The notes beneath the pieces are model-generated. The model did not search any database and had not been told where the DNA came from. It saw nothing but the letters and a program-made list of their open reading frames with translations. From contig CAJPFI010000015.1 of assembly GCA_905339295.1 (NCBI GenBank), forward strand, positions 1 to 51,470: a DNA stretch of 51,470 nt, written 5' to 3'. Below, piece after piece: positions 1 through 51,470 of the stretch (position 1 is its first letter; every line of letters starts with the position of its first letter). A program made the translations under genes and the position numbers. This DNA is from Burkholderiales bacterium. GTDB taxonomy: Bacteria; Pseudomonadota; Gammaproteobacteria; Burkholderiales; Casimicrobiaceae.

Positions 1-41
1 CCCAGGCGGACTGCGAAACGCCGGCGCGACCGCAGGCTTCC

Positions 42-65
42 GTGGGTCGGGCTTCAGCCCGACGC
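42..65 (+). repeat. REP element, single copy
   Basis: This is a GTGG tetranucleotide followed by an 18-nt self-complementary core, GTCGGGCTTCAGCCCGAC. The same element recurs as an array at 33407-33671 and as an inverted pair at 51401-51465. The stop codon of the acyl-CoA synthetase gene on the minus strand (54-56) lies inside the palindrome, so the element has landed on the gene's 3' end. The GTRG-plus-hairpin form matches bacterial REP sequences mobilised by RAYT transposases; no RAYT gene is in the window. Confidence 0.85.
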
Positions 66-1709
66 CCTGCCGGCCTTGCGCTCGCGCTCCCGCTCGCGCA
101 GCACCCGCCTCTGCACCTTGCCCGTGGTCGTCATCGGCAGCGCGTCGATGAACTCGAGCTCGCGCGGATACTCGTAGGGCGCGAGCTTGCCGCGCACGTG
201 CAGGCGGATGTCCTCCTCGAGCGCAGCCGACGGCACATGGCCGGGAGCGAGCACGATATACGCCTTGACGACGTTGCCGCGCTCCTCGTCGGGCGACGGG
301 ACGACCGCCGCGTTGGCGACCGCCGCGTGCCTGACGAGGCAGTTCTCGATCTCGGACGGCCCGATCCGGTAGCCGGCCGCCTTGAACATGTCGTCGGCGC
401 GGCCGCGGTACCAGAGGTCGCCGTCGTCGTCCATCACGGCGACGTCGCCGGTGCGCGACCAGTCGCCGGTGAACTTCGCGCGCGTCGCCTCCGGATTGCC
501 GGCGTACTCGATGAAGAACACCGGATCGGGCGTGCCGTCCGGCGCGATGCGGTGCACCGCGACCTCGCCCGCCTCGCCGCGCGGCACCTCGTTGCCGTCG
601 TCGTCGATGACCGCGACGCGGTGGCCGGGGTAGGGCCTGCCCATCGAGCCCGGCTTCGCCGGCCACAGCTCGTGCGAGTTGCCGACGATGTAGTTCATCT
701 CGGTCTGGCCGAACATCTCGTTGACTGTCACGCCGAGCGCCTCGCGTACCCACTCGAACACCGCCGTGCCGACCGGCTCGCCCGCGCTCATGATCGAGCG
801 CAGGTTCGCGTCGAAGCGCTCGCGCGGGCGCGGGATCGACTTCATCATCATCTTGAGCGCGGTCGGGAAAAGGAACGCGTTGCGGATCCCGTACTTCCCG
901 ATCAGCGCGAACGCGCGCTCGGGGTCGAAGCGTCCGCGATAGCCGACGATGGGCTGGCCGTGCCAGAGCGCGGGCAGGAGCGCGTCCATGAGCCCGCCGG
1001 TCCACGCCCAGTCGGCCGGCGACCAGAACAGGTCGCCCTCGCGCGGATAGCCGTCGTGCGAATGCACGAAGCCGGGCAGGTTGCCGAGCAGGCACGCCTG
1101 CGGCATCAGCGCGGCCTTGGGCGGGCCGGTCGTGCCGCTCGTGTAGATGACGAGCGCTGGGTCGGTCGGCGCCGTGGCGACCGGCGCGTAGCGCGTCGAA
1201 GCGCGCGCGAGCACGTCCTCCCACGGGACCACGCCCGATTCGCGCGCGCCCGCGACGCCGATCACGTGCATGACGCCGGGACAGCGGTCGCGGATCGGCA
1301 CGAGGTTCGGCAGCGACTGCGGGTCGACGATCGCGACCTTCGACCGGCTGTCCACGAGCCGGTACTCGAGCGCCTCGGGGCCGAACAGGAACGACAGCGG
1401 CACGGCGATCGCGCCCATCTGGTAGACCGCGACGTGCGCGATCACCGTCTCGGGCCGCTGCGGCAGCATCAGCGCGACGCGGTCGCCGCGCCCGACGCCC
1501 AGCGCGGCGAGCGCGTTGGACAGCCGGTTCGCGTCTCGCTGCAGGTCCCAGAACGTGTAGGCGCCGGTGGCGCCCGACTCGTCCTCCCAGTAGAGCGCGA
1601 ATCGCGCCCGGTCGTTCGACCAGCGTCCGCAGCAGGCGACGCCGATGTTGAACGACGCGGGCACGTTCCATCGGAACGCGCGGCAGATCTCGGCGTAGCG
1701 GTCGGCCAT
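54..1709 (-). CDS. AMP-forming acyl-CoA synthetase (medium-chain/acetyl type)
   Basis: This 551-aa member of the ANL adenylating superfamily should activate a carboxylic acid to its acyl-CoA through an acyl-adenylate. The phosphate-binding loop YTSGTTGPPKA is at residues 189-199, the GQTEMNY motif at 334-340, the TGD motif at 420-422, and the C-terminal lid lysine in TTTGKVQRR at about 531. The length and the GQTE motif resemble the ACSM/acetyl-CoA synthetase-like branch rather than long-chain FadD. The substrate cannot be read from sequence. The ATG at 1709 gives a natural N-terminus. The stop codon falls within a REP palindrome, so the last residues (about RASG) are repeat-derived. It lies 43 nt downstream of the PilZ-like gene on the same strand, possibly co-transcribed. 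Confidence 0.88.
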   Translation of the reverse strand: MADRYAEICRAFRWNVPASFNIGVACCGRWSNDRARFALYWEDESGATGAYTFWDLQRDANRLSNALAALGVGRGDRVALMLPQRPETVIAHVAVYQMGAIAVPLSFLFGPEALEYRLVDSRSKVAIVDPQSLPNLVPIRDRCPGVMHVIGVAGARESGVVPWEDVLARASTRYAPVATAPTDPALVIYTSGTTGPPKAALMPQACLLGNLPGFVHSHDGYPREGDLFWSPADWAWTGGLMDALLPALWHGQPIVGYRGRFDPERAFALIGKYGIRNAFLFPTALKMMMKSIPRPRERFDANLRSIMSAGEPVGTAVFEWVREALGVTVNEMFGQTEMNYIVGNSHELWPAKPGSMGRPYPGHRVAVIDDDGNEVPRGEAGEVAVHRIAPDGTPDPVFFIEYAGNPEATRAKFTGDWSRTGDVAVMDDDGDLWYRGRADDMFKAAGYRIGPSEIENCLVRHAAVANAAVVPSPDEERGNVVKAYIVLAPGHVPSAALEEDIRLHVRGKLAPYEYPRELEFIDALPMTTTGKVQRRVLRERERERKAGRASG

Positions 1710-1752
1710 CGCGGGGAAGGATACCGCGCCGCGCCCGCAGCGCGGAACGCCG

Positions 1753-3471
1753 TCAGCGGCGCGCCATCACCGGGGAGATCGTCGCAGGCCCGTCGGCGTC
1801 GCCGCCGGCGAGCTCGAACGGCTCGATCGCCGCCCAGACCCAGTCCGGCTGCTGCTCGATCAGACGCCCGAAGCGCACCGGAACGGCCGTGCGCGACGTG
1901 TTGAGCCGGAAGCGGCGCGCCGGCTGGTACTCGACCGCGGGAACGATGAGCGACTGTACCGCCGACTCGCCCTCGCGCTTGCGCAGCGCGAGGAACAGCC
2001 CCGAGAACATGCGTCCGTCGAGCGTCGATTGCTGTCCCTCGACCGCGTAGCCGGCATTGCCGCCGTCGCGGCGCTGCTCGCATAGCTCGACGCCGATCAG
2101 CGTGTTGGCGATCACCTGCAGTCCGATCTCGGCGCGGTCCGTGGTGAGCCGCCGCATGCGCCTGACGATCCCGAGCGTCCAGAACGCGTGCCCGTGCGGG
2201 CGGATCGCGGCGAGCGTGTTGAGCGTGACGGCGGACGCCGCGCTCATCGGCGCCACGAGGCGGAATCCGGTCTGCGAGACGTCCTTCACTTCCCACGGCC
2301 CGCCGGCGGCGGCCCATGCGGCGAGGCGCCGGCGCGCGAGGTCGCGCCGCCGGTCGTCCTCGTTGCGCGCGTGGCCGAACACGGCGAGCTCGAGCGTGCC
2401 GCCGTAGCTCGTGCCGAGATCGATGCGCGGCATCGGGTCGCGCTCCTCCTCGTGCAGGTAGCCGGAAATCTTCGCGAACCCGACGATCGCGTCGACGAGC
2501 CCGACCGCCGCGGTGCGCTCGCCGCGTCGCGCGAACGGCCGGAATTCCGGATCGACCTGCGAGGCGAGCTTGGCCAGCAGCCCCAGCTGCTCGCTGCGCC
2601 GCGGCGTCCTGTCCGACAGCGGCTGGTGCCGGATCTTCTGCTCGATCACGACCACGTTCTGCATCAGCATCGCGTGCAGCGGGCGCGTGTCGAGGAACAG
2701 CACGCGGCCCTCGAGCGGCGTGGGCGTGCGCCGTCGCAACCCCTCGCGGCTGCCCAGGTCGACGTAGAACGACGACACCGACGAAGGCTCGAGCGTCAGC
2801 CGCAGCGGTGCGCACCACTCGCCCAGCTCGCGCGCGACCCATTCGAGGTGCCGGGCGGTCAGGTTGCCCGCGTTCATGAGCTGCAGCACGAGGACGGTGA
2901 GGTAGGCGTGCTCGACCGTCCTCGGGCCGACCCCCTCGCCGGCCAGCGGCTGGCGCTCGATCTTGCGGCCGCACGCGAGCGAGAACAGCGCGTGCAGCTC
3001 CGCCCACTTCGCCGGGATCCAGTGCTCGTAGCGGAAGAGCCGGATCCTGGCCTCGAGGCCGAGGTGGACGATCTGGCGCGCGATCAGCTCGGGCAGCAGC
3101 GCCTGCCATTTGCTGCTCTGCGCGTGGTCGGAAACATCGCTCGAGAACGCCCCGTACGCGAGCAGGAACGCCTGCGACATGTCGAACATCGCCGACCAGA
3201 GCTGATGCTCGATGCGCGAGCTGCGCGTCGAGTGCTCGAGGTACTGGGCGATCAGCGCCTCGCGCACCGGCTGCGCGAGCGCGTCCGCACGGACGACGGC
3301 CTCGAGCATCGAGGGCGTCCGCGCGCGACCGCGCTCCGCGACCGCGCCGAGGGCGCTGATCAGCTCCGCGTGGGTCGCGAGCGGGTCGCCCGCGGGCCGC
3401 GCGGCGAACCAGCGCTCGGCCGACTTCGCGTCGACCAGCGGGTCCCTGACGGTCCTGGCGAATCCGAACAT
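1753..3471 (-). CDS. PilZ-like-domain protein, putative c-di-GMP-responsive
   Basis: This is a predicted soluble protein of about 572 aa with no signal peptide. Residues about 1-350 are largely helical and unrecognised. Near residues 395-405 the run VKDVSQTGFRL matches the D/NxSxxG core of PilZ domains. A basic segment (GIVRRMRR, about 434-441) and GLQVI follow, resembling the later PilZ beta strands, but a clean upstream RxxxR motif is not obvious. A role in cyclic-di-GMP sensing is therefore inference. The open frame extends 63 codons upstream to 3660, but that part is arginine/proline-rich shadow sequence; the ATG at 3471 begins a normal-looking protein (MFGFARTVRD). It is divergent from the MerR-type regulator gene. 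Confidence 0.6.
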   Translation of the reverse strand: MFGFARTVRDPLVDAKSAERWFAARPAGDPLATHAELISALGAVAERGRARTPSMLEAVVRADALAQPVREALIAQYLEHSTRSSRIEHQLWSAMFDMSQAFLLAYGAFSSDVSDHAQSSKWQALLPELIARQIVHLGLEARIRLFRYEHWIPAKWAELHALFSLACGRKIERQPLAGEGVGPRTVEHAYLTVLVLQLMNAGNLTARHLEWVARELGEWCAPLRLTLEPSSVSSFYVDLGSREGLRRRTPTPLEGRVLFLDTRPLHAMLMQNVVVIEQKIRHQPLSDRTPRRSEQLGLLAKLASQVDPEFRPFARRGERTAAVGLVDAIVGFAKISGYLHEEERDPMPRIDLGTSYGGTLELAVFGHARNEDDRRRDLARRRLAAWAAAGGPWEVKDVSQTGFRLVAPMSAASAVTLNTLAAIRPHGHAFWTLGIVRRMRRLTTDRAEIGLQVIANTLIGVELCEQRRDGGNAGYAVEGQQSTLDGRMFSGLFLALRKREGESAVQSLIVPAVEYQPARRFRLNTSRTAVPVRFGRLIEQQPDWVWAAIEPFELAGGDADGPATISPVMARR

Positions 3472-3772
3472 GGCGGGCGCGAGGCGTCCGCGCTGCGCTG
3501 CAAGAGCCGCTGGCAGCGGCGAGCCCGATGCGCAGTCACGGTCGCCGGCGCGAGTCTCCGGGCGGGTGTGCGATCGGGCATCTTCGCGCAAAGCCGGGGC
3601 GCGCGGCAAGGGCGGCCGCCGCGTGTGGCACGCATTGTGCTGTTCAGCGCGTGCGAACAATCGCCGGCCCCGGAGCGACGCCTTTCGGTCCCCGCCGGGC
3701 GCACGGGTGTGCTAGATTGTGCAATACAAAATGATCGGCGCAACTGACGCCAGAGGAACAGGAACGACAACC
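3472..3772. other. Divergent intergenic region with candidate extended -10
   Basis: These 301 nt separate the divergent PilZ-like and MerR-type genes. On the plus strand TGC-TAGATT at 3710-3718 looks like an extended -10 element for the regulator, with no convincing -35. A purine-rich GAGGAACAGGA stretch near 3752 could supply a ribosome binding site. No promoter stands out for the minus-strand gene, and no RNA gene was recognised. Confidence 0.4.
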
Positions 3773-4795
3773 ATGGGCATCCTGATCAAGGCACCGAGCC
3801 GCCGGGCCGAACCCCGACCGGCCGAACTCGACACCCCCGCCCCGCCCGCCGATCTGCAGGGCGCGCTGCACATCCGGGAGGTCGTCCGGACCACCGGCCT
3901 GCGCCGGGAGCAGCTTTACATGTGGCAGCGCCGGTACGGCTTCCCGGCGCCGCTGCGCGACGGGTTCGGCGACCGCGTCTATCCGCCAAGCCAGGTGGCG
4001 AGGCTCAAGCTGATCAAGCAGCTCCTGTCCGAGGGGTGGCGCGCGGGGGCGGTCGTGCCGCTGTCCGACACCGCGCTCAACTCGATGCTGGGCCTCGCCG
4101 TCGACCGGCCCGCGCCGCTGCCGCAGGAGATCGAGGCCGCCGTCAAGCTGCTCGCCCAGCATCGCATCGGGGAGATGCAGAACCACCTGTCGAAGCTCCT
4201 CGTCGGCCTGGGCCTGCGGCGCTTCCTCGAGCAGACGCTGATCCCGCTCAACGAGGCGGTGCACGAGCGCGTCGTGCGCGGCGAGATGCAGAACTTCCAG
4301 GAGCTGCGCTTCGCCGACCTCGCGCAGCGCCTGCTGCGCGACGTGACGCGCCTCGTCCGCCCGACGCGCGACGCGAAGCTCGTGCTGCTCGCGACGCCGC
4401 CGAACGATCCCAACCAGCTCGGTCTGGCGATCCTCGAGCTCCTGCTGTTCACCGACGGCGTGAATTGCCTCACGCTGGGCGCCGGCGTGCCGGCGCAGGA
4501 GATCGCCGGCGCGGCGACTGCGTACAAGGTGGCGGCGGTCGTGCTCCTGTTCGACCGGGGCATCTCGGGCAAGATCGCGGGCCAGGAGATCCGCAGCCTG
4601 CGCCAGGCGCTGCCGGCGACGCTGCCGCTGATGGTGAGCGGGCGCGCGGTCAACCTGCTTGCGAAGCCGATTCCCGATGTGCGGACGGCCGCCGACTTCA
4701 GCACGGTGATGCACTCGATCCGCGAGCTCGGCGTGCTGCCGCCGGCGCCGGTGGCGCTGGTCGGCATCGTGCCTCCGGAACCGCAGCGGGCGTAA
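3773..4795 (+). CDS. MerR-family regulator with degenerate cobalamin-binding-like domain
   Basis: This 340-aa regulator starts at the ATG at 3773, preceded by a purine-rich GGAACAGGAACGAC stretch; an upstream in-frame ATG at 3731 is possible but lacks a ribosome site. The MerR-type winged helix occupies about residues 33-105 (HIREVVRTTGLRREQLYMWQ, then RRYGFP and the wing). The rest has the architecture of the LitR/CarH class: a four-helix segment followed by a Rossmann-like domain. The region that normally carries the cobalamin-ligating ExxHxLG-type motif reads PPNDPNQLGLAIL, with no histidine. Loss of B12 binding, or binding without histidine ligation, is therefore likely. Target genes are unknown; the divergent PilZ-like gene is the nearest candidate. 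Confidence 0.75.
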   Translation: MGILIKAPSRRAEPRPAELDTPAPPADLQGALHIREVVRTTGLRREQLYMWQRRYGFPAPLRDGFGDRVYPPSQVARLKLIKQLLSEGWRAGAVVPLSDTALNSMLGLAVDRPAPLPQEIEAAVKLLAQHRIGEMQNHLSKLLVGLGLRRFLEQTLIPLNEAVHERVVRGEMQNFQELRFADLAQRLLRDVTRLVRPTRDAKLVLLATPPNDPNQLGLAILELLLFTDGVNCLTLGAGVPAQEIAGAATAYKVAAVVLLFDRGISGKIAGQEIRSLRQALPATLPLMVSGRAVNLLAKPIPDVRTAADFSTVMHSIRELGVLPPAPVALVGIVPPEPQRA

Positions 4796-4804
4796 ACTGA
4801 CGGG

Positions 4805-4981
4805 GTGTCTGCCCCGACCTCCGCCACCCCGACCGCGAGTCCGGCGCCGCGCGCGCGCTACACGCGCGTGGCGTTGCACCTCGCCGGCCTCGTCGCCGCC
4901 GGGCTGATCGCCTGGCTGCTGTGGCGCGGCTGGCGCCAGCCAGAATTGCTGCTCGACCTCGCCGGCATGCGTCTTTGCTGA
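4805..4981 (+). CDS. Small single-pass membrane protein, hypothetical
   Basis: This 58-aa frame starts with GTG 9 nt after the regulator's stop codon. It has a Pro/Ala/Thr-rich N-terminus and one hydrophobic segment (about residues 23-38) followed by arginines. It begins a run of three tiny membrane-protein frames (4805-5505) on the same strand. I do not recognise a family. The compact spacing and single clean transmembrane segment support it modestly; it could be spurious. Confidence 0.4.
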   Translation: MSAPTSATPTASPAPRARYTRVALHLAGLVAAGLIAWLLWRGWRQPELLLDLAGMRLC

Positions 4982-4997
4982 GCGCCGGTGGCGGGCG

Positions 4998-5228
4998 GTG
5001 AGCCTCGGTTCGATCCGCCGTGCGCTCGGCGTCGCGGGCATCGTCCTGCTGGGCGTGGCGCTCGCTCTCGCGCCGATCCTCGCGTTCACCGGCGGCATGC
5101 AACTCGTCTCGGGCGTCGGGATCGCGGGCATCGCGCTCCTGATCGTCATGCGCCTGCTGCCGCGTCCGCCTGCGGCGCTCGACGAGTCGCCGCCCGGCCC
5201 CGGCGACGAGCCGCCTCCGTCGCGATGA
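4998..5228 (+). CDS. Small two-helix membrane protein, hypothetical
   Basis: This 76-aa frame starts with GTG 16 nt after the preceding small frame. It has two hydrophobic stretches (about 11-31 and 40-52) separated by a Gly-rich turn, and a Pro-rich acidic tail with no obvious domain. It is likely co-transcribed with its neighbours. Function is unknown. Confidence 0.5.
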   Translation: MSLGSIRRALGVAGIVLLGVALALAPILAFTGGMQLVSGVGIAGIALLIVMRLLPRPPAALDESPPGPGDEPPPSR

Positions 5229-5238
5229 CCACGCCTCG

Positions 5239-5505
5239 ATGATGCAGGCGCTCGCATTGATCGCTCTCCTCGCAGGATTCGTGCTGGGCGCGCTCGCGCA
5301 TGTCTCCGAGTCGCCGGAGCTCGTGCCGTGGAGCTTCGGCACCGGGCTGGCCGCGCTCGCGATCTGGATCGCGGGGGCGGTGTCCGGACGGCGGACGGGT
5401 CCGGACGACGGTGCGCCGTCGGGGACGTACGATGCCGGCGCGCCCGCGCGTGACCGTGACACAGCCCCGAAAGCGGCCGGCGAGCCCGGCACGCCGGACG
5501 GCTGA
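5239..5505 (+). CDS. Small two-helix membrane protein, hypothetical
   Basis: This 88-aa frame starts at tandem ATG codons (5239, 5242), 10 nt after the previous stop. Hydrophobic helices lie at about residues 3-21 and 32-48, followed by a hydrophilic, probably disordered tail rich in Gly, Asp, Pro and Ala. It is the last of three consecutive small membrane frames and converges on the Hsp15 gene. No family is recognised. Confidence 0.5.
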   Translation: MMQALALIALLAGFVLGALAHVSESPELVPWSFGTGLAALAIWIAGAVSGRRTGPDDGAPSGTYDAGAPARDRDTAPKAAGEPGTPDG

Positions 5506-5539
5506 TGCGGCCGGCCGCCGCGCCGCCCGTCCTCCGCGT

Positions 5540-5905
5540 TCACGGCTCGTCGAGGAAGTCGTCGAGCGCGCGGCGGTCGCGCTTGGTGGGCCGTCCGGGG
5601 AATCGCGGCGGCGCTGCGGCACGACGGCGCGCGATCTCCTCGTTGCGCGCGGCGGCGCCTGCCGCGTCTTCGCGGTAGAGCGTCGCGGCCTCGGTCGCGC
5701 TCCCGCGCCGGTCGGCGAGCGCGAGGACCTCGATCTCCCACGCGAGTCCGCGCCTGCGCACGCTGACGCGGTCGCCGACCTTGAGCGGATGCGCCGGCTT
5801 TACGCGCTCGCCTCCGACGCGCAGGTGCCCGGTACCGATCGCGTCGCACGCGAGCGCGCGCGTCCGGTAGAAGCGCGCGGCCCACAGCCACTTGTCGAGC
5901 CGCAT
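5540..5905 (-). CDS. hslR: Hsp15-like S4 RNA-binding protein
   Basis: This 121-aa protein has an N-terminal S4 domain starting MRLDKWLWAARFYRTR, the characteristic opening of Hsp15, and a basic C-terminal tail (PGRPTKRDRR). Hsp15 binds 50S subunits carrying stalled nascent chain-tRNA and helps recycle them after heat shock. The ATG at 5905 gives the canonical N-terminus; the frame stays open upstream but that sequence is shadow. It sits in a minus-strand group with Hsp33 and a proteasome-like peptidase, so the neighbourhood has a proteostasis flavour. Confidence 0.88.
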   Translation of the reverse strand: MRLDKWLWAARFYRTRALACDAIGTGHLRVGGERVKPAHPLKVGDRVSVRRRGLAWEIEVLALADRRGSATEAATLYREDAAGAAARNEEIARRRAAAPPRFPGRPTKRDRRALDDFLDEP

Positions 5906-5982
5906 GCGGGAAGGCGCTTCCGGGGAAACCCGGCCGGCGGGACGTTCTCCCGGCGGGCGCTGCGCGGGTGGCCCGGCGCCGC

Positions 5983-6621
5983 TCACGGTGCGTCGGGATC
6001 GGCGTGGGCGCGCATCCACGCCGCCGTCGCCGCCGCGCCGGGATAAGGGTCCGACGCCAGCGCGGCGATGACGCGCGAACGATCGTCGCGCGACCGGTTC
6101 TGCGACAGCTTGAACTTCGCGTCGAGGCGCCGGATGCGCATCCTGAACGCGACGATCGCGCCGACCAGCGCATCGACGCGCGACTCCGTCGCCGCAAGCT
6201 CCCACGGGGAGTCACGGTTCGCCTCGAAGCGGTGGACCAGCGCGTCGAGGACGCGGCGCGCCTCGGCGGGATCGTCGACGACATCGACCGTGCCGTGCGC
6301 GTGGACGGTCGCGTAGTTCCACGTCGGCACCATCGTCGCGGGCTCGCCGTACCACGACGGCGACACGTAGGCGTGAGGGCCGTGGAACACGGCGATCGTT
6401 TCGACGCCGGCGAAGTGCTTCCAGTGCGGATTGGCGCGCGCGACGTGGCCGATCAGCGTGCCGTGCGGCTCGAACGGCGGCTCGAGAAGCAGCGGGACGT
6501 GCGACAGCAGCGGCTCGGTTGCCGCCGGCGTGATCAGCGTCGCGAACGGGTAATCGTGCATCAGCCGCGCGGCGGCCGCGCCCTCGGCGGGCGCGAAGTG
6601 GCGGGGCAGGTAGAGGCTCAA
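5983..6621 (-). CDS. PaiB-family FMN-binding protein
   Basis: This 212-aa protein matches the PaiB/FMN-binding split-barrel family: MSLYLPRHF start, PFATLIT near residue 25, the segment HVARANPHWKHF, and FHGPHAYVSPSWY. Named after Bacillus PaiB (a negative regulator of sporulation and protease genes), most members are probably flavin-dependent enzymes of unknown substrate. The start codon is TTG at 6621, which gives the expected family N-terminus; the next internal ATG (about 6561) would cut the first strand. It lies between hslO and hslR on the same strand. Confidence 0.8.
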   Translation of the reverse strand: MSLYLPRHFAPAEGAAAARLMHDYPFATLITPAATEPLLSHVPLLLEPPFEPHGTLIGHVARANPHWKHFAGVETIAVFHGPHAYVSPSWYGEPATMVPTWNYATVHAHGTVDVVDDPAEARRVLDALVHRFEANRDSPWELAATESRVDALVGAIVAFRMRIRRLDAKFKLSQNRSRDDRSRVIAALASDPYPGAAATAAWMRAHADPDAP

Positions 6622-6648
6622 GGCGGGGCGGAAGCGCGTCGCATCGGC

Positions 6649-7536
6649 TCACGCCGGGGCGGTCGGCGGGACCGCCTCGAACAGCGACCGCGCCTGTGCC
6701 GGTGTGTAAGTATAGCGCCGGCCGCAGTACTCGCACGTGATCTCGACCTTGCCGGCCTCGGCGAGCGCTGCCTCGACCTCGACGGCCCCGGCGATGCGCA
6801 GCGCCTGCTCGACGCGCGCCGGCGAGCAGCGGCAGGCGAAGCGGGGGGTGCGCGGCGCGAACACGCGCAGGTCGCGGCCGGCGAACGTGCGCGCGAGCAC
6901 GCCGGTCACGTCGGCGTCGTGGCCGAGCAGCGCGTCCGCCGTCACCCTGTCCATCGCCTGCGACGCTTCGGTCCAGGGGAGGGCACCCTCGTCGCGGGCA
7001 CCGGGCAGGCGCTGGACCAGGAGGCCGCCGACGCGCCCGCCGGCCGACGCGAGCGCGAGGCGGCTCTCGAGCTGCTCCGACGACGCGAGATAGTGCTCGA
7101 GCAGCGCCGCGACCGAGCCCGCCTCGAGCGCCACGATGCCCTGGTAGAGGGGACCGTCCACCGGATCGAGCGTGATCGCGAGGCGCGCGTCCGCCGCGCC
7201 GCCCGCGAGGTCCGCGAGCGACGCGTCCGCCGGAAGTCCGGAGACCGCGTTGCCGTCCCACTGCGCCGTGACGCGCAGCGCGAGCGCGTGGTCGCACTCG
7301 ACGACCGCGAGCCGCACCGGGCCGGAACCCGCCAGCTGGACGAACAGCGATCCGCGGAACTTGAGGCTCGCGGCGAGGAGCGCGGCCGCCGCCGACAGCT
7401 CGCCCAGCACGCGCGCGAGCGGGGCCGGGTAGTCGTGCGCGGCGAGCGCGTCGCGCGCCGCGTCGTCCATCCTCACGCAGGCCCCGCGCACCGCCGCGCC
7501 CTCGAACACGAACGGGACGAGCGCGTCGCGCGTCAT
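6649..7536 (-). CDS. hslO: Redox-regulated chaperone Hsp33
   Basis: This 295-aa Hsp33 is a holdase activated when oxidation releases zinc from four cysteines. The zinc motif is complete: Cys235-x-Cys237 (CRC) and Cys268-x2-Cys271 (CEYC). The N-terminal substrate-binding domain has the usual RGSLFVQL and GPLYQGIVAL-type signatures. The start ATG (7536) overlaps the stop of the upstream proteasome-like gene (7533-7535) in an ATGA junction, implying translational coupling. Confidence 0.93.
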   Translation of the reverse strand: MTRDALVPFVFEGAAVRGACVRMDDAARDALAAHDYPAPLARVLGELSAAAALLAASLKFRGSLFVQLAGSGPVRLAVVECDHALALRVTAQWDGNAVSGLPADASLADLAGGAADARLAITLDPVDGPLYQGIVALEAGSVAALLEHYLASSEQLESRLALASAGGRVGGLLVQRLPGARDEGALPWTEASQAMDRVTADALLGHDADVTGVLARTFAGRDLRVFAPRTPRFACRCSPARVEQALRIAGAVEVEAALAEAGKVEITCEYCGRRYTYTPAQARSLFEAVPPTAPA

Positions 7537-8105
7537 CCGCCCTGCGCCTTGAGCGTGTAGACCGACATAGGCAGCGCGGAATTCTTGTCGAACGTCGCGC
7601 CCGCCTCGATCCCGGCGCGCGCGACCGCCGCGGCGGTCCTGAGCCGCGGGTAGAGGGCGCTCATCGCGCCGAGCGCGAATTCGCGCCCGGACCCCACCGC
7701 CCAGAACTGCGTGTACTCGAAGACCTCGCGCATCGAGTAGACGCCGAAGATCCCGTGCTCGTTCGCGATCAGCGCGGTGATCTGCGTCGACTCGTACGGG
7801 TCGTCCTCCTCCTCCTTCGGATTGAGGAAGTGCTGGTCCTTGAGCACCGGGTGGATCTTGCGCAGCGTGTCGAAGATGGCGAGGCGGCTGGAGAAATCGA
7901 AGTCCTCGCGGGTCGCGAGCAGGCTCTCGAACACGAGCTGGTGCGCGGCCGAGCCGCACAGGCCGAGGTAGGTGCCGCGGTAGCGCACGATCTTCTCGGG
8001 GCTCCTGTCGAACGGCGCGGACAGCTTCAGGTCGCCGAAGGTCGTGAGCGAGTCGGCGGCGATGGCGATTTCGTCGTGCTTGCGCACGGCAACGAGCGTG
8101 GTCAT
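7533..8105 (-). CDS. Proteasome-like Ntn-hydrolase peptidase (BPH type)
   Basis: This 190-aa protein has the beta-subunit fold pattern of the proteasome/HslV superfamily. Removing Met1 exposes Thr, the nucleophile expected for an N-terminal hydrolase. The mature sequence has Asp17 (AADSLTTFGD), as in HslV, and a lysine at about mature 37 (PEKIVRY) that could be the Lys33 equivalent. It is not HslV: the second half (NPKEEEDDPYESTQI, SMREVFEYTQFW) differs, and no hslU follows. It matches the self-compartmentalising betaproteobacterial proteasome homologue known as BPH; some pipelines mislabel such genes as MFS transporters. Partner ATPase and substrates are unclear. It overlaps hslO by 4 nt. 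Confidence 0.8.
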   Translation of the reverse strand: MTTLVAVRKHDEIAIAADSLTTFGDLKLSAPFDRSPEKIVRYRGTYLGLCGSAAHQLVFESLLATREDFDFSSRLAIFDTLRKIHPVLKDQHFLNPKEEEDDPYESTQITALIANEHGIFGVYSMREVFEYTQFWAVGSGREFALGAMSALYPRLRTAAAVARAGIEAGATFDKNSALPMSVYTLKAQGG

Positions 8106-8234
8106 TCGAGGTTTCCGATCAGGCGTGCCGGGCCGGGCTCCGCGCGAGCGGGACGGCGTGCCGGGCGGGGAACGGCGATTCCGGGCGCGGGCGTCGCGTC
8201 CCGGCGTCCGTCGCCCGCAACGCGGCGAACCCCG

Positions 8235-8240
8235 ATTATA
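8235..8240 (-). promoter_or_regulatory. Candidate -10 for the BPH-hslO pair
   Basis: A perfect TATAAT on the minus strand overlaps the gluQ stop codon and is followed by CGGGG. Transcription from here would leave a 5' leader of about 120 nt before the BPH-type gene. No -35 hexamer is evident. The -10 followed by CGG also occurs before ppa and the sigma factor gene. Confidence 0.45.
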
Positions 8241-9159
8241 CGGCGCAGGCGTCGCGAGGCGCCGGCAGCATGCGCACCCGCGGCAGCCGCGACGGCGACC
8301 AGGCGCGCACGGCGTGCGTCCAGAACGCCGCGACCGTGGACGGCATGCACGGAGGCTGCTCGAGGAAGCGCCACGCCGCGACGAGCGACGGCAGCGGCTC
8401 GTTGGGCAGCGCGCGCGCGCCGGTCTGCTTGGACAGCTTCTCGCCCGACGCGGCGATCGCGATCGGGACGTGCAGGTACGACGGCGTGGCGAGCCGGAGC
8501 GCGCGCTGCAGGTGGATCTGGCGCGGCGTCGACGCGAGCAGGTCGGCGCCGCGCACGACGTGCGTGATGCCCTGCAGCGCGTCGTCGACGACGACCGCGA
8601 GCTGGTAGGCCGCGAGTCCGTCCGCGCGATGCACGACGAAGTCACCGACCTCGCGCGCGAGATCCTGTTGCTGCGCGCCCTGCAGGCGGTCGACGAATCC
8701 CACCGACGCGTCGCCCACGCGCATGCGGATCGACCGCTGCGCGCGCGGCGCACGGTCCGCCGGGATGCCGTCGCGACAGGTGCCCGGGTAGATTCGCTCG
8801 CCGGTGGACGAGAGCGGCGCGTCCTCGAGCTCGCGCCGCGTGCACGCGCACGGGTAGACGAGGCCGCGTTGCCCGAGCGCCGCGAGCGCGGCGCCGTAAT
8901 GCGCCTCGCGCTCCGACTGGCGAACGACCGGGCCGTCGATCGCGAAGCCGTAGCGCCCGAGCGTCGCGAGGATGCCGCGCTCGGCGCCCGGTGCCGCGCG
9001 CGGCTCGTCCACGTCCTCGATGCGCACGAGCCAGCGTCCGCCGGCGGCGAGCGCGTCGCAACGGCTCGCGAGCGCCGAAACGAGCGAACCGAAGTGCAGC
9101 GGGCCGGTGGGAGACGGCGCGAAGCGCCCCACGACGGGCGCGCGCGCTTTCTCGCTCAC
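8236..9159 (-). CDS. gluQ: Glutamyl-Q tRNA(Asp) synthetase
   Basis: This 307-aa class I synthetase-like enzyme lacks the anticodon-binding domain. It should attach glutamate to queuosine at the wobble position of tRNA(Asp). The HIGH-like motif APSPTGPLHFG is at residues 14-24, zinc-site cysteines are at 104 and 106 (CAC) and near 128, and a KLSKQ motif stands for KMSKS. The GTG start at 9159 overlaps the upstream transglycosylase stop (GTGA), giving the expected N-terminus just before VGRFAPSP. It is probably the last gene of a proS-transglycosylase-gluQ unit. Confidence 0.9.
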   Translation of the reverse strand: MSEKARAPVVGRFAPSPTGPLHFGSLVSALASRCDALAAGGRWLVRIEDVDEPRAAPGAERGILATLGRYGFAIDGPVVRQSEREAHYGAALAALGQRGLVYPCACTRRELEDAPLSSTGERIYPGTCRDGIPADRAPRAQRSIRMRVGDASVGFVDRLQGAQQQDLAREVGDFVVHRADGLAAYQLAVVVDDALQGITHVVRGADLLASTPRQIHLQRALRLATPSYLHVPIAIAASGEKLSKQTGARALPNEPLPSLVAAWRFLEQPPCMPSTVAAFWTHAVRAWSPSRLPRVRMLPAPRDACAV

Positions 9160-9812
9160 CGCGGGGCGGGCAGCGCGGCGGTCGCGCCGAGCGTGACGGG
9201 CGAGGATGCCGAGGCGTAGCGCTGCATCGCCGCGATGACCGCCGCCGGGTACTCGGCGCGGCCGAGGCTGCCGTTGTAGCGGCCCAGCGCGCGGTAGAGG
9301 TCGCCGCGTTCGCGGTCGATGTAGTGGCGCAGGATCACGCAGCCGTAGCGCAGGTTGGTGCGCAGGTGGAACAGGTTGTGGCCGGTGCCGCCGATGAGCC
9401 GCGTCCAGAACGGCATCACCTGCATGTAGCCGCGCGCGTCCGCGACCGACACCGCGTACTTCTTGAAGCCGCTCTCGTGATGGATGACGCCGAGCACGAG
9501 CTGCGGATCGAGTCCCGCTCGCACCGCCTCGTAGTGCACCGAGCGCAGGAGGTCGCGCCGCTCGGCCTCGTCGGGCATGCGCGCGGCGAGCCTGGCCGAC
9601 ATCGCCTGGATCCACGCGCGCGCGTCGGGGCGCGACTCCCAGTCCGGCGGAACCGGGCGGTCGGAGATCGCGCGCGAGAGCACCGTCGCCACCGACGGGG
9701 CGAGCGCCTCCTCGGCCTGCGCGCCCGCGTGGGCCGGCTGCGCGACGAGCGCCGCCGCGATCAGCGCGATCGCCGCGAGCCGGCGGACGTGGCGGTGCGA
9801 TTCAATGTCCAA
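9156..9812 (-). CDS. Lytic transglycosylase, SLT domain, exported
   Basis: This protein of about 218 aa carries a signal peptide (basic RHVRR, then [15 protein letters not shown]) and a C-terminal SLT domain. The catalytic glutamate is in GVIHHESGF, followed by [11 protein letters not shown] and RYNGSLG, the standard family-1 signatures. It should cleave peptidoglycan glycan strands in the periplasm. The likely start is TTG at 9812, after AGAGG and overlapping the proS stop (9802-9804); no ATG or GTG gives a sensible signal peptide. The start is therefore less sure than the function. Confidence 0.85.
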
Positions 9813-11529
9813 GCCTCTCCCTGACGAAACGGTCGATGTCGGCCACCGGGACGGGCGTCGCCGCGGCGTCGCGGCGGCCCTGGTACTCGACCTTGCCATC
9901 CTTGAGGCCGCGGTCGCCGACGGTGACCCGGTGGGGGATGCCGATGAGCTCGAGATCAGCAAACATCACGCCAGGCCGCTCGCCCCGGTCGTCCAGCAGG
10001 ACCTCGATCCCCGCCGCCGTCCATTGGTCATGAAGCCGGTCGGCAAGTTCCCGGACGGCGGGGCTCCGGTCGTAGCCGATCGGGGCCAGCGCGACGGCGA
10101 ACGGGGCCATCGTGCCCGGCCAGGCGATGCCCCGCTCGTCGTGGTTCTGCTCGATCGCGGCCGCGACCACCCGCGTCACGCCGATCCCGTAGCAGCCCAT
10201 CTCGATCAGGTGCGACTGCCCCTGCGCGTCGAGGTAGCTCGCCCCCATGTCCCGCGAGTAGCGGGTGCCGAGCGCGAACACGTGCCCGACCTCGATGCCG
10301 CGCACGATTTCGAGCGTGCCCTTGCCGTCGGGCGACGGGTCGCCCGCGACGACGTTGCGCAGGTCGGCGACCGCGTCGGGCTCGCGGCAGTCGCGCCCGA
10401 AGTTGACGCCCGCCAGGTGGAAGCCCGGCTCGTTGGCGCCGCACACGAAGTCGCCCATCGCGGCGACGGTGCGATCGACGACGATCGCGACGTCCTTCGG
10501 GAGGCCGACCGGCCCCAGAAATCCGGGCGGGCAGCCGGTCGCCGCGCGGATCTCGGCCTCGGTCGCCCAGCGGAACCCCTCGAGGCCCGCGAGCTTGCCG
10601 GCCTTCACTTCGTTGAGCGTGTGGTCGCCGCGCACGAGCAGCATGACGACGCGCGCCGGCTGCCCCTCGGTGTCGACCGCGAGCATGATGCACTTGACGC
10701 TGCGCGCGAGCGGGACGCCGAGGAGCGCGGTCACGTCCTCGCAGGTGGTCTGCGTCGGCGTCGGCACCCTGCGCAACGCTTCCGCGGGCGCGGGGCGCGG
10801 CTCGCCGGGCGCGAGCGCCTCGGCCTGCTCGACGTTCGCCGCGTAGTCCGACTGCGGGCACCACGCGATCGCGTCCTCGCCGGACTCGGCGAGCACCTGG
10901 AACTCGTGCGAGGCGAAGCCGCCGATCGCGCCGGTGTCGGCCTCGACCGCGCGGAACCTGAGTCCCAGCCGCGTGAAGATGCGCGCGTAGGCGTCGTACA
11001 TCGCGCGATACGAGACCATCAGCGCGTCGCGGTCGACGTCGAACGAGTACGCGTCCTTCATCAGGAACTCGCGCCCGCGCATCACGCCGAAGCGCGGGCG
11101 GATCTCGTCTCGGAACTTCACCTGGATCTGGTAGAGGTTGACCGGCAGCTGGCGGTAGCTGCGCACGTCCTTGCGGATGATGTCGGTGACCGGCTCCTCG
11201 TGCGTCGGCCCGAACAGGAAGTCACGCTCGTGGCGGTCGCGGATCCTGAGCAGCTGCGGGCCGAACTTGTCCCAGCGGCCGGTCTCCTGCCACAACTCGG
11301 CGGGAATCACGTGCGGGAGGTAGCACTCGAGCGCCCCCGCGCGGTTCATCTCCTCGCGCACGACCTGCTCGGTCTTGCGCAGCGTGATGAGCCCGAGCGG
11401 CAGCCACGAGTAGATCCCCGAGCTGACCTTCTTGATCATGCCGGAGCGAAGCATGAGCTTCTGGCTCGCGACGTCGGCCTCGGCCGGGGCTTCCTTCAGG
11501 GTGACGAGATAGAACGTCGAGGCGCGCAT
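9802..11529 (-). CDS. proS: Prolyl-tRNA synthetase, bacterial type
   Basis: This 575-aa class II synthetase is full length and has the bacterial insertion (editing, YbaK-like) domain between motifs 2 and 3, at about residues 225-400. It begins [15 protein letters not shown], and recognisable segments include [27 protein letters not shown]-type motif 2 and a C-terminal anticodon-binding domain ([20 protein letters not shown] region). It charges tRNA(Pro) and edits Ala-tRNA(Pro). It heads a tight minus-strand run with the transglycosylase and gluQ. The 175 nt upstream are very G-rich and show no clear promoter. Confidence 0.96.
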
Positions 11530-11704
11530 CGTCGGGCTTTGCCATGCAAAGCCTTGATTTTAGCGCATTTTAGCCCGGCTGCCCGAATCGGGGCGGGGCG
11601 CGGCGGAGGGCGGGGGAGGGGCCGGCCGTGCGTGCAACGGCGGCGGCGCGCGATGCGCTGCGGGGGCGCGGCCCCCTCGCGCCGCGTTCCCCGCCCCGGC
11701 GCCG

Positions 11705-12148
11705 CTAGCGGATCACGATCACCGGCACCGTCCCGTGCGTCAGCACCTTCTGCGTCTCGGAGCCGAGCAGCAGCGCCGACACGCCACGGCGGCCGTGCGA
11801 GGCCATCACGATCACGTCGCACTTCTCTTTCTTCGCCGCGGCGAGGATCGCTTCCCACGGCGCCGGCGCGATCATGTGCACGGTCGCGCACTCGACGCCG
11901 GCGGCCTTCGCCTTCGCGGCGGCGGCGTCGAGGATCTTCTTCGCTTCCTTGGCCATCATCGCCGAGTATTCCTTCTTCGAGACCGGCTCGTAGACCACGC
12001 CGTCCGCGTACATCGGCAACGGGTAGTCCGGGGCGGCGTAGAACGCGGTGAGCCTGGCTCCGAGCGATTTCGCGAGGCCGATCGCGTGCGTCATGGCCTT
12101 CGTCGAAAGCTTCGAGCCGTCGGTCGCGACGAGGAGATGCTTGTACAT
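11705..12148 (-). CDS. uspA: Universal stress protein
   Basis: This 147-aa single-domain protein of the UspA fold has the N-terminal LLVATDGS motif and the C-terminal ATP-binding signature G-x2-G-x9-G-S (MASHGRRGVSALLLGS). ATG at 12148 is chosen over 12160 because GGAG lies 6-10 nt upstream and MYKHLLVATDG is the usual family start. A FNR-type box at 12209-12222 sits about 41.5 nt before the predicted transcription start, so induction under low oxygen is likely, as for other betaproteobacterial and pseudomonad Usp proteins. Confidence 0.92.
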   Translation of the reverse strand: MYKHLLVATDGSKLSTKAMTHAIGLAKSLGARLTAFYAAPDYPLPMYADGVVYEPVSKKEYSAMMAKEAKKILDAAAAKAKAAGVECATVHMIAPAPWEAILAAAKKEKCDVIVMASHGRRGVSALLLGSETQKVLTHGTVPVIVIR

Positions 12149-12179
12149 GGAGGGCTCCATCAGCGTGGACGATGCGTCA

Positions 12180-12222
12180 AGCGTACGAGGCTACCACGCC
12201 TTCCCGGATTGACACAGGTCAA
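12180..12222 (-). promoter_or_regulatory. FNR-type box and -10 for uspA, shared with ccoI
   Basis: TTGAC-ACAG-GTCAA at 12209-12222 fits the FNR/ANR consensus TTGAY-N4-RTCAA. On the minus strand a -10-like TACGCT lies at 12180-12185, putting the transcription start near 12174 and the box centre at about -41.5, the class II activator position. On the plus strand the box is 75 nt before the ccoI start, without an evident -10 at the same spacing, so control of ccoI is less certain. Confidence 0.75.
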
Positions 12223-12296
12223 CGGCGCGCCTCGCGCAGTCAGGTGCGCGGCGCGTCGTCCTTGCCCGCGCGGGGCGCCGGGCCGAGAATCGAGGC

Positions 12297-14843
12297 ATGC
12301 CGACGGGGATTGCGGAACCGACGCGTGCCGGAACCGCCGGCGCGGTGCCCTCGCGCGCCCCGGGATCCGGGACCCCCTGCTGGCACTGCGGCGACGTCGT
12401 TCCTGCTCGGGCGCACTGGCATGCCGAAGTGGCGGGTGCCGATCGCGCGTTCTGTTGCGCCGGGTGCCTCGCGGTCGCGCGGACGATCGCGGGCGCCGGA
12501 CTCGACCGCTACTACGTCTCGCGCACCGGCCCGCTGCCGCCCGCGCCCGATGCCGCCGATGCGCCCGTCGCATGGAACGCGGCGGCGGACGCCGCCGGGC
12601 TCGTCCGCACGCTCGATGGCGGGCGCCGCGAGGCGTCGCTGCTCCTCGACGGGCTCACGTGCGGCGCGTGCGTCTGGCTCGTCGAGTCGTGGCTGGCGCG
12701 CGAGCCGGGCGTCGTGGAGGCCGGCGTCAACTTCGCGACGCGGCGCGCGCGCGTCGTCTGGCGCGAGGGCGAGACCACGCTCGATCGGCTGATCGCCGCG
12801 ATCGCGTCGATCGGCTACCGCGCGCACCCGTACGATCCGGCGCGCCGCGAGGCGCTCGCGCGCACCGAGCGCCGCACGCTGCTCGTGCGCACCGGGATCG
12901 CGCTGCTCGCGATGATGCAGGTGATGATGTTCTCGGTGCCCGGCTACCTGTCCGGCGACGGCATCGCGCCCGAGCACCAGCGGCTGCTCGACTGGGCGAG
13001 CCTGGTGATGACGATCCCGGTGGTCGCGTGGTCGGCGCGGCCGTTCTTCGCGGGCGCGTGGCGCGACCTCGCGCGGCGCCGGCTCGGCATGGACGTTCCG
13101 GTGGCGCTCGGGCTCGGCGCGGCGTTCGCCGCGAGCGCCTGGTCGACGCTGGGCGCGGGCGGTCCCGTCTACTACGACTCGGTCACGATGTTCGTCGCGC
13201 TGCTGCTCTGCGCGCGCTACGTCGAGCTCGCCATGCGCCAGCGCGCCGGCGAGGCGATCGAGCGCGCCGCGCGGGCGCTGCCCGCCGCCGCGGAGCGCTA
13301 CCTCGCGTGGCCCGACGCGCGCGTCGCGACGGTCGACGCCGCCGCGCTCTCGGCGGGCGACGTCGTGCTCGTGCGCGCCGGCGCGACGATCCCCGCGGAC
13401 GGCACGATCGTCGACGGCAGCGCGCTCGTCGAGGAGGCGATGCTGACCGGCGAGAGCTGGCCGCACGCGCGTGCGGCGGGCGATCGCGTGCTGGCCGGCG
13501 CAGTCACGCGCGACCGCCCGCTCGTCGTCCGCGTCACGGCCGCCGGCGATGCCACCGAGCTCGCGGCCGTGCTGCGCATGGTCGATCGCGCGGCGACCGC
13601 GCGGCCCCGCGTCGCGAGGCTCGCCGACCGTGCCGCGGCGGTCTTCGTGTCGGCGCTGCTCGCGCTCGCGGCGGCCACGGCGCTCGCGTGGCTCGCGATC
13701 GACGCGTCGCGCGTGCTGCCGGTGACGTTCGCGCTGCTCGTCGTCTCGTGCCCGTGCGCGCTGTCGCTCGCGACGCCGTCCGCGCTCGCGATCGCGGCGG
13801 GCGCCATCGGCCGCCGCGGCGTCGTGTTCTCGCGCCCCGACGCGCTCGAGGCGCTCGCCCGCGTCACGCACGTCGTGTTCGACAAGACCGGCACGCTCAC
13901 CGAGGGCCGAGTTCGGCTCGTGTCGATGCGCGCATTCGGCAGCGTGCGCCGGGACGACGCGCTCGCGATCGCGGCGGCGCTGGAGGCACGCTCCGAGCAT
14001 CCGGTCGCGCGCGCGATCGTCGCGGCGCACGCCGGGAACGCGCCGGGCGCCGCCGACCTGTCGCCGACGCCCGGCGCGGGCGTCGCGGGGACCGTGGCGG
14101 GCCGGCACTTCCGCCTCGGGCGCATCGACTACGTCGCCGAAATCGCGGGACGGCCGCCCGCCGGGCTCGACGAGTTCGTGCGCGAGTCGGGAAGGCAGGC
14201 GGGCGTCGTGGCGCTCGGCGACGAGCGCGGTTTCGTCGCGGCGTTCGCGCTCGGCGACGACCTGCGGGCGGGGGCGCGCGAGGCCGTCGCGCGCCTGCAC
14301 GCGCTGGGCGTGTCGACGTCGGTGCTGTCGGGTGACCGCGAGGCGGCCGCGGCCGCGGCCGCCGACGCCGCCGGCATCCCGGATGCGCGCGGCAACCTGT
14401 CGCCCGAGGCGAAGCGCGCCACGATCGCGGCGTTGCAGCGCGGCGGAGCGGTCGTCGCGATGGTCGGCGACGGGATCAACGACGCACCCTCGCTCGCTCA
14501 GGCGCAGGTGTCGGTCTCGCTCGCGGGCGCCACGCCGATCGCGCAGTGGTCCTCCGACGTCGTCGTGCTCGCCGGCGGGCTCGAGCGGATCGCCGACGCG
14601 CTGATGCATTCGCGCCGCACGATGTCGGTCGTGCGCCAGAACCTCGGCTGGGCGACGGTCTACAATGCGATCGCGATTCCGGCCGCGGCAACGGGCTGGG
14701 TGACGCCGCTCGTCGCCGCCGTCGGCATGTCGGTCTCGTCGCTCGTCGTCGTGGCCAACGCCGCGAGGCTCGCCCGCACGGCGGGACGCGCGCCGGCAGG
14801 CGTCGCGCCGGCATCGCGCCCGCTTGCCCGGGCGACGCGCTGA
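12297..14843 (+). CDS. ccoI: Copper-exporting P1B-type ATPase for cbb3 oxidase maturation
   Basis: This 848-aa protein matches the CcoI/FixI (CopA2) family, which pumps copper across the inner membrane for cbb3 oxidase assembly. A Cys-rich N-terminal segment (C28WHC31 and CCAGC at 53-57) precedes a heavy-metal domain with GLTCGAC (119-125). The membrane metal site SCPCALS is at about 484-490, the phosphorylated Asp529 in DKTGTLTEG, the TGE loop in [12 protein letters not shown] further on, and GDGINDAPS at about 724. Eight transmembrane helices are expected. It is followed at 2 nt by ccoS, and the oxidase genes come next. Confidence 0.95.
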
Positions 14844-14845
14844 CG

Positions 14846-15067
14846 ATGGACATCCTGCTGCTGCTGATCCCCGTTTCGCTGGTGCTCGTCGCGCTGATCG
14901 GCGGGGCGTTCGCCTGGAGCGTGAAGAGCGGGCAGTACGACGATCTCGAGGGGCCGGCGCACCGCATCCTCGCCGACGACGACGGCGCGCGGCCGCCTCC
15001 ACCAAGCACGAACGGCGCGTCCACGTCCTTGACCGGCGTCAAGCCCGGCGACCGGACGAATGCGTAG
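14846..15067 (+). CDS. ccoS: cbb3 oxidase maturation protein CcoS
   Basis: This 73-aa protein has an N-terminal transmembrane helix ([20 protein letters not shown]) and the family signature [17 protein letters not shown] directly after it. CcoS is required for insertion of heme and copper cofactors into CcoN. The ATG is 2 nt after the ccoI stop, indicating co-transcription. The last third (after about residue 45) is a variable Pro/Ser/Thr-rich tail. The DNA encoding that tail contains a FNR-type box serving the next gene, ccoN. Confidence 0.92.
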
Positions 15068-15070
15068 AAT
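15029..15070 (+). promoter_or_regulatory. Class II FNR promoter of ccoNOQP, inside ccoS
   Basis: TTGAC-CGGC-GTCAA at 15029-15042 matches the FNR consensus. A -10 hexamer TAGAAT lies at 15065-15070, overlapping the ccoS stop. With the start expected near 15077, the box centre is at about -41.5, the standard FNR-activated spacing. It lies within the coding sequence of ccoS, giving the oxidase operon its own oxygen-responsive promoter. Confidence 0.8.
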
Positions 15071-15147
15071 GCTGCGACGCACAATCGGCCGGCGCCGTGT
15101 CATCGCGCCCGGTCGTCGACGGGGATGAACGACGGGGGGCTGCGACG

Positions 15148-16575
15148 ATGGCGAGTGAAGCGACGTTCAACTACAAGGTGGTGCGCCAGTTCGCCATCAT
15201 GACGGTCGTCTGGGGCATCGTCGGGATGCTCGTCGGCGTCATCATCGCGGCGCAGCTCATCTGGCCCGACATGACCGCCGGCATCCCGTGGCTGTCGTAC
15301 GGGCGACTGCGGCCGTTGCACACCAACGCGGTGATCTTCGCGTTCGGCGGCTCGGCGCTGTTCGCGTCGTCGTACTACTGCGTGCAGCGCACCTGCCAGG
15401 TGCGCCTGTTCTCCGACGGGCTCGCGGCGTTCACGTTCTGGGGATGGATGGCCGTCATCGTGCTCGCGGCGATCACGCTGCCGCTCGGCATGACGTCGTC
15501 GAAGGAATACGCCGAGCTGGAATGGCCGATCGACCTCCTGATCACGGCCGTGTGGGTGTCGTACGCGGTGGTTTTCTTCGGCACGATCGCGAAGCGCAGG
15601 ACCCCGCACATCTACGTCGCCAACTGGTTCTTCGGGGGATTCATCCTCACGATCGCGCTGCTGCACCTGATCAACAGCGCCGAGATGCCGGTCACGCTGA
15701 CCAAGTCGTACTCGGCCTATGCCGGCGTGCAGGACGCGATGGTGCAATGGTGGTACGGCCACAACGCGGTCGGCTTCTTCCTGACCGCGGGCTTCCTCGG
15801 GATGATGTATTACTTCGTGCCCAAGCAGGCCGGCCGGCCGATCTACAGCTACCGGCTGTCGGTCGTGCACTTCTGGGCGCTGATCTTCACCTACATGTGG
15901 GCGGGACCGCACCACCTGCACTACACGGCGCTGCCCGACTGGACCCAGTCGCTCGGGATGGTCTTCTCGCTGATCCTGCTCGCGCCGTCGTGGGGCGGGA
16001 TGATCAACGGCATCATGACGCTGTCGGGGGCCTGGCACAAGCTGCGCGACGACCCGATCCTCAAGTTCCTGATCGTGTCGCTGTCGTTCTACGGCATGAG
16101 CACGTTCGAGGGCCCGATGATGTCGATCAAGACCGTCAACGCGCTCTCGCACTACACCGACTGGACCATCGGCCACGTGCATTCCGGCGCGCTCGGCTGG
16201 GTCGCGTTCATCTCGATCGGCGCGGTCTACTACATGATCCCGCGCATGTTCGGGAAGACCGAGATGTGGTCGACGCGGCTCATCACCGTGCACTTCTGGG
16301 TCGCGACGATCGGCGTCGTGCTCTACATCGCGGCGATGTGGATCGCCGGCGTGATGCAGGGGCTGATGTGGCGCGCGACCAATCCCGACGGGACGCTGAC
16401 CTACGCATTCGTCGAGAGCGTCAAGGCGACCTACCCGTTCTACGTGATCCGCCTCGTGGGAGGCGTGATGTTCCTGTCCGGCATGCTGGTGATGGCCTGG
16501 AACACCTGGCGCACGGCGTCGGGCGCCATCGCCTACGAGGCGCCGATCCCGGCCGGCGCGCCGGCGCACGCCTGA
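15148..16575 (+). CDS. ccoN: cbb3-type cytochrome c oxidase subunit I
   Basis: This 475-aa catalytic subunit of the high-affinity cbb3 oxidase reduces O2 at a heme b3-CuB centre and pumps protons. About 12 transmembrane helices are visible. Conserved segments include [14 protein letters not shown] (a low-spin heme ligand), [21 protein letters not shown] with the CuB-region histidine, the [15 protein letters not shown] pair of CuB histidines, and [15 protein letters not shown] with further heme ligands. Length matches the family. The ATG at 15148 is followed by the typical FNYKVVRQF. It is first gene of the ccoNOQP operon. Confidence 0.97.
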
Positions 16576-16591
16576 GAGCGAGGAGACGACC

Positions 16592-17206
16592 ATGGCCTTC
16601 ACCCACGAAACCATCGAGAAGAACCTGTTCTGGATGATCGTGCTCGTCGTGCTAGCGGTGAGCGTCGGCGGCCTCGCGCAGATCGTGCCGCTGTTCTTCC
16701 AGAAGTCGACCACCGAGCCCGTCGCCGGCCTCAAGCCGTACACGGCGCTGCAGCTCACCGGGCGCGACGTCTACATCCGCGAGGGCTGCAACAACTGCCA
16801 CTCGCAGATGGTGCGGCCGTTCCGCGCCGAGACCGAGCGCTACGGGCCCTACTCGGTCGCCGGCGAGTTCGTCTACGACCACCCGTTCCTGTGGGGCAGC
16901 AAGCGCACCGGGCCGGACCTGAACCGCGTCGGCGGGCGCTACTCCGACGAGTGGCACCGCGTGCACCTGCAGAACCCGCGCAGCGTCGTGCCGGAATCCA
17001 ACATGCCGGCCTACCCGTGGCTCGCGACGTCGCCCGCCAACGCGGCGGACATCGCGGCCAAGATGCGCGCGCTGCGCCGGCTCGGCGTGCCCTACACGGA
17101 CGACGACATCGCGAAGGGCCCGTCCGAGCTCGCCGGCAAGTCCGAGGAGGACGCGGTCGTCGCGTACCTGCAGAACCTCGGTCTCACGATGAAGAACGCG
17201 AGGTAG
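16592..17206 (+). CDS. ccoO: cbb3-type cytochrome c oxidase subunit II (mono-heme)
   Basis: This 204-aa subunit has one N-terminal transmembrane anchor (about 11-36) and a periplasmic domain with a single c-type heme motif CNNCH at residues 66-70. A candidate sixth ligand methionine is in [11 protein letters not shown]. It passes electrons from CcoP to CcoN. The ATG is 16 nt after the ccoN stop. Confidence 0.97.
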
Positions 17207-17211
17207 CCTCG

Positions 17212-17406
17212 ATGGACATCATCTCGGTTCTCGGCAGCGCGACGACGGTCGTCGCGTTCGTCGCGTTCGTCGGCATCGTCGCCTGGGCGTACAGCGGCCG
17301 GCGCAAGCGGGCGTTCGACGAGGCGGCCAACGCGCCTTTCGCGCTGCCGGACGACGGCGGCAAGGTTCCCGCGCCGCGGGCGCGATCGACGGAGCGGCAG
17401 CCATGA
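17212..17406 (+). CDS. ccoQ: cbb3-type cytochrome oxidase subunit CcoQ
   Basis: This 64-aa subunit has one transmembrane helix (about 10-28) followed by the characteristic YSGRRKRAFDEAAN segment and a variable tail. CcoQ stabilises the assembled oxidase. The ATG is 5 nt after the ccoO stop, and its own stop overlaps the ccoP start (ATGA). Confidence 0.93.
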   Translation: MDIISVLGSATTVVAFVAFVGIVAWAYSGRRKRAFDEAANAPFALPDDGGKVPAPRARSTERQP

Positions 17407-18344
17407 GCGACTTCACCTCCGGTTTCTGGAGCATCTACGTCATCGCGCTCACGCTGGGCGGGATCGCGTTCTGCGCGTGGCTGCTGCTCACGACAGGCAA
17501 GGGCGTCGCGCCCCCGACGGAGGGCGGCAAGGTGGGCACCACCGGTCACGTCTGGGACGAGGACCTCGCCGAATACAACAACCCGCTGCCGAAATGGTGG
17601 AGCAACCTGTTCTGGATCACGATCGTGTTCTCGATCGTCTACCTGGTCCTTTACCCGGGACTCGGGTCGATCAAGGGCGTCCTCGGCTGGACGTCGACCG
17701 GCCAGTACGAGAAGGAGCGCGGCGACGTCGACGCCCGCGTCAAGCCTCTCTACGACAAGTTCGCATCGATGGACCTCGCGGCGGTCGCGGCGGATCCCGA
17801 GGCGCGCGCGATGGGCGAGCGCCTGTTCCTCAACAACTGCGCGCAGTGCCACGGTTCGGACGCCGGCGGCGCGCGCGGGTTTCCGAACCTGCGCGACGGC
17901 GACTGGCTGTACGGCGGCGAGCCCGCGAAGATCGTCGAGACGATCACCGGCGGGCGGCTCGGCGTGATGCCGGCGCTCTCGGCGGTGCTGGGCGAGCAGG
18001 GCACGAAGGACGTCGCCGCGTACGTGCGCTCCCTCTCGGGACTTCCGCACGATTCGCTGCGCGCGCAGCTCGGCAGGCCGCTGTTCGAGCAGAACTGCTC
18101 CGCGTGCCACGGCGCCGACGGCAAGGGTAACCAGCTGATCGGAGCGCCCAACCTGACCGACGCGATCTGGCTGTACGGCAGTTCGGAGGCCTCGATCATC
18201 GAGGGCGTCGTCAAGGGTCGCAACATCGCCGTGTCCGAGGGGACGCTCGCGATGCCGTCGTTCAAGGACACGCTCGGACCTTCGCGCATCCACGTCGTCG
18301 CCGCGTACGTCTGGGGGCTGTCCAACCGGCCCGCCCCGAGGTAG
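17403..18344 (+). CDS. ccoP: cbb3-type cytochrome c oxidase subunit III (di-heme)
   Basis: This 313-aa subunit has two N-terminal transmembrane segments (about 8-30 and 67-86) with the conserved HVWDEDLAEYNNPLPKWW between them. Two periplasmic cytochrome c domains follow, with CAQCH at 146-150 and CSACH at 232-236. It accepts electrons from soluble cytochromes. Its ATG overlaps the ccoQ stop by 4 nt. Confidence 0.97.
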   Translation: MSDFTSGFWSIYVIALTLGGIAFCAWLLLTTGKGVAPPTEGGKVGTTGHVWDEDLAEYNNPLPKWWSNLFWITIVFSIVYLVLYPGLGSIKGVLGWTSTGQYEKERGDVDARVKPLYDKFASMDLAAVAADPEARAMGERLFLNNCAQCHGSDAGGARGFPNLRDGDWLYGGEPAKIVETITGGRLGVMPALSAVLGEQGTKDVAAYVRSLSGLPHDSLRAQLGRPLFEQNCSACHGADGKGNQLIGAPNLTDAIWLYGSSEASIIEGVVKGRNIAVSEGTLAMPSFKDTLGPSRIHVVAAYVWGLSNRPAPR

Positions 18345-18413
18345 CGCGGAACCGAATTCGCGCCGGACGGCGCGCGCGCAGGGGACCGCGCGCGCCGCCC
18401 CGCTACCGACACG

Positions 18414-19850
18414 ATGCCCGTGGACGCCCCCGCCAAGACCATCCCGATCGTTCCGGCGAACGCGACGCCGGAGGAGCTTTCGCTCTACGAGATCCGCCGC
18501 AAGATCTACCCGCGCGCCGTGCACGGGTGGTTCGCGGGGTGGCGGTGGGCGTTCGTCTGGCTCACGCAGCTCGTGTTCTACGGGCTGCCGTGGATCACGT
18601 GGAGCGGCCGCCAGTCGGTGCTGTTCGACCTCGGCGCGCGCAAGTTCTACGTCTTCGGCCTCGTGTTCTGGCCGCAGGACGTGATCTACCTCACGGTGCT
18701 GCTCATCCTCTCGGCGTTCGCGCTGTTCCTGTTCACGGCGATCGCCGGGCGCGTCTGGTGCGGCTTCGCCTGTCCGCAGACCGTCTACACCGAGATCTTC
18801 CTGTGGGTCGAGCGCCGCATCGAGGGCGACCACGTCGCGCGCATCCGGCTCGACGCCGAGCCGCCGTCGGCACGCAAGCTCGCGAAGAAGTCGTCCAAGC
18901 ACGCGACCTGGATCGCGATCTCGCTTTGGACCGGGATCACGTTCGTCGGCTACTTCACGCCCATCCGCGACCTCCTGCGCGCGATTCCGTTCGCGCTCGG
19001 CCCCTGGGAGACGTTCTGGGTCCTGTTCTACGGCTTCGCGACCTACGGCAACGCCGGATGGATGCGCGAGCAGGTGTGCAAGTACATGTGCCCGTACGCG
19101 CGCTTCCAGTCGGTGATGTTCGACAAGGACACGATGATCATCGCCTACGACGCGGAGCGCGGCGAGCCGCGCGGGCCGCGCTCGCGCAAGGCCGACCCGA
19201 GGGCGAAGGGCCTCGGCGACTGCGTCGACTGCGAGATCTGCGTCCAGGTCTGCCCGACCGGCATCGACATCCGCAACGGGCTCCAGTACGAGTGCATCGG
19301 CTGCGCGGCGTGCATCGACGGATGCGACCAGGTGATGGAGAAGATGGGCTATCCGAAGGGGCTGATCCGCTACGCCTCCGAGAACTCGCTCGCGCGTCAC
19401 TACGGGCCGAAGGAAATGTGGCGGCACGTGTTCCGCCCGCGGACGCTCGTGTACTCCGCGATCCTCGTGGCCATCACCGCCGCGGCCGCCGGTGCGCTCG
19501 CGTTGCGCAACCCGCTCAAGGTCGACGTGCTGCGCGACCGGGGGGCGCTCGCGCGCGAATCCGCGCCGGGGCTGATCGAGAACGTCTACCGGCTGCAGAT
19601 CATGAATACCGGCGAAGCGCCCCGGACGTTCACGATCAGCGCGGAGGGCATCCCGGGGCTCGAGGTCGTCGGCCTCGAGCAGCCGGTCGCCGTCGGCGGG
19701 GCGGCGGCGCGAACGGTGCCCATCCGGCTCCAGGCCCCGGCGGACGCGGCGGCGCCCGGCGCGCACCGCATCGAGATCGAGGTCGAGGCGGTCGGCGATC
19801 CCGAGATGGAGCGCAAGGAGCGCTCGACCTTCATCCTTCCGCGCAACTGA
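18414..19850 (+). CDS. ccoG: cbb3 oxidase copper-maturation ferredoxin CcoG
   Basis: This 478-aa protein of the RdxA/FixG family is thought to reduce Cu(II) to Cu(I) for delivery to the cbb3 oxidase. It has several transmembrane helices. Cysteine pairs lie at 116/120 (CGFAC) and 222/226 (CKYMC), with two four-cysteine ferredoxin motifs at 270-280 (CVDCEICVQVC) and 294-304 (CIGCAACIDGC). A C-terminal immunoglobulin-like domain occupies about residues 370-478. It starts 69 nt after ccoP. Confidence 0.94.
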   Translation: MPVDAPAKTIPIVPANATPEELSLYEIRRKIYPRAVHGWFAGWRWAFVWLTQLVFYGLPWITWSGRQSVLFDLGARKFYVFGLVFWPQDVIYLTVLLILSAFALFLFTAIAGRVWCGFACPQTVYTEIFLWVERRIEGDHVARIRLDAEPPSARKLAKKSSKHATWIAISLWTGITFVGYFTPIRDLLRAIPFALGPWETFWVLFYGFATYGNAGWMREQVCKYMCPYARFQSVMFDKDTMIIAYDAERGEPRGPRSRKADPRAKGLGDCVDCEICVQVCPTGIDIRNGLQYECIGCAACIDGCDQVMEKMGYPKGLIRYASENSLARHYGPKEMWRHVFRPRTLVYSAILVAITAAAAGALALRNPLKVDVLRDRGALARESAPGLIENVYRLQIMNTGEAPRTFTISAEGIPGLEVVGLEQPVAVGGAAARTVPIRLQAPADAAAPGAHRIEIEVEAVGDPEMERKERSTFILPRN

Positions 19851-19870
19851 CCCATCGGCGACGAACGTCC

Positions 19871-20386
19871 ATGACCTCGAACACCGCTTCCGCTCCCCAG
19901 CCGCCGTGGTACCGGCAGCGCTGGCCGTGGCTCCTGATGCTCGGGCCCGCGGTCGTCGTCGTGGCGGGGATCGCGACGCTGGTGATCGCGATCCGCTCGG
20001 ACGACGGCCTCGTCGCCGACGACTATTACAGGCGCGGGCTCGCGATCAACCAGACGCTCGAGCGCGCGGCGCGCAGCGCGGCGCTCGGCCTGGCGGCGAC
20101 GGTCGACGTCGCGGCGGACGGCGCCGTCGACGTCAGGCTCCATGGCGGCGGGGCGGATCCGGAGGCGCGACCGCCGGAATTGCGTTTCATGCTCGCGCAT
20201 CCGACGCGCGCCGGCGAGGACCGCGTCGCGATGCTGGCGCCCGCAGGCGACGGGCGCTACACCGGTCGCGTCGCGCCGGTGCCGGCGGGCCGCTGGCGCG
20301 TGATCGTCGAGACGGACCGCTGGCGTCTGCCCGGGACGGAAACGCGCGGGCCGATCGCCGGGCTGCGGATCGGGCCGGCGCCCTAG
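19871..20386 (+). CDS. ccoH: CcoH/FixH family protein
   Basis: This 171-aa protein has a Pro-rich cytoplasmic start (PPWYRQRWPWLLMLGP), one transmembrane helix (about 19-43), the family motif SDDGLVADDYYRRGLAINQ, and a periplasmic beta-rich domain. CcoH/FixH interacts with the cbb3 oxidase and is needed for its assembly or stability. It starts 20 nt after ccoG, in the same transcription unit. Confidence 0.9.
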   Translation: MTSNTASAPQPPWYRQRWPWLLMLGPAVVVVAGIATLVIAIRSDDGLVADDYYRRGLAINQTLERAARSAALGLAATVDVAADGAVDVRLHGGGADPEARPPELRFMLAHPTRAGEDRVAMLAPAGDGRYTGRVAPVPAGRWRVIVETDRWRLPGTETRGPIAGLRIGPAP

Positions 20387-20408
20387 CAGCGACGGACAGG
20401 AGGCAACG

Positions 20409-20759
20409 ATGCGACTCGACAGCGATCTCGCGCACCGCGTCATGTGGGTGATCTGGCCGGCGTTCCTGGTCGCGGGCGCGGCGGAGATCGTGTTCTTCAC
20501 GATCTTCGACCCGTTCGACCTGCACTTCTTCGGCGCGCCGCTCGACCTGTCGCGCGAGGGCATCTACACGCTCGGCTTCTTCGGCTTCTGGGCGCTCGGG
20601 ATCGCGTCGTCGGCGCTCACCGCGTTCCTCGAGCGCTCGCCGTTCGAGGTGAACCGCTGCACGATCGCGCCGCACGAGCGACCCGTCGGCTGCCCGAAAC
20701 GCGAGGCGGGCGCGTGCGTGCCGGTCGACGGATCGGCGTCGGCAACCCGGGACGCGTGA
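20409..20759 (+). CDS. Small membrane protein next to cco genes, unknown
   Basis: This 116-aa protein has a clear ribosome binding site (GGAGGCAACGATG) and lies 22 nt after ccoH. Two hydrophobic helices (about 12-32 and 50-72) flank a short DPFDLHFFGAPLDLSREGIY loop. A cysteine-containing tail follows (NRCTIAP, VGCPKREAGAC). Its place in the unit suggests a role in cbb3 oxidase assembly or respiration, but that is inference. It ends facing fnr across 107 nt. Confidence 0.75.
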   Translation: MRLDSDLAHRVMWVIWPAFLVAGAAEIVFFTIFDPFDLHFFGAPLDLSREGIYTLGFFGFWALGIASSALTAFLERSPFEVNRCTIAPHERPVGCPKREAGACVPVDGSASATRDA

Positions 20760-20866
20760 GCGCGCCGGATCCCGGCGTCGGCAGCGGGGCGGCCACGCTG
20801 AAAGTGCGGCGAGACGCGCCGCCTCGCGTGTCGGCCGGCGCGGCGATCGACGACGATGCGACGCCG

Positions 20867-21652
20867 CTAGAGCGCGCGCTGCCCGACCATCTGGCGCAGC
20901 GCCGGGATGTCGGTGAGCTTGACGTTGCGGCCGTTCACGCGCAGCAGGCCTTCGTCCTGGAAGCGCGAGAACAGGCGGCTCACCGTCTCGAGCTTGAGGC
21001 CGAGATAGCTGCCGATCTCCTCGCGCGTCATCCGCAGCACGTACTCGGTCGACGAGTAGCCGCGGCTGCGGTAGCGCTCGGACAGGTTGATCAGGAACGA
21101 CGCGAGCCGCTCCTCGGCGCGCATGCTGCCGAGCAGCAGCATCACGCTGTGGTCGCGCGAGATCTCGCGCGCGAGGAACTGGTGCAGGTTGTGCTGCAAC
21201 GCCGGGACGCTCCGCGCGAGTTCCTCGAGGTGCTCGAACGGGATCGTGCAGACTTCGCTGTCCTCGAGCGCGATCGCCTCGCATCCGTGGCGGTCGGTGC
21301 CCATGCCGTCCAGCCCGATGATGTCGCCCTGCAGGTGGTAGCCCGCGATCTGCTCGCGCCCGTCCTCCGCCAGGACGGTCGTCTTGATCGTGCCGAGGCG
21401 GATCGCGTAGAGCGCCGCGAACGCGTCCCCTGCGCGATAGAGCGACTCGCCCTTCCGGACGCGGGAGCGGTTGCCCACGGCCGCATCCACCAGCTTCAGG
21501 TCCTCGCCGGACAGTCCGACCGGCAGGCACAGCTCGCGCATCGTGCACGTCGAGCAGTGCGTCTTGAGGTCGCGCAGCGAGATGACCTGCGCGGCGCGAC
21601 CGCAGGCGTCGGCGACGGGGGCGTTTGCGGATCGCTGGGGGGCGTTGGACAT
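20867..21652 (-). CDS. fnr: FNR-type oxygen-sensing transcriptional regulator
   Basis: This 261-aa CRP/FNR-family regulator has all four [4Fe-4S] ligands: Cys33, Cys36, Cys42 (HCSTCTMREL then C) and Cys124 (RHGCEAI). The cyclic-nucleotide-like fold comes next, then a dimerisation helix, and the DNA-recognition helix with LETVSRLFSRF (Glu222, Ser225, Arg226), the residues that read TTGAT half-sites. It should activate cco and usp genes when oxygen is low; matching boxes lie before uspA/ccoI, ccoN and itself. The ATG at 21652 gives the usual short N-terminal extension. Confidence 0.95.
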   Translation of the reverse strand: MSNAPQRSANAPVADACGRAAQVISLRDLKTHCSTCTMRELCLPVGLSGEDLKLVDAAVGNRSRVRKGESLYRAGDAFAALYAIRLGTIKTTVLAEDGREQIAGYHLQGDIIGLDGMGTDRHGCEAIALEDSEVCTIPFEHLEELARSVPALQHNLHQFLAREISRDHSVMLLLGSMRAEERLASFLINLSERYRSRGYSSTEYVLRMTREEIGSYLGLKLETVSRLFSRFQDEGLLRVNGRNVKLTDIPALRQMVGQRAL

Positions 21653-21667
21653 GGGCCTGGAAAAACC

Positions 21668-21695
21668 TTGATCCTCGTCAAACTCTGCCAGTGTA
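21668..21695 (-). promoter_or_regulatory. fnr promoter with downstream FNR-type box
   Basis: TTGAT-CCTC-GTCAA (21668-21681, read on the plus strand) matches the FNR consensus. On the minus strand a -10-like TACACT lies at 21690-21695, so the start would be near 21683 and the box would span about +2 to +15. That position blocks transcription, so negative autoregulation of fnr is predicted. The box is also 62 nt before the divergent SafE-like gene. Confidence 0.65.
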
Positions 21696-21742
21696 CCAAA
21701 CCGGGGCGACGGTCCGCGCTCCATCCGCGGATCGTTTGAGCC

Positions 21743-22456
21743 ATGCCCCATACGGCCATGCTCGCAGCATGGGTAGCCGGGCTGCTCGGAGGGCTCCATT
21801 GCCTGGCGATGTGCGGGGCCTACGTCACGATCGCGCAGTCCGGGCAGACGGCGCCGCTGCGGCCGCGGCGTGCGCTCGTCGCCGGCCTCGCGACCGCGCA
21901 TGCCGGGCGCGTGCTGACCTATGTCACGCTCGGCGCGCTGTTCGGCGCCGCCGGCGGCACCGCGTTCGCAGCGTCGTTCTCGCCGCTCCAGCGGGGGCTC
22001 TACGTGGCCGCGAACCTGATGCTGCTCCTGCTCGCCGTCGGCATCGCCCGGGGGAGGACCGCGCCCGCCGCGCTCGAGACGCTGGGGTTGAAGGCCTATT
22101 CGGCGATCGCGCCCAGGGCCGCACCGGCGCTGCGCGGCAGCGGAACCGGGTCGCGGCTCGCGCTGGGCGTGCTCTGGGGACTCACGCCCTGCGCGCTGGT
22201 GTACGGGGTTCTGCCGCTCGCGCTGCTGTCGGGAGGCGCGTGGCAGGGTGCGCTCATCATGCTGGCCTTCGGCGTGGGCACGCTGCCGAACCTGCTCGCG
22301 GCCGGGTGGGCGATCTCGCGCGCGAGGCGCTGGCTCGAGATGCGCGCGGTGCGCTGGGGCGCGGGCGCGCTCGTGGCGGCGTTCGCTCTCGCCGGCCTCT
22401 GGCGCGCCTGGTTCGCCACGGACGCGCCCGGCGCCGGCCCGTTCTGCCTCACGTGA
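21743..22456 (+). CDS. SafE/TauE-like (DsbD-related) membrane protein
   Basis: This 237-aa integral membrane protein has about six helices and two half-repeats marked GLLGGLHCLAMCGAY near residue 16 and GLTPCALVYG near 149. The HCxxMCG and TPC motifs are typical of the UreH-like/DsbD-transmembrane family annotated as sulfite exporter TauE/SafE. Members next to cco genes are thought to act in copper or thiol handling for oxidase maturation; sulfite export is not implied. It is divergent from fnr across 90 nt carrying a FNR-type box. Confidence 0.8.
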   Translation: MPHTAMLAAWVAGLLGGLHCLAMCGAYVTIAQSGQTAPLRPRRALVAGLATAHAGRVLTYVTLGALFGAAGGTAFAASFSPLQRGLYVAANLMLLLLAVGIARGRTAPAALETLGLKAYSAIAPRAAPALRGSGTGSRLALGVLWGLTPCALVYGVLPLALLSGGAWQGALIMLAFGVGTLPNLLAAGWAISRARRWLEMRAVRWGAGALVAAFALAGLWRAWFATDAPGAGPFCLT

Positions 22457-22469
22457 GCGGCATGCGAGA

Positions 22470-23639
22470 ATGCCGCGCCGTCCTTCCTCGCTTGCCGCGA
22501 TGCTTCCCGATCCCCGCGTGTTCCCGTCGACCGACGCCGCCGACGGCGAGGCGCGCGCATGGCACGCGCTTGCGGAGGCGAGCCTTGGCGCGGAAACCGG
22601 CATCGTCGCGGATGCCCGCGACGCCGAGCTCGCCGCGCGCATCGGCGCGCGCTTCGATGCGTGCGACGGCGCGTCGATCGCCCGCGCGCTCGCCGCGAGC
22701 CCGTCGGCGGCGATCCATCGTCACCTGTGGCGGGCGATCGTGAAACACGTCGAGCGACCCCACGAAGCTGCCGTCGGGCCCGTGCTGTTCGCGCTTCCGG
22801 TCGTGGTCGTCGTCGCGGCGGAAGGCGACGGCGAGAGGGCGCTCGACGCCGTGATCGAGGATCCCGGTGCGCTCGCCGCCATCCTGCTCGAGCACGGTGC
22901 GCCAGGCGGCAACCGGCAGTTCGCGCTGTCGGGCGCGCTGTGTTCGGCCGACGCGATCGACATCGCGTCGCTGCCCGCGTTGATGCGGGCGGCGGCGGCG
23001 CCCGCGCGCGGCGCGGCGTTCGCGCCGCTGGACCTCGCGCCGGCGCCGATCGCCGCGACACCGGGCGGCGAGCGCGTGCACCTGCGCTTCGTCGTGGGTT
23101 GCGCGCTCGCGAGATCGCCCGCCGCGATCGCCGGCGATGCGCGCGTCGGCAAGTGGGGCATCCCGTTCACGCAGGCGTTGTCGCGCTCGCTCGCGCGACC
23201 CGGCGTCTCGGTCGTGGCCATGCCGCGCGCGCCGCAGTCGCTTCCCGCGGCGGTCGCGATGGGGCGGATCGCGCAGCGCGAGGCGAGTGCCGCGCTGTTC
23301 GCGAGCAACGCGATCCGGCGCCTGCGTGCGTCGGTCGGCGAGCCGGTCGCAGTCATCAGCGCGCACCGCGTTCCCGGCGCGCCGGCCGGCGGCGAGGTCA
23401 GGCTCTCGCTGTCGTCGCCGTTCGAGCCGCGCGAGGCGGAGGGCTTCCGCTGTCCGCTCCAGCCGCTCGATCGCGTGGACGACGTCGCGGCGATGCTCGC
23501 CGACCTGCTCACCGAGTGCCGTGTCGGCGACGTCAGGATGCTCGCGGGCGTCCATGCCGACCGCGACGCGTCGACCGGGCTCGCGCTCCTGTTCAAGCCA
23601 GGCACCGTGCCTCCCGGCGTCGGGATCCTCGCTCACTGA
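22470..23639 (+). CDS. Hypothetical protein, unrecognised
   Basis: This 389-aa (or 379-aa from ATG 22500) soluble protein is rich in alanine. I recognise no family. Visible features are a hydrophobic strand ([17 protein letters not shown]), a middle block with [15 protein letters not shown], and a C-terminal half of alternating strands and helices ([20 protein letters not shown]). There is no signal peptide or membrane helix. Start choice is uncertain because both ATGs lack a strong ribosome site. It stands 13 nt after the SafE-like gene and converges on the DUF2807 gene. Confidence 0.7.
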
Positions 23640-23649
23640 CCCGAGTACC

Positions 23650-23689
23650 GGGGTCAGACCCCCCGATGTGCCCGGGATCCGACCCCGGG
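23650..23689. terminator. Two hairpins between convergent genes
   Basis: GGGGTC-A-GACCCC (23650-23662) and CCCGGG-N7-CCCGGG (23671-23689) form two adjacent GC-rich inverted repeats between converging stop codons (23639 and 23692). There is no U-run, so a bidirectional structural stop is possible but not shown. The first could also be a small dispersed palindrome. Confidence 0.4.
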
Positions 23690-23691
23690 CG

Positions 23692-24504
23692 TCAGAGCGC
23701 GGCGATGTGGAACCGCGTGGGAGCGGGGCCGGCGCGCGGCTCGATGCGCTTGACGCGGCCCACGCCGCTCACGCTCTGGCGGAGTTCCGGGTTGCCGAGG
23801 TACTCGACGCTGCCGGCGCCCGACAGGCTCACCCGAAGGTCCTTGGCCGCGTTCACGATCACGTGGCCCGCGCCGGTGACGCTCACCTTCGCCGACTCGC
23901 TCGCCAGATTCGGCGCGCGGACCGAGCCCGCGCCCGAGAGGCTGATTGCCTGGTCGGAGACCTTGCCGGCGAGGTCCGCCTTCACGGCGCCCGAGCCCGA
24001 AAAGCGCAGCGTCTCGGCCGTGAGCGACTCGATCCGGATGGCCGTGGCGCCCGACGCCGAGATGCGGAGCGATGGCACCTCGAGCGCCCGCGCCGCGATC
24101 TTCACGGCGCCCGACACGGTGATCGCCTCGATCGCGGGGGCGGTGATGACGATGCGCGACGTCTGGCGCCCGGCGCCGCCGAACAGCCGCCAGTCGCCCC
24201 GCGTGCCGCCGGTCGAGACGACGAGCGTGCCGCCCTCGACGCGCGTGCGGACCCGGTCCTGCCGTCCTGCGGGCGACTCGACGACGACCTCGTGCCTGTC
24301 GCCCTGGACGAGCTCGACGCTCGCCAGCCCCGAGAGGTCGATCCGGGTGAACGCGCCCGGCGTTCGCACCTCGGTCACGACCGGGCCACCGTCCTCGTCG
24401 TCCGACGGACCCGGGCGCATCACCCGCTCCACGACGAGCCACGCGAGCACGGCGGCGACGATCACGCATGCGGTGATCAGGATGGGGAGGGCGGCGCGGC
24501 GCAT
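23692..24504 (-). CDS. DUF2807 (GIN-domain) protein, membrane-anchored
   Basis: This 270-aa protein has an N-terminal transmembrane or signal-anchor segment ([20 protein letters not shown]), then a beta-helical repeat domain full of SGAG, SGSG and SGAV turns spaced about 20 residues apart (from about 45 to 250). This is the DUF2807/GIN-domain pattern, sometimes called putative auto-transporter adhesin head. It is probably periplasmic. Function is not established. It stands alone on the minus strand, with 199 nt without a gene upstream. Confidence 0.82.
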
Positions 24505-24703
24505 CGGCGGATCCGGGGCGGTGACCTACCCGGGTTGGATGTGTCCGCGACCGATTCCGGATTCACGCCGAATCCCGGTTCCCCTGGAAGACCGCAGGCG
24601 CTGCGTTCGGCCGGGTGTCGGATCCTCCCCCGGCGACCGAAGCGGCGGACGGGGTCGTCCGTTCCGCGACCGGTCGCCCGGTTTGCGCGGCGCGCAGCCG
24701 GGC

Positions 24704-25258
24704 CTACCGGTTCGGGTCGCGCGGATCCGCGGACAGCGCCGACCGGTAGCGCTCGGCGTTGGCGACGTAGACGTCCGCCGCCAGGTGCATCCGCGCCACG
24801 TCCTCGTCGGACAGCGTCCGGACGACGCGGCCCGGACTGCCGACGACGAGCGAACGGTCGGGAATCGACTTGCCTTCCGGGATCAATGCGTTGGCGCCGA
24901 TCAGGCAGTCGCGCCCGATCGTCGCGCCGTTCAGCACGACCGCCTTGATGCCGACGAGCGTGCCGTCACCCACCGTGCAGCCGTGCAGCATCGCCTGGTG
25001 GCCGACCGTGACCCGCGACCCGATCGTGAGCGGGAACCCGGGGTCCGCGTGCAGCACCGCGCCGTCCTGAACGTTGCTCTCGCGGCCGATGACGATCGGC
25101 TCGTTGTCGCCGCGCGCGATGGCGCCGAACCAGACCGTGGCGCGGTCCTCGAGCACGACGCGACCGATCAGCATCGCGCCGGGCGCGACGTAGTGGCCGC
25201 CGCCGCGCAGCTCGACCCTCGCGTCGCCGAGCGCGTAAAGCGATCCCGACGCGGTCAT
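24704..25258 (-). CDS. Gamma-class carbonic anhydrase family protein
   Basis: This 184-aa left-handed beta-helix protein of the YrdA/CaiE type has hexapeptide repeats ([25 protein letters not shown]) and the three metal-ligand histidines at 70, 87 and 92 ([14 protein letters not shown]). It may hydrate CO2, though many such proteins show little activity. The ATG at 25258 overlaps the stop of the DUF3047 gene (ATGA), so the pair is translationally coupled. Confidence 0.9.
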
Positions 25259-26007
25259 CGATCCGGCAGGAACTGCAGGTCGCCGTACCACGCCTCGACG
25301 CGCGTGCCGGTGTTGTCGGTGTCGGTCATCACGCCCACCGACTTCAGGAGCCCCGGCTCCTCCTTGAACGCCCGCTTGAAGTCGTCGCGGACGTTGCGCT
25401 TCAGCGCCTGCCAGCTTCCGACACCCCCCGCGCCGCTGGACGCCACGACCATCTGGATTCGCTTCGCGTGCGGATTCGGGATCACGGTGCCGACCGGCGC
25501 GGTGTTCGACCAGATGTACATCAGCGTCGCGTACGGCAGCTCGCGACCGGAGAGACTGCTGGCGATTCTCGAGGCGGTGCGGTCGGAGAACGACAGCTTC
25601 GACTTGTCGCCGTCGAACTCGAGCATGATCCGCGCGGGCGAGTCCTCCTTCTGCGCGACCGAGTTGTCGGCGTCCTCGATCAATCCCGCGACGCGCCAGC
25701 GCCATGCGAGCACCGGCGCCGCATTGACGTCGAAGCTCACCGGGACGCCGAGCGCGCTCGCCGAGCCGTCGGCCAACGCGTGCAGCACGCCCACGTTGCT
25801 GTTGTGCACGATCCGGTACTCGGTGAGCTTCTTGCGCTCGTTGATCTTCACGGTCTGCCAGGGCGCCGGGGGAACTCCCGGCGTCGCGGCGGAGAACGGC
25901 GGCACGAGGGGGGCGGCGCGCAACTCGGATTGCGCGTCGGCGGCCCCGGCGAAGACGAGGGCGCAGGACAGCAGGGTGATCGCGGCAGTGGCGGTCGGGC
26001 GGCGCAT
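25255..26007 (-). CDS. DUF3047 exported protein
   Basis: This 250-aa protein has a signal peptide ([26 protein letters not shown]) and a DUF3047 domain: [39 protein letters not shown], and a C-terminal [12 protein letters not shown] strand. It is likely periplasmic and of unknown function. The ATG at 26007 follows an AGAGG element; the longer open frame upstream is shadow. It is coupled to the carbonic anhydrase-like gene and divergent from ppa. Confidence 0.85.
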
Positions 26008-26124
26008 AGGGGACCTCTCGAAGGGCGGGCCGAGCGGCGGGCGGGGCGCCTCGCGGGCGCGAAGGAACAGTATGCCGCGTCGCGCGGGCGTTGTCGCGCC
26101 CCCGTCGGCCGGACGGGGCGCCGC

Positions 26125-26130
26125 TATAAT
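26125..26130 (+). promoter_or_regulatory. Candidate -10 for ppa
   Basis: A perfect TATAAT followed by CGGCCG lies 34 nt before the ppa start codon. No -35 is seen at the usual spacing. The same -10 plus CGGCC occurs before the sigma factor gene at 29662-29667. Confidence 0.5.
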
Positions 26131-26164
26131 CGGCCGTCGTTTCCCCCCGCGCACCCGCGTCCCG

Positions 26165-26773
26165 ATGAGCCTCGACCGCGTCCCGGCCGGCAAGGAGGTC
26201 CCGCACGACTGCAACGTGATCATCGAGATCCCGATGCGCGCGGACCCGATCAAGTACGAGGTCGACAAGGAGACCGGCGCGGTGTTCGTCGACCGCTTCA
26301 TGTCGACCGCGATGCACTACCCGTGCAACTACGGGTACATCCCGCGGACGCTGTCCGACGACGGCGACCCGTGCGACGTGCTGGTGCTCTCCCCGATGCC
26401 GCTCATCACCGGCGTCGTCGTGCGCTGCCGGCCGATCGGGATGCTCAAGCTCGACGACGAGGCCGGGGGGGACGCGAAGATCCTCGCGGTCCCGATCGAC
26501 AAGCTCTCGTCGCTGTACCGGAACGTGAAGTCGCCGCGCGACCTGCCGGAGGTCACCACGCGCCAGATCGCGCACTTCTTCGAGCACTACAAGGACCTCG
26601 AGCCGGGCAAGTGGGTGCGCGTGGGCATCTGGGTGGAGGCCGAGGATGCGCGGCGCGAGATCGTCGACGCGATCGCCCGGTTCAAGCGCGCGCACCGCGC
26701 GCCGGCGAAGGCGGCCGGGGTGGCGCGCGGGCCGGCCAAGCGCGCCGCGAAGCCCGGCAAGGCGATGCCCTGA
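26165..26773 (+). CDS. ppa: Inorganic pyrophosphatase
   Basis: This 202-aa family I soluble pyrophosphatase hydrolyses pyrophosphate to two phosphates, pulling biosynthetic reactions forward. The core motif [11 protein letters not shown] and the metal/substrate residues in [15 protein letters not shown] and YPCNYGYIP are intact. Compared with the usual 175-178 aa it has a C-terminal extension of about 25 residues rich in Ala, Lys and Arg (from about residue 178), probably disordered. Confidence 0.95.
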
Positions 26774-26793
26774 GCGCGTCGCCACCCCGCGGC

Positions 26794-27654
26794 GTGGCGG
26801 CCTTTCCCGCGCTGTTCGTCCTGCTCTGGAGCACCGGCTTCGTCGCCGCGAAGCTCGGGCTGCCCGACGCGCCGCCGTTCCGGTTCCTGTTCGTCCGCTT
26901 CGCGTGCGTGGCGGCGCTGATGGCGGCGGTCGCGCTGGCGACCGGTGCGCGCTGGCCGTCGCGCCGCGAAGCGTTCCATTCGGGCGTCGTCGCGCTGATG
27001 GTGCACGGCATGTACCTCGGCGGTGTGTTCCACGCGATCGACGGCGGCATGCCGGCGGGCACGATCGCGATGCTCGTCGGCCTGCAGCCGATCGTCACCG
27101 TCCTGATCGCGCGCGGCTGGCTCGGCGAGACGGTGGTCGCGCGCCAGTGGGTCGGGCTCGCGATGGGGCTCGCGGGCGTCGCGCTGGTCGTGCGCCACAA
27201 GCTCGGCCTCGCGGACGACCTGTCCGGCTTCGTCCCGGCGGCGATCGCGCTTGCCGGCATCAGCCTCGGCACGCTCTACCAGAAGCGACACGGCGGCGGC
27301 GTCGACCTGCGCACCGGCGCGGTGGTCCAGTTCGCCGTGTGCGCCGCGGCGTACCTGCCGCTGGCGCTCCTCGTCGACACCGAGGCGATCCGCTGGACGC
27401 CGGAATTCGCCTTCGCGCTCGCGTGGTCGGTGCTCGTGCTGTCGGTGGGCGCGATCAGCCTGCTCTACGTGCTTCTGCGGCACGGCGCGGCGGCCAATGT
27501 CGCCGCGCTGTTCTACCTCGTCCCCCCGGTCACGGCATGGATGGCATGGGTGCTGTTCGGCGAGACGCTCGATACGCTCGCGATCGCCGGCATGGCGCTG
27601 ATCGCCGTGGGCGTCGCGCTGGCTCGCGCGCCGGCGCCCGCGCAGCCCGAGTGA
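26794..27654 (+). CDS. EamA/DMT-family transporter
   Basis: This protein of about 286 aa has ten predicted transmembrane helices in two EamA halves (first ending near [11 protein letters not shown], second ending [10 protein letters not shown]). The start is uncertain: GTG at 26794 is the first conventional in-frame codon after the ppa stop, but a CTG overlapping that stop (26770) would add eight residues. The family exports metabolites such as amino acids or nucleosides; the substrate cannot be read. Confidence 0.85.
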
Positions 27655-27658
27655 GGCA

Positions 27659-28168
27659 TCAGGCGTCGCGCACGACGCGCGTCCCCGCGAGGCGGTCGTG
27701 CAGGAACGCGCGGTCGCGGTCGACGAGCGCCCAGGCGCAGCCGATCGCGAGCGCGGCCCAGGCGAGGTGCGATTGCGTGGCCGCGTAGGCCAGGATCGCG
27801 ATCGCCGGACCGATCCACGCCGCGAAGTATCGAGCGATCGCGCGTCGGGCGCCGGGCGGCGCCCCGTCCCGGTCGACGAGCCTGAGCCGCCACGTCTTCA
27901 TCGGCAGCGTGCGGCGGCCGCCGGTCCAGCCCCAGACGAAATACGCGCCGAGCGCGGCGACCAGCAATGCGAATCCGGCGACCCTCCCGGCCATCGCCGG
28001 CAGGATCGGCGCCACCGACGGCGACGCGGAGGGCGACATCAGCGGCGTGAGCGCGAAGCCGGCAACGAGCGCGAGCGCCGCCGCGACCAGGGCCTCGTAG
28101 ACCAGCGCGGCGAGGCGGCTGGCGAGCCCGGCGCTCGCCGCGCCCGCGCCGGGCACGGCGGCAGTCAT
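27659..28168 (-). CDS. RDD-family membrane protein
   Basis: This 169-aa protein has the RDD pattern: an N-terminal ASRLAALVYEALVAAAL helix (usually RxxDxxID, here degenerate), a second helix ending in FVWGWTGGRRTLPMKTWRLRLVDRDG, and the C-terminal DRDRAFLHDRLAGTRVV containing the conserved D-H-D-R-L-A. It sits in the conserved order sigma factor-DUF3619-DUF3106-RDD. Function is unknown. Confidence 0.88.
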   Translation of the reverse strand: MTAAVPGAGAASAGLASRLAALVYEALVAAALALVAGFALTPLMSPSASPSVAPILPAMAGRVAGFALLVAALGAYFVWGWTGGRRTLPMKTWRLRLVDRDGAPPGARRAIARYFAAWIGPAIAILAYAATQSHLAWAALAIGCAWALVDRDRAFLHDRLAGTRVVRDA

Positions 28169-28184
28169 CGCGGATCGGACCGGG

Positions 28185-28691
28185 TCAACGCGAGCCGGCG
28201 ACGCCGCCGGGCTTGTTCCCGGGGAGGGTCTGGGGCGGGGCGGCGATCTTGCCGCCGGACGGCGGCGGGCGCGAGGCGAGCTCGCGTTTCTTCTCCGGCG
28301 GCAGGCTCCGGTACTCCTCCCACTTCTGCCGCACGTCGGACTTCTGCTCCGGCGGCAGCTTGGAGAGCGACTTGTACTGTTCGCGCGCCTTGCGCCGCTG
28401 GTCGGGCGTGAGCTTCGCCCACGGCCGCATCTGCTCCTGGATACGGGCCTGCTCGTCGCGCGACATGCGCGGGTAGCGCTGCGCGATCCCGCGCCACGTC
28501 TGCTTGCGCTGGGCGTCCAGCCCGTCCCAGTCGGAGGCCAGCGGCGCGAGCACCTCGCGCTCCTGCGGCGAGAGCTCGGACCACCTGGGCGACGCGAGCG
28601 CGATCTGCGCGAGGCCGGTCGCCGGCGCGAGCGCCAGGAGGCCCGCCGCCGCCAGCGCAGCGGTCAGCGCTGCGCGGCGGTCCTGAGCCAA
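28185..28691 (-). CDS. DUF3106 exported protein
   Basis: This protein of about 168 aa has a signal peptide (LTAALAAAGLLALAPATGLAQ) and a DUF3106 domain made of repeated W-x-x-L-x-P-x-(E/Q)-R motifs: RWSELSPQEREVL, PWAKLTPDQRRKA and YKSLSKLPPEQK. It resembles periplasmic LTxxQ-type stress proteins. The best start is TTG at 28691, inside the end of the DUF3619 gene, since no ATG/GTG gives a good signal peptide. Confidence 0.78.
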   Translation of the reverse strand: MAQDRRAALTAALAAAGLLALAPATGLAQIALASPRWSELSPQEREVLAPLASDWDGLDAQRKQTWRGIAQRYPRMSRDEQARIQEQMRPWAKLTPDQRRKAREQYKSLSKLPPEQKSDVRQKWEEYRSLPPEKKRELASRPPPSGGKIAAPPQTLPGNKPGGVAGSR

Positions 28692-29056
28692 GCCTGGAAC
28701 CCGCGGTCGAGGTAGGCGTCGATCGGGAGATCGGACGTCAGGAGCTGTGCATCGATCTCCTCGGCTTCCTTGATCGTCTGGTAGGCCTGCCACTGCTGCC
28801 AGCCGAACCCGGCGAACGCGATCAGCGCGACGCCGACCCAGATGCGGACCTGCGCGTAGAACGGGCGGTGCCCGCCGAGCGTGCCCCCCCCGCCGGCCAG
28901 CTCCGACGCCGGGGCGCGCATCGGGTCCTGCACCCGCGCCAGCGCGGCCGCGCGGGCCTGCTGCAGCCGGTAGAGCGTGCCGCTCTTCAGGTCGCGGCTG
29001 CCCGCACTCAGGTAAGCGGTTATTTTCCTTGCGATTTCCTTGTCGTCGGCGATCAT
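28664..29056 (-). CDS. DUF3619 membrane protein
   Basis: This 130-aa protein has an N-terminal MIADDKEIARKITAYLSAG segment, a single transmembrane helix (about 70-90, VRIWVGVALIAFAGFGW), and the C-terminal DLPIDAYLDRGFQAWL motif typical of DUF3619. Its start overlaps the sigma factor stop (ATGA), so it may be a coupled partner, conceivably an anti-sigma-like regulator; that is inference. Confidence 0.85.
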   Translation of the reverse strand: MIADDKEIARKITAYLSAGSRDLKSGTLYRLQQARAAALARVQDPMRAPASELAGGGGTLGGHRPFYAQVRIWVGVALIAFAGFGWQQWQAYQTIKEAEEIDAQLLTSDLPIDAYLDRGFQAWLRTAAQR

Positions 29057-29634
29057 AGTCTCACCCCCTGGGCCGAAAGCATCTCGGCCAACGCGTGGAC
29101 GGCCCGCGAGCAGTGCGTCTTGACACTGCCCTCCGAGCAACCCATCGCCGCCGCGGTCTCCGCCACGTCGAACTCTTCCCAGTAACGCAGGAGAAAAGCC
29201 TCGCGTTGACGTGCCGGAAGCCGGGCAAGCGCCTGTTCGATCAGGCCCATGACCTGCTTCTGCTCGAGTTGCCCCGCGGGTTCGGCCGTCCGGCTCGCAT
29301 CGGATTTCGCGGCCAGCGTCTCCAGCGGGTCGTAGTCGTCGTCCTTCTCGTCGCCCTTCCCCAATGCCGAGAGAACCGTCGTCCACGTCGAACGCACCTT
29401 CTGGCGCCGGAAATGGTCGTGGATCGCATTCTGCAGGATGCGCTGGAAGAGCAACGGCAACTCGGCGGGCGGCTTGTCGGAATATTTCTCGGTCAGCTTG
29501 AGCATCGCATCCTGAACGACGTCGAGGGCTGCATCCTCGTCGCGAACGGCGAACATCGCGTGCTTGAACGCGCGCCGTTCGACGCCGGCGAGGAAGGCCG
29601 ATATTTCCTGCAGGGTCGCCAGGGTAGGGTCGAT
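29053..29634 (-). CDS. RNA polymerase sigma factor, sigma-70 region 2/4 type
   Basis: This is a protein of about 193 aa with sigma region 2 (RDEDAALDVVQDAMLKL and LPLLFQRILQNAIHDHFRRQKV) and region 4 (LPARQREAFLLRYWEEFDVAETAAAMGCSEGSVKTH helix-turn-helix). The first in-frame ATG is at 29556, but that would remove a helix needed before region 2; homologous-looking sequence (LQEISAFLAGVERRAFKHA) continues upstream. No ATG/GTG/TTG is in frame there; ATC at 29634 is given as the outer limit. An ATG at 29641 would be in frame if one C of the CC at 29638-29639 were absent. Confidence 0.82.
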   Translation of the reverse strand: MDPTLATLQEISAFLAGVERRAFKHAMFAVRDEDAALDVVQDAMLKLTEKYSDKPPAELPLLFQRILQNAIHDHFRRQKVRSTWTTVLSALGKGDEKDDDYDPLETLAAKSDASRTAEPAGQLEQKQVMGLIEQALARLPARQREAFLLRYWEEFDVAETAAAMGCSEGSVKTHCSRAVHALAEMLSAQGVRL

Positions 29635-29661
29635 GCGCCATCGGGGCGCGGACGCCGGCCG

Positions 29662-29667
29662 ATTATA
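29662..29667 (-). promoter_or_regulatory. Candidate -10 for the sigma factor operon
   Basis: TATAAT followed by CGGCCGG on the minus strand places transcription start near 29655, about 15-20 nt before the likely translation start. No clear -35 is visible. Confidence 0.45.
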
Positions 29668-29711
29668 GTGGGCGCCGCCGCCGTGGGGCCATTGTGCACC
29701 GCGATGCCGGC

Positions 29712-29964
29712 TTGACCGCCGAGCAGCGAGACGCTAATCTTTCAGGTCGCGGGGTCGCCCCCGCTGCTGTGCTGCAACAACGGTCGTACGCCCTCCCTCC
29801 GGCCGCGCCACGAGCGCCGCAGGAGCACCCCAAGGAAGGCGGCGGAACCGGCTTCTACCCGAGCCTTGACGTCCCGCGCCCACCCCCGGCGCGATGCTGT
29901 CGTGCAGATCCCGGACGCCCGTGGTCGGGTGCCGGGCGTTGAGGACATCTCCATCGAGGCGGAC
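29712..29964 (+). promoter_or_regulatory. Promoter and long leader of ilvI
   Basis: TTGACC (29712-29717) and TAATCT (29735-29740) are separated by 17 nt, a good sigma-70 promoter. Transcription from about 29747 would give a leader of some 218 nt before ilvI. I find no leucine-, valine- or isoleucine-rich leader peptide and no recognisable riboswitch in it. The region 29635-29964 otherwise holds no gene. Confidence 0.55.
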
Positions 29965-31671
29965 ATGCAACTCACGGGTGCGGAAATCGTCATCCGCTGC
30001 CTGCAGGACGAAGGCGTCGAGTACGTCTTCGGTTATCCCGGCGGCGCGGTGCTCAACATCTACGACGAGCTCTTCAAGCAGGAAAAGGTCAAGCACGTGC
30101 TCGTGCGCCACGAGCAGGGCGCGTTGCACGCCGCGGACGGCTACTCGCGGTCGAGCCGGAAGGTCGGCGTGGCGCTGGTGACCTCGGGTCCCGGCGTGAC
30201 CAACGCGGTCACCGGCATTGCGACTGCCTACATGGACTCGATCCCGATGGTCGTGCTGACCGGCCAGGTGCCCACGCACGCGATCGGTCAGGACGCCTTC
30301 CAGGAATGCGACACGGTCGGCATCACGCGGCCGTGCGTCAAGCACAACTTCCTCGTGAAGGACGTCAAGGACCTCGCGACGACGATCAAGAAGGCGTTCT
30401 ACCTCGCGGCCACCGGCCGTCCCGGCCCGGTGCTGGTCGACATCCCGAAGGACGTCACGCAGGCGAAGACCGACTACGCGTATCCGAAGACCGTCTCGCT
30501 GCGCTCGTACAACCCGGTCACCAAGGGCCACGCCGGCCAGATCAGGAAGGCGGTCCAGCTCCTGCTCGAGGCGAAGCGGCCGATGGTGTACTCGGGCGGG
30601 GGCGTGATCCTCAACGACGCGTCGCCGCAACTCACGCGGCTCGTGCGGCTGCTGGGCTTCCCGTGCACGAACACGCTGATGGGGCTGGGCGCGTTTCCCG
30701 GCACCGACCCGCAGTTCACCGGCATGCCCGGCATGCACGGGACGTTCGAGACGAACATGGCGATGCAGAACTGCGACGTCCTGCTCGCCGTGGGCGCCCG
30801 CTTCGACGATCGCGTGATCGGCAATCCGCAGCACTTCTTCCGCGCCGACCGCAAGATCATCCACATCGACATCGACCCGTCGTCGATCTCCAAGCGCGTC
30901 AAGGTCGACGTGCCGATCGTGGGCTACGTCGGCGAGGTGCTCGACGAGATGCTCAAGCTGATCGAGGGCTCGCCCGCGCGGCCCGACCCGGCGGCGCTCA
31001 AGGGCTGGTGGGGCGAGATCAAGGAGTGGCAGCGCCGGGACTGCCTGCGCTACGACAAGTCGAGCGCGCTCATCAAGCCGCAGGCGGTCGTCGAGGCGCT
31101 CTACCGCGCGACGAAGGGTGACGCGATCATCACGTCCGACGTCGGCCAGCACCAGATGTGGGCCGCGCAGTACTACAAGTTCGACAAGCCGCGGCGCTGG
31201 ATCAACTCCGGGGGCCTGGGCACGATGGGCTTCGGGCTGCCCGCGGCGATGGGCGTCCAGCTCGTCAATCCCGGCTCGACCGTCGTGTGCGTGACCGGCG
31301 AGGCGTCGATCCAGATGTGCATCCAGGAGCTCTCGACCTGCAAGCAGTACCACCTGCCGATCAAGATCGTGAACCTGAACAACCGCTACATGGGCATGGT
31401 CCGGCAGTGGCAGGAGTTCTTCTACGGCAACCGCTACGCCGAGTCGTACATGGACGCGCTGCCCGACTTCGTGAAGCTCGCCGAGGCCTACGGCCACGTC
31501 GGGATGAAGATCGAGAAGCCGGGCGACATCGAGGGCGCGCTGAAGGAGGCGCTCGCGCAGACGGAGCGTCTCGTGTTCCTGGACTTCATCACCGACCAGA
31601 CCGAGAACGTGTTCCCGATGGTGCCCGGCGGCAAGGGGCTGACCGAGATGATCCTCGCGGAGGAGCTGTGA
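29965..31671 (+). CDS. ilvI: Acetolactate synthase large subunit
   Basis: This 568-aa ThDP/FAD enzyme condenses two pyruvates (or pyruvate plus 2-oxobutyrate) in the first common step of branched-chain amino acid synthesis. The catalytic glutamate lies in VRHEQGALHAADGY, the FAD region in VGARFDDRVIGN, and the ThDP motif reads TGEASIQM...NLNN, where many homologues have GDGS; G-E variants occur in related betaproteobacteria. ATG 29965 (MQLTGAEIV) follows GAGG and matches the family start better than upstream in-frame codons. Confidence 0.96.
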   Translation: MQLTGAEIVIRCLQDEGVEYVFGYPGGAVLNIYDELFKQEKVKHVLVRHEQGALHAADGYSRSSRKVGVALVTSGPGVTNAVTGIATAYMDSIPMVVLTGQVPTHAIGQDAFQECDTVGITRPCVKHNFLVKDVKDLATTIKKAFYLAATGRPGPVLVDIPKDVTQAKTDYAYPKTVSLRSYNPVTKGHAGQIRKAVQLLLEAKRPMVYSGGGVILNDASPQLTRLVRLLGFPCTNTLMGLGAFPGTDPQFTGMPGMHGTFETNMAMQNCDVLLAVGARFDDRVIGNPQHFFRADRKIIHIDIDPSSISKRVKVDVPIVGYVGEVLDEMLKLIEGSPARPDPAALKGWWGEIKEWQRRDCLRYDKSSALIKPQAVVEALYRATKGDAIITSDVGQHQMWAAQYYKFDKPRRWINSGGLGTMGFGLPAAMGVQLVNPGSTVVCVTGEASIQMCIQELSTCKQYHLPIKIVNLNNRYMGMVRQWQEFFYGNRYAESYMDALPDFVKLAEAYGHVGMKIEKPGDIEGALKEALAQTERLVFLDFITDQTENVFPMVPGGKGLTEMILAEEL

Positions 31672-31747
31672 GCGCCGCCTGGCGTTCCCGCGGCGCGCGC
31701 CTCTCTCCGGGAGACGGGCGCGAATCGACGCCGGGGCGGAGGTTTCC

Positions 31748-32239
31748 ATGAAGCACATTCTTTCGATCCTGGTCGAGAACGAGGCCGGCGCGCTGTCGCG
31801 CATCTCGGGCCTGTTCTCGGCGCGCGGCTACAACATCGAGTCGCTCACGGTCGCGCCGACCGAGGACCCGACGATGTCGCGGATGACGATCGTCACGGTC
31901 GGCTCCGACGACGTCATCGAGCAGATCACCAAGCAGCTCAACAAGCTCGTCGAGGTGGTCAAGGTCGTCGACCTCACCGACGGCAACCACATCGAGCGCG
32001 AGCTGATGCTCGTCAAGGTGCGCGCCGCGGGCAAGGACCGCGACGAGATGAAGCGGCTCGCCGACATCTTCCGCGGCCGCGTCCTCGACGTCACCGACAA
32101 GAGCTACACGATCGAGCTGACCGGCACCGGCGAGAAGCTCGACGCGTTCCTCACCGCGATCGAGCCCGGCGTGATCCTCGAGACCGTGCGCACCGGCGCG
32201 TCGGGGATCGGGCGCGGCGAGAGGATTCTGAAGATCTAG
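31748..32239 (+). CDS. ilvN: Acetolactate synthase regulatory subunit
   Basis: This 163-aa small subunit has an N-terminal ACT domain (KHILSILVENEAGALSRI, GLFSARGYNIESLTVAPTED) that binds valine for feedback inhibition, and a C-terminal domain (LMLVKVRA, ADIFRGRVLDVTDKSYTIELTG). Often named ilvH. It lies 76 nt after ilvI and is followed by ilvC. Confidence 0.96.
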   Translation: MKHILSILVENEAGALSRISGLFSARGYNIESLTVAPTEDPTMSRMTIVTVGSDDVIEQITKQLNKLVEVVKVVDLTDGNHIERELMLVKVRAAGKDRDEMKRLADIFRGRVLDVTDKSYTIELTGTGEKLDAFLTAIEPGVILETVRTGASGIGRGERILKI

Positions 32240-33397
<1,158 letters not shown>

Positions 33398-33406
33398 CGC
33401 GTGCTG

Positions 33407-33671
33407 CGTCGGGCTGAAGCCCGACCCACGGGCGATGTGGGTCGGGCTTCAGTCCGACGCCCTTCCTCCGCAATGCTCCCCGCCTGTGGGTCGGGCTTCA
33501 GCCCGACGCCCTTCCTCCGAACGGCAATGCATCCCGCCCGTGGGTCGGGCTTCAGCCCGACGCCCTTCCTCCGAACGGCAATGCATCCCTGCCGTGGGTC
33601 GGGCTTGAGCCCGACGCCCTTCCTCCGAACGGCAATGCATCCCTGCCGTGGGTCGGGCTTCAGCCCGACGC
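33407..33671. repeat. REP array: one inverted and five direct copies, 54-bp tandem units
   Basis: Copies start at 33437, 33486, 33540, 33594 and 33648 on the plus strand, with one inverted copy at 33407-33430 just after the ilvC stop. The last four are exactly 54 nt apart and share the 30 nt following the REP almost identically, so they arose by tandem duplication; the first spacing is 49 nt with a diverged linker. The copy at 33594 has TTGA instead of TTCA in the loop, and the 33437 copy has one mismatch in the stem. The region 33398-33717 holds no gene otherwise. Confidence 0.92.
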
Positions 33672-33717
33672 CCTTCCTCCGAACGGCCCGCACACCTCGC
33701 CTGGCTATACTGATCGC

Positions 33718-34014
33718 GTGTCGCACAGCCACCGATCCGCATCTGCGGCGCACCGCGCACCGGCGCGCGCCCAGCGCGGCTGGATCGGGCTCCTCGTGCT
33801 GCTCCTCGCGCTCGTGATCGTGGCCTGGCTCGCGAAATCGGCGCTCACGTCGTACGGCCTCGTCGGGAAGTCGCCCGCGCCTGACCCGAACGCGGCGACC
33901 CCGGGCGCGACGCCGGCCGATCCGCGCGAGCGGGCGCGTGCGGTCGAGCAGACCGTCATCGAGCAGGCGAGGGAAACCGCACGCCGGATCGAGGACGCCG
34001 AGAAGGGGCAGTGA
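33718..34014 (+). CDS. Small single-pass membrane protein, hypothetical
   Basis: This 98-aa frame starts with GTG. One transmembrane helix (about 21-42: GWIGLLVLLLALVIVAWLAKSAL) is followed by a Pro/Ala-rich linker and a C-terminal charged helix (RERARAVEQTVIEQARETARRIEDAEK). A -10-like TATACT at 33706-33711 is only 6 nt before the GTG, hinting at a leaderless transcript. It lies between ilvC and psd. Function is unknown. Confidence 0.65.
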   Translation: MSHSHRSASAAHRAPARAQRGWIGLLVLLLALVIVAWLAKSALTSYGLVGKSPAPDPNAATPGATPADPRERARAVEQTVIEQARETARRIEDAEKGQ

Positions 34015-34114
34015 CCGCCCGTCGCGCCCGGGCGAGGACGCGCCCTTGCCGCGGGCGGTCGGCGCAGGGGACGCCTGCTAGAATCGTCCGGCTTCGTTCC
34101 GTGGCCGCCGATCC

Positions 34115-34759
34115 GTGTCCCCCTACCCGCATCCGATCATCGCCCGCGAGGGCTGGCCGTTCGTCGCGATCGCGTCCGTCGCGATGGTCGTGCTCGCGTG
34201 GCTCGGCGGCGCATGGGGCGGCCTCGCCGGGCTCGCGCTCGTCGCGTTCGTCGTGCAGTTCTTCCGCGACCCGCCGCGCCAGGTCCCCGCGCAGCCGAAC
34301 GTGGTGCTCTCGCCGGCCGACGGCCGCATCGTCAGCGTCGGGAAGTCGCGCGACCCGTGGCTCGAGCGCGACGCGCTCAAGATCAGCGTGTTCATGAACG
34401 TGTTCAACGTCCACAGCAACCGCAGCCCGGTCGACGCCGAGGTGAGGAACGCGTGGTACCGCGCCGGCGCGTTCGTCAACGCCGAACTCGACAAGGCGTC
34501 CGACGAGAACGAGCGCAATGCGCTTCACCTGCGCACGAAGGACGGCCGCGACGTCACCTGCGTTCAGGTCGCCGGGCTGATCGCGCGCCGCATCCTCTGC
34601 TACGTGAAGCCCGGCGACACGCTGGCGCGCGGGCAGCGCTACGGATTCATCCGTTTCGGCTCGCGCGTCGACGTCTACCTGCCCCCCGACGCGACGCCGC
34701 GCGCGGCGGTCGGCGACGTCGTGCATGCGACCGAGTCGATCCTCGCCGAATTCCGCTGA
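34115..34759 (+). CDS. psd: Phosphatidylserine decarboxylase proenzyme
   Basis: This 214-aa short-form enzyme converts phosphatidylserine to phosphatidylethanolamine at the inner membrane. It has an N-terminal membrane helix, [12 protein letters not shown] near 65, [18 protein letters not shown] near 93-110, and the self-cleavage site RFGSRVD, where Gly182-Ser183 generates the pyruvoyl group. The start is GTG at 34115. It is 12 nt before pssA, which makes its substrate. Confidence 0.94.
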
Positions 34760-34771
34760 CCGGACGACGCC

Positions 34772-35539
34772 ATGGTCGACTTCGACAAGCAGCGCATGCT
34801 CGCCAAGAACCGGGTGCGCCGCCGCGGCATCTACCTGCTGCCCAACCTGCTCACGACGGCCGCGCTGTTCGCCGGCTTCTACGCGATCGTGCAGTCGATG
34901 AACCAGCGCTTCGACGCCGCCGCGATCGCGATCTACGTCGCGATGGTGCTCGACGGGCTCGACGGACGCGTCGCGCGGCTCACCCGCACGCAGAGCGCCT
35001 TCGGCGCCGAGTACGACAGCCTGGCCGACATGGTGAGCTTCGGCGCGGCGCCGGCGCTGGTCATCTACGAATGGTCGCTGCGCGGCATGGGCAAGCTGGG
35101 ATGGATCGCGGCGTTCGTCTACGTCGCGGGCGCCGCGCTGCGTCTCGCGCGCTTCAACACGATGCTCGAGGTCGCCGACAAGCGCTGGTTCCAGGGAATG
35201 CCGAGCCCGTCGGCCGCCGCGCTGGTCGCCGGGTTCGTGTTCATCGCGGTCGACTACGGCATCGCGCCGGAAGACGCCAAGTGGTGGGCCTGGGGGGTGA
35301 CGCTGTTCGCCGGGCTCGTGATGGTGTCGAACCTCAAGTACTACAGCTTCAAGGCGATCAACCTGAAGAAGAGCGTTCCGTTCGTCGCCGTGCTGCTGTC
35401 GGTCGTGTTCCTCGCGCTCCTGTCCTACCAGCCCGCTGTCGTGCTGTTCGGCGCCTTCGTCGCCTACGCGCTCTCCGGCTTCGTCGTGTCGGGCTGGATG
35501 ATGTTGCGCCGGCGACGCACCCCGCCGGCCGCTTCCTGA
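34772..35539 (+). CDS. pssA: CDP-diacylglycerol-serine O-phosphatidyltransferase
   Basis: This 255-aa integral membrane CDP-alcohol phosphatidyltransferase makes phosphatidylserine. The motif DGx2ARx8Gx3Dx3D is complete, running from Asp64 (DGRVAR) through Gly78 and Asp82 to Asp86. Several transmembrane helices follow. It is directly downstream of psd and upstream of the leu leader. Confidence 0.95.
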   Translation: MVDFDKQRMLAKNRVRRRGIYLLPNLLTTAALFAGFYAIVQSMNQRFDAAAIAIYVAMVLDGLDGRVARLTRTQSAFGAEYDSLADMVSFGAAPALVIYEWSLRGMGKLGWIAAFVYVAGAALRLARFNTMLEVADKRWFQGMPSPSAAALVAGFVFIAVDYGIAPEDAKWWAWGVTLFAGLVMVSNLKYYSFKAINLKKSVPFVAVLLSVVFLALLSYQPAVVLFGAFVAYALSGFVVSGWMMLRRRRTPPAAS

Positions 35540-35558
35540 CGCCCCGGTCGGACGAGGC

Positions 35559-35587
35559 TTGCGGCGGCGGGCGACATCGGGTAGTGT
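35559..35587 (+). promoter_or_regulatory. Candidate promoter of leuA leader
   Basis: TTGCGG (35559-35564) and TAGTGT (35582-35587) are 17 nt apart. The expected transcription start is at or just before the leader peptide ATG (35595), so the leader peptide may be translated from a nearly leaderless RNA. Confidence 0.5.
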
Positions 35588-35594
35588 TCCAACG

Positions 35595-35705
35595 ATGAGC
35601 AGCCTGCAAGCCACCGCCGCCCGCGCCGCCGAGACCGATCGCCTTCCGATCGCGCTCGCGCCTGGCCTGTCGGGCCTGCTGCTCCTGCGCCTCGCGCGCA
35701 GATAA
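35595..35705 (+). CDS. Leucine-rich leader peptide upstream of leuA
   Basis: This 36-aa frame runs from ATG to TAA and ends GLSGLLLLRLARR, with five of the last ten codons before the final arginines encoding leucine. The run of leucine codons just before the stop, directly upstream of a 2-isopropylmalate synthase gene, is the classic arrangement of an attenuation leader: ribosome stalling when Leu-tRNA is scarce would alter downstream RNA folding. A hairpin lies at 35735-35757. Attenuation itself is inference. Confidence 0.75.
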   Translation: MSSLQATAARAAETDRLPIALAPGLSGLLLLRLARR

Positions 35706-35734
35706 ACCCCCACCCCTCTGCAGAGCCGTCCCGT

Positions 35735-35757
35735 CGCCGTCCGAACCCGGACCGGCG
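35735..35757 (+). terminator. Hairpin in the leuA leader
   Basis: CGCCGTCCG pairs with CGGACCGGCG around an AACC loop, with one bulged base, about 30 nt after the leader peptide stop. There is no U-run, so it is not a textbook terminator; it could be part of the attenuator or act with Rho. Confidence 0.4.
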
Positions 35758-35772
35758 GATGTCCGTTCATGA

Positions 35773-37530
<1,758 letters not shown>

Positions 37531-37554
37531 GTCCGTTGCGAAAGCGAGCTCGCG

Positions 37555-39096
37555 ATGAGCGACCATCTCCGCATCTTCGACACGACGCTGCGCGACGGCG
37601 AGCAGAGCCCGGGCGCGGCGATGACGCGTGACGAGAAGCTCCGCATCGCGCGGCAGCTCGAGCGGCTGCGCGTCGACGTGATCGAGGCCGGGTTCCCGGC
37701 GTCCTCGCCGGGCGACTGGGAGGCCGTGCACGAGATCGCGAAGTCGATCCGCGGCAGCACCGTGTGCGGTCTCGCGCGGGCCAACGAGAACGACGTCGCA
37801 CGCTGCGGCCAGGCGGTCGCGCCGGCCGCGTCGAGGCGCGTGCACACGTTCATCGCGAGCTCGCCGATCCACATGCGGATGAAGCTCCGCATGACGCCCG
37901 ACCAGGTGCTCGAGCAGGCGGTCAAGGCGGTCGGCTGGGCGCGAAAGTGGACCGACGACGTCGAGTTCTCGCCCGAGGACGCGGGCCGCAGCGAGCCCGA
38001 CTTCCTGTGCCGGCTCCTCGAGGCCGTGATCCGCGCGGGCGCGACGACCGTGAACATCCCGGACACGGTCGGCTACACGACGCCGTGGCAGTTCGGCGAG
38101 CTGATCGGGTCGCTGCGCAGCCGCATCCCGAACGCGGACCGGGCGGTGTGGTCGGTCCATTGCCACAACGACCTCGGGCTCGCGGTCGCCAACTCGCTTT
38201 CCGCGGTCATGCACGGTGCGCGCCAGGTCGAGTGCACGGTGAACGGCCTGGGCGAGCGCGCGGGAAACGCGTCGCTCGAGGAGATCGTCATGGCAGTGAA
38301 GACCCGCCGCGACGTGTTTCCGTGCGCGACGCGGATCGACACGACGCAGATCGTCCCGGCGTCGAAGCTCGTCTCGTCGATCACCGGCTTCCCGGTGCAG
38401 CCGAACAAGGCGATCGTCGGCGCCAACGCGTTCGCGCACGAGTCGGGCATCCATCAGGACGGCGTGCTGAAGCACCGCGAGACCTACGAGATCATGCGCG
38501 CCGAGGACGTGGGCTGGCACGCGAACAAGCTGGTGCTGGGGAAGCTCTCGGGACGCAACGCGTTCCGCACGCGGCTCGCCGAGCTGGGCATCGCGCTGCC
38601 GTCGGAGGATGCGCTCAACGTCGCGTTCGCGAAGTTCAAGGAGCTCGCCGACAAGAAGGGCGAGATCTTCGACGAGGACCTGCAGGCGCTGATGTCCGAC
38701 GAGGCGGTGACGCCGGAGAAGGAGCACTACAAGTTCGTCGCGCTGCGCGTGGTGTCCGAGACGGGCGAGGTTCCGCACGCGCGGGTCGCGATCGCGATCG
38801 GGGACGCGGAGCGGCACGCGGAGGTCGACGGCGACGGGCCGGTCGACGCGACGTTCAAGGCGATCGAGCGCATGGTGGCGTCCGGGGCGAAGCTGCTGCT
38901 CTTCTCGGTGAACGCGATCACGACGGGAACCGACGCGCAGGGCGAGGTGACGGTGCGGCTCGAGCGCGACGGCCGCATCGTCAACGGCAACGGCGCCGAC
39001 ACCGACATCATCGTCGCCTCCGCCAAGGCCTACCTGAACGCGCTGAACAAGCTGCACGACAAGGTGCCGCGGCTCAATCCGCAACTCACGGTGTAG
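37555..39096 (+). CDS. leuA: 2-isopropylmalate synthase, proteobacterial form
   Basis: This 513-aa second isopropylmalate synthase is of the standard proteobacterial LeuA type: [14 protein letters not shown] at 7-20, [14 protein letters not shown] with metal histidines near 202-204, [14 protein letters not shown], and a C-terminal regulatory domain (about 390-513). It starts 25 nt after the long-form gene and differs clearly from it in sequence, so the pair is not a recent duplication. Citramalate or homocitrate synthase activity is less likely given the close LeuA match. Confidence 0.93.
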
Positions 39097-39112
39097 CGGC
39101 GGGTCCGCCCGT

Positions 39113-39128
39113 CCCCGCATGCGCGGGG
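39113..39128. terminator. Hairpin between convergent leuA and modC
   Basis: CCCCGC-ATGC-GCGGGG forms a perfect 6-bp stem 17 nt after the leuA stop, between converging genes. It lacks a U-run. Confidence 0.45.
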
Positions 39129-39157
39129 CGAGGGAACGTCGCGCGCCCGCGGTCCGG

Positions 39158-40243
39158 TCAGTCGGACGCGAGCGGAACGATCGCGTCGGCGAGGAGCGAC
39201 ACGGCGACCGCGCGCCCCGGCGCGAGGCCGTTGCGCCGGGCGACGTGCAGCGACACCTTGAGGTGCAGGCGGTCGTCCGGCAGCCCGTCCGGCACGAGGC
39301 GCGCGATCACGTCGTCGCCGAGCGTCACGAGGTCGGCGATCGTCGCGCCCACCGGGTTCTCGCTCTCGCCGCGCGAGGGGCGGTCGACGCGATGGAGCAG
39401 CACGCGCGTCGGCAGTATCGTCCACGCGACGTCGGCGCCCGGCGCGAACGCGGCCGCGGCCGGCGCCTCCAGAACGTGCGGTCCCCAGCGCAGCCGCGAC
39501 CCGGCGCCTCCGCCCTCGACGGTGCCGGTGAACAGGTTCGGCAGGTCGAGCAGTCGCGCCGCGGCGACCGTCGACGGTCGCGTCAGCACGTCGCCGGCCG
39601 CGCCGTGCTGCACGATCCTGCCCCGCTGGATCAGGCACAGGTGCGTCGCGAGCAGCGCGGCCTCGTCGAGGTCGTGCGTGACGAGCAACACTGTCGCGGC
39701 CAGCTCCGCGTGCAGGCGCTTGAGCTCCACATAGAGCCGCTTGCGCGTGCTGCGGTCCACCGACGAGAAGGGCTCGTCGAGCAGCAGCAAGCGAGGTTCG
39801 CGCGCGAGCGCACGGGCCATCGCCACGCGCTGCTGCTGCCCGCCGGAGAGCTCGCGGGGGAGCCGGTCGTCGAGTCCCGCGACGTGCGCGAGCTCGAGGC
39901 ACGCACGTGCCCGCGCGTGGCGCTCGCGCGGCGGCAGGTGCGTGAGCGAGCACGCGACGTTCGCGAGTGCGGACAGGTGCGGGAACAGCCCGTAGTGCTG
40001 CGAAACGTAGCCGATGGGACGCTCGCGCGTGGGTTTCGACACGCCCCGCGCGGCGTCGAGCCAGACGTCGCCGTCGAGCGCGATGCGACCTCGCCTGGGC
40101 CGCATCAGCCCCGCGACCGCGCGCAGCAGCGATGTCTTGCCGCTGCCCGAGGGACCGACGACGGCGACGATCTCCCCGGCCGGAAGCACGACGTCGAGAT
40201 CCAGCGGCGGCGCGTCGTGGCCGATCGCCAGCGAGAGGTTCAT
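39158..40243 (-). CDS. modC: Molybdate ABC transporter ATP-binding protein
   Basis: This 361-aa ABC ATPase has Walker A GPSGSGKTS at 30-38, signature LSGGQQQR near 132-139, Walker B LLLLDEP near 152-158, and a C-terminal TOBE-like domain (about 265-361) that in ModC binds oxyanion. It powers molybdate import. The start overlaps the modB stop (ATGA). The adjoining modA and modE make the molybdate assignment firmer than sequence alone, which could also fit a tungstate or sulfate system. Confidence 0.9.
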   Translation of the reverse strand: MNLSLAIGHDAPPLDLDVVLPAGEIVAVVGPSGSGKTSLLRAVAGLMRPRRGRIALDGDVWLDAARGVSKPTRERPIGYVSQHYGLFPHLSALANVACSLTHLPPRERHARARACLELAHVAGLDDRLPRELSGGQQQRVAMARALAREPRLLLLDEPFSSVDRSTRKRLYVELKRLHAELAATVLLVTHDLDEAALLATHLCLIQRGRIVQHGAAGDVLTRPSTVAAARLLDLPNLFTGTVEGGGAGSRLRWGPHVLEAPAAAAFAPGADVAWTILPTRVLLHRVDRPSRGESENPVGATIADLVTLGDDVIARLVPDGLPDDRLHLKVSLHVARRNGLAPGRAVAVSLLADAIVPLASD

Positions 40244-40911
40244 CGGCGCGCCCCTCCGAGCCAGCGCTCCGAGAGCACGAACGAGAGCGCCACCGTGGCG
40301 AACGAGACGACGAGCAGCGCGAGCGCCATCGTGCCCGCCGCGCCGGTGTCGAACGCCTGCACGCGGTCGTAGATCGCGATCGCGATCGTCTTCGTCTCGC
40401 CCGGGATGCTGCCGCCGACCATCAGCACGACGCCGAACTCGCCCAGCGTGTGCGCGAACGTGAGGACGGTGGCCGAGAGCACGCCCGGCCACGCGAGCGG
40501 GAGCTCGATCCGCAGGAACGCCTGCCAGCGCGACAGCCCGCAGCACTGCGCCGCCTCGCGGACCTCGTGCGGGATCGCGCCGAACGCGCGCTGCAGCGGC
40601 TGGACCGCGAACGGGATGTTGACGATCACCGACGCGACGACGAGCCCGGCGAAGCTGAACGCGAGCGGCGCGCCGAACGCGCGGGCGAACGCGTCGCCCA
40701 GCGGGCTCTGCGCGCCGAGCGCGACGAGCAGGTAGAAGCCGACGACCGTCGGCGGCAGCACCAGCGGCAGCGCGGTGAGCGCCTCGAGCCAGGGCCGCGA
40801 CCGCGATCGCGTGCTCGCGAGCCAGCGGCCGGCGACGACGGCGAGCGGGAGCAGGATCGCGAGTGTCCACCCCGCGAGCGCCAGCGAGAGCGAGAGCGCG
40901 GTCCAGTCCAT
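40240..40911 (-). CDS. modB: Molybdate ABC transporter permease
   Basis: This 223-aa inner-membrane permease has five to six helices. The cytoplasmic EAA loop that docks on ModC reads EAAQCCGLSRWQAFLRIELP (about 138-157), and LPLVLPPTVVGFYLL is a ModB-type signature near residue 50. It overlaps modC by 4 nt and lies 12 nt after modA. Confidence 0.93.
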   Translation of the reverse strand: MDWTALSLSLALAGWTLAILLPLAVVAGRWLASTRSRSRPWLEALTALPLVLPPTVVGFYLLVALGAQSPLGDAFARAFGAPLAFSFAGLVVASVIVNIPFAVQPLQRAFGAIPHEVREAAQCCGLSRWQAFLRIELPLAWPGVLSATVLTFAHTLGEFGVVLMVGGSIPGETKTIAIAIYDRVQAFDTGAAGTMALALLVVSFATVALSFVLSERWLGGARR

Positions 40912-40923
40912 CGCGGCGCGCCG

Positions 40924-41697
40924 TCAGCCGGTTTCGCCGGGGAGCGCGAAGCCATGGCGGACGAAGATCCTCCGCGCCATCGGCGTACCGAGCCAGTCGT
41001 GGAACGCGACGGCGTGCGTGCCCGCCGACTTCAACAGCACCATTTTCTGGCGCAACGGCCGATGCCACTCGGCGGGAAGCGGCAACGCGGTGCCGAGCCG
41101 GGCGACTTCCGGCGCCCTCGTGAGCGACCAGGGAACGATGCCGCCCTGGGCGCCTCCGCTCGCCGCGAACTGCATCGCCTGGGACGCGTTCTCTCCCTGC
41201 ACGAGCAGGGGCGAGATCGCCGGCCACAGCCGGTGGCGCTCGAGGACCTCGCGCGCCGCGCGGCCGTAGGGGGCGTGATCCGGATTCGCGATCGCGAAAC
41301 GCTTCACGCGGCCGTCGCGCAGCGCGAGCCCGAGGTCGGCGAGCGTGGCGTCGGCGGCGAGGGGCGAGCCGTTCGGCACGAAGAGCGCGACCCGCCCGAT
41401 CGCGTAGAGCGCGCCAGCGTCGCGCGTGAACCCGCGCGCGGCGAGCCGGTCGACGTACGCTTCGTCGGCGGACAGGAAAAGTTCGAACGGCGCGCCGTTC
41501 TCGATCTGTTGCGTGAAGTTGCCCGACGAGCCGAACGCGATCCGCACCTCGTTGCCGGTGTCCCGTCGGTAGGCGTCGGCGATCTCGGTCAACGCGTACT
41601 TGAGGTCCGCCGCGGCGGCGATCGCCGGCGCGCGCGCGCCGACCCCGGGCGCGAGGGCCGTGAGCATCGCGAAAGCCAGGGCGGGCAGGGCGCGCAT
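40924..41697 (-). CDS. modA: Molybdate-binding periplasmic protein
   Basis: This 257-aa protein has a signal peptide (to about residue 21 or beyond) and the ModA pattern: AAADLKYALTEIADAY, FGSSGNFTQQIENGAPFELFLSAD, with serines that hydrogen-bond the oxyanion, and NPDHAPYGRAAREVL. It captures molybdate for ModBC. It is the first gene after the ModE-type palindrome at 41711-41734. Confidence 0.93.
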   Translation of the reverse strand: MRALPALAFAMLTALAPGVGARAPAIAAAADLKYALTEIADAYRRDTGNEVRIAFGSSGNFTQQIENGAPFELFLSADEAYVDRLAARGFTRDAGALYAIGRVALFVPNGSPLAADATLADLGLALRDGRVKRFAIANPDHAPYGRAAREVLERHRLWPAISPLLVQGENASQAMQFAASGGAQGGIVPWSLTRAPEVARLGTALPLPAEWHRPLRQKMVLLKSAGTHAVAFHDWLGTPMARRIFVRHGFALPGETG

Positions 41698-41710
41698 CCG
41701 TCGGCCGTGT

Positions 41711-41734
41711 CGTTATAGCCGTTGAACTATAACG
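41711..41734 (-). promoter_or_regulatory. ModE-type operator of modABC
   Basis: CGTTATAG-N8-CTATAACG is a perfect 8-bp inverted repeat, close to the ModE consensus of TATA-containing arms. On the minus strand TATAAC (41712-41717) could serve as the modA -10, so a bound regulator would occlude RNA polymerase. It lies 14 nt before the modA start and 22 nt after the modE stop. Confidence 0.85.
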
Positions 41735-41755
41735 CAGCGCGGCGCTCGGCCGCGC

Positions 41756-42136
41756 TCAGCGCGTGCGCCGGACGAGCGCCTGAAGCGACGCGAGTTCCGG
41801 GGCGGCGGCCGCGTTCAGCCGGTCCTCGAGCGCGGCGTAGCGGTCGACGAGCGCGCGCCCGCGCTCGGTCAGCGACGCGCCTCCGCCGCCGCGGCCGCCG
41901 GTGGCGGTCGCCACGACCGGGGCGCCGATGTCGCGGTTGAGCGCGTCGACGAGCTGCCACGCGCGCTTGTAGCTCATGCCCATCGAGCGCGCGGCCGCGC
42001 TGATCGAGCGCGTCGCGTCGATCCGGCGCAGCAGGTCGATCTTGCCCGGTCCGACCGAGGCGTCGGGCTCCAGGTAGACGCGGGGGCGGATCGCGCGGCG
42101 CGGCGCGGTCGGCGGGGTCGATCGGGGCATGGCCAT
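41756..42136 (-). CDS. modE: ModE-type regulator lacking molybdate-binding domains
   Basis: This 126-aa protein has the ModE N-terminal winged helix (KIDLLRRIDATRSISAAARSMGMSYKRAWQLVDALN, about 32-66) and the wing with GGRGGGGASLTERG. The two C-terminal molbindin domains that sense molybdate in E. coli ModE are absent, so ligand sensing must occur otherwise or not at all. It lies directly upstream of a ModE-type palindrome and modABC. Start is ATG 42136 or 42130. Confidence 0.88.
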   Translation of the reverse strand: MAMPRSTPPTAPRRAIRPRVYLEPDASVGPGKIDLLRRIDATRSISAAARSMGMSYKRAWQLVDALNRDIGAPVVATATGGRGGGGASLTERGRALVDRYAALEDRLNAAAAPELASLQALVRRTR

Positions 42137-42187
42137 GGTCGGCGGATCTTAACGCCGCCCGCCGGGCGCCCCGGGCGACGCGTGGGG

Positions 42188-42220
42188 TAGAATGTGGTTT
42201 GTGAAAACGACTTTCACAAA
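42188..42220 (+). promoter_or_regulatory. Promoter -10 and palindromic operator of malate synthase gene
   Basis: TAGAAT at 42188-42193 is a likely -10, with transcription start near 42200. Immediately after it lies TTTGTGAAA-N5-TTTCACAAA (42198-42220), a perfect 9-bp inverted repeat covering the start site. The position fits a repressor. The cognate regulator is not in the window. Confidence 0.75.
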
Positions 42221-42292
42221 CGCGTCCCGACGCGGGGAACGGCGACCCGCCTCCCCGCGGCATCCCACCGACTCCTCCCACGCGAGAGCCTC

Positions 42293-43894
42293 ATGAGCAC
42301 GCCCACCTACGGCCCCGGCATCGAGATCACCGGCCGCATCACCCCCGAGTACGCGCAGATCCTGACGCCCGAGGCGGTCGCGTTCGCCGCCAGGCTGCAG
42401 CGCGCGTTCGGTCCGCGTCGCGGGGAGCTGATGGCGATGCGCGCGGCTCGGCAGACCGAGTTCGACGCCGGCAAGCTCCCGGATTTCCTCGCCGAGACGC
42501 GCTCGGTGCGCGAAGGCAGCTGGACCTGCGCGGCGGTGCCCGCGGACATCCGGGACCGCCGCGTCGAGATCACCGGCCCGGTCGACCGCAAGATGATCGT
42601 CAACGCGCTGAACTCCGGCGCGAGCGTCTTCATGGCGGACTTCGAGGACGCCAACACGCCGCGGTGGGACAACAATCTCCAGGGCCACATCAACCTGCGA
42701 GACGCGGTGCGCCGCAGGATCGAGTTCGTGTCGCCGGAAGGCAAGGCCTACCGGCTGGGCGAGAAGCTCGCCGTGCTGTTCGTGCGACCGCGCGGCTGGC
42801 ACCTGCCCGAGAAGCACGTGAGGGTCGACGGGCAGCCGATCTCCGGCGGCATCTTCGACTTCGCGCTCTACGTCTTCCACAACGCGAAGGAACTGGTCGC
42901 GCGGGGCTCGGGCCCGTACTTCTACCTGCCGAAGCTCGAGAGCCATCTCGAGGCGCGCCTGTGGAACGACATCTTCGTGATGGCCCAGGACACGCTGGGG
43001 ATCCCGCGCGGCACGATCAAGGCGACGGTGCTGATCGAGACGATCGTCGCGGCGTTCGAGATGGACGAGATCCTCCACGAGCTGCGCGAGCACTCGGCCG
43101 GGCTCAACGCGGGCCGCTGGGACTACATCTTCTCGTGCATCAAGAAGCTGCGCTCGAACCGCGACTTCTGTCTCGCCGACCGCGCGCTCGTCACGATGAC
43201 GACGCACTTCCTGAAGAGCTACGCGGAGCTCCTGATCAAGACCTGCCATCGCCGCGACACCCACGCGATGGGCGGGATGGCCGCGCAGATCCCGGTCAAG
43301 AACGACGAGAAGGCGAACGCCGAGGCGTTCGCGAAGGTGAAGGCCGACAAGGAGCGCGAGGCCACGTACGGCCACGACGGCACGTGGGTCGCGCATCCGG
43401 GCCTCGTGGCCGTCGCGAAGGAAGCGTTCGACCGGCTGATGCCGACGCCCAACCAGATCGCGACGAAGAAGCGCGAGGACGTGAAGGTCGGCGCGGCGGA
43501 CCTGCTCAGGTTCGAGCCCGAGCAGCCGATCACCGAGCGCGGCCTGCGCCTCAACATCAACGTCGCGATCCAGTACATCGGCGCGTGGCTCGCGGGGCAG
43601 GGCGCGGTGCCGATCTTCAACCTGATGGAGGACGCGGCGACCGCCGAGATCTCGCGCTCGCAGGTCTGGCAGTGGATCCGCTCGCCCAAAGGCAGGCTCG
43701 ACGACGGGCGCAAGGTGACGAAGGAGATGGTCGCCGCGATGATCCCCGAGGAGATGGTGAAGATCCGCGAGCACCTGGGCGCCGCGTTCGCGCAGGGCAA
43801 GTACGACGACGCGGCCGCGATCTTCGCCGACCTCGTCAACAACGACACGTTCGTCGAGTTCCTGACACTGCCGGCGTACGAGCGGATCGACTGA
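42293..43894 (+). CDS. aceB: Malate synthase A
   Basis: This 533-aa enzyme of the glyoxylate shunt condenses glyoxylate and acetyl-CoA into malate. The signature REHSAGLNAGRWDYIFS is at about 262-278, VFMADFEDANTPRWDN near 110-125, and MGGMAAQIPVKND near 325. Length matches the A form. ATG 42293 is preferred over the upstream in-frame frame, which runs through the operator. Isocitrate lyase is not in the window. Confidence 0.96.
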   Translation: MSTPTYGPGIEITGRITPEYAQILTPEAVAFAARLQRAFGPRRGELMAMRAARQTEFDAGKLPDFLAETRSVREGSWTCAAVPADIRDRRVEITGPVDRKMIVNALNSGASVFMADFEDANTPRWDNNLQGHINLRDAVRRRIEFVSPEGKAYRLGEKLAVLFVRPRGWHLPEKHVRVDGQPISGGIFDFALYVFHNAKELVARGSGPYFYLPKLESHLEARLWNDIFVMAQDTLGIPRGTIKATVLIETIVAAFEMDEILHELREHSAGLNAGRWDYIFSCIKKLRSNRDFCLADRALVTMTTHFLKSYAELLIKTCHRRDTHAMGGMAAQIPVKNDEKANAEAFAKVKADKEREATYGHDGTWVAHPGLVAVAKEAFDRLMPTPNQIATKKREDVKVGAADLLRFEPEQPITERGLRLNINVAIQYIGAWLAGQGAVPIFNLMEDAATAEISRSQVWQWIRSPKGRLDDGRKVTKEMVAAMIPEEMVKIREHLGAAFAQGKYDDAAAIFADLVNNDTFVEFLTLPAYERID

Positions 43895-44032
43895 CCGACC
43901 TGCGCCGGGCGCGACGGACGCCGCGCCCCGATGTCCCGTTCCGCGAGTCCGGTCGACGGCTCGCGGCGCGTCCGGCCGCCGTGCCCGGATCCGGCGTCGG
44001 GCCGGATCGTCAGGCACGCGGCGGGGACCCGT

Positions 44033-44062
44033 TTGACGCCGCCGCCGCGCCGCGCCGATACT
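44033..44062 (+). promoter_or_regulatory. Candidate promoter of suyAB operon
   Basis: TTGACG (44033-44038) and GATACT (44057-44062) are 18 nt apart, within the 218 nt between aceB and suyA. The predicted start near 44069 gives a leader of about 44 nt ending in an AGGAG ribosome site. No operator palindrome was noticed. Confidence 0.55.
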
Positions 44063-44112
44063 GCCCGCCGCGGTCGCGATTTCCTTCGCACCGGGCACGA
44101 CAGGAGCAACCG

Positions 44113-44394
44113 ATGATTCACTTCGTATTGCACGACGCGAACGACAGCGTGGCGGTCGTCGTCGTCGAGGGCGTGAAGGCCGGCATGGAGCTCGCCGGCT
44201 GGATCATGGACGAGGACCGGATGACGCGCGTGGTGGCGACGCAGGACATACCGATCGGGCACAAGGTCGCGCTGCGCGACATGGCCGTCGGCGACACCGT
44301 CGTCAAGTACGGCAGCGACATGGGCAAGGTCGTGAAGCCGATCGCCGCCGGCGAGCACGCCCACGTGCACAACATCAAGACCAAGCGTTGGTGA
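44113..44394 (+). CDS. suyA: (R)-sulfolactate sulfo-lyase alpha subunit (UxaA/SAF-type)
   Basis: This 93-aa SAF-domain protein is the small half of a split altronate-dehydratase-like lyase. It has [23 protein letters not shown] and the ending [14 protein letters not shown] typical of this family. With SuyB it should eliminate sulfite from (R)-sulfolactate to give pyruvate. The substrate is inferred from the operon (suyB, slcC and comC follow); on sequence alone altronate or another sugar acid remains possible. AGGAG precedes the ATG. Confidence 0.78.
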
Positions 44395-44500
44395 CGGCCA
44401 TCGACCGCTCGCGGCGAACGGCCGCCGCGACGGGCCGGACCATCGCCGCGGGCGCGCCGCGCGCGTCCTTCGACGCCCCGATCACGCAAGGAACACCGCG

Positions 44501-45676
44501 ATGAGCATCGTAGACAAGGGCACCACCTTCCTCGGCTACCGGCGCGAGAACGGCCGCGTGGGCATTCGCAACCACGTCGTCGTCCTGCCGCTCGACGACC
44601 TGTCCAACGCCGCCGCCGAGGCGGTCGCTCACAACATCAAGGGCACGCTGGCGATCCCGCATCCGTACGGGCGGCTGCAGTTCGGCGCGGACCTCGACCT
44701 CCATTTCCGCACGCTGATCGGCGCCGGCTGCAATCCCAACGTCGCGGCCGTGGTCGTGATCGGCATCGAGGACGGCTGGACGCAGCGCGTGGTCGACGGC
44801 ATCAGGGCCACCGGCAAGCCGGTGGCGGGCTTCGGCATCGAGCTGCACGGCGACCACGACACGATCATGCGCGCCAGCAAGGCGGCGCGCGAGTTCGTCC
44901 AGGGGGCGAGCGAGAAGCAGCGCGAGGCGTGCCCGATCCACGAGCTGTGGGTGTCGACCAAGTGCGGCGAGAGCGACACGACCAGCGGCTGCGGCGCCAA
45001 TCCCACGGTGGGTGACGCGTTCGACAAGCTGCATGCGCTGGGCAACTACCTTTGCTTCGGCGAGACGACCGAGCTGACCGGCGGCGAGCAGATCGTGGCC
45101 GCGCGCTGCGCGAACGACGCGGTGCGCGACCGCTTCATGTTCATGTTCGACCGCTACCAGGGCGTCATCGACCGCCACAAGACGAGCGACCTGTCCGACA
45201 GCCAGCCCACCAAGGGCAACATCGCCGGCGGCCTGACGACGATCGAGGAGAAGGCGCTCGGCAACATCCAGAAGATCGGCCGGAAGTGCACGGTCGACGG
45301 CGTGATCGACAAGGCCGAGATGCCCACGCATCCGGGCCTGTGGTTCATGGACTCGTCGTCCGCCGCGGCCGAGATGGTCACCCTGTGCGCAGCCAGCGGT
45401 TATGTCGTCCACTTCTTCCCCACCGGGCAGGGCAACGTGATCGGCAACCCGATCCTGCCGGTGATCAAGCTCTGCGCCAATCCGCGCACCGTGCGCACGA
45501 TGAGCGAGCACATCGACGTCGACGTGACCGGGCTCCTGCAGCGCGAGATCACGCTCGACCAGGCGGGCGACAGGCTGCTCGAATCCATGCTGCGCACCGC
45601 CAACGGACGCCTCACGGCCGCCGAGGCGCTGGGGCACCGCGAGTTCGTGCTGACGCGCCTGTACGAATCGGCATGA
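44501..45676 (+). CDS. suyB: (R)-sulfolactate sulfo-lyase beta subunit (UxaA C-terminal type)
   Basis: This 391-aa protein is the large half of the split lyase. It begins [21 protein letters not shown], the family opening, and has the conserved cysteines and glycines in GAGCNPNV and [20 protein letters not shown], with ELHGDHD between. Size and separation from the SAF subunit match SuyB, the Fe-dependent sulfolactate lyase that releases sulfite and pyruvate. UxaA in sugar-acid use is usually a fused protein of about 490 aa, which argues for SuyB here. Confidence 0.8.
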
Positions 45677-45815
45677 GCGCCGCGGGGCCGTCCCGGGACG
45701 CTCGCGCCCCCGGGGACGGCGCGCGCGGCGCGCGTGCGGAGGATCACGGCGCTTCGCTCCCTCCGGCGGGGATGCGCGACGTCCGCGCGGCGGCGAGCCG
45801 GGGGAAGGCTGTCCG

Positions 45816-46742
45816 GTGAGCCGGATCGTCGTCACCGAATTCATGGACGAGCGCGCGGTCGCGAGGCTGCGGTCCGGCCACGACGTGCGCTACGACCCGG
45901 GACTCGTCGACGACGCGCCGCGGCTGCGGACGGAGGCGGCCGCCGCCGACGCGATCGTGGTCCGCAACCGCACGCAGGTGCGCGGCGACCTGCTCGCCGC
46001 GCTCGCGCGCTGCCGGGTGGTCGGGCGCCTGGGCGTCGGGCTCGACAACATCGACGTGCCGGCCTGCGAGGCGCGCGGGATGAAGGTGATCCCGGCCACG
46101 GGCGCGAATGCGCTGTCGGTGGCCGAATACGTCGTCGGCAGCGCGATGCTGCTTCTGCGCGGCGCGTACCGGTCGACCTCGGCCGTGGCCGGCGGCGAGT
46201 GGCCGCGCGCCGCGCTGGCCGGCGGGCGCGAGATCGCCGGCAAGACGCTCGGGCTCGTCGGGTTCGGATCGATCGGCCGGCGCACCGCCGGACTCGCGCG
46301 CGCGGTCGGGATGGACGTGGCCGCGCACGACGCGATGATGGCCGCCGACCATCCGGCGTTCGCCGCCCACGGCGTGCGCTGCGTCTCGCTCGACGCGCTG
46401 GTCGCGAGCGCCGACGTCGTCAGCCTGCACGTGCCGCTGGTCGAGTCCACCCGGGGTCTGTTCGGCGCGGCGCGCATCGCGGCGATGAGAAAGGGCGCGA
46501 TCCTGGTCAATACGGCGCGCGGCGGACTCGTCGACGAGGTCGCCCTGGCGGCGGCACTTTCGAGCGGGCAACTCGGCGGCGCCGCGATCGACGTCTTCGC
46601 CGCCGAGCCGCTGCCCAGGGTGCCGCACTTCGAGGGCTGCCCGAACCTGCTGCTCACGCCGCACGTCGCCGGCGTCACCGCGGAAGCCAACGAGCGCGTG
46701 AGCTTCCTGATCGCCGACAAGGTGATGGAGGCGCTGCGATGA
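45816..46742 (+). CDS. slcC: (S)-sulfolactate dehydrogenase (D-2-hydroxyacid dehydrogenase family)
   Basis: This 308-aa NAD-dependent oxidoreductase has the dinucleotide motif GFGSIG at 149-154 and the catalytic triad Arg235 (NTARGG), Glu264 and His283 (TPHVAG). The N-terminus VVTEFMDE and VVRNRTQVRGDL near 48-59 fit SlcC-like proteins. It should oxidise (S)-sulfolactate to sulfopyruvate. The start is GTG. Its stop overlaps the next ATG (ATGA). Phosphoglycerate dehydrogenase is an alternative if taken alone. Confidence 0.78.
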   Translation: MSRIVVTEFMDERAVARLRSGHDVRYDPGLVDDAPRLRTEAAAADAIVVRNRTQVRGDLLAALARCRVVGRLGVGLDNIDVPACEARGMKVIPATGANALSVAEYVVGSAMLLLRGAYRSTSAVAGGEWPRAALAGGREIAGKTLGLVGFGSIGRRTAGLARAVGMDVAAHDAMMAADHPAFAAHGVRCVSLDALVASADVVSLHVPLVESTRGLFGAARIAAMRKGAILVNTARGGLVDEVALAAALSSGQLGGAAIDVFAAEPLPRVPHFEGCPNLLLTPHVAGVTAEANERVSFLIADKVMEALR

Positions 46743-47740
46743 AGGTCGCCGCCGCCGAGCTCGAGGCGCTGGTCGGCGCGCACCTCGAGCGCGCGGGCGC
46801 CCATGCCGCGATGGCCGCGTCGACCGCCGCCGCGCTCGTGCTCGCCGAAGCGCAGGGGCTCGGATCGCACGGCCTCGCGCGCGTGGGCCAGTACGCGGCG
46901 CACCTGCGCAACGGCCGCGTCGACGGGACGGCACGCGCGCGCGTCCTGCGCCGCAAGGGGGGCGCGATCGTCGTCGATGCCGGCGGGGGCCTCGCCTTTC
47001 CCGCGTGCGGGCTCGCGGTGCGCGAAGCGATCGCCGCCGCGCGGGAACTGGGCGTCGCCTTTGCCGGCGTCGTGCGCAGCCACCATTGCGGCGTCGTCGT
47101 CGACCACCTGCGCGCGGTGGGTGCCGCAGGAATGGTCGGGCTGGGATTCGCCAATTCGCCGGCCGCGATGCCTGCGGCGGGCGGCAGGCACGCGATCTTC
47201 GGCACCAACCCGGTGGCCGCGATCTTTCCGCGCCGCGCGGGCGACGCGCTGATGGTCGACCTCAGCCTCTCCGAGGTCGCGCGCGGCAAGGTGATGGTCG
47301 CCGCGCGCGAGCGCAAGCCCATCCCGCCCGGGTGGGCACTCGACGCCGACGGCAACCCGACCACGGATGCAGCGGCGGCGCTGGCGGGCTCGATGTTGCC
47401 GATCGGGGCGGTGTCCTCTCCGAAGGGCGCGATGCTCGCGCTCGTCGTGGAGCTGCTCGTCACCGCGCTGATCGGCGGCCGCTACGGCTTCGAGGCGTCG
47501 AGCTTCTTCGTCGACGAAGGCGACCGGCCGGGGATCGGGCAGGCCTTCGTCGTCGTCGATCCCGGCGCGCTCGCCGGCGCGGACCGCTACTTCGACCGCG
47601 TCGAGGTCCTGGTGGCCGAGATGCTGAAGGACGACGGCGTGCGGCTGCCCGGTGCGCGGCGCGAGGCGCTGCGACGCCGGGCCGAGGCCGAGGGCATCGA
47701 GGTGCCGGACGCATTGATCGCCGGTTGGCGCGCGGCGTGA
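46739..47740 (+). CDS. comC: (R)-sulfolactate dehydrogenase (malate/L-lactate dehydrogenase family)
   Basis: This 333-aa Ldh_2-family oxidoreductase has GLGSHGLARVGQY near 41-52 with the conserved histidine, RSHHCGVV near 113-120 with the catalytic histidine, and the NAD(P)-binding GTNPVAAIFPR. ComC reduces sulfopyruvate to (R)-sulfolactate. Coupled with SlcC it would convert the S enantiomer to the R form that SuyAB cleaves. The overlap with slcC supports joint function. Confidence 0.8.
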   Translation: MKVAAAELEALVGAHLERAGAHAAMAASTAAALVLAEAQGLGSHGLARVGQYAAHLRNGRVDGTARARVLRRKGGAIVVDAGGGLAFPACGLAVREAIAAARELGVAFAGVVRSHHCGVVVDHLRAVGAAGMVGLGFANSPAAMPAAGGRHAIFGTNPVAAIFPRRAGDALMVDLSLSEVARGKVMVAARERKPIPPGWALDADGNPTTDAAAALAGSMLPIGAVSSPKGAMLALVVELLVTALIGGRYGFEASSFFVDEGDRPGIGQAFVVVDPGALAGADRYFDRVEVLVAEMLKDDGVRLPGARREALRRRAEAEGIEVPDALIAGWRAA

Positions 47741-47872
47741 CGATCCCGACCGAGCGGCCCGCGCGTCGCCGCGCCGGCCGTCGTCGCTCCGGATCGATCC
47801 GCGTCCACCGCGCATCCGCCTGCCCCGGCCGCACGCAGCGGCGACTGCGGAACGGCGCATCGCGCGCGACGC

Positions 47873-48457
47873 TCACGCAATCGTGCAGGCTTCGTCGAAC
47901 GCGAGGCGCGGATTGCGCGGGTAGACCCTGGACGGATCCCCGTAGCCCAGGTTGACGAGGAAGTTCGAGCGGATCGTCGTGCCGGGGAAGAACTCGGCAT
48001 CGACCATGGCGTTGTCGAAGCCGGACATCGGGCCGCAGTCGAGGCCGAGCGCGCGCGCCGCGAGGATCAGGTACGCGCCCTGCAGCGTTCCGCCGCGGAA
48101 CGCCGTCGCCTGGATCACGTCGGGCTTTCCCGCGAACCAGCTTCGCGCGTCGGTGTGCGGGAAGAGCCGCGGCAACGCCTCGAAGAACGCGAGATCGTAC
48201 GCGACGATCGCCGTGCAGGGCGCGGCGAGCGTCTTGTCGCGGTTGCCGGACGACAGCGCCGGAGCGAGCCGGGCCTTCGCCTCGGGTGAGCGCACGAACA
48301 CGAAGCGCGCGGGGCACGAGTTCGCGCTCGTGGGCCCCCACTTGAGAACGTCGTAGAGGTCGTGCAGCACCGCGTCGTCGACCGGCCGGCCGTCGAAGCC
48401 GTTGTGCGTGCGGGCGCGGCGGAACAGCGTGTCGAGCGCGTCGTCGTGGAGCTTCAT
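47873..48457 (-). CDS. rutE: Nitroreductase-family malonic semialdehyde reductase
   Basis: This 194-aa FMN-dependent protein closely follows the RutE pattern: [64 protein letters not shown] and [17 protein letters not shown]. RutE reduces malonic semialdehyde to 3-hydroxypropionate in pyrimidine breakdown, but no other rut genes are here, so the physiological substrate is open; homologues include nitroreductases. It converges on comC across 132 nt. Confidence 0.85.
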
Positions 48458-48594
48458 GCGTGCCTCGCGTGGCGTCTGGCGAGCCGCGCGAGGACCGCCG
48501 CGTCGCCCGCGGAGGACGCGCGGCGCGGCTCGCGCGTCCGGCAAGTCTAGCAACACGCGGGCCGGACGACGGATAGTGTGAGTCTATGACCTGG

Positions 48595-48638
48595 ATTGAT
48601 CCGATCAATTGGACGGCTGTCGACCGCGCGGGTAGGAT
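48595..48638 (+). promoter_or_regulatory. Rubrerythrin promoter with palindromic site
   Basis: TTGGAC (48609-48614) and TAGGAT (48633-48638) are 18 nt apart. Immediately upstream ATTGATC-C-GATCAAT (48595-48609) is a perfect 7-bp inverted repeat overlapping the -35 by one base. It resembles a FNR box but is 1 nt too short in the spacer (TTGAT-N3-ATCAA). It suggests a regulator acting at the -35. Confidence 0.6.
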
Positions 48639-48742
48639 GGGTTCGAACGTCGCGAGGACGGCGTGCGGGGCATGCGGCTGTGCAGCCGCCAGGCGCCGCG
48701 GCGAGGTCCGCGCGGCAGTTCGTCATCACAGGAGAGACTCCC

Positions 48743-49165
48743 ATGAAGCCGTTGAAGGGCACCAAGACTCACCAGAACCTCAAGGACGCGTTCGCCGGCG
48801 AATCGCAGGCGAACCGCCGTTACCTGTATTTCGCGAACAAGGCCGACGTCGAAGGCCAGAACGACGTCGCCGCGCTGTTCCGGTCGACCGCCGAGGGCGA
48901 GACCGGCCACGCGCACGGCCACCTCGACTATCTCGCGCAGGTAGGCGATCCGGCGACGGACCTGCCGATCGGCGGCTCGCGCCAGAACCTCAAGTCCGCG
49001 GTCGCCGGCGAGACGCACGAGTACACCGACATGTACCCGGGCATGGCGAAGGCGGCGCGCGACGAGCAGTTCGACGAGATCGCCGACTGGTTCGAGACGC
49101 TGGCGAAGGCCGAGCGGTCGCACGCGAACCGCTTCCAGAAGGCCCTGGACGCGTTCACGGACTGA
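48743..49165 (+). CDS. Rubrerythrin, single-domain (no rubredoxin domain)
   Basis: This 140-aa di-iron protein reduces hydrogen peroxide. The metal ligands are visible: Glu20 (AGESQAN), Glu53 and His56 (GETGHAH), Glu90 and Glu93 (GETHEY), Glu124 and His127 (KAERSHANR). The C-terminal rubredoxin domain of classical rubrerythrin is missing, so electrons must come from another protein; the Fe-S protein downstream is a candidate. GGAGAG precedes the ATG at 48743. Confidence 0.92.
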
Positions 49166-49385
49166 GACGCGGAACGATGGAGCGGGATCGGGCGCCGCGC
49201 GAGTCGCGGGGCGCGGTCCCGCGTCCCGCAACGGAGCGTCGCCGAGGCCGTCGGCCAATGCGCGTTGACGCCGCGGTGCGCAGGCAGCCAGCTCGGCGCC
49301 ACCGGCATGGCTGCGCGGCGCGCGCGCCGATCCGCATTCTCCGGCGCGAGCGAGCCGTGTCCCGGCGATTCCGGAAGATTCCCCC

Positions 49386-50726
49386 ATGACGATGCGCGAA
49401 GGCAACCTGCAGGCGCCGACCCGGCACCCGGTCGAGTGGCGCTCGCCCGACTACCACGACCGCGAGGCGTTCTTCAAGGAGGCCGAGCGCGTCTACGACA
49501 TCTGCCACGGTTGCCGGCGCTGCATCAGCCTGTGCAACGCGTTCCCGACGCTCTTCGACCTCGTCGACGAGAGCAAGACGATGGAGGTGGACGGCGTCGA
49601 CAAGGCCGACTTCTGGAAGGTCGTCGACCAGTGCTACCTGTGCGACGTCTGCTACATGACGAAGTGCCCGTACGTGCCGCCTCACCCGTGGAACGTCGAC
49701 TTCCCGCACCTGATGCTGCGCGGCAAGGCCATCAGGTTCAAGGAGGGCGCGACCACGTTCCGCGACCGGCTCCTCACGGGCACCGACCGGCTGGGCAGGC
49801 TGGCGACGAGCCCGGTCGTCGTGCATGCCGTGAACTGGGCCAGCAACACGGGCGCGACGCGCACCCTGATGGACAAGGTGCTCGGCGTCGCCGCCGGCGC
49901 GGCGTTGCCGCCCTACGACGCGAAGCGCTTCCGCGACACGGTCTCGCCTTCGGTGGCCTGGCCGGTGCGGGACGGCGAGCGCACGCCGGGCAAGGTCGCG
50001 CTGTTCGCGACCTGCTACGTCAACTACAACGAGCCGGGGATCGGGCGCGACCTCGTCAAGGTCCTCGCGCACAACGAGATCCCGTACACGATCGCCGAGA
50101 AGGAGGCGTGCTGCGGCATGCCGAAGCTCGAGCTGGGCGACCTCGAGACGGTCGAGAAGCTCAAGGACGTCAACATCCCGGCGCTCGCGAAGCTCGCGCG
50201 TGCGGGTTACGCGATCCTGACGGCGGTGCCGTCGTGCACGTTGATGTTCAAGCAGGAACTGCCGCTCCTCTTTCCGGACGAGCCGGACGTGAAGCTCGTC
50301 GCCGACGCGATGTTCGACCCGTTCGAGTACCTGGTGCTGCGCGACAGGGACGGGCTGCTCAGGAAGGACTTCACGAAGCCGCTCGGCAAGGTGAGCTACC
50401 ACATCCCGTGCCACTCGCGCGTCCAGAACGTCGGGCAGAAGACGCGCGAGGTGCTCGAGTGGGTGCCCGGCACCGAGGTGAACACGGTCGAGCGCTGCGC
50501 GGGCCACGACGGCACCTGGGGCGTCAAGAGCGAGTTCTACGCGGCGTCGATGAAGATCGGAAAGCCGGTCTTCCGGCAGATGGGCTCTCCGCGACCCGAC
50601 TACGTCAGCTCGGACTGCCCGATCGCCGGGCGCCGGATCGTCCAGGGGATGGACGGCGAGGGCGCGGCGCACGGGCGCAAGGAACACCCGATCACGCTCG
50701 TCCGCATCGCCTACGGGCTCGACTGA
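49386..50726 (+). CDS. HdrD/GlpC-like iron-sulfur oxidoreductase
   Basis: This 446-aa soluble protein has two N-terminal four-cysteine cluster motifs (Cys40, 43, 46, 50 in [11 protein letters not shown]; Cys83, 86, 89, 94 in [12 protein letters not shown]) and two Cys-rich CCG-type domains ([11 protein letters not shown] with EKEACCGMP, and [10 protein letters not shown] with [10 protein letters not shown]). The second reads CAG in place of CCG. This architecture is that of heterodisulfide reductase D or GlpC-like electron carriers. It lies between rubrerythrin and DUF3501 on one strand, so an electron supply to rubrerythrin is a reasonable inference. Confidence 0.88.
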
Positions 50727-50778
50727 CCTCCTTTCGACGGGCGGCGCGAGCGCGCGCCGTCGGACATCCACGACGACC

Positions 50779-51396
50779 ATGACGATGACGACCGAACGCC
50801 GAGCGGGACCGTCGCCCCGCATCACCCGTGAGTCGCTGATGACGCTCGAGGCCTACGCGAAGGGCCGGAAGGAATTCCGCGCGAAGGTCATGGAGCACAA
50901 GCGCGACCGCATCGTGCACCTGGGCGAGCACCTGACGTTGCTGTTCGAGGACGAGCTCACGGTGCGCTACCAGATCCAGGAGATGCTGCGCATCGAGAAG
51001 ACGTTCGAGGAGGCGGGCATCCAGGACGAGATCGACGTCTACGATCCGCTCGTCCCCGACGGCTCGAACTTCAAGGCGACGATGCTGATCGAGTACGACG
51101 ACGTCGACGAGCGAAAGCGCGCGCTCGCGAAGCTCAAGGGCGTCGAGGACCGCGCCTGGGTCCAGGTCGAGGGGCACGCGCGCGTCCACGCGATCGCCGA
51201 CGAGGACCTCGAGCGCGAGAACGACGAGAAGACCTCGTCGGTTCACTTCCTGCGCTTCGAGCTCGCGCCCGCGATGGTCGCCTCGCTCAAGTCGGGCGCC
51301 GCACTCGGGATGGGCGTCGACCATCCCGAGCTGACCGCGTCGATCCCGGCCGTGGCAGTCGCCACGCGCGACTCGCTGGTGCGCGACCTCGCCTGA
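50779..51396 (+). CDS. DUF3501 family protein
   Basis: This 205-aa soluble protein matches DUF3501: RITRESLMTLEAYAKGRKEFRAKVMEHKRDRIVHLGEHL-like start, then LLFEDELTVRYQIQEMLRIEK and a C-terminal SVHFLRFEL strand. Function is unknown. It follows the Fe-S protein by 52 nt and, with rubrerythrin, forms a three-gene unit. It is rich in acidic residues and has no cysteine. Confidence 0.88.
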   Translation: MTMTTERRAGPSPRITRESLMTLEAYAKGRKEFRAKVMEHKRDRIVHLGEHLTLLFEDELTVRYQIQEMLRIEKTFEEAGIQDEIDVYDPLVPDGSNFKATMLIEYDDVDERKRALAKLKGVEDRAWVQVEGHARVHAIADEDLERENDEKTSSVHFLRFELAPAMVASLKSGAALGMGVDHPELTASIPAVAVATRDSLVRDLA

Positions 51397-51400
51397 TCCC

Positions 51401-51465
51401 GTGGGTCGGGCTTGAGCCCGACGCGTTTCGGGATCGGTGGATCGTCGGGCTGAAGCCCGACCCAC
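51401..51465. repeat. Inverted pair of REP elements
   Basis: One copy (51401-51424, plus orientation, with the TTGA loop variant) and one reverse copy (51443-51465) are separated by 18 nt and begin 4 nt after the DUF3501 stop. Each folds alone, and the pair can form a longer cruciform, the usual BIME arrangement after a gene end. Confidence 0.88.
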
Positions 51466-51470
51466 GACTG

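Follow-up and report, generated by a model that had tools for sequence, protein, structure and literature searches.

The closest described systems to the locus reported here are the sulfolactate pathway, as known from Chromohalobacter salexigens, Paracoccus and Taurinivorans, and the hpsRNOUPsuyAB genes of Cupriavidus pinatubonensis (PMC11382572). Recombinant SuyAB of Desulfovibrio releases pyruvate and sulfite (PMC6278857), and in Taurinivorans the slcC-comC and suyAB gene clusters are described as upregulated on sulfolactate (PMC10507020). The window, i.e., the whole 51,470-nucleotide stretch of DNA that was analyzed, carries the same four enzymes as the sulfolactate pathway, with its SuyB residues and clade, and in all likelihood represents a suyA-suyB-slcC-comC cassette of this known sulfo-lyase pathway that has lost its regulator and operator (Table 1). 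Its compact same-strand order is shared with the loci of two genomes of the same genus (G003 and G007) and with Leptothrix, Piscinibacter and Polaromonas loci, whereas, in contrast to the described sulfolactate pathway, the window lacks an adjoining importer, SuyZ/TauE and GntR regulator, and the operator site is lost. The enzymes themselves are ordinary and the pathway is already known; what appears to be new, judging from the sequence, is the pairing of a GntR gene with a palindrome at the -35 box in relatives, and a window devoid of both although its closest relatives keep them. In the proposed pathway, SlcC and ComC, 2-hydroxyacid dehydrogenases with opposite stereochemical preference, would together convert (S)- and (R)-sulfolactate into each other via sulfopyruvate, and SuyAB would eliminate sulfite from (R)-sulfolactate to leave pyruvate. 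We infer these reactions from published work on homologues; both sulfolactate enantiomers may then serve as a carbon or sulfur source.

Table 1. Features of the sulfolactate cassette and its upstream region, in window coordinates.
Feature	Position	Strand	Evidence
aceB, malate synthase; upstream neighbor, outside the pathway	42293..43894	+	three malate synthase Pfam domains
Position of the palindrome TCATNNNNATGA in relatives (putative GntR operator), absent here	44016..44027	+	
Promoter-like site TTGACG-18-GATACT, 50 nt 5' of suyA	44033..44062	+	1 found vs 0.1 expected in shuffles
suyA, putative (R)-sulfolactate sulfo-lyase, SAF-type small subunit, 93 aa	44113..44394	+	ORF, profile and solved-chain matches
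suyB, putative (R)-sulfolactate sulfo-lyase, catalytic large subunit, 391 aa	44501..45676	+	Pfam, tree, residues
slcC, 2-hydroxyacid dehydrogenase of (S)-sulfolactate dehydrogenase type, 308 aa, GTG start	45816..46742	+	
comC, Ldh_2 protein of (R)-sulfolactate dehydrogenase type, 333 aa	46739..47740	+	

The cassette consists of four intact open frames on a single strand, the last two of which share 4 nt (ATGA); the gene order, this overlap and the domain content proposed in the initial annotation are thus borne out by the open reading frames and Pfam. The genes named as its flanks are aceB and a nitroreductase gene. We consider the cassette to be beyond chance because a suyB match of at least 80% identity is present in 17 of the 21 other genomes of the genus, so that C3-sulfonate cleavage can be assigned to a genus of betaproteobacteria, and because pN/pS for all four genes, measured against G003 and G007, is 0.16-0.39. 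The one terminator-like match inside the cassette, within suyB, is the number expected from shuffles. None of the four proteins reaches the cut-off of any NCBIfam model.

As in SuyAB, the window encodes a SAF-type small subunit as a protein of its own, ahead of the UxaA-type large subunit. SuyA has no Pfam match at E 1e-3; its designation as SAF-type comes from its matches to the N-terminal region of the model for galactarate dehydratase and to solved altronate hydrolase and galactarate dehydratase chains, and it shares 89% identity with its counterparts in G003 and G007. SuyB contains GD_AH_second (115 bits) and GD_AH_C (283 bits), both above their cut-offs, and GarD is the sole solved chain that matches it at E 0.01. 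In a tree of the window protein and 41 loci picked by us from 120, some from organisms of known users (C. pinatubonensis HN-2, Paracoccus versutus and Desulfovibrio sp. MES5, strains other than those in the published assays), the 42 SuyB rows form one clade with support of 100/100, the window inside it, while UxaA, GarD, a split look-alike and the second UxaA-type protein of this genome fall outside, on outgroup branches that carry a long-branch warning. The window protein has all 144 residues that are invariant in the 41 other SuyB sequences; 23 of these are absent from the eight outgroups, which there carry residues such as ECGGSD or QCGGSD, and 30 residues are common to all SuyB rows and the eight outgroups. 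UxaA and GarD share Pfam domains with SuyB, but the window differs from them by its separate small subunit, SuyB-specific residues and tree position. An altronate or galactarate dehydratase was rejected on this tree position, the residues and the NCBIfam galactarate dehydratase score (142.6 bits against a cut-off of 730.85), the CGGSD-type residues also being missing. At the level of sequence, the assignment of SuyAB as a predicted (R)-sulfolactate sulfo-lyase holds.

The two dehydrogenases are assigned by comparison with genes beside suyAB, rather than with the purified C. salexigens enzymes, using 34 chosen loci that gave 30 slcC and 33 comC rows long and near enough to compare (two loci, L054 and L112, are identical in sequence). 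SlcC has the 2-Hacid_dh and 2-Hacid_dh_C domains, the same N-terminal residues as an orthologue (L045), and what we take to be the catalytic motifs of the family, namely the Arg in NTARG, the Glu in DVFAAEP, the His in TPHVAG and GxGxxG. Among the 30 slcC genes adjoining suyAB to which it was compared, 28 share 51-78% identity with it, and the remaining two, from a Chloroflexota-labelled and a Rhodococcus locus, 46% and 40%; identity to proteins outside suy loci is 37% for a Variovorax look-alike, 36% for Escherichia coli SerA and 28% for GhrB. SlcC as a single clade receives weak support (78/51). The phosphoglycerate dehydrogenase SerA was rejected for SlcC, which scores 253 against a PGDH cut-off of 454 bits and has 308 aa against a model of 525 positions. 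ComC carries the Ldh_2 domain, and its best NCBIfam match is L-sulfolactate dehydrogenase, at 174.6 bits under a cut-off of 500. The comC beside the hps-suy genes of a Cupriavidus-like genome (G330) falls under the same cut-off (208.3 bits), and the cut-off thus seems unfit for this bacterial type of ComC. The best solved chain for ComC is piperideine-2-carboxylate reductase (149 bits), with L-sulfolactate dehydrogenase at 129 bits; in the tree, which has three outgroups only, the window lies in a 25-row clade (95/99), though the 34 comC rows do not fall on one side of a branch.

Gene linkage points in the same direction. A scan centered on SuyB of Litchfieldella (Halomonadaceae) listed 80 of 592 confirmed loci, C. 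salexigens not being among those listed. A suyA match lies close to suyB in 80 of 80 named loci; identities in these locus listings refer to matched stretches, not whole genes. For downstream linkage, 120 loci were reduced to 113 distinct ones, of which 32 were dropped for a short flank and 81 with 6 kb downstream were counted: in 43 of the 81, slcC and comC lie downstream of suyB in the same orientation, no more than about 6 kb away, and in 17 they immediately adjoin it. In the Cupriavidus-like genomes G330 and G268 the order is hpsN-hpsO-MFS-hpsP-suyA-suyB-slcC-comC, so that orthologues of all four cassette genes lie, in the same order, within a Cupriavidus-type dihydroxypropanesulfonate (DHPS) operon. 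The suyB copy on a plasmid of C. pinatubonensis HN-2, 84% identical to that of the window, neighbors hpsN, hpsO, an MFS gene and a sugar-alcohol-type dehydrogenase gene; in the plasmid ranking of SuyB matches, identity drops from 64% to 40%. Together with the SuyB clade, the complete set of invariant residues and the slcC identities, this hps linkage supports the enzyme reading of the initial annotation, and, as far as sequence can show, the grouping with galactarate/altronate dehydratases or phosphoglycerate dehydrogenase that would have spoken against it is not seen.

The new aspect of the locus lies upstream of suyA. In relatives, the -35 box is abutted by a GntR gene on the divergent strand and by a palindrome, TCATN4ATGA; here aceB occupies the place of the GntR gene, and at the position of the palindrome five of its eight fixed positions mismatch at the best register. 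The -35 and -10 elements of the promoter-like site are identical, in register, in two other loci (L044 and L105). The break is a single point, at the -35 box. The three nearest genomes of the genus (G001, G003 and G007) keep both GntR gene and palindrome, and of the four congeneric genomes whose SuyB is 91-100% identical, only this one is without the gene; nor was a GntR regulator orthologue found elsewhere in the genome (best match 29%), the assembly being listed as 98% complete. The counts for the palindrome come from 110 loci that offered 300 nt of upstream sequence; 66 of these have a divergent GntR match no more than 900 nt away, and 44 have none. Its core, with at most two mismatches and within 9 nt 5' of TTGA, occurs in 56 of the 66 GntR loci, against 0/66 coding controls and 1.7% of shuffles, which preserve base composition only; the exact core occurs in 33/66, against 0/66 controls and 0.2% of shuffles. 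Conversely, ten GntR loci have more than two mismatches at the -35 position, 33 lack the exact core, and just three match all 16 fixed positions. The exact core also occurs in 10 of the 44 loci without an adjacent GntR gene, including L110 and the DHPS-type L033 and L088, and the site can therefore exist without one. Within a single assembly of this genome, the regulator and its putative operator appear to have been lost from this copy. With both gone and the promoter core retained, the genes are probably free of GntR control and their expression probably unregulated; the cassette would be expressed in this way or together with the upstream malate synthase gene. The regulator-operator pair of the relatives offers a testable putative control site for sulfolactate use, and the window resembles a natural deletion of both.

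Beyond the four enzymes, the cassette has no adjacent regulator, importer or sulfite/sulfate exporter of a full utilization locus, and, as the initial annotation had noted of these neighbors, genome searches for TauE, suy-type GntR, PF03601 and TctC give nothing on the contig of the window. Its description of the operon as complete applies to the catalytic core, but not, with the queries used, to the regulator, importers, HpsN, sulfosugar aldolase or SorA-type dehydrogenase. With these queries the genome yielded no orthologue of any importer compared, nor of a sulfite exporter or sulfite dehydrogenase; neither the SsuA-type importer that relatives have nor a SorA-type sulfite dehydrogenase gave a match, in searches that had no positive control in the same genome. 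Elsewhere in the genome there are 31 matches to TctC-type importers (best 42%, no single one standing out) and one PF03601 protein (G000:C13:160826-161668), a candidate SuyZ-type exporter, part of which shares about 31% identity with three of six SuyZ queries. The suggested search for TauE-type transporters found four family members above the cut-off, though none matches Methylobacterium TauE at E 1e-5. Also rejected for this genome were a DHPS operon, as in C. pinatubonensis (best HpsN match 36%), a sulfosugar supply via the aldolase of G003 (best 36%) and a succinate dehydrogenase like that linked to suy genes in L110 (best 37%). As no importer, sulfite disposal, HpsN or sulfosugar-aldolase orthologue was found with the queries used, flux through the pathway is not evident.

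These absences raise the question of whether the cassette is a decaying remnant, its enzymes intact but without a growth role now that regulator, importer and sulfite disposal are gone. The loss of regulator and operator, the compared importers and exporters without an orthologue, and intergenic gaps of 106 and 139 nt, where G003 and G007 have 16-17 and 25-40 nt, would fit such decay. We nevertheless regard it as unlikely, given the open frames, the pN/pS values and the retained promoter core; some of the TctC-type and TauE-family proteins may serve here, and suyAB-slcC-comC without suyR or SlcHFG is recorded in an Acidobacteria genome (PMC6018796). Less probable still is that the join between aceB and suyA is an assembly error and the true locus has the usual GntR gene: this would explain why the gene is missing here alone among the closest genomes, and why the break is a single point, but the GntR orthologue is missing from the whole, nearly complete assembly, and the break is more than 7 kb from the nearest contig end. 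Least credible is that the cassette encodes a split dehydratase of UxaA type acting on some other hydroxy acid, which the two dehydrogenases would racemize. Variovorax sp. SRS16 might suggest this: within 6 kb it has genes for a GntR protein, a hydroxyacid dehydrogenase, the small and large UxaA subunits, TctC and an Ldh_2 protein. Its large subunit, which has dehydratase-like residues, and its two dehydrogenases contain the Pfam domains of the window proteins. The window large subunit, however, lies inside the SuyB clade with SuyB residues, not ECGGSD, and its close relatives adjoin hps genes. The SRS16 counterparts are only 38% (SuyB), 37% (SlcC) and 33% (ComC) identical to the window proteins. 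This look-alike means that gene architecture is not specific to sulfo-lyases, that gene order and Pfam domains would not by themselves establish the assignment, and that the evidence of the initial annotation was insufficient; it is the SuyB residues that provide a criterion separating sulfo-lyases from a dehydratase-type operon of the same gene content and domains.

Returning to the sulfolactate cassette, a bolder reading, and one less likely than not, is that suyAB-slcC-comC is a terminal hub for DHPS, sulfosugar and C4-sulfonate modules, and that the window holds the hub alone. In this scheme the hps genes would form the DHPS module, and an HpcH aldolase with sugar ABC genes the sulfosugar module; the hub in the window, cut free of repressor and operator, would be constitutive and act on sulfolactate of any source. 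In some relatives, including one whose SuyB is 92% identical, suyAB stands in line with succinate-dehydrogenase-like and two-part fumarase-like genes; the cultured Massilia horti (L165) is a carrier of such a pair. A C4-sulfonate module joined to suyAB was not found in the literature searched; these genes perhaps represent such a route, and one that would fit them runs from sulfosuccinate through sulfofumarate, sulfomalate and sulfopyruvate to sulfolactate. The arrangement hints at how C4 sulfonates might be degraded, sulfosuccinate, the head group of surfactants, being one example.

The cassette is, on its sequence, a well-supported member of the known sulfolactate pathway, and its apparent loss of regulation is instructive. 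The four open reading frames, their coordinates and strand and the ATGA overlap between the slcC and comC frames are all as the initial annotation placed them, and Pfam domains agree with its description of a UxaA-type large subunit, a D-hydroxyacid dehydrogenase and an Ldh_2 protein. None of the four cassette proteins reaches the cut-off of an NCBIfam model, so their family names are not directly readable.

Coordinates of the cassette and of compared (L) loci, suyB-bearing apart from the look-alike L187
Feature	Locus	Position	Strand	Description
promoter core	window	44033-44062		TTGACG-18-GATACT
suyA	window	44113-44394	+	93-aa ORF; like the small domain at the N terminus of altronate hydrolase and galactarate dehydratase
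suyB	window	44501-45676	+	391-aa ORF; both galactarate/altronate dehydratase Pfam domains
slcC	window	45816-46742	+	ORF; Pfam 2-hydroxyacid dehydrogenase domains
comC	window	46739-47740	+	ORF; Pfam Ldh_2
look-alike set	L187, Variovorax sp. SRS16 plasmid	2724-8276		GntR, hydroxyacid dehydrogenase, UxaA small, UxaA large, TctC, Ldh_2 within 6 kb
aldolase-sugar set	L044	1-6285		adjoins GntR-suyAB-slcC-comC
SorA/SoxC-type gene	L059	11267-12262		directly 3' of suyB
succinate-dehydrogenase/fumarase-linked suyAB	L102	1-6635
same	L110	9690-17844
same	L138, L139, L148, L165
same	L034, plasmid	125-3337

Gene content and Pfam domains fit both the window's cassette and the Variovorax look-alike and so do not discriminate, as its large subunit and both dehydrogenases carry identical domains; unlike the window's SuyB, however, its large subunit has the dehydratase residues ECGGSD and is 38% identical to SuyB. 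At the sequence level it is residues and phylogeny that decide for a predicted SuyAB over a dehydratase-type set, and they bear out the original assignment. All 42 SuyB rows of the tree lie on one side of a branch with support 100/100, against 8 others, in a tree that carries a program warning that the outgroups are long branches. The window protein matches 144/144 columns invariant in 41 other SuyB rows, and 23 of these invariant residues are absent from UxaA, GarD, the look-alike and the other outgroups; Ser152, Lys154 and Glu157 of SuyB stand against Gly, Glu/Gln and Gly in 8/8 outgroups. In the tree the window protein groups, with 95/95 support, with two same-genus genomes, Leptothrix and one further Burkholderiales genome. 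SuyB of Desulfovibrio sp. MES5, a row of this tree, is 77% identical to it, and recombinant SuyAB of Desulfovibrio strain DF1 is reported to convert sulfolactate to pyruvate and sulfite (PMC6278857). Among plasmid records searched by tblastn with SuyB, 13 of 316 matched at 84-64% identity, including Cupriavidus pinatubonensis, Methylobacterium, Sinorhizobium mexicanum, Paracoccus and Rhodococcus, and the remaining 303 at 40% or below. The suyB context of C. pinatubonensis HN-2 (LacI, hpsN, hpsO, MFS, dehydrogenase, suyA, suyB) is the cluster described as hpsRNOUPsuyAB (PMC11382572).

For the naming of the two dehydrogenases as SlcC and ComC, position is the best evidence. A Cupriavidus-like locus in two compared genomes (G330, G268) reads hpsN-hpsO-MFS-hpsP-suyA-suyB-slcC-comC-TctC with a GntR gene behind, its slcC and comC being 60-62% and 59-60% identical to those of the window. 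Among 81 distinct suyB loci whose downstream flank spans 6 kb or more, both genes follow suyB on the same strand in 43 (immediately adjacent in 17) and are not both downstream in 38. SlcC and ComC, a pair for which joint racemase activity has been proposed in Chromohalobacter salexigens, reportedly occur in the SuyAB neighborhood of most sequenced Paracoccus (PMC9594981), and upregulation of slcC-comC and suyAB clusters is described for Taurinivorans muris on sulfolactate (PMC10507020). The window SlcC shares 51-78% identity with 28/30 slcC rows, 46% and 40% with the remaining two, and 36% with E. coli SerA. Both dehydrogenase trees broadly mirror the SuyB tree in placing the window with G003 and G007 (of its genus), Leptothrix and Piscinibacter. 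Counting against the names, the slcC rows form a single group with weak support (78/51), the ComC rows form no single group in a tree with three outgroups, and among solved chains ComC scores higher with a piperideine-2-carboxylate reductase, its best match (149 bits), than with L-sulfolactate dehydrogenase (129 bits).

In relatives, a divergently oriented GntR/UTRA gene lies upstream of suyA, as in 66 of 110 distinct loci surveyed, each with 300 nt of upstream sequence (44 were without). Exact TCATNNNNATGA occurs in 33 of these 66, in 0/66 suyB control stretches and in 0.2% of shuffles. With at most 2 mismatches, just 5' of the TTGA that starts the -35 box, it is found in 56/66, against 0/66 coding stretches and 1.7% of shuffles, and in 6/44 loci lacking the divergent gene. 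The fuller form, approximately CAAGTCAT-N4-ATGACTTG-N-TTGAC, is exact in 3/66. A palindrome near CAAGTCAT-N4-ATGACTTG touches the -35 box upstream of suyA in, for example, L105, L123 and L113. This palindrome is likely the operator of the suy regulator, and its position suggests that the GntR protein is a repressor; none of the open-licence PMC papers searched joins sulfolactate, GntR and operator.

In the window, a malate synthase gene occupies the regulator's place. The promoter core is retained in register with L044 and L105, and similarity to the L044 upstream DNA starts at the -35 box; at the palindrome's place 5/8 positions differ from the core, which occurs in exact form nowhere in the window. 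The three genus members with SuyB 91-92% identical to the window's are G001 (compared over 267 residues, as a contig end truncates the gene), G003 and G007; each of them retains the GntR gene together with an exact core. That the aceB-suyA arrangement without a regulator is an assembly error seems quite improbable. The simplest reading is that one deletion or transposition would have removed regulator gene and operator together, leaving the promoter behind, and we infer that the cassette genes are now constitutive.

The operon had also been called complete, which stands for the catalytic core and fails for suy-type regulator, importer, HpsN and SorA matches in genome searches. The genome that holds the window comprises 4.03 Mb in 60 contigs, with a listed completeness of 98%. 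Its best matches were 36% for HpsN (probably histidinol dehydrogenase), 29% for the GntR regulator of G007, 36% for the HpcH aldolase encoded in G003's sulfosugar-like cluster and 37% for the flavoprotein of the suy-linked succinate dehydrogenase in L110. Neither the SorA-type protein of L059 nor an SsuA-type binding protein, whose gene some relatives carry between suyB and slcC, had a match there. Elsewhere the genome encodes four proteins of the TauE family and a single PF03601 protein, none recognizable as a suy-linked type, and 31 TctC-type matches reach at most 42% identity to C. pinatubonensis TctC. An Acidobacteria genome is described as having suyAB, slcC and comC and lacking suyR and SlcHFG (PMC6018796).

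At least 80% identical suyB is present in 17/21 other genomes of the genus, and SuyB at E 1e-140 in 16/397 genomes of an even draw of the phylum, the window's genome counted. Since same-genus proteins are split between different tree groups, the window, G003 and G007 falling in a 12-row set (100/95) together with Leptothrix, Piscinibacter and Polaromonas and G010 and G015 lying elsewhere (100/99), the cassette has probably moved between lineages.

Other modules adjoin suyAB in relatives. Succinate-dehydrogenase-like genes (FeS and flavoprotein, with an Sdh_cyt membrane subunit in L059) and two-part fumarase/tartrate-dehydratase-like genes stand in line with it, and a TctC gene is often present as well; 13/81 distinct suyB loci have FumA and FumB matches. 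Such genes would be consistent with a path leading from sulfosuccinate to sulfolactate. Among the open-licence PMC papers searched, none joins sulfolactate with sulfosuccinate, and none joins it with sulfonate, succinate dehydrogenase and fumarase; two pair sulfosuccinate with desulfonation terms, one of them a surfactant-degradation review (PMC5445686). In genus or family relatives (L047, L048, L053, L054, L056, L168, L176) a PLP enzyme gene follows suyB; its product most resembles beta-hydroxyaspartate dehydratase BhcB but scores under the BhcB cut-off. Most of these loci also carry, in part or in full, an SsuA/TauA-type ABC transporter and a glyoxalase-like protein. Cysteate, or some other amino sulfonate, may enter the pathway at this point. 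The SorA/SoxC-type sulfite dehydrogenase-like gene of L059, below curated cut-offs, is perhaps a sulfite disposal step tied to suyAB. In L044 (from G003), the GntR gene and cassette directly adjoin genes for an HpcH/HpaI aldolase, a sugar ABC transporter and a Gfo/Idh/MocA protein. This arrangement resembles that of Sinorhizobium mexicanum (L038), which is listed among sulfofucose candidates (PMC12421959).
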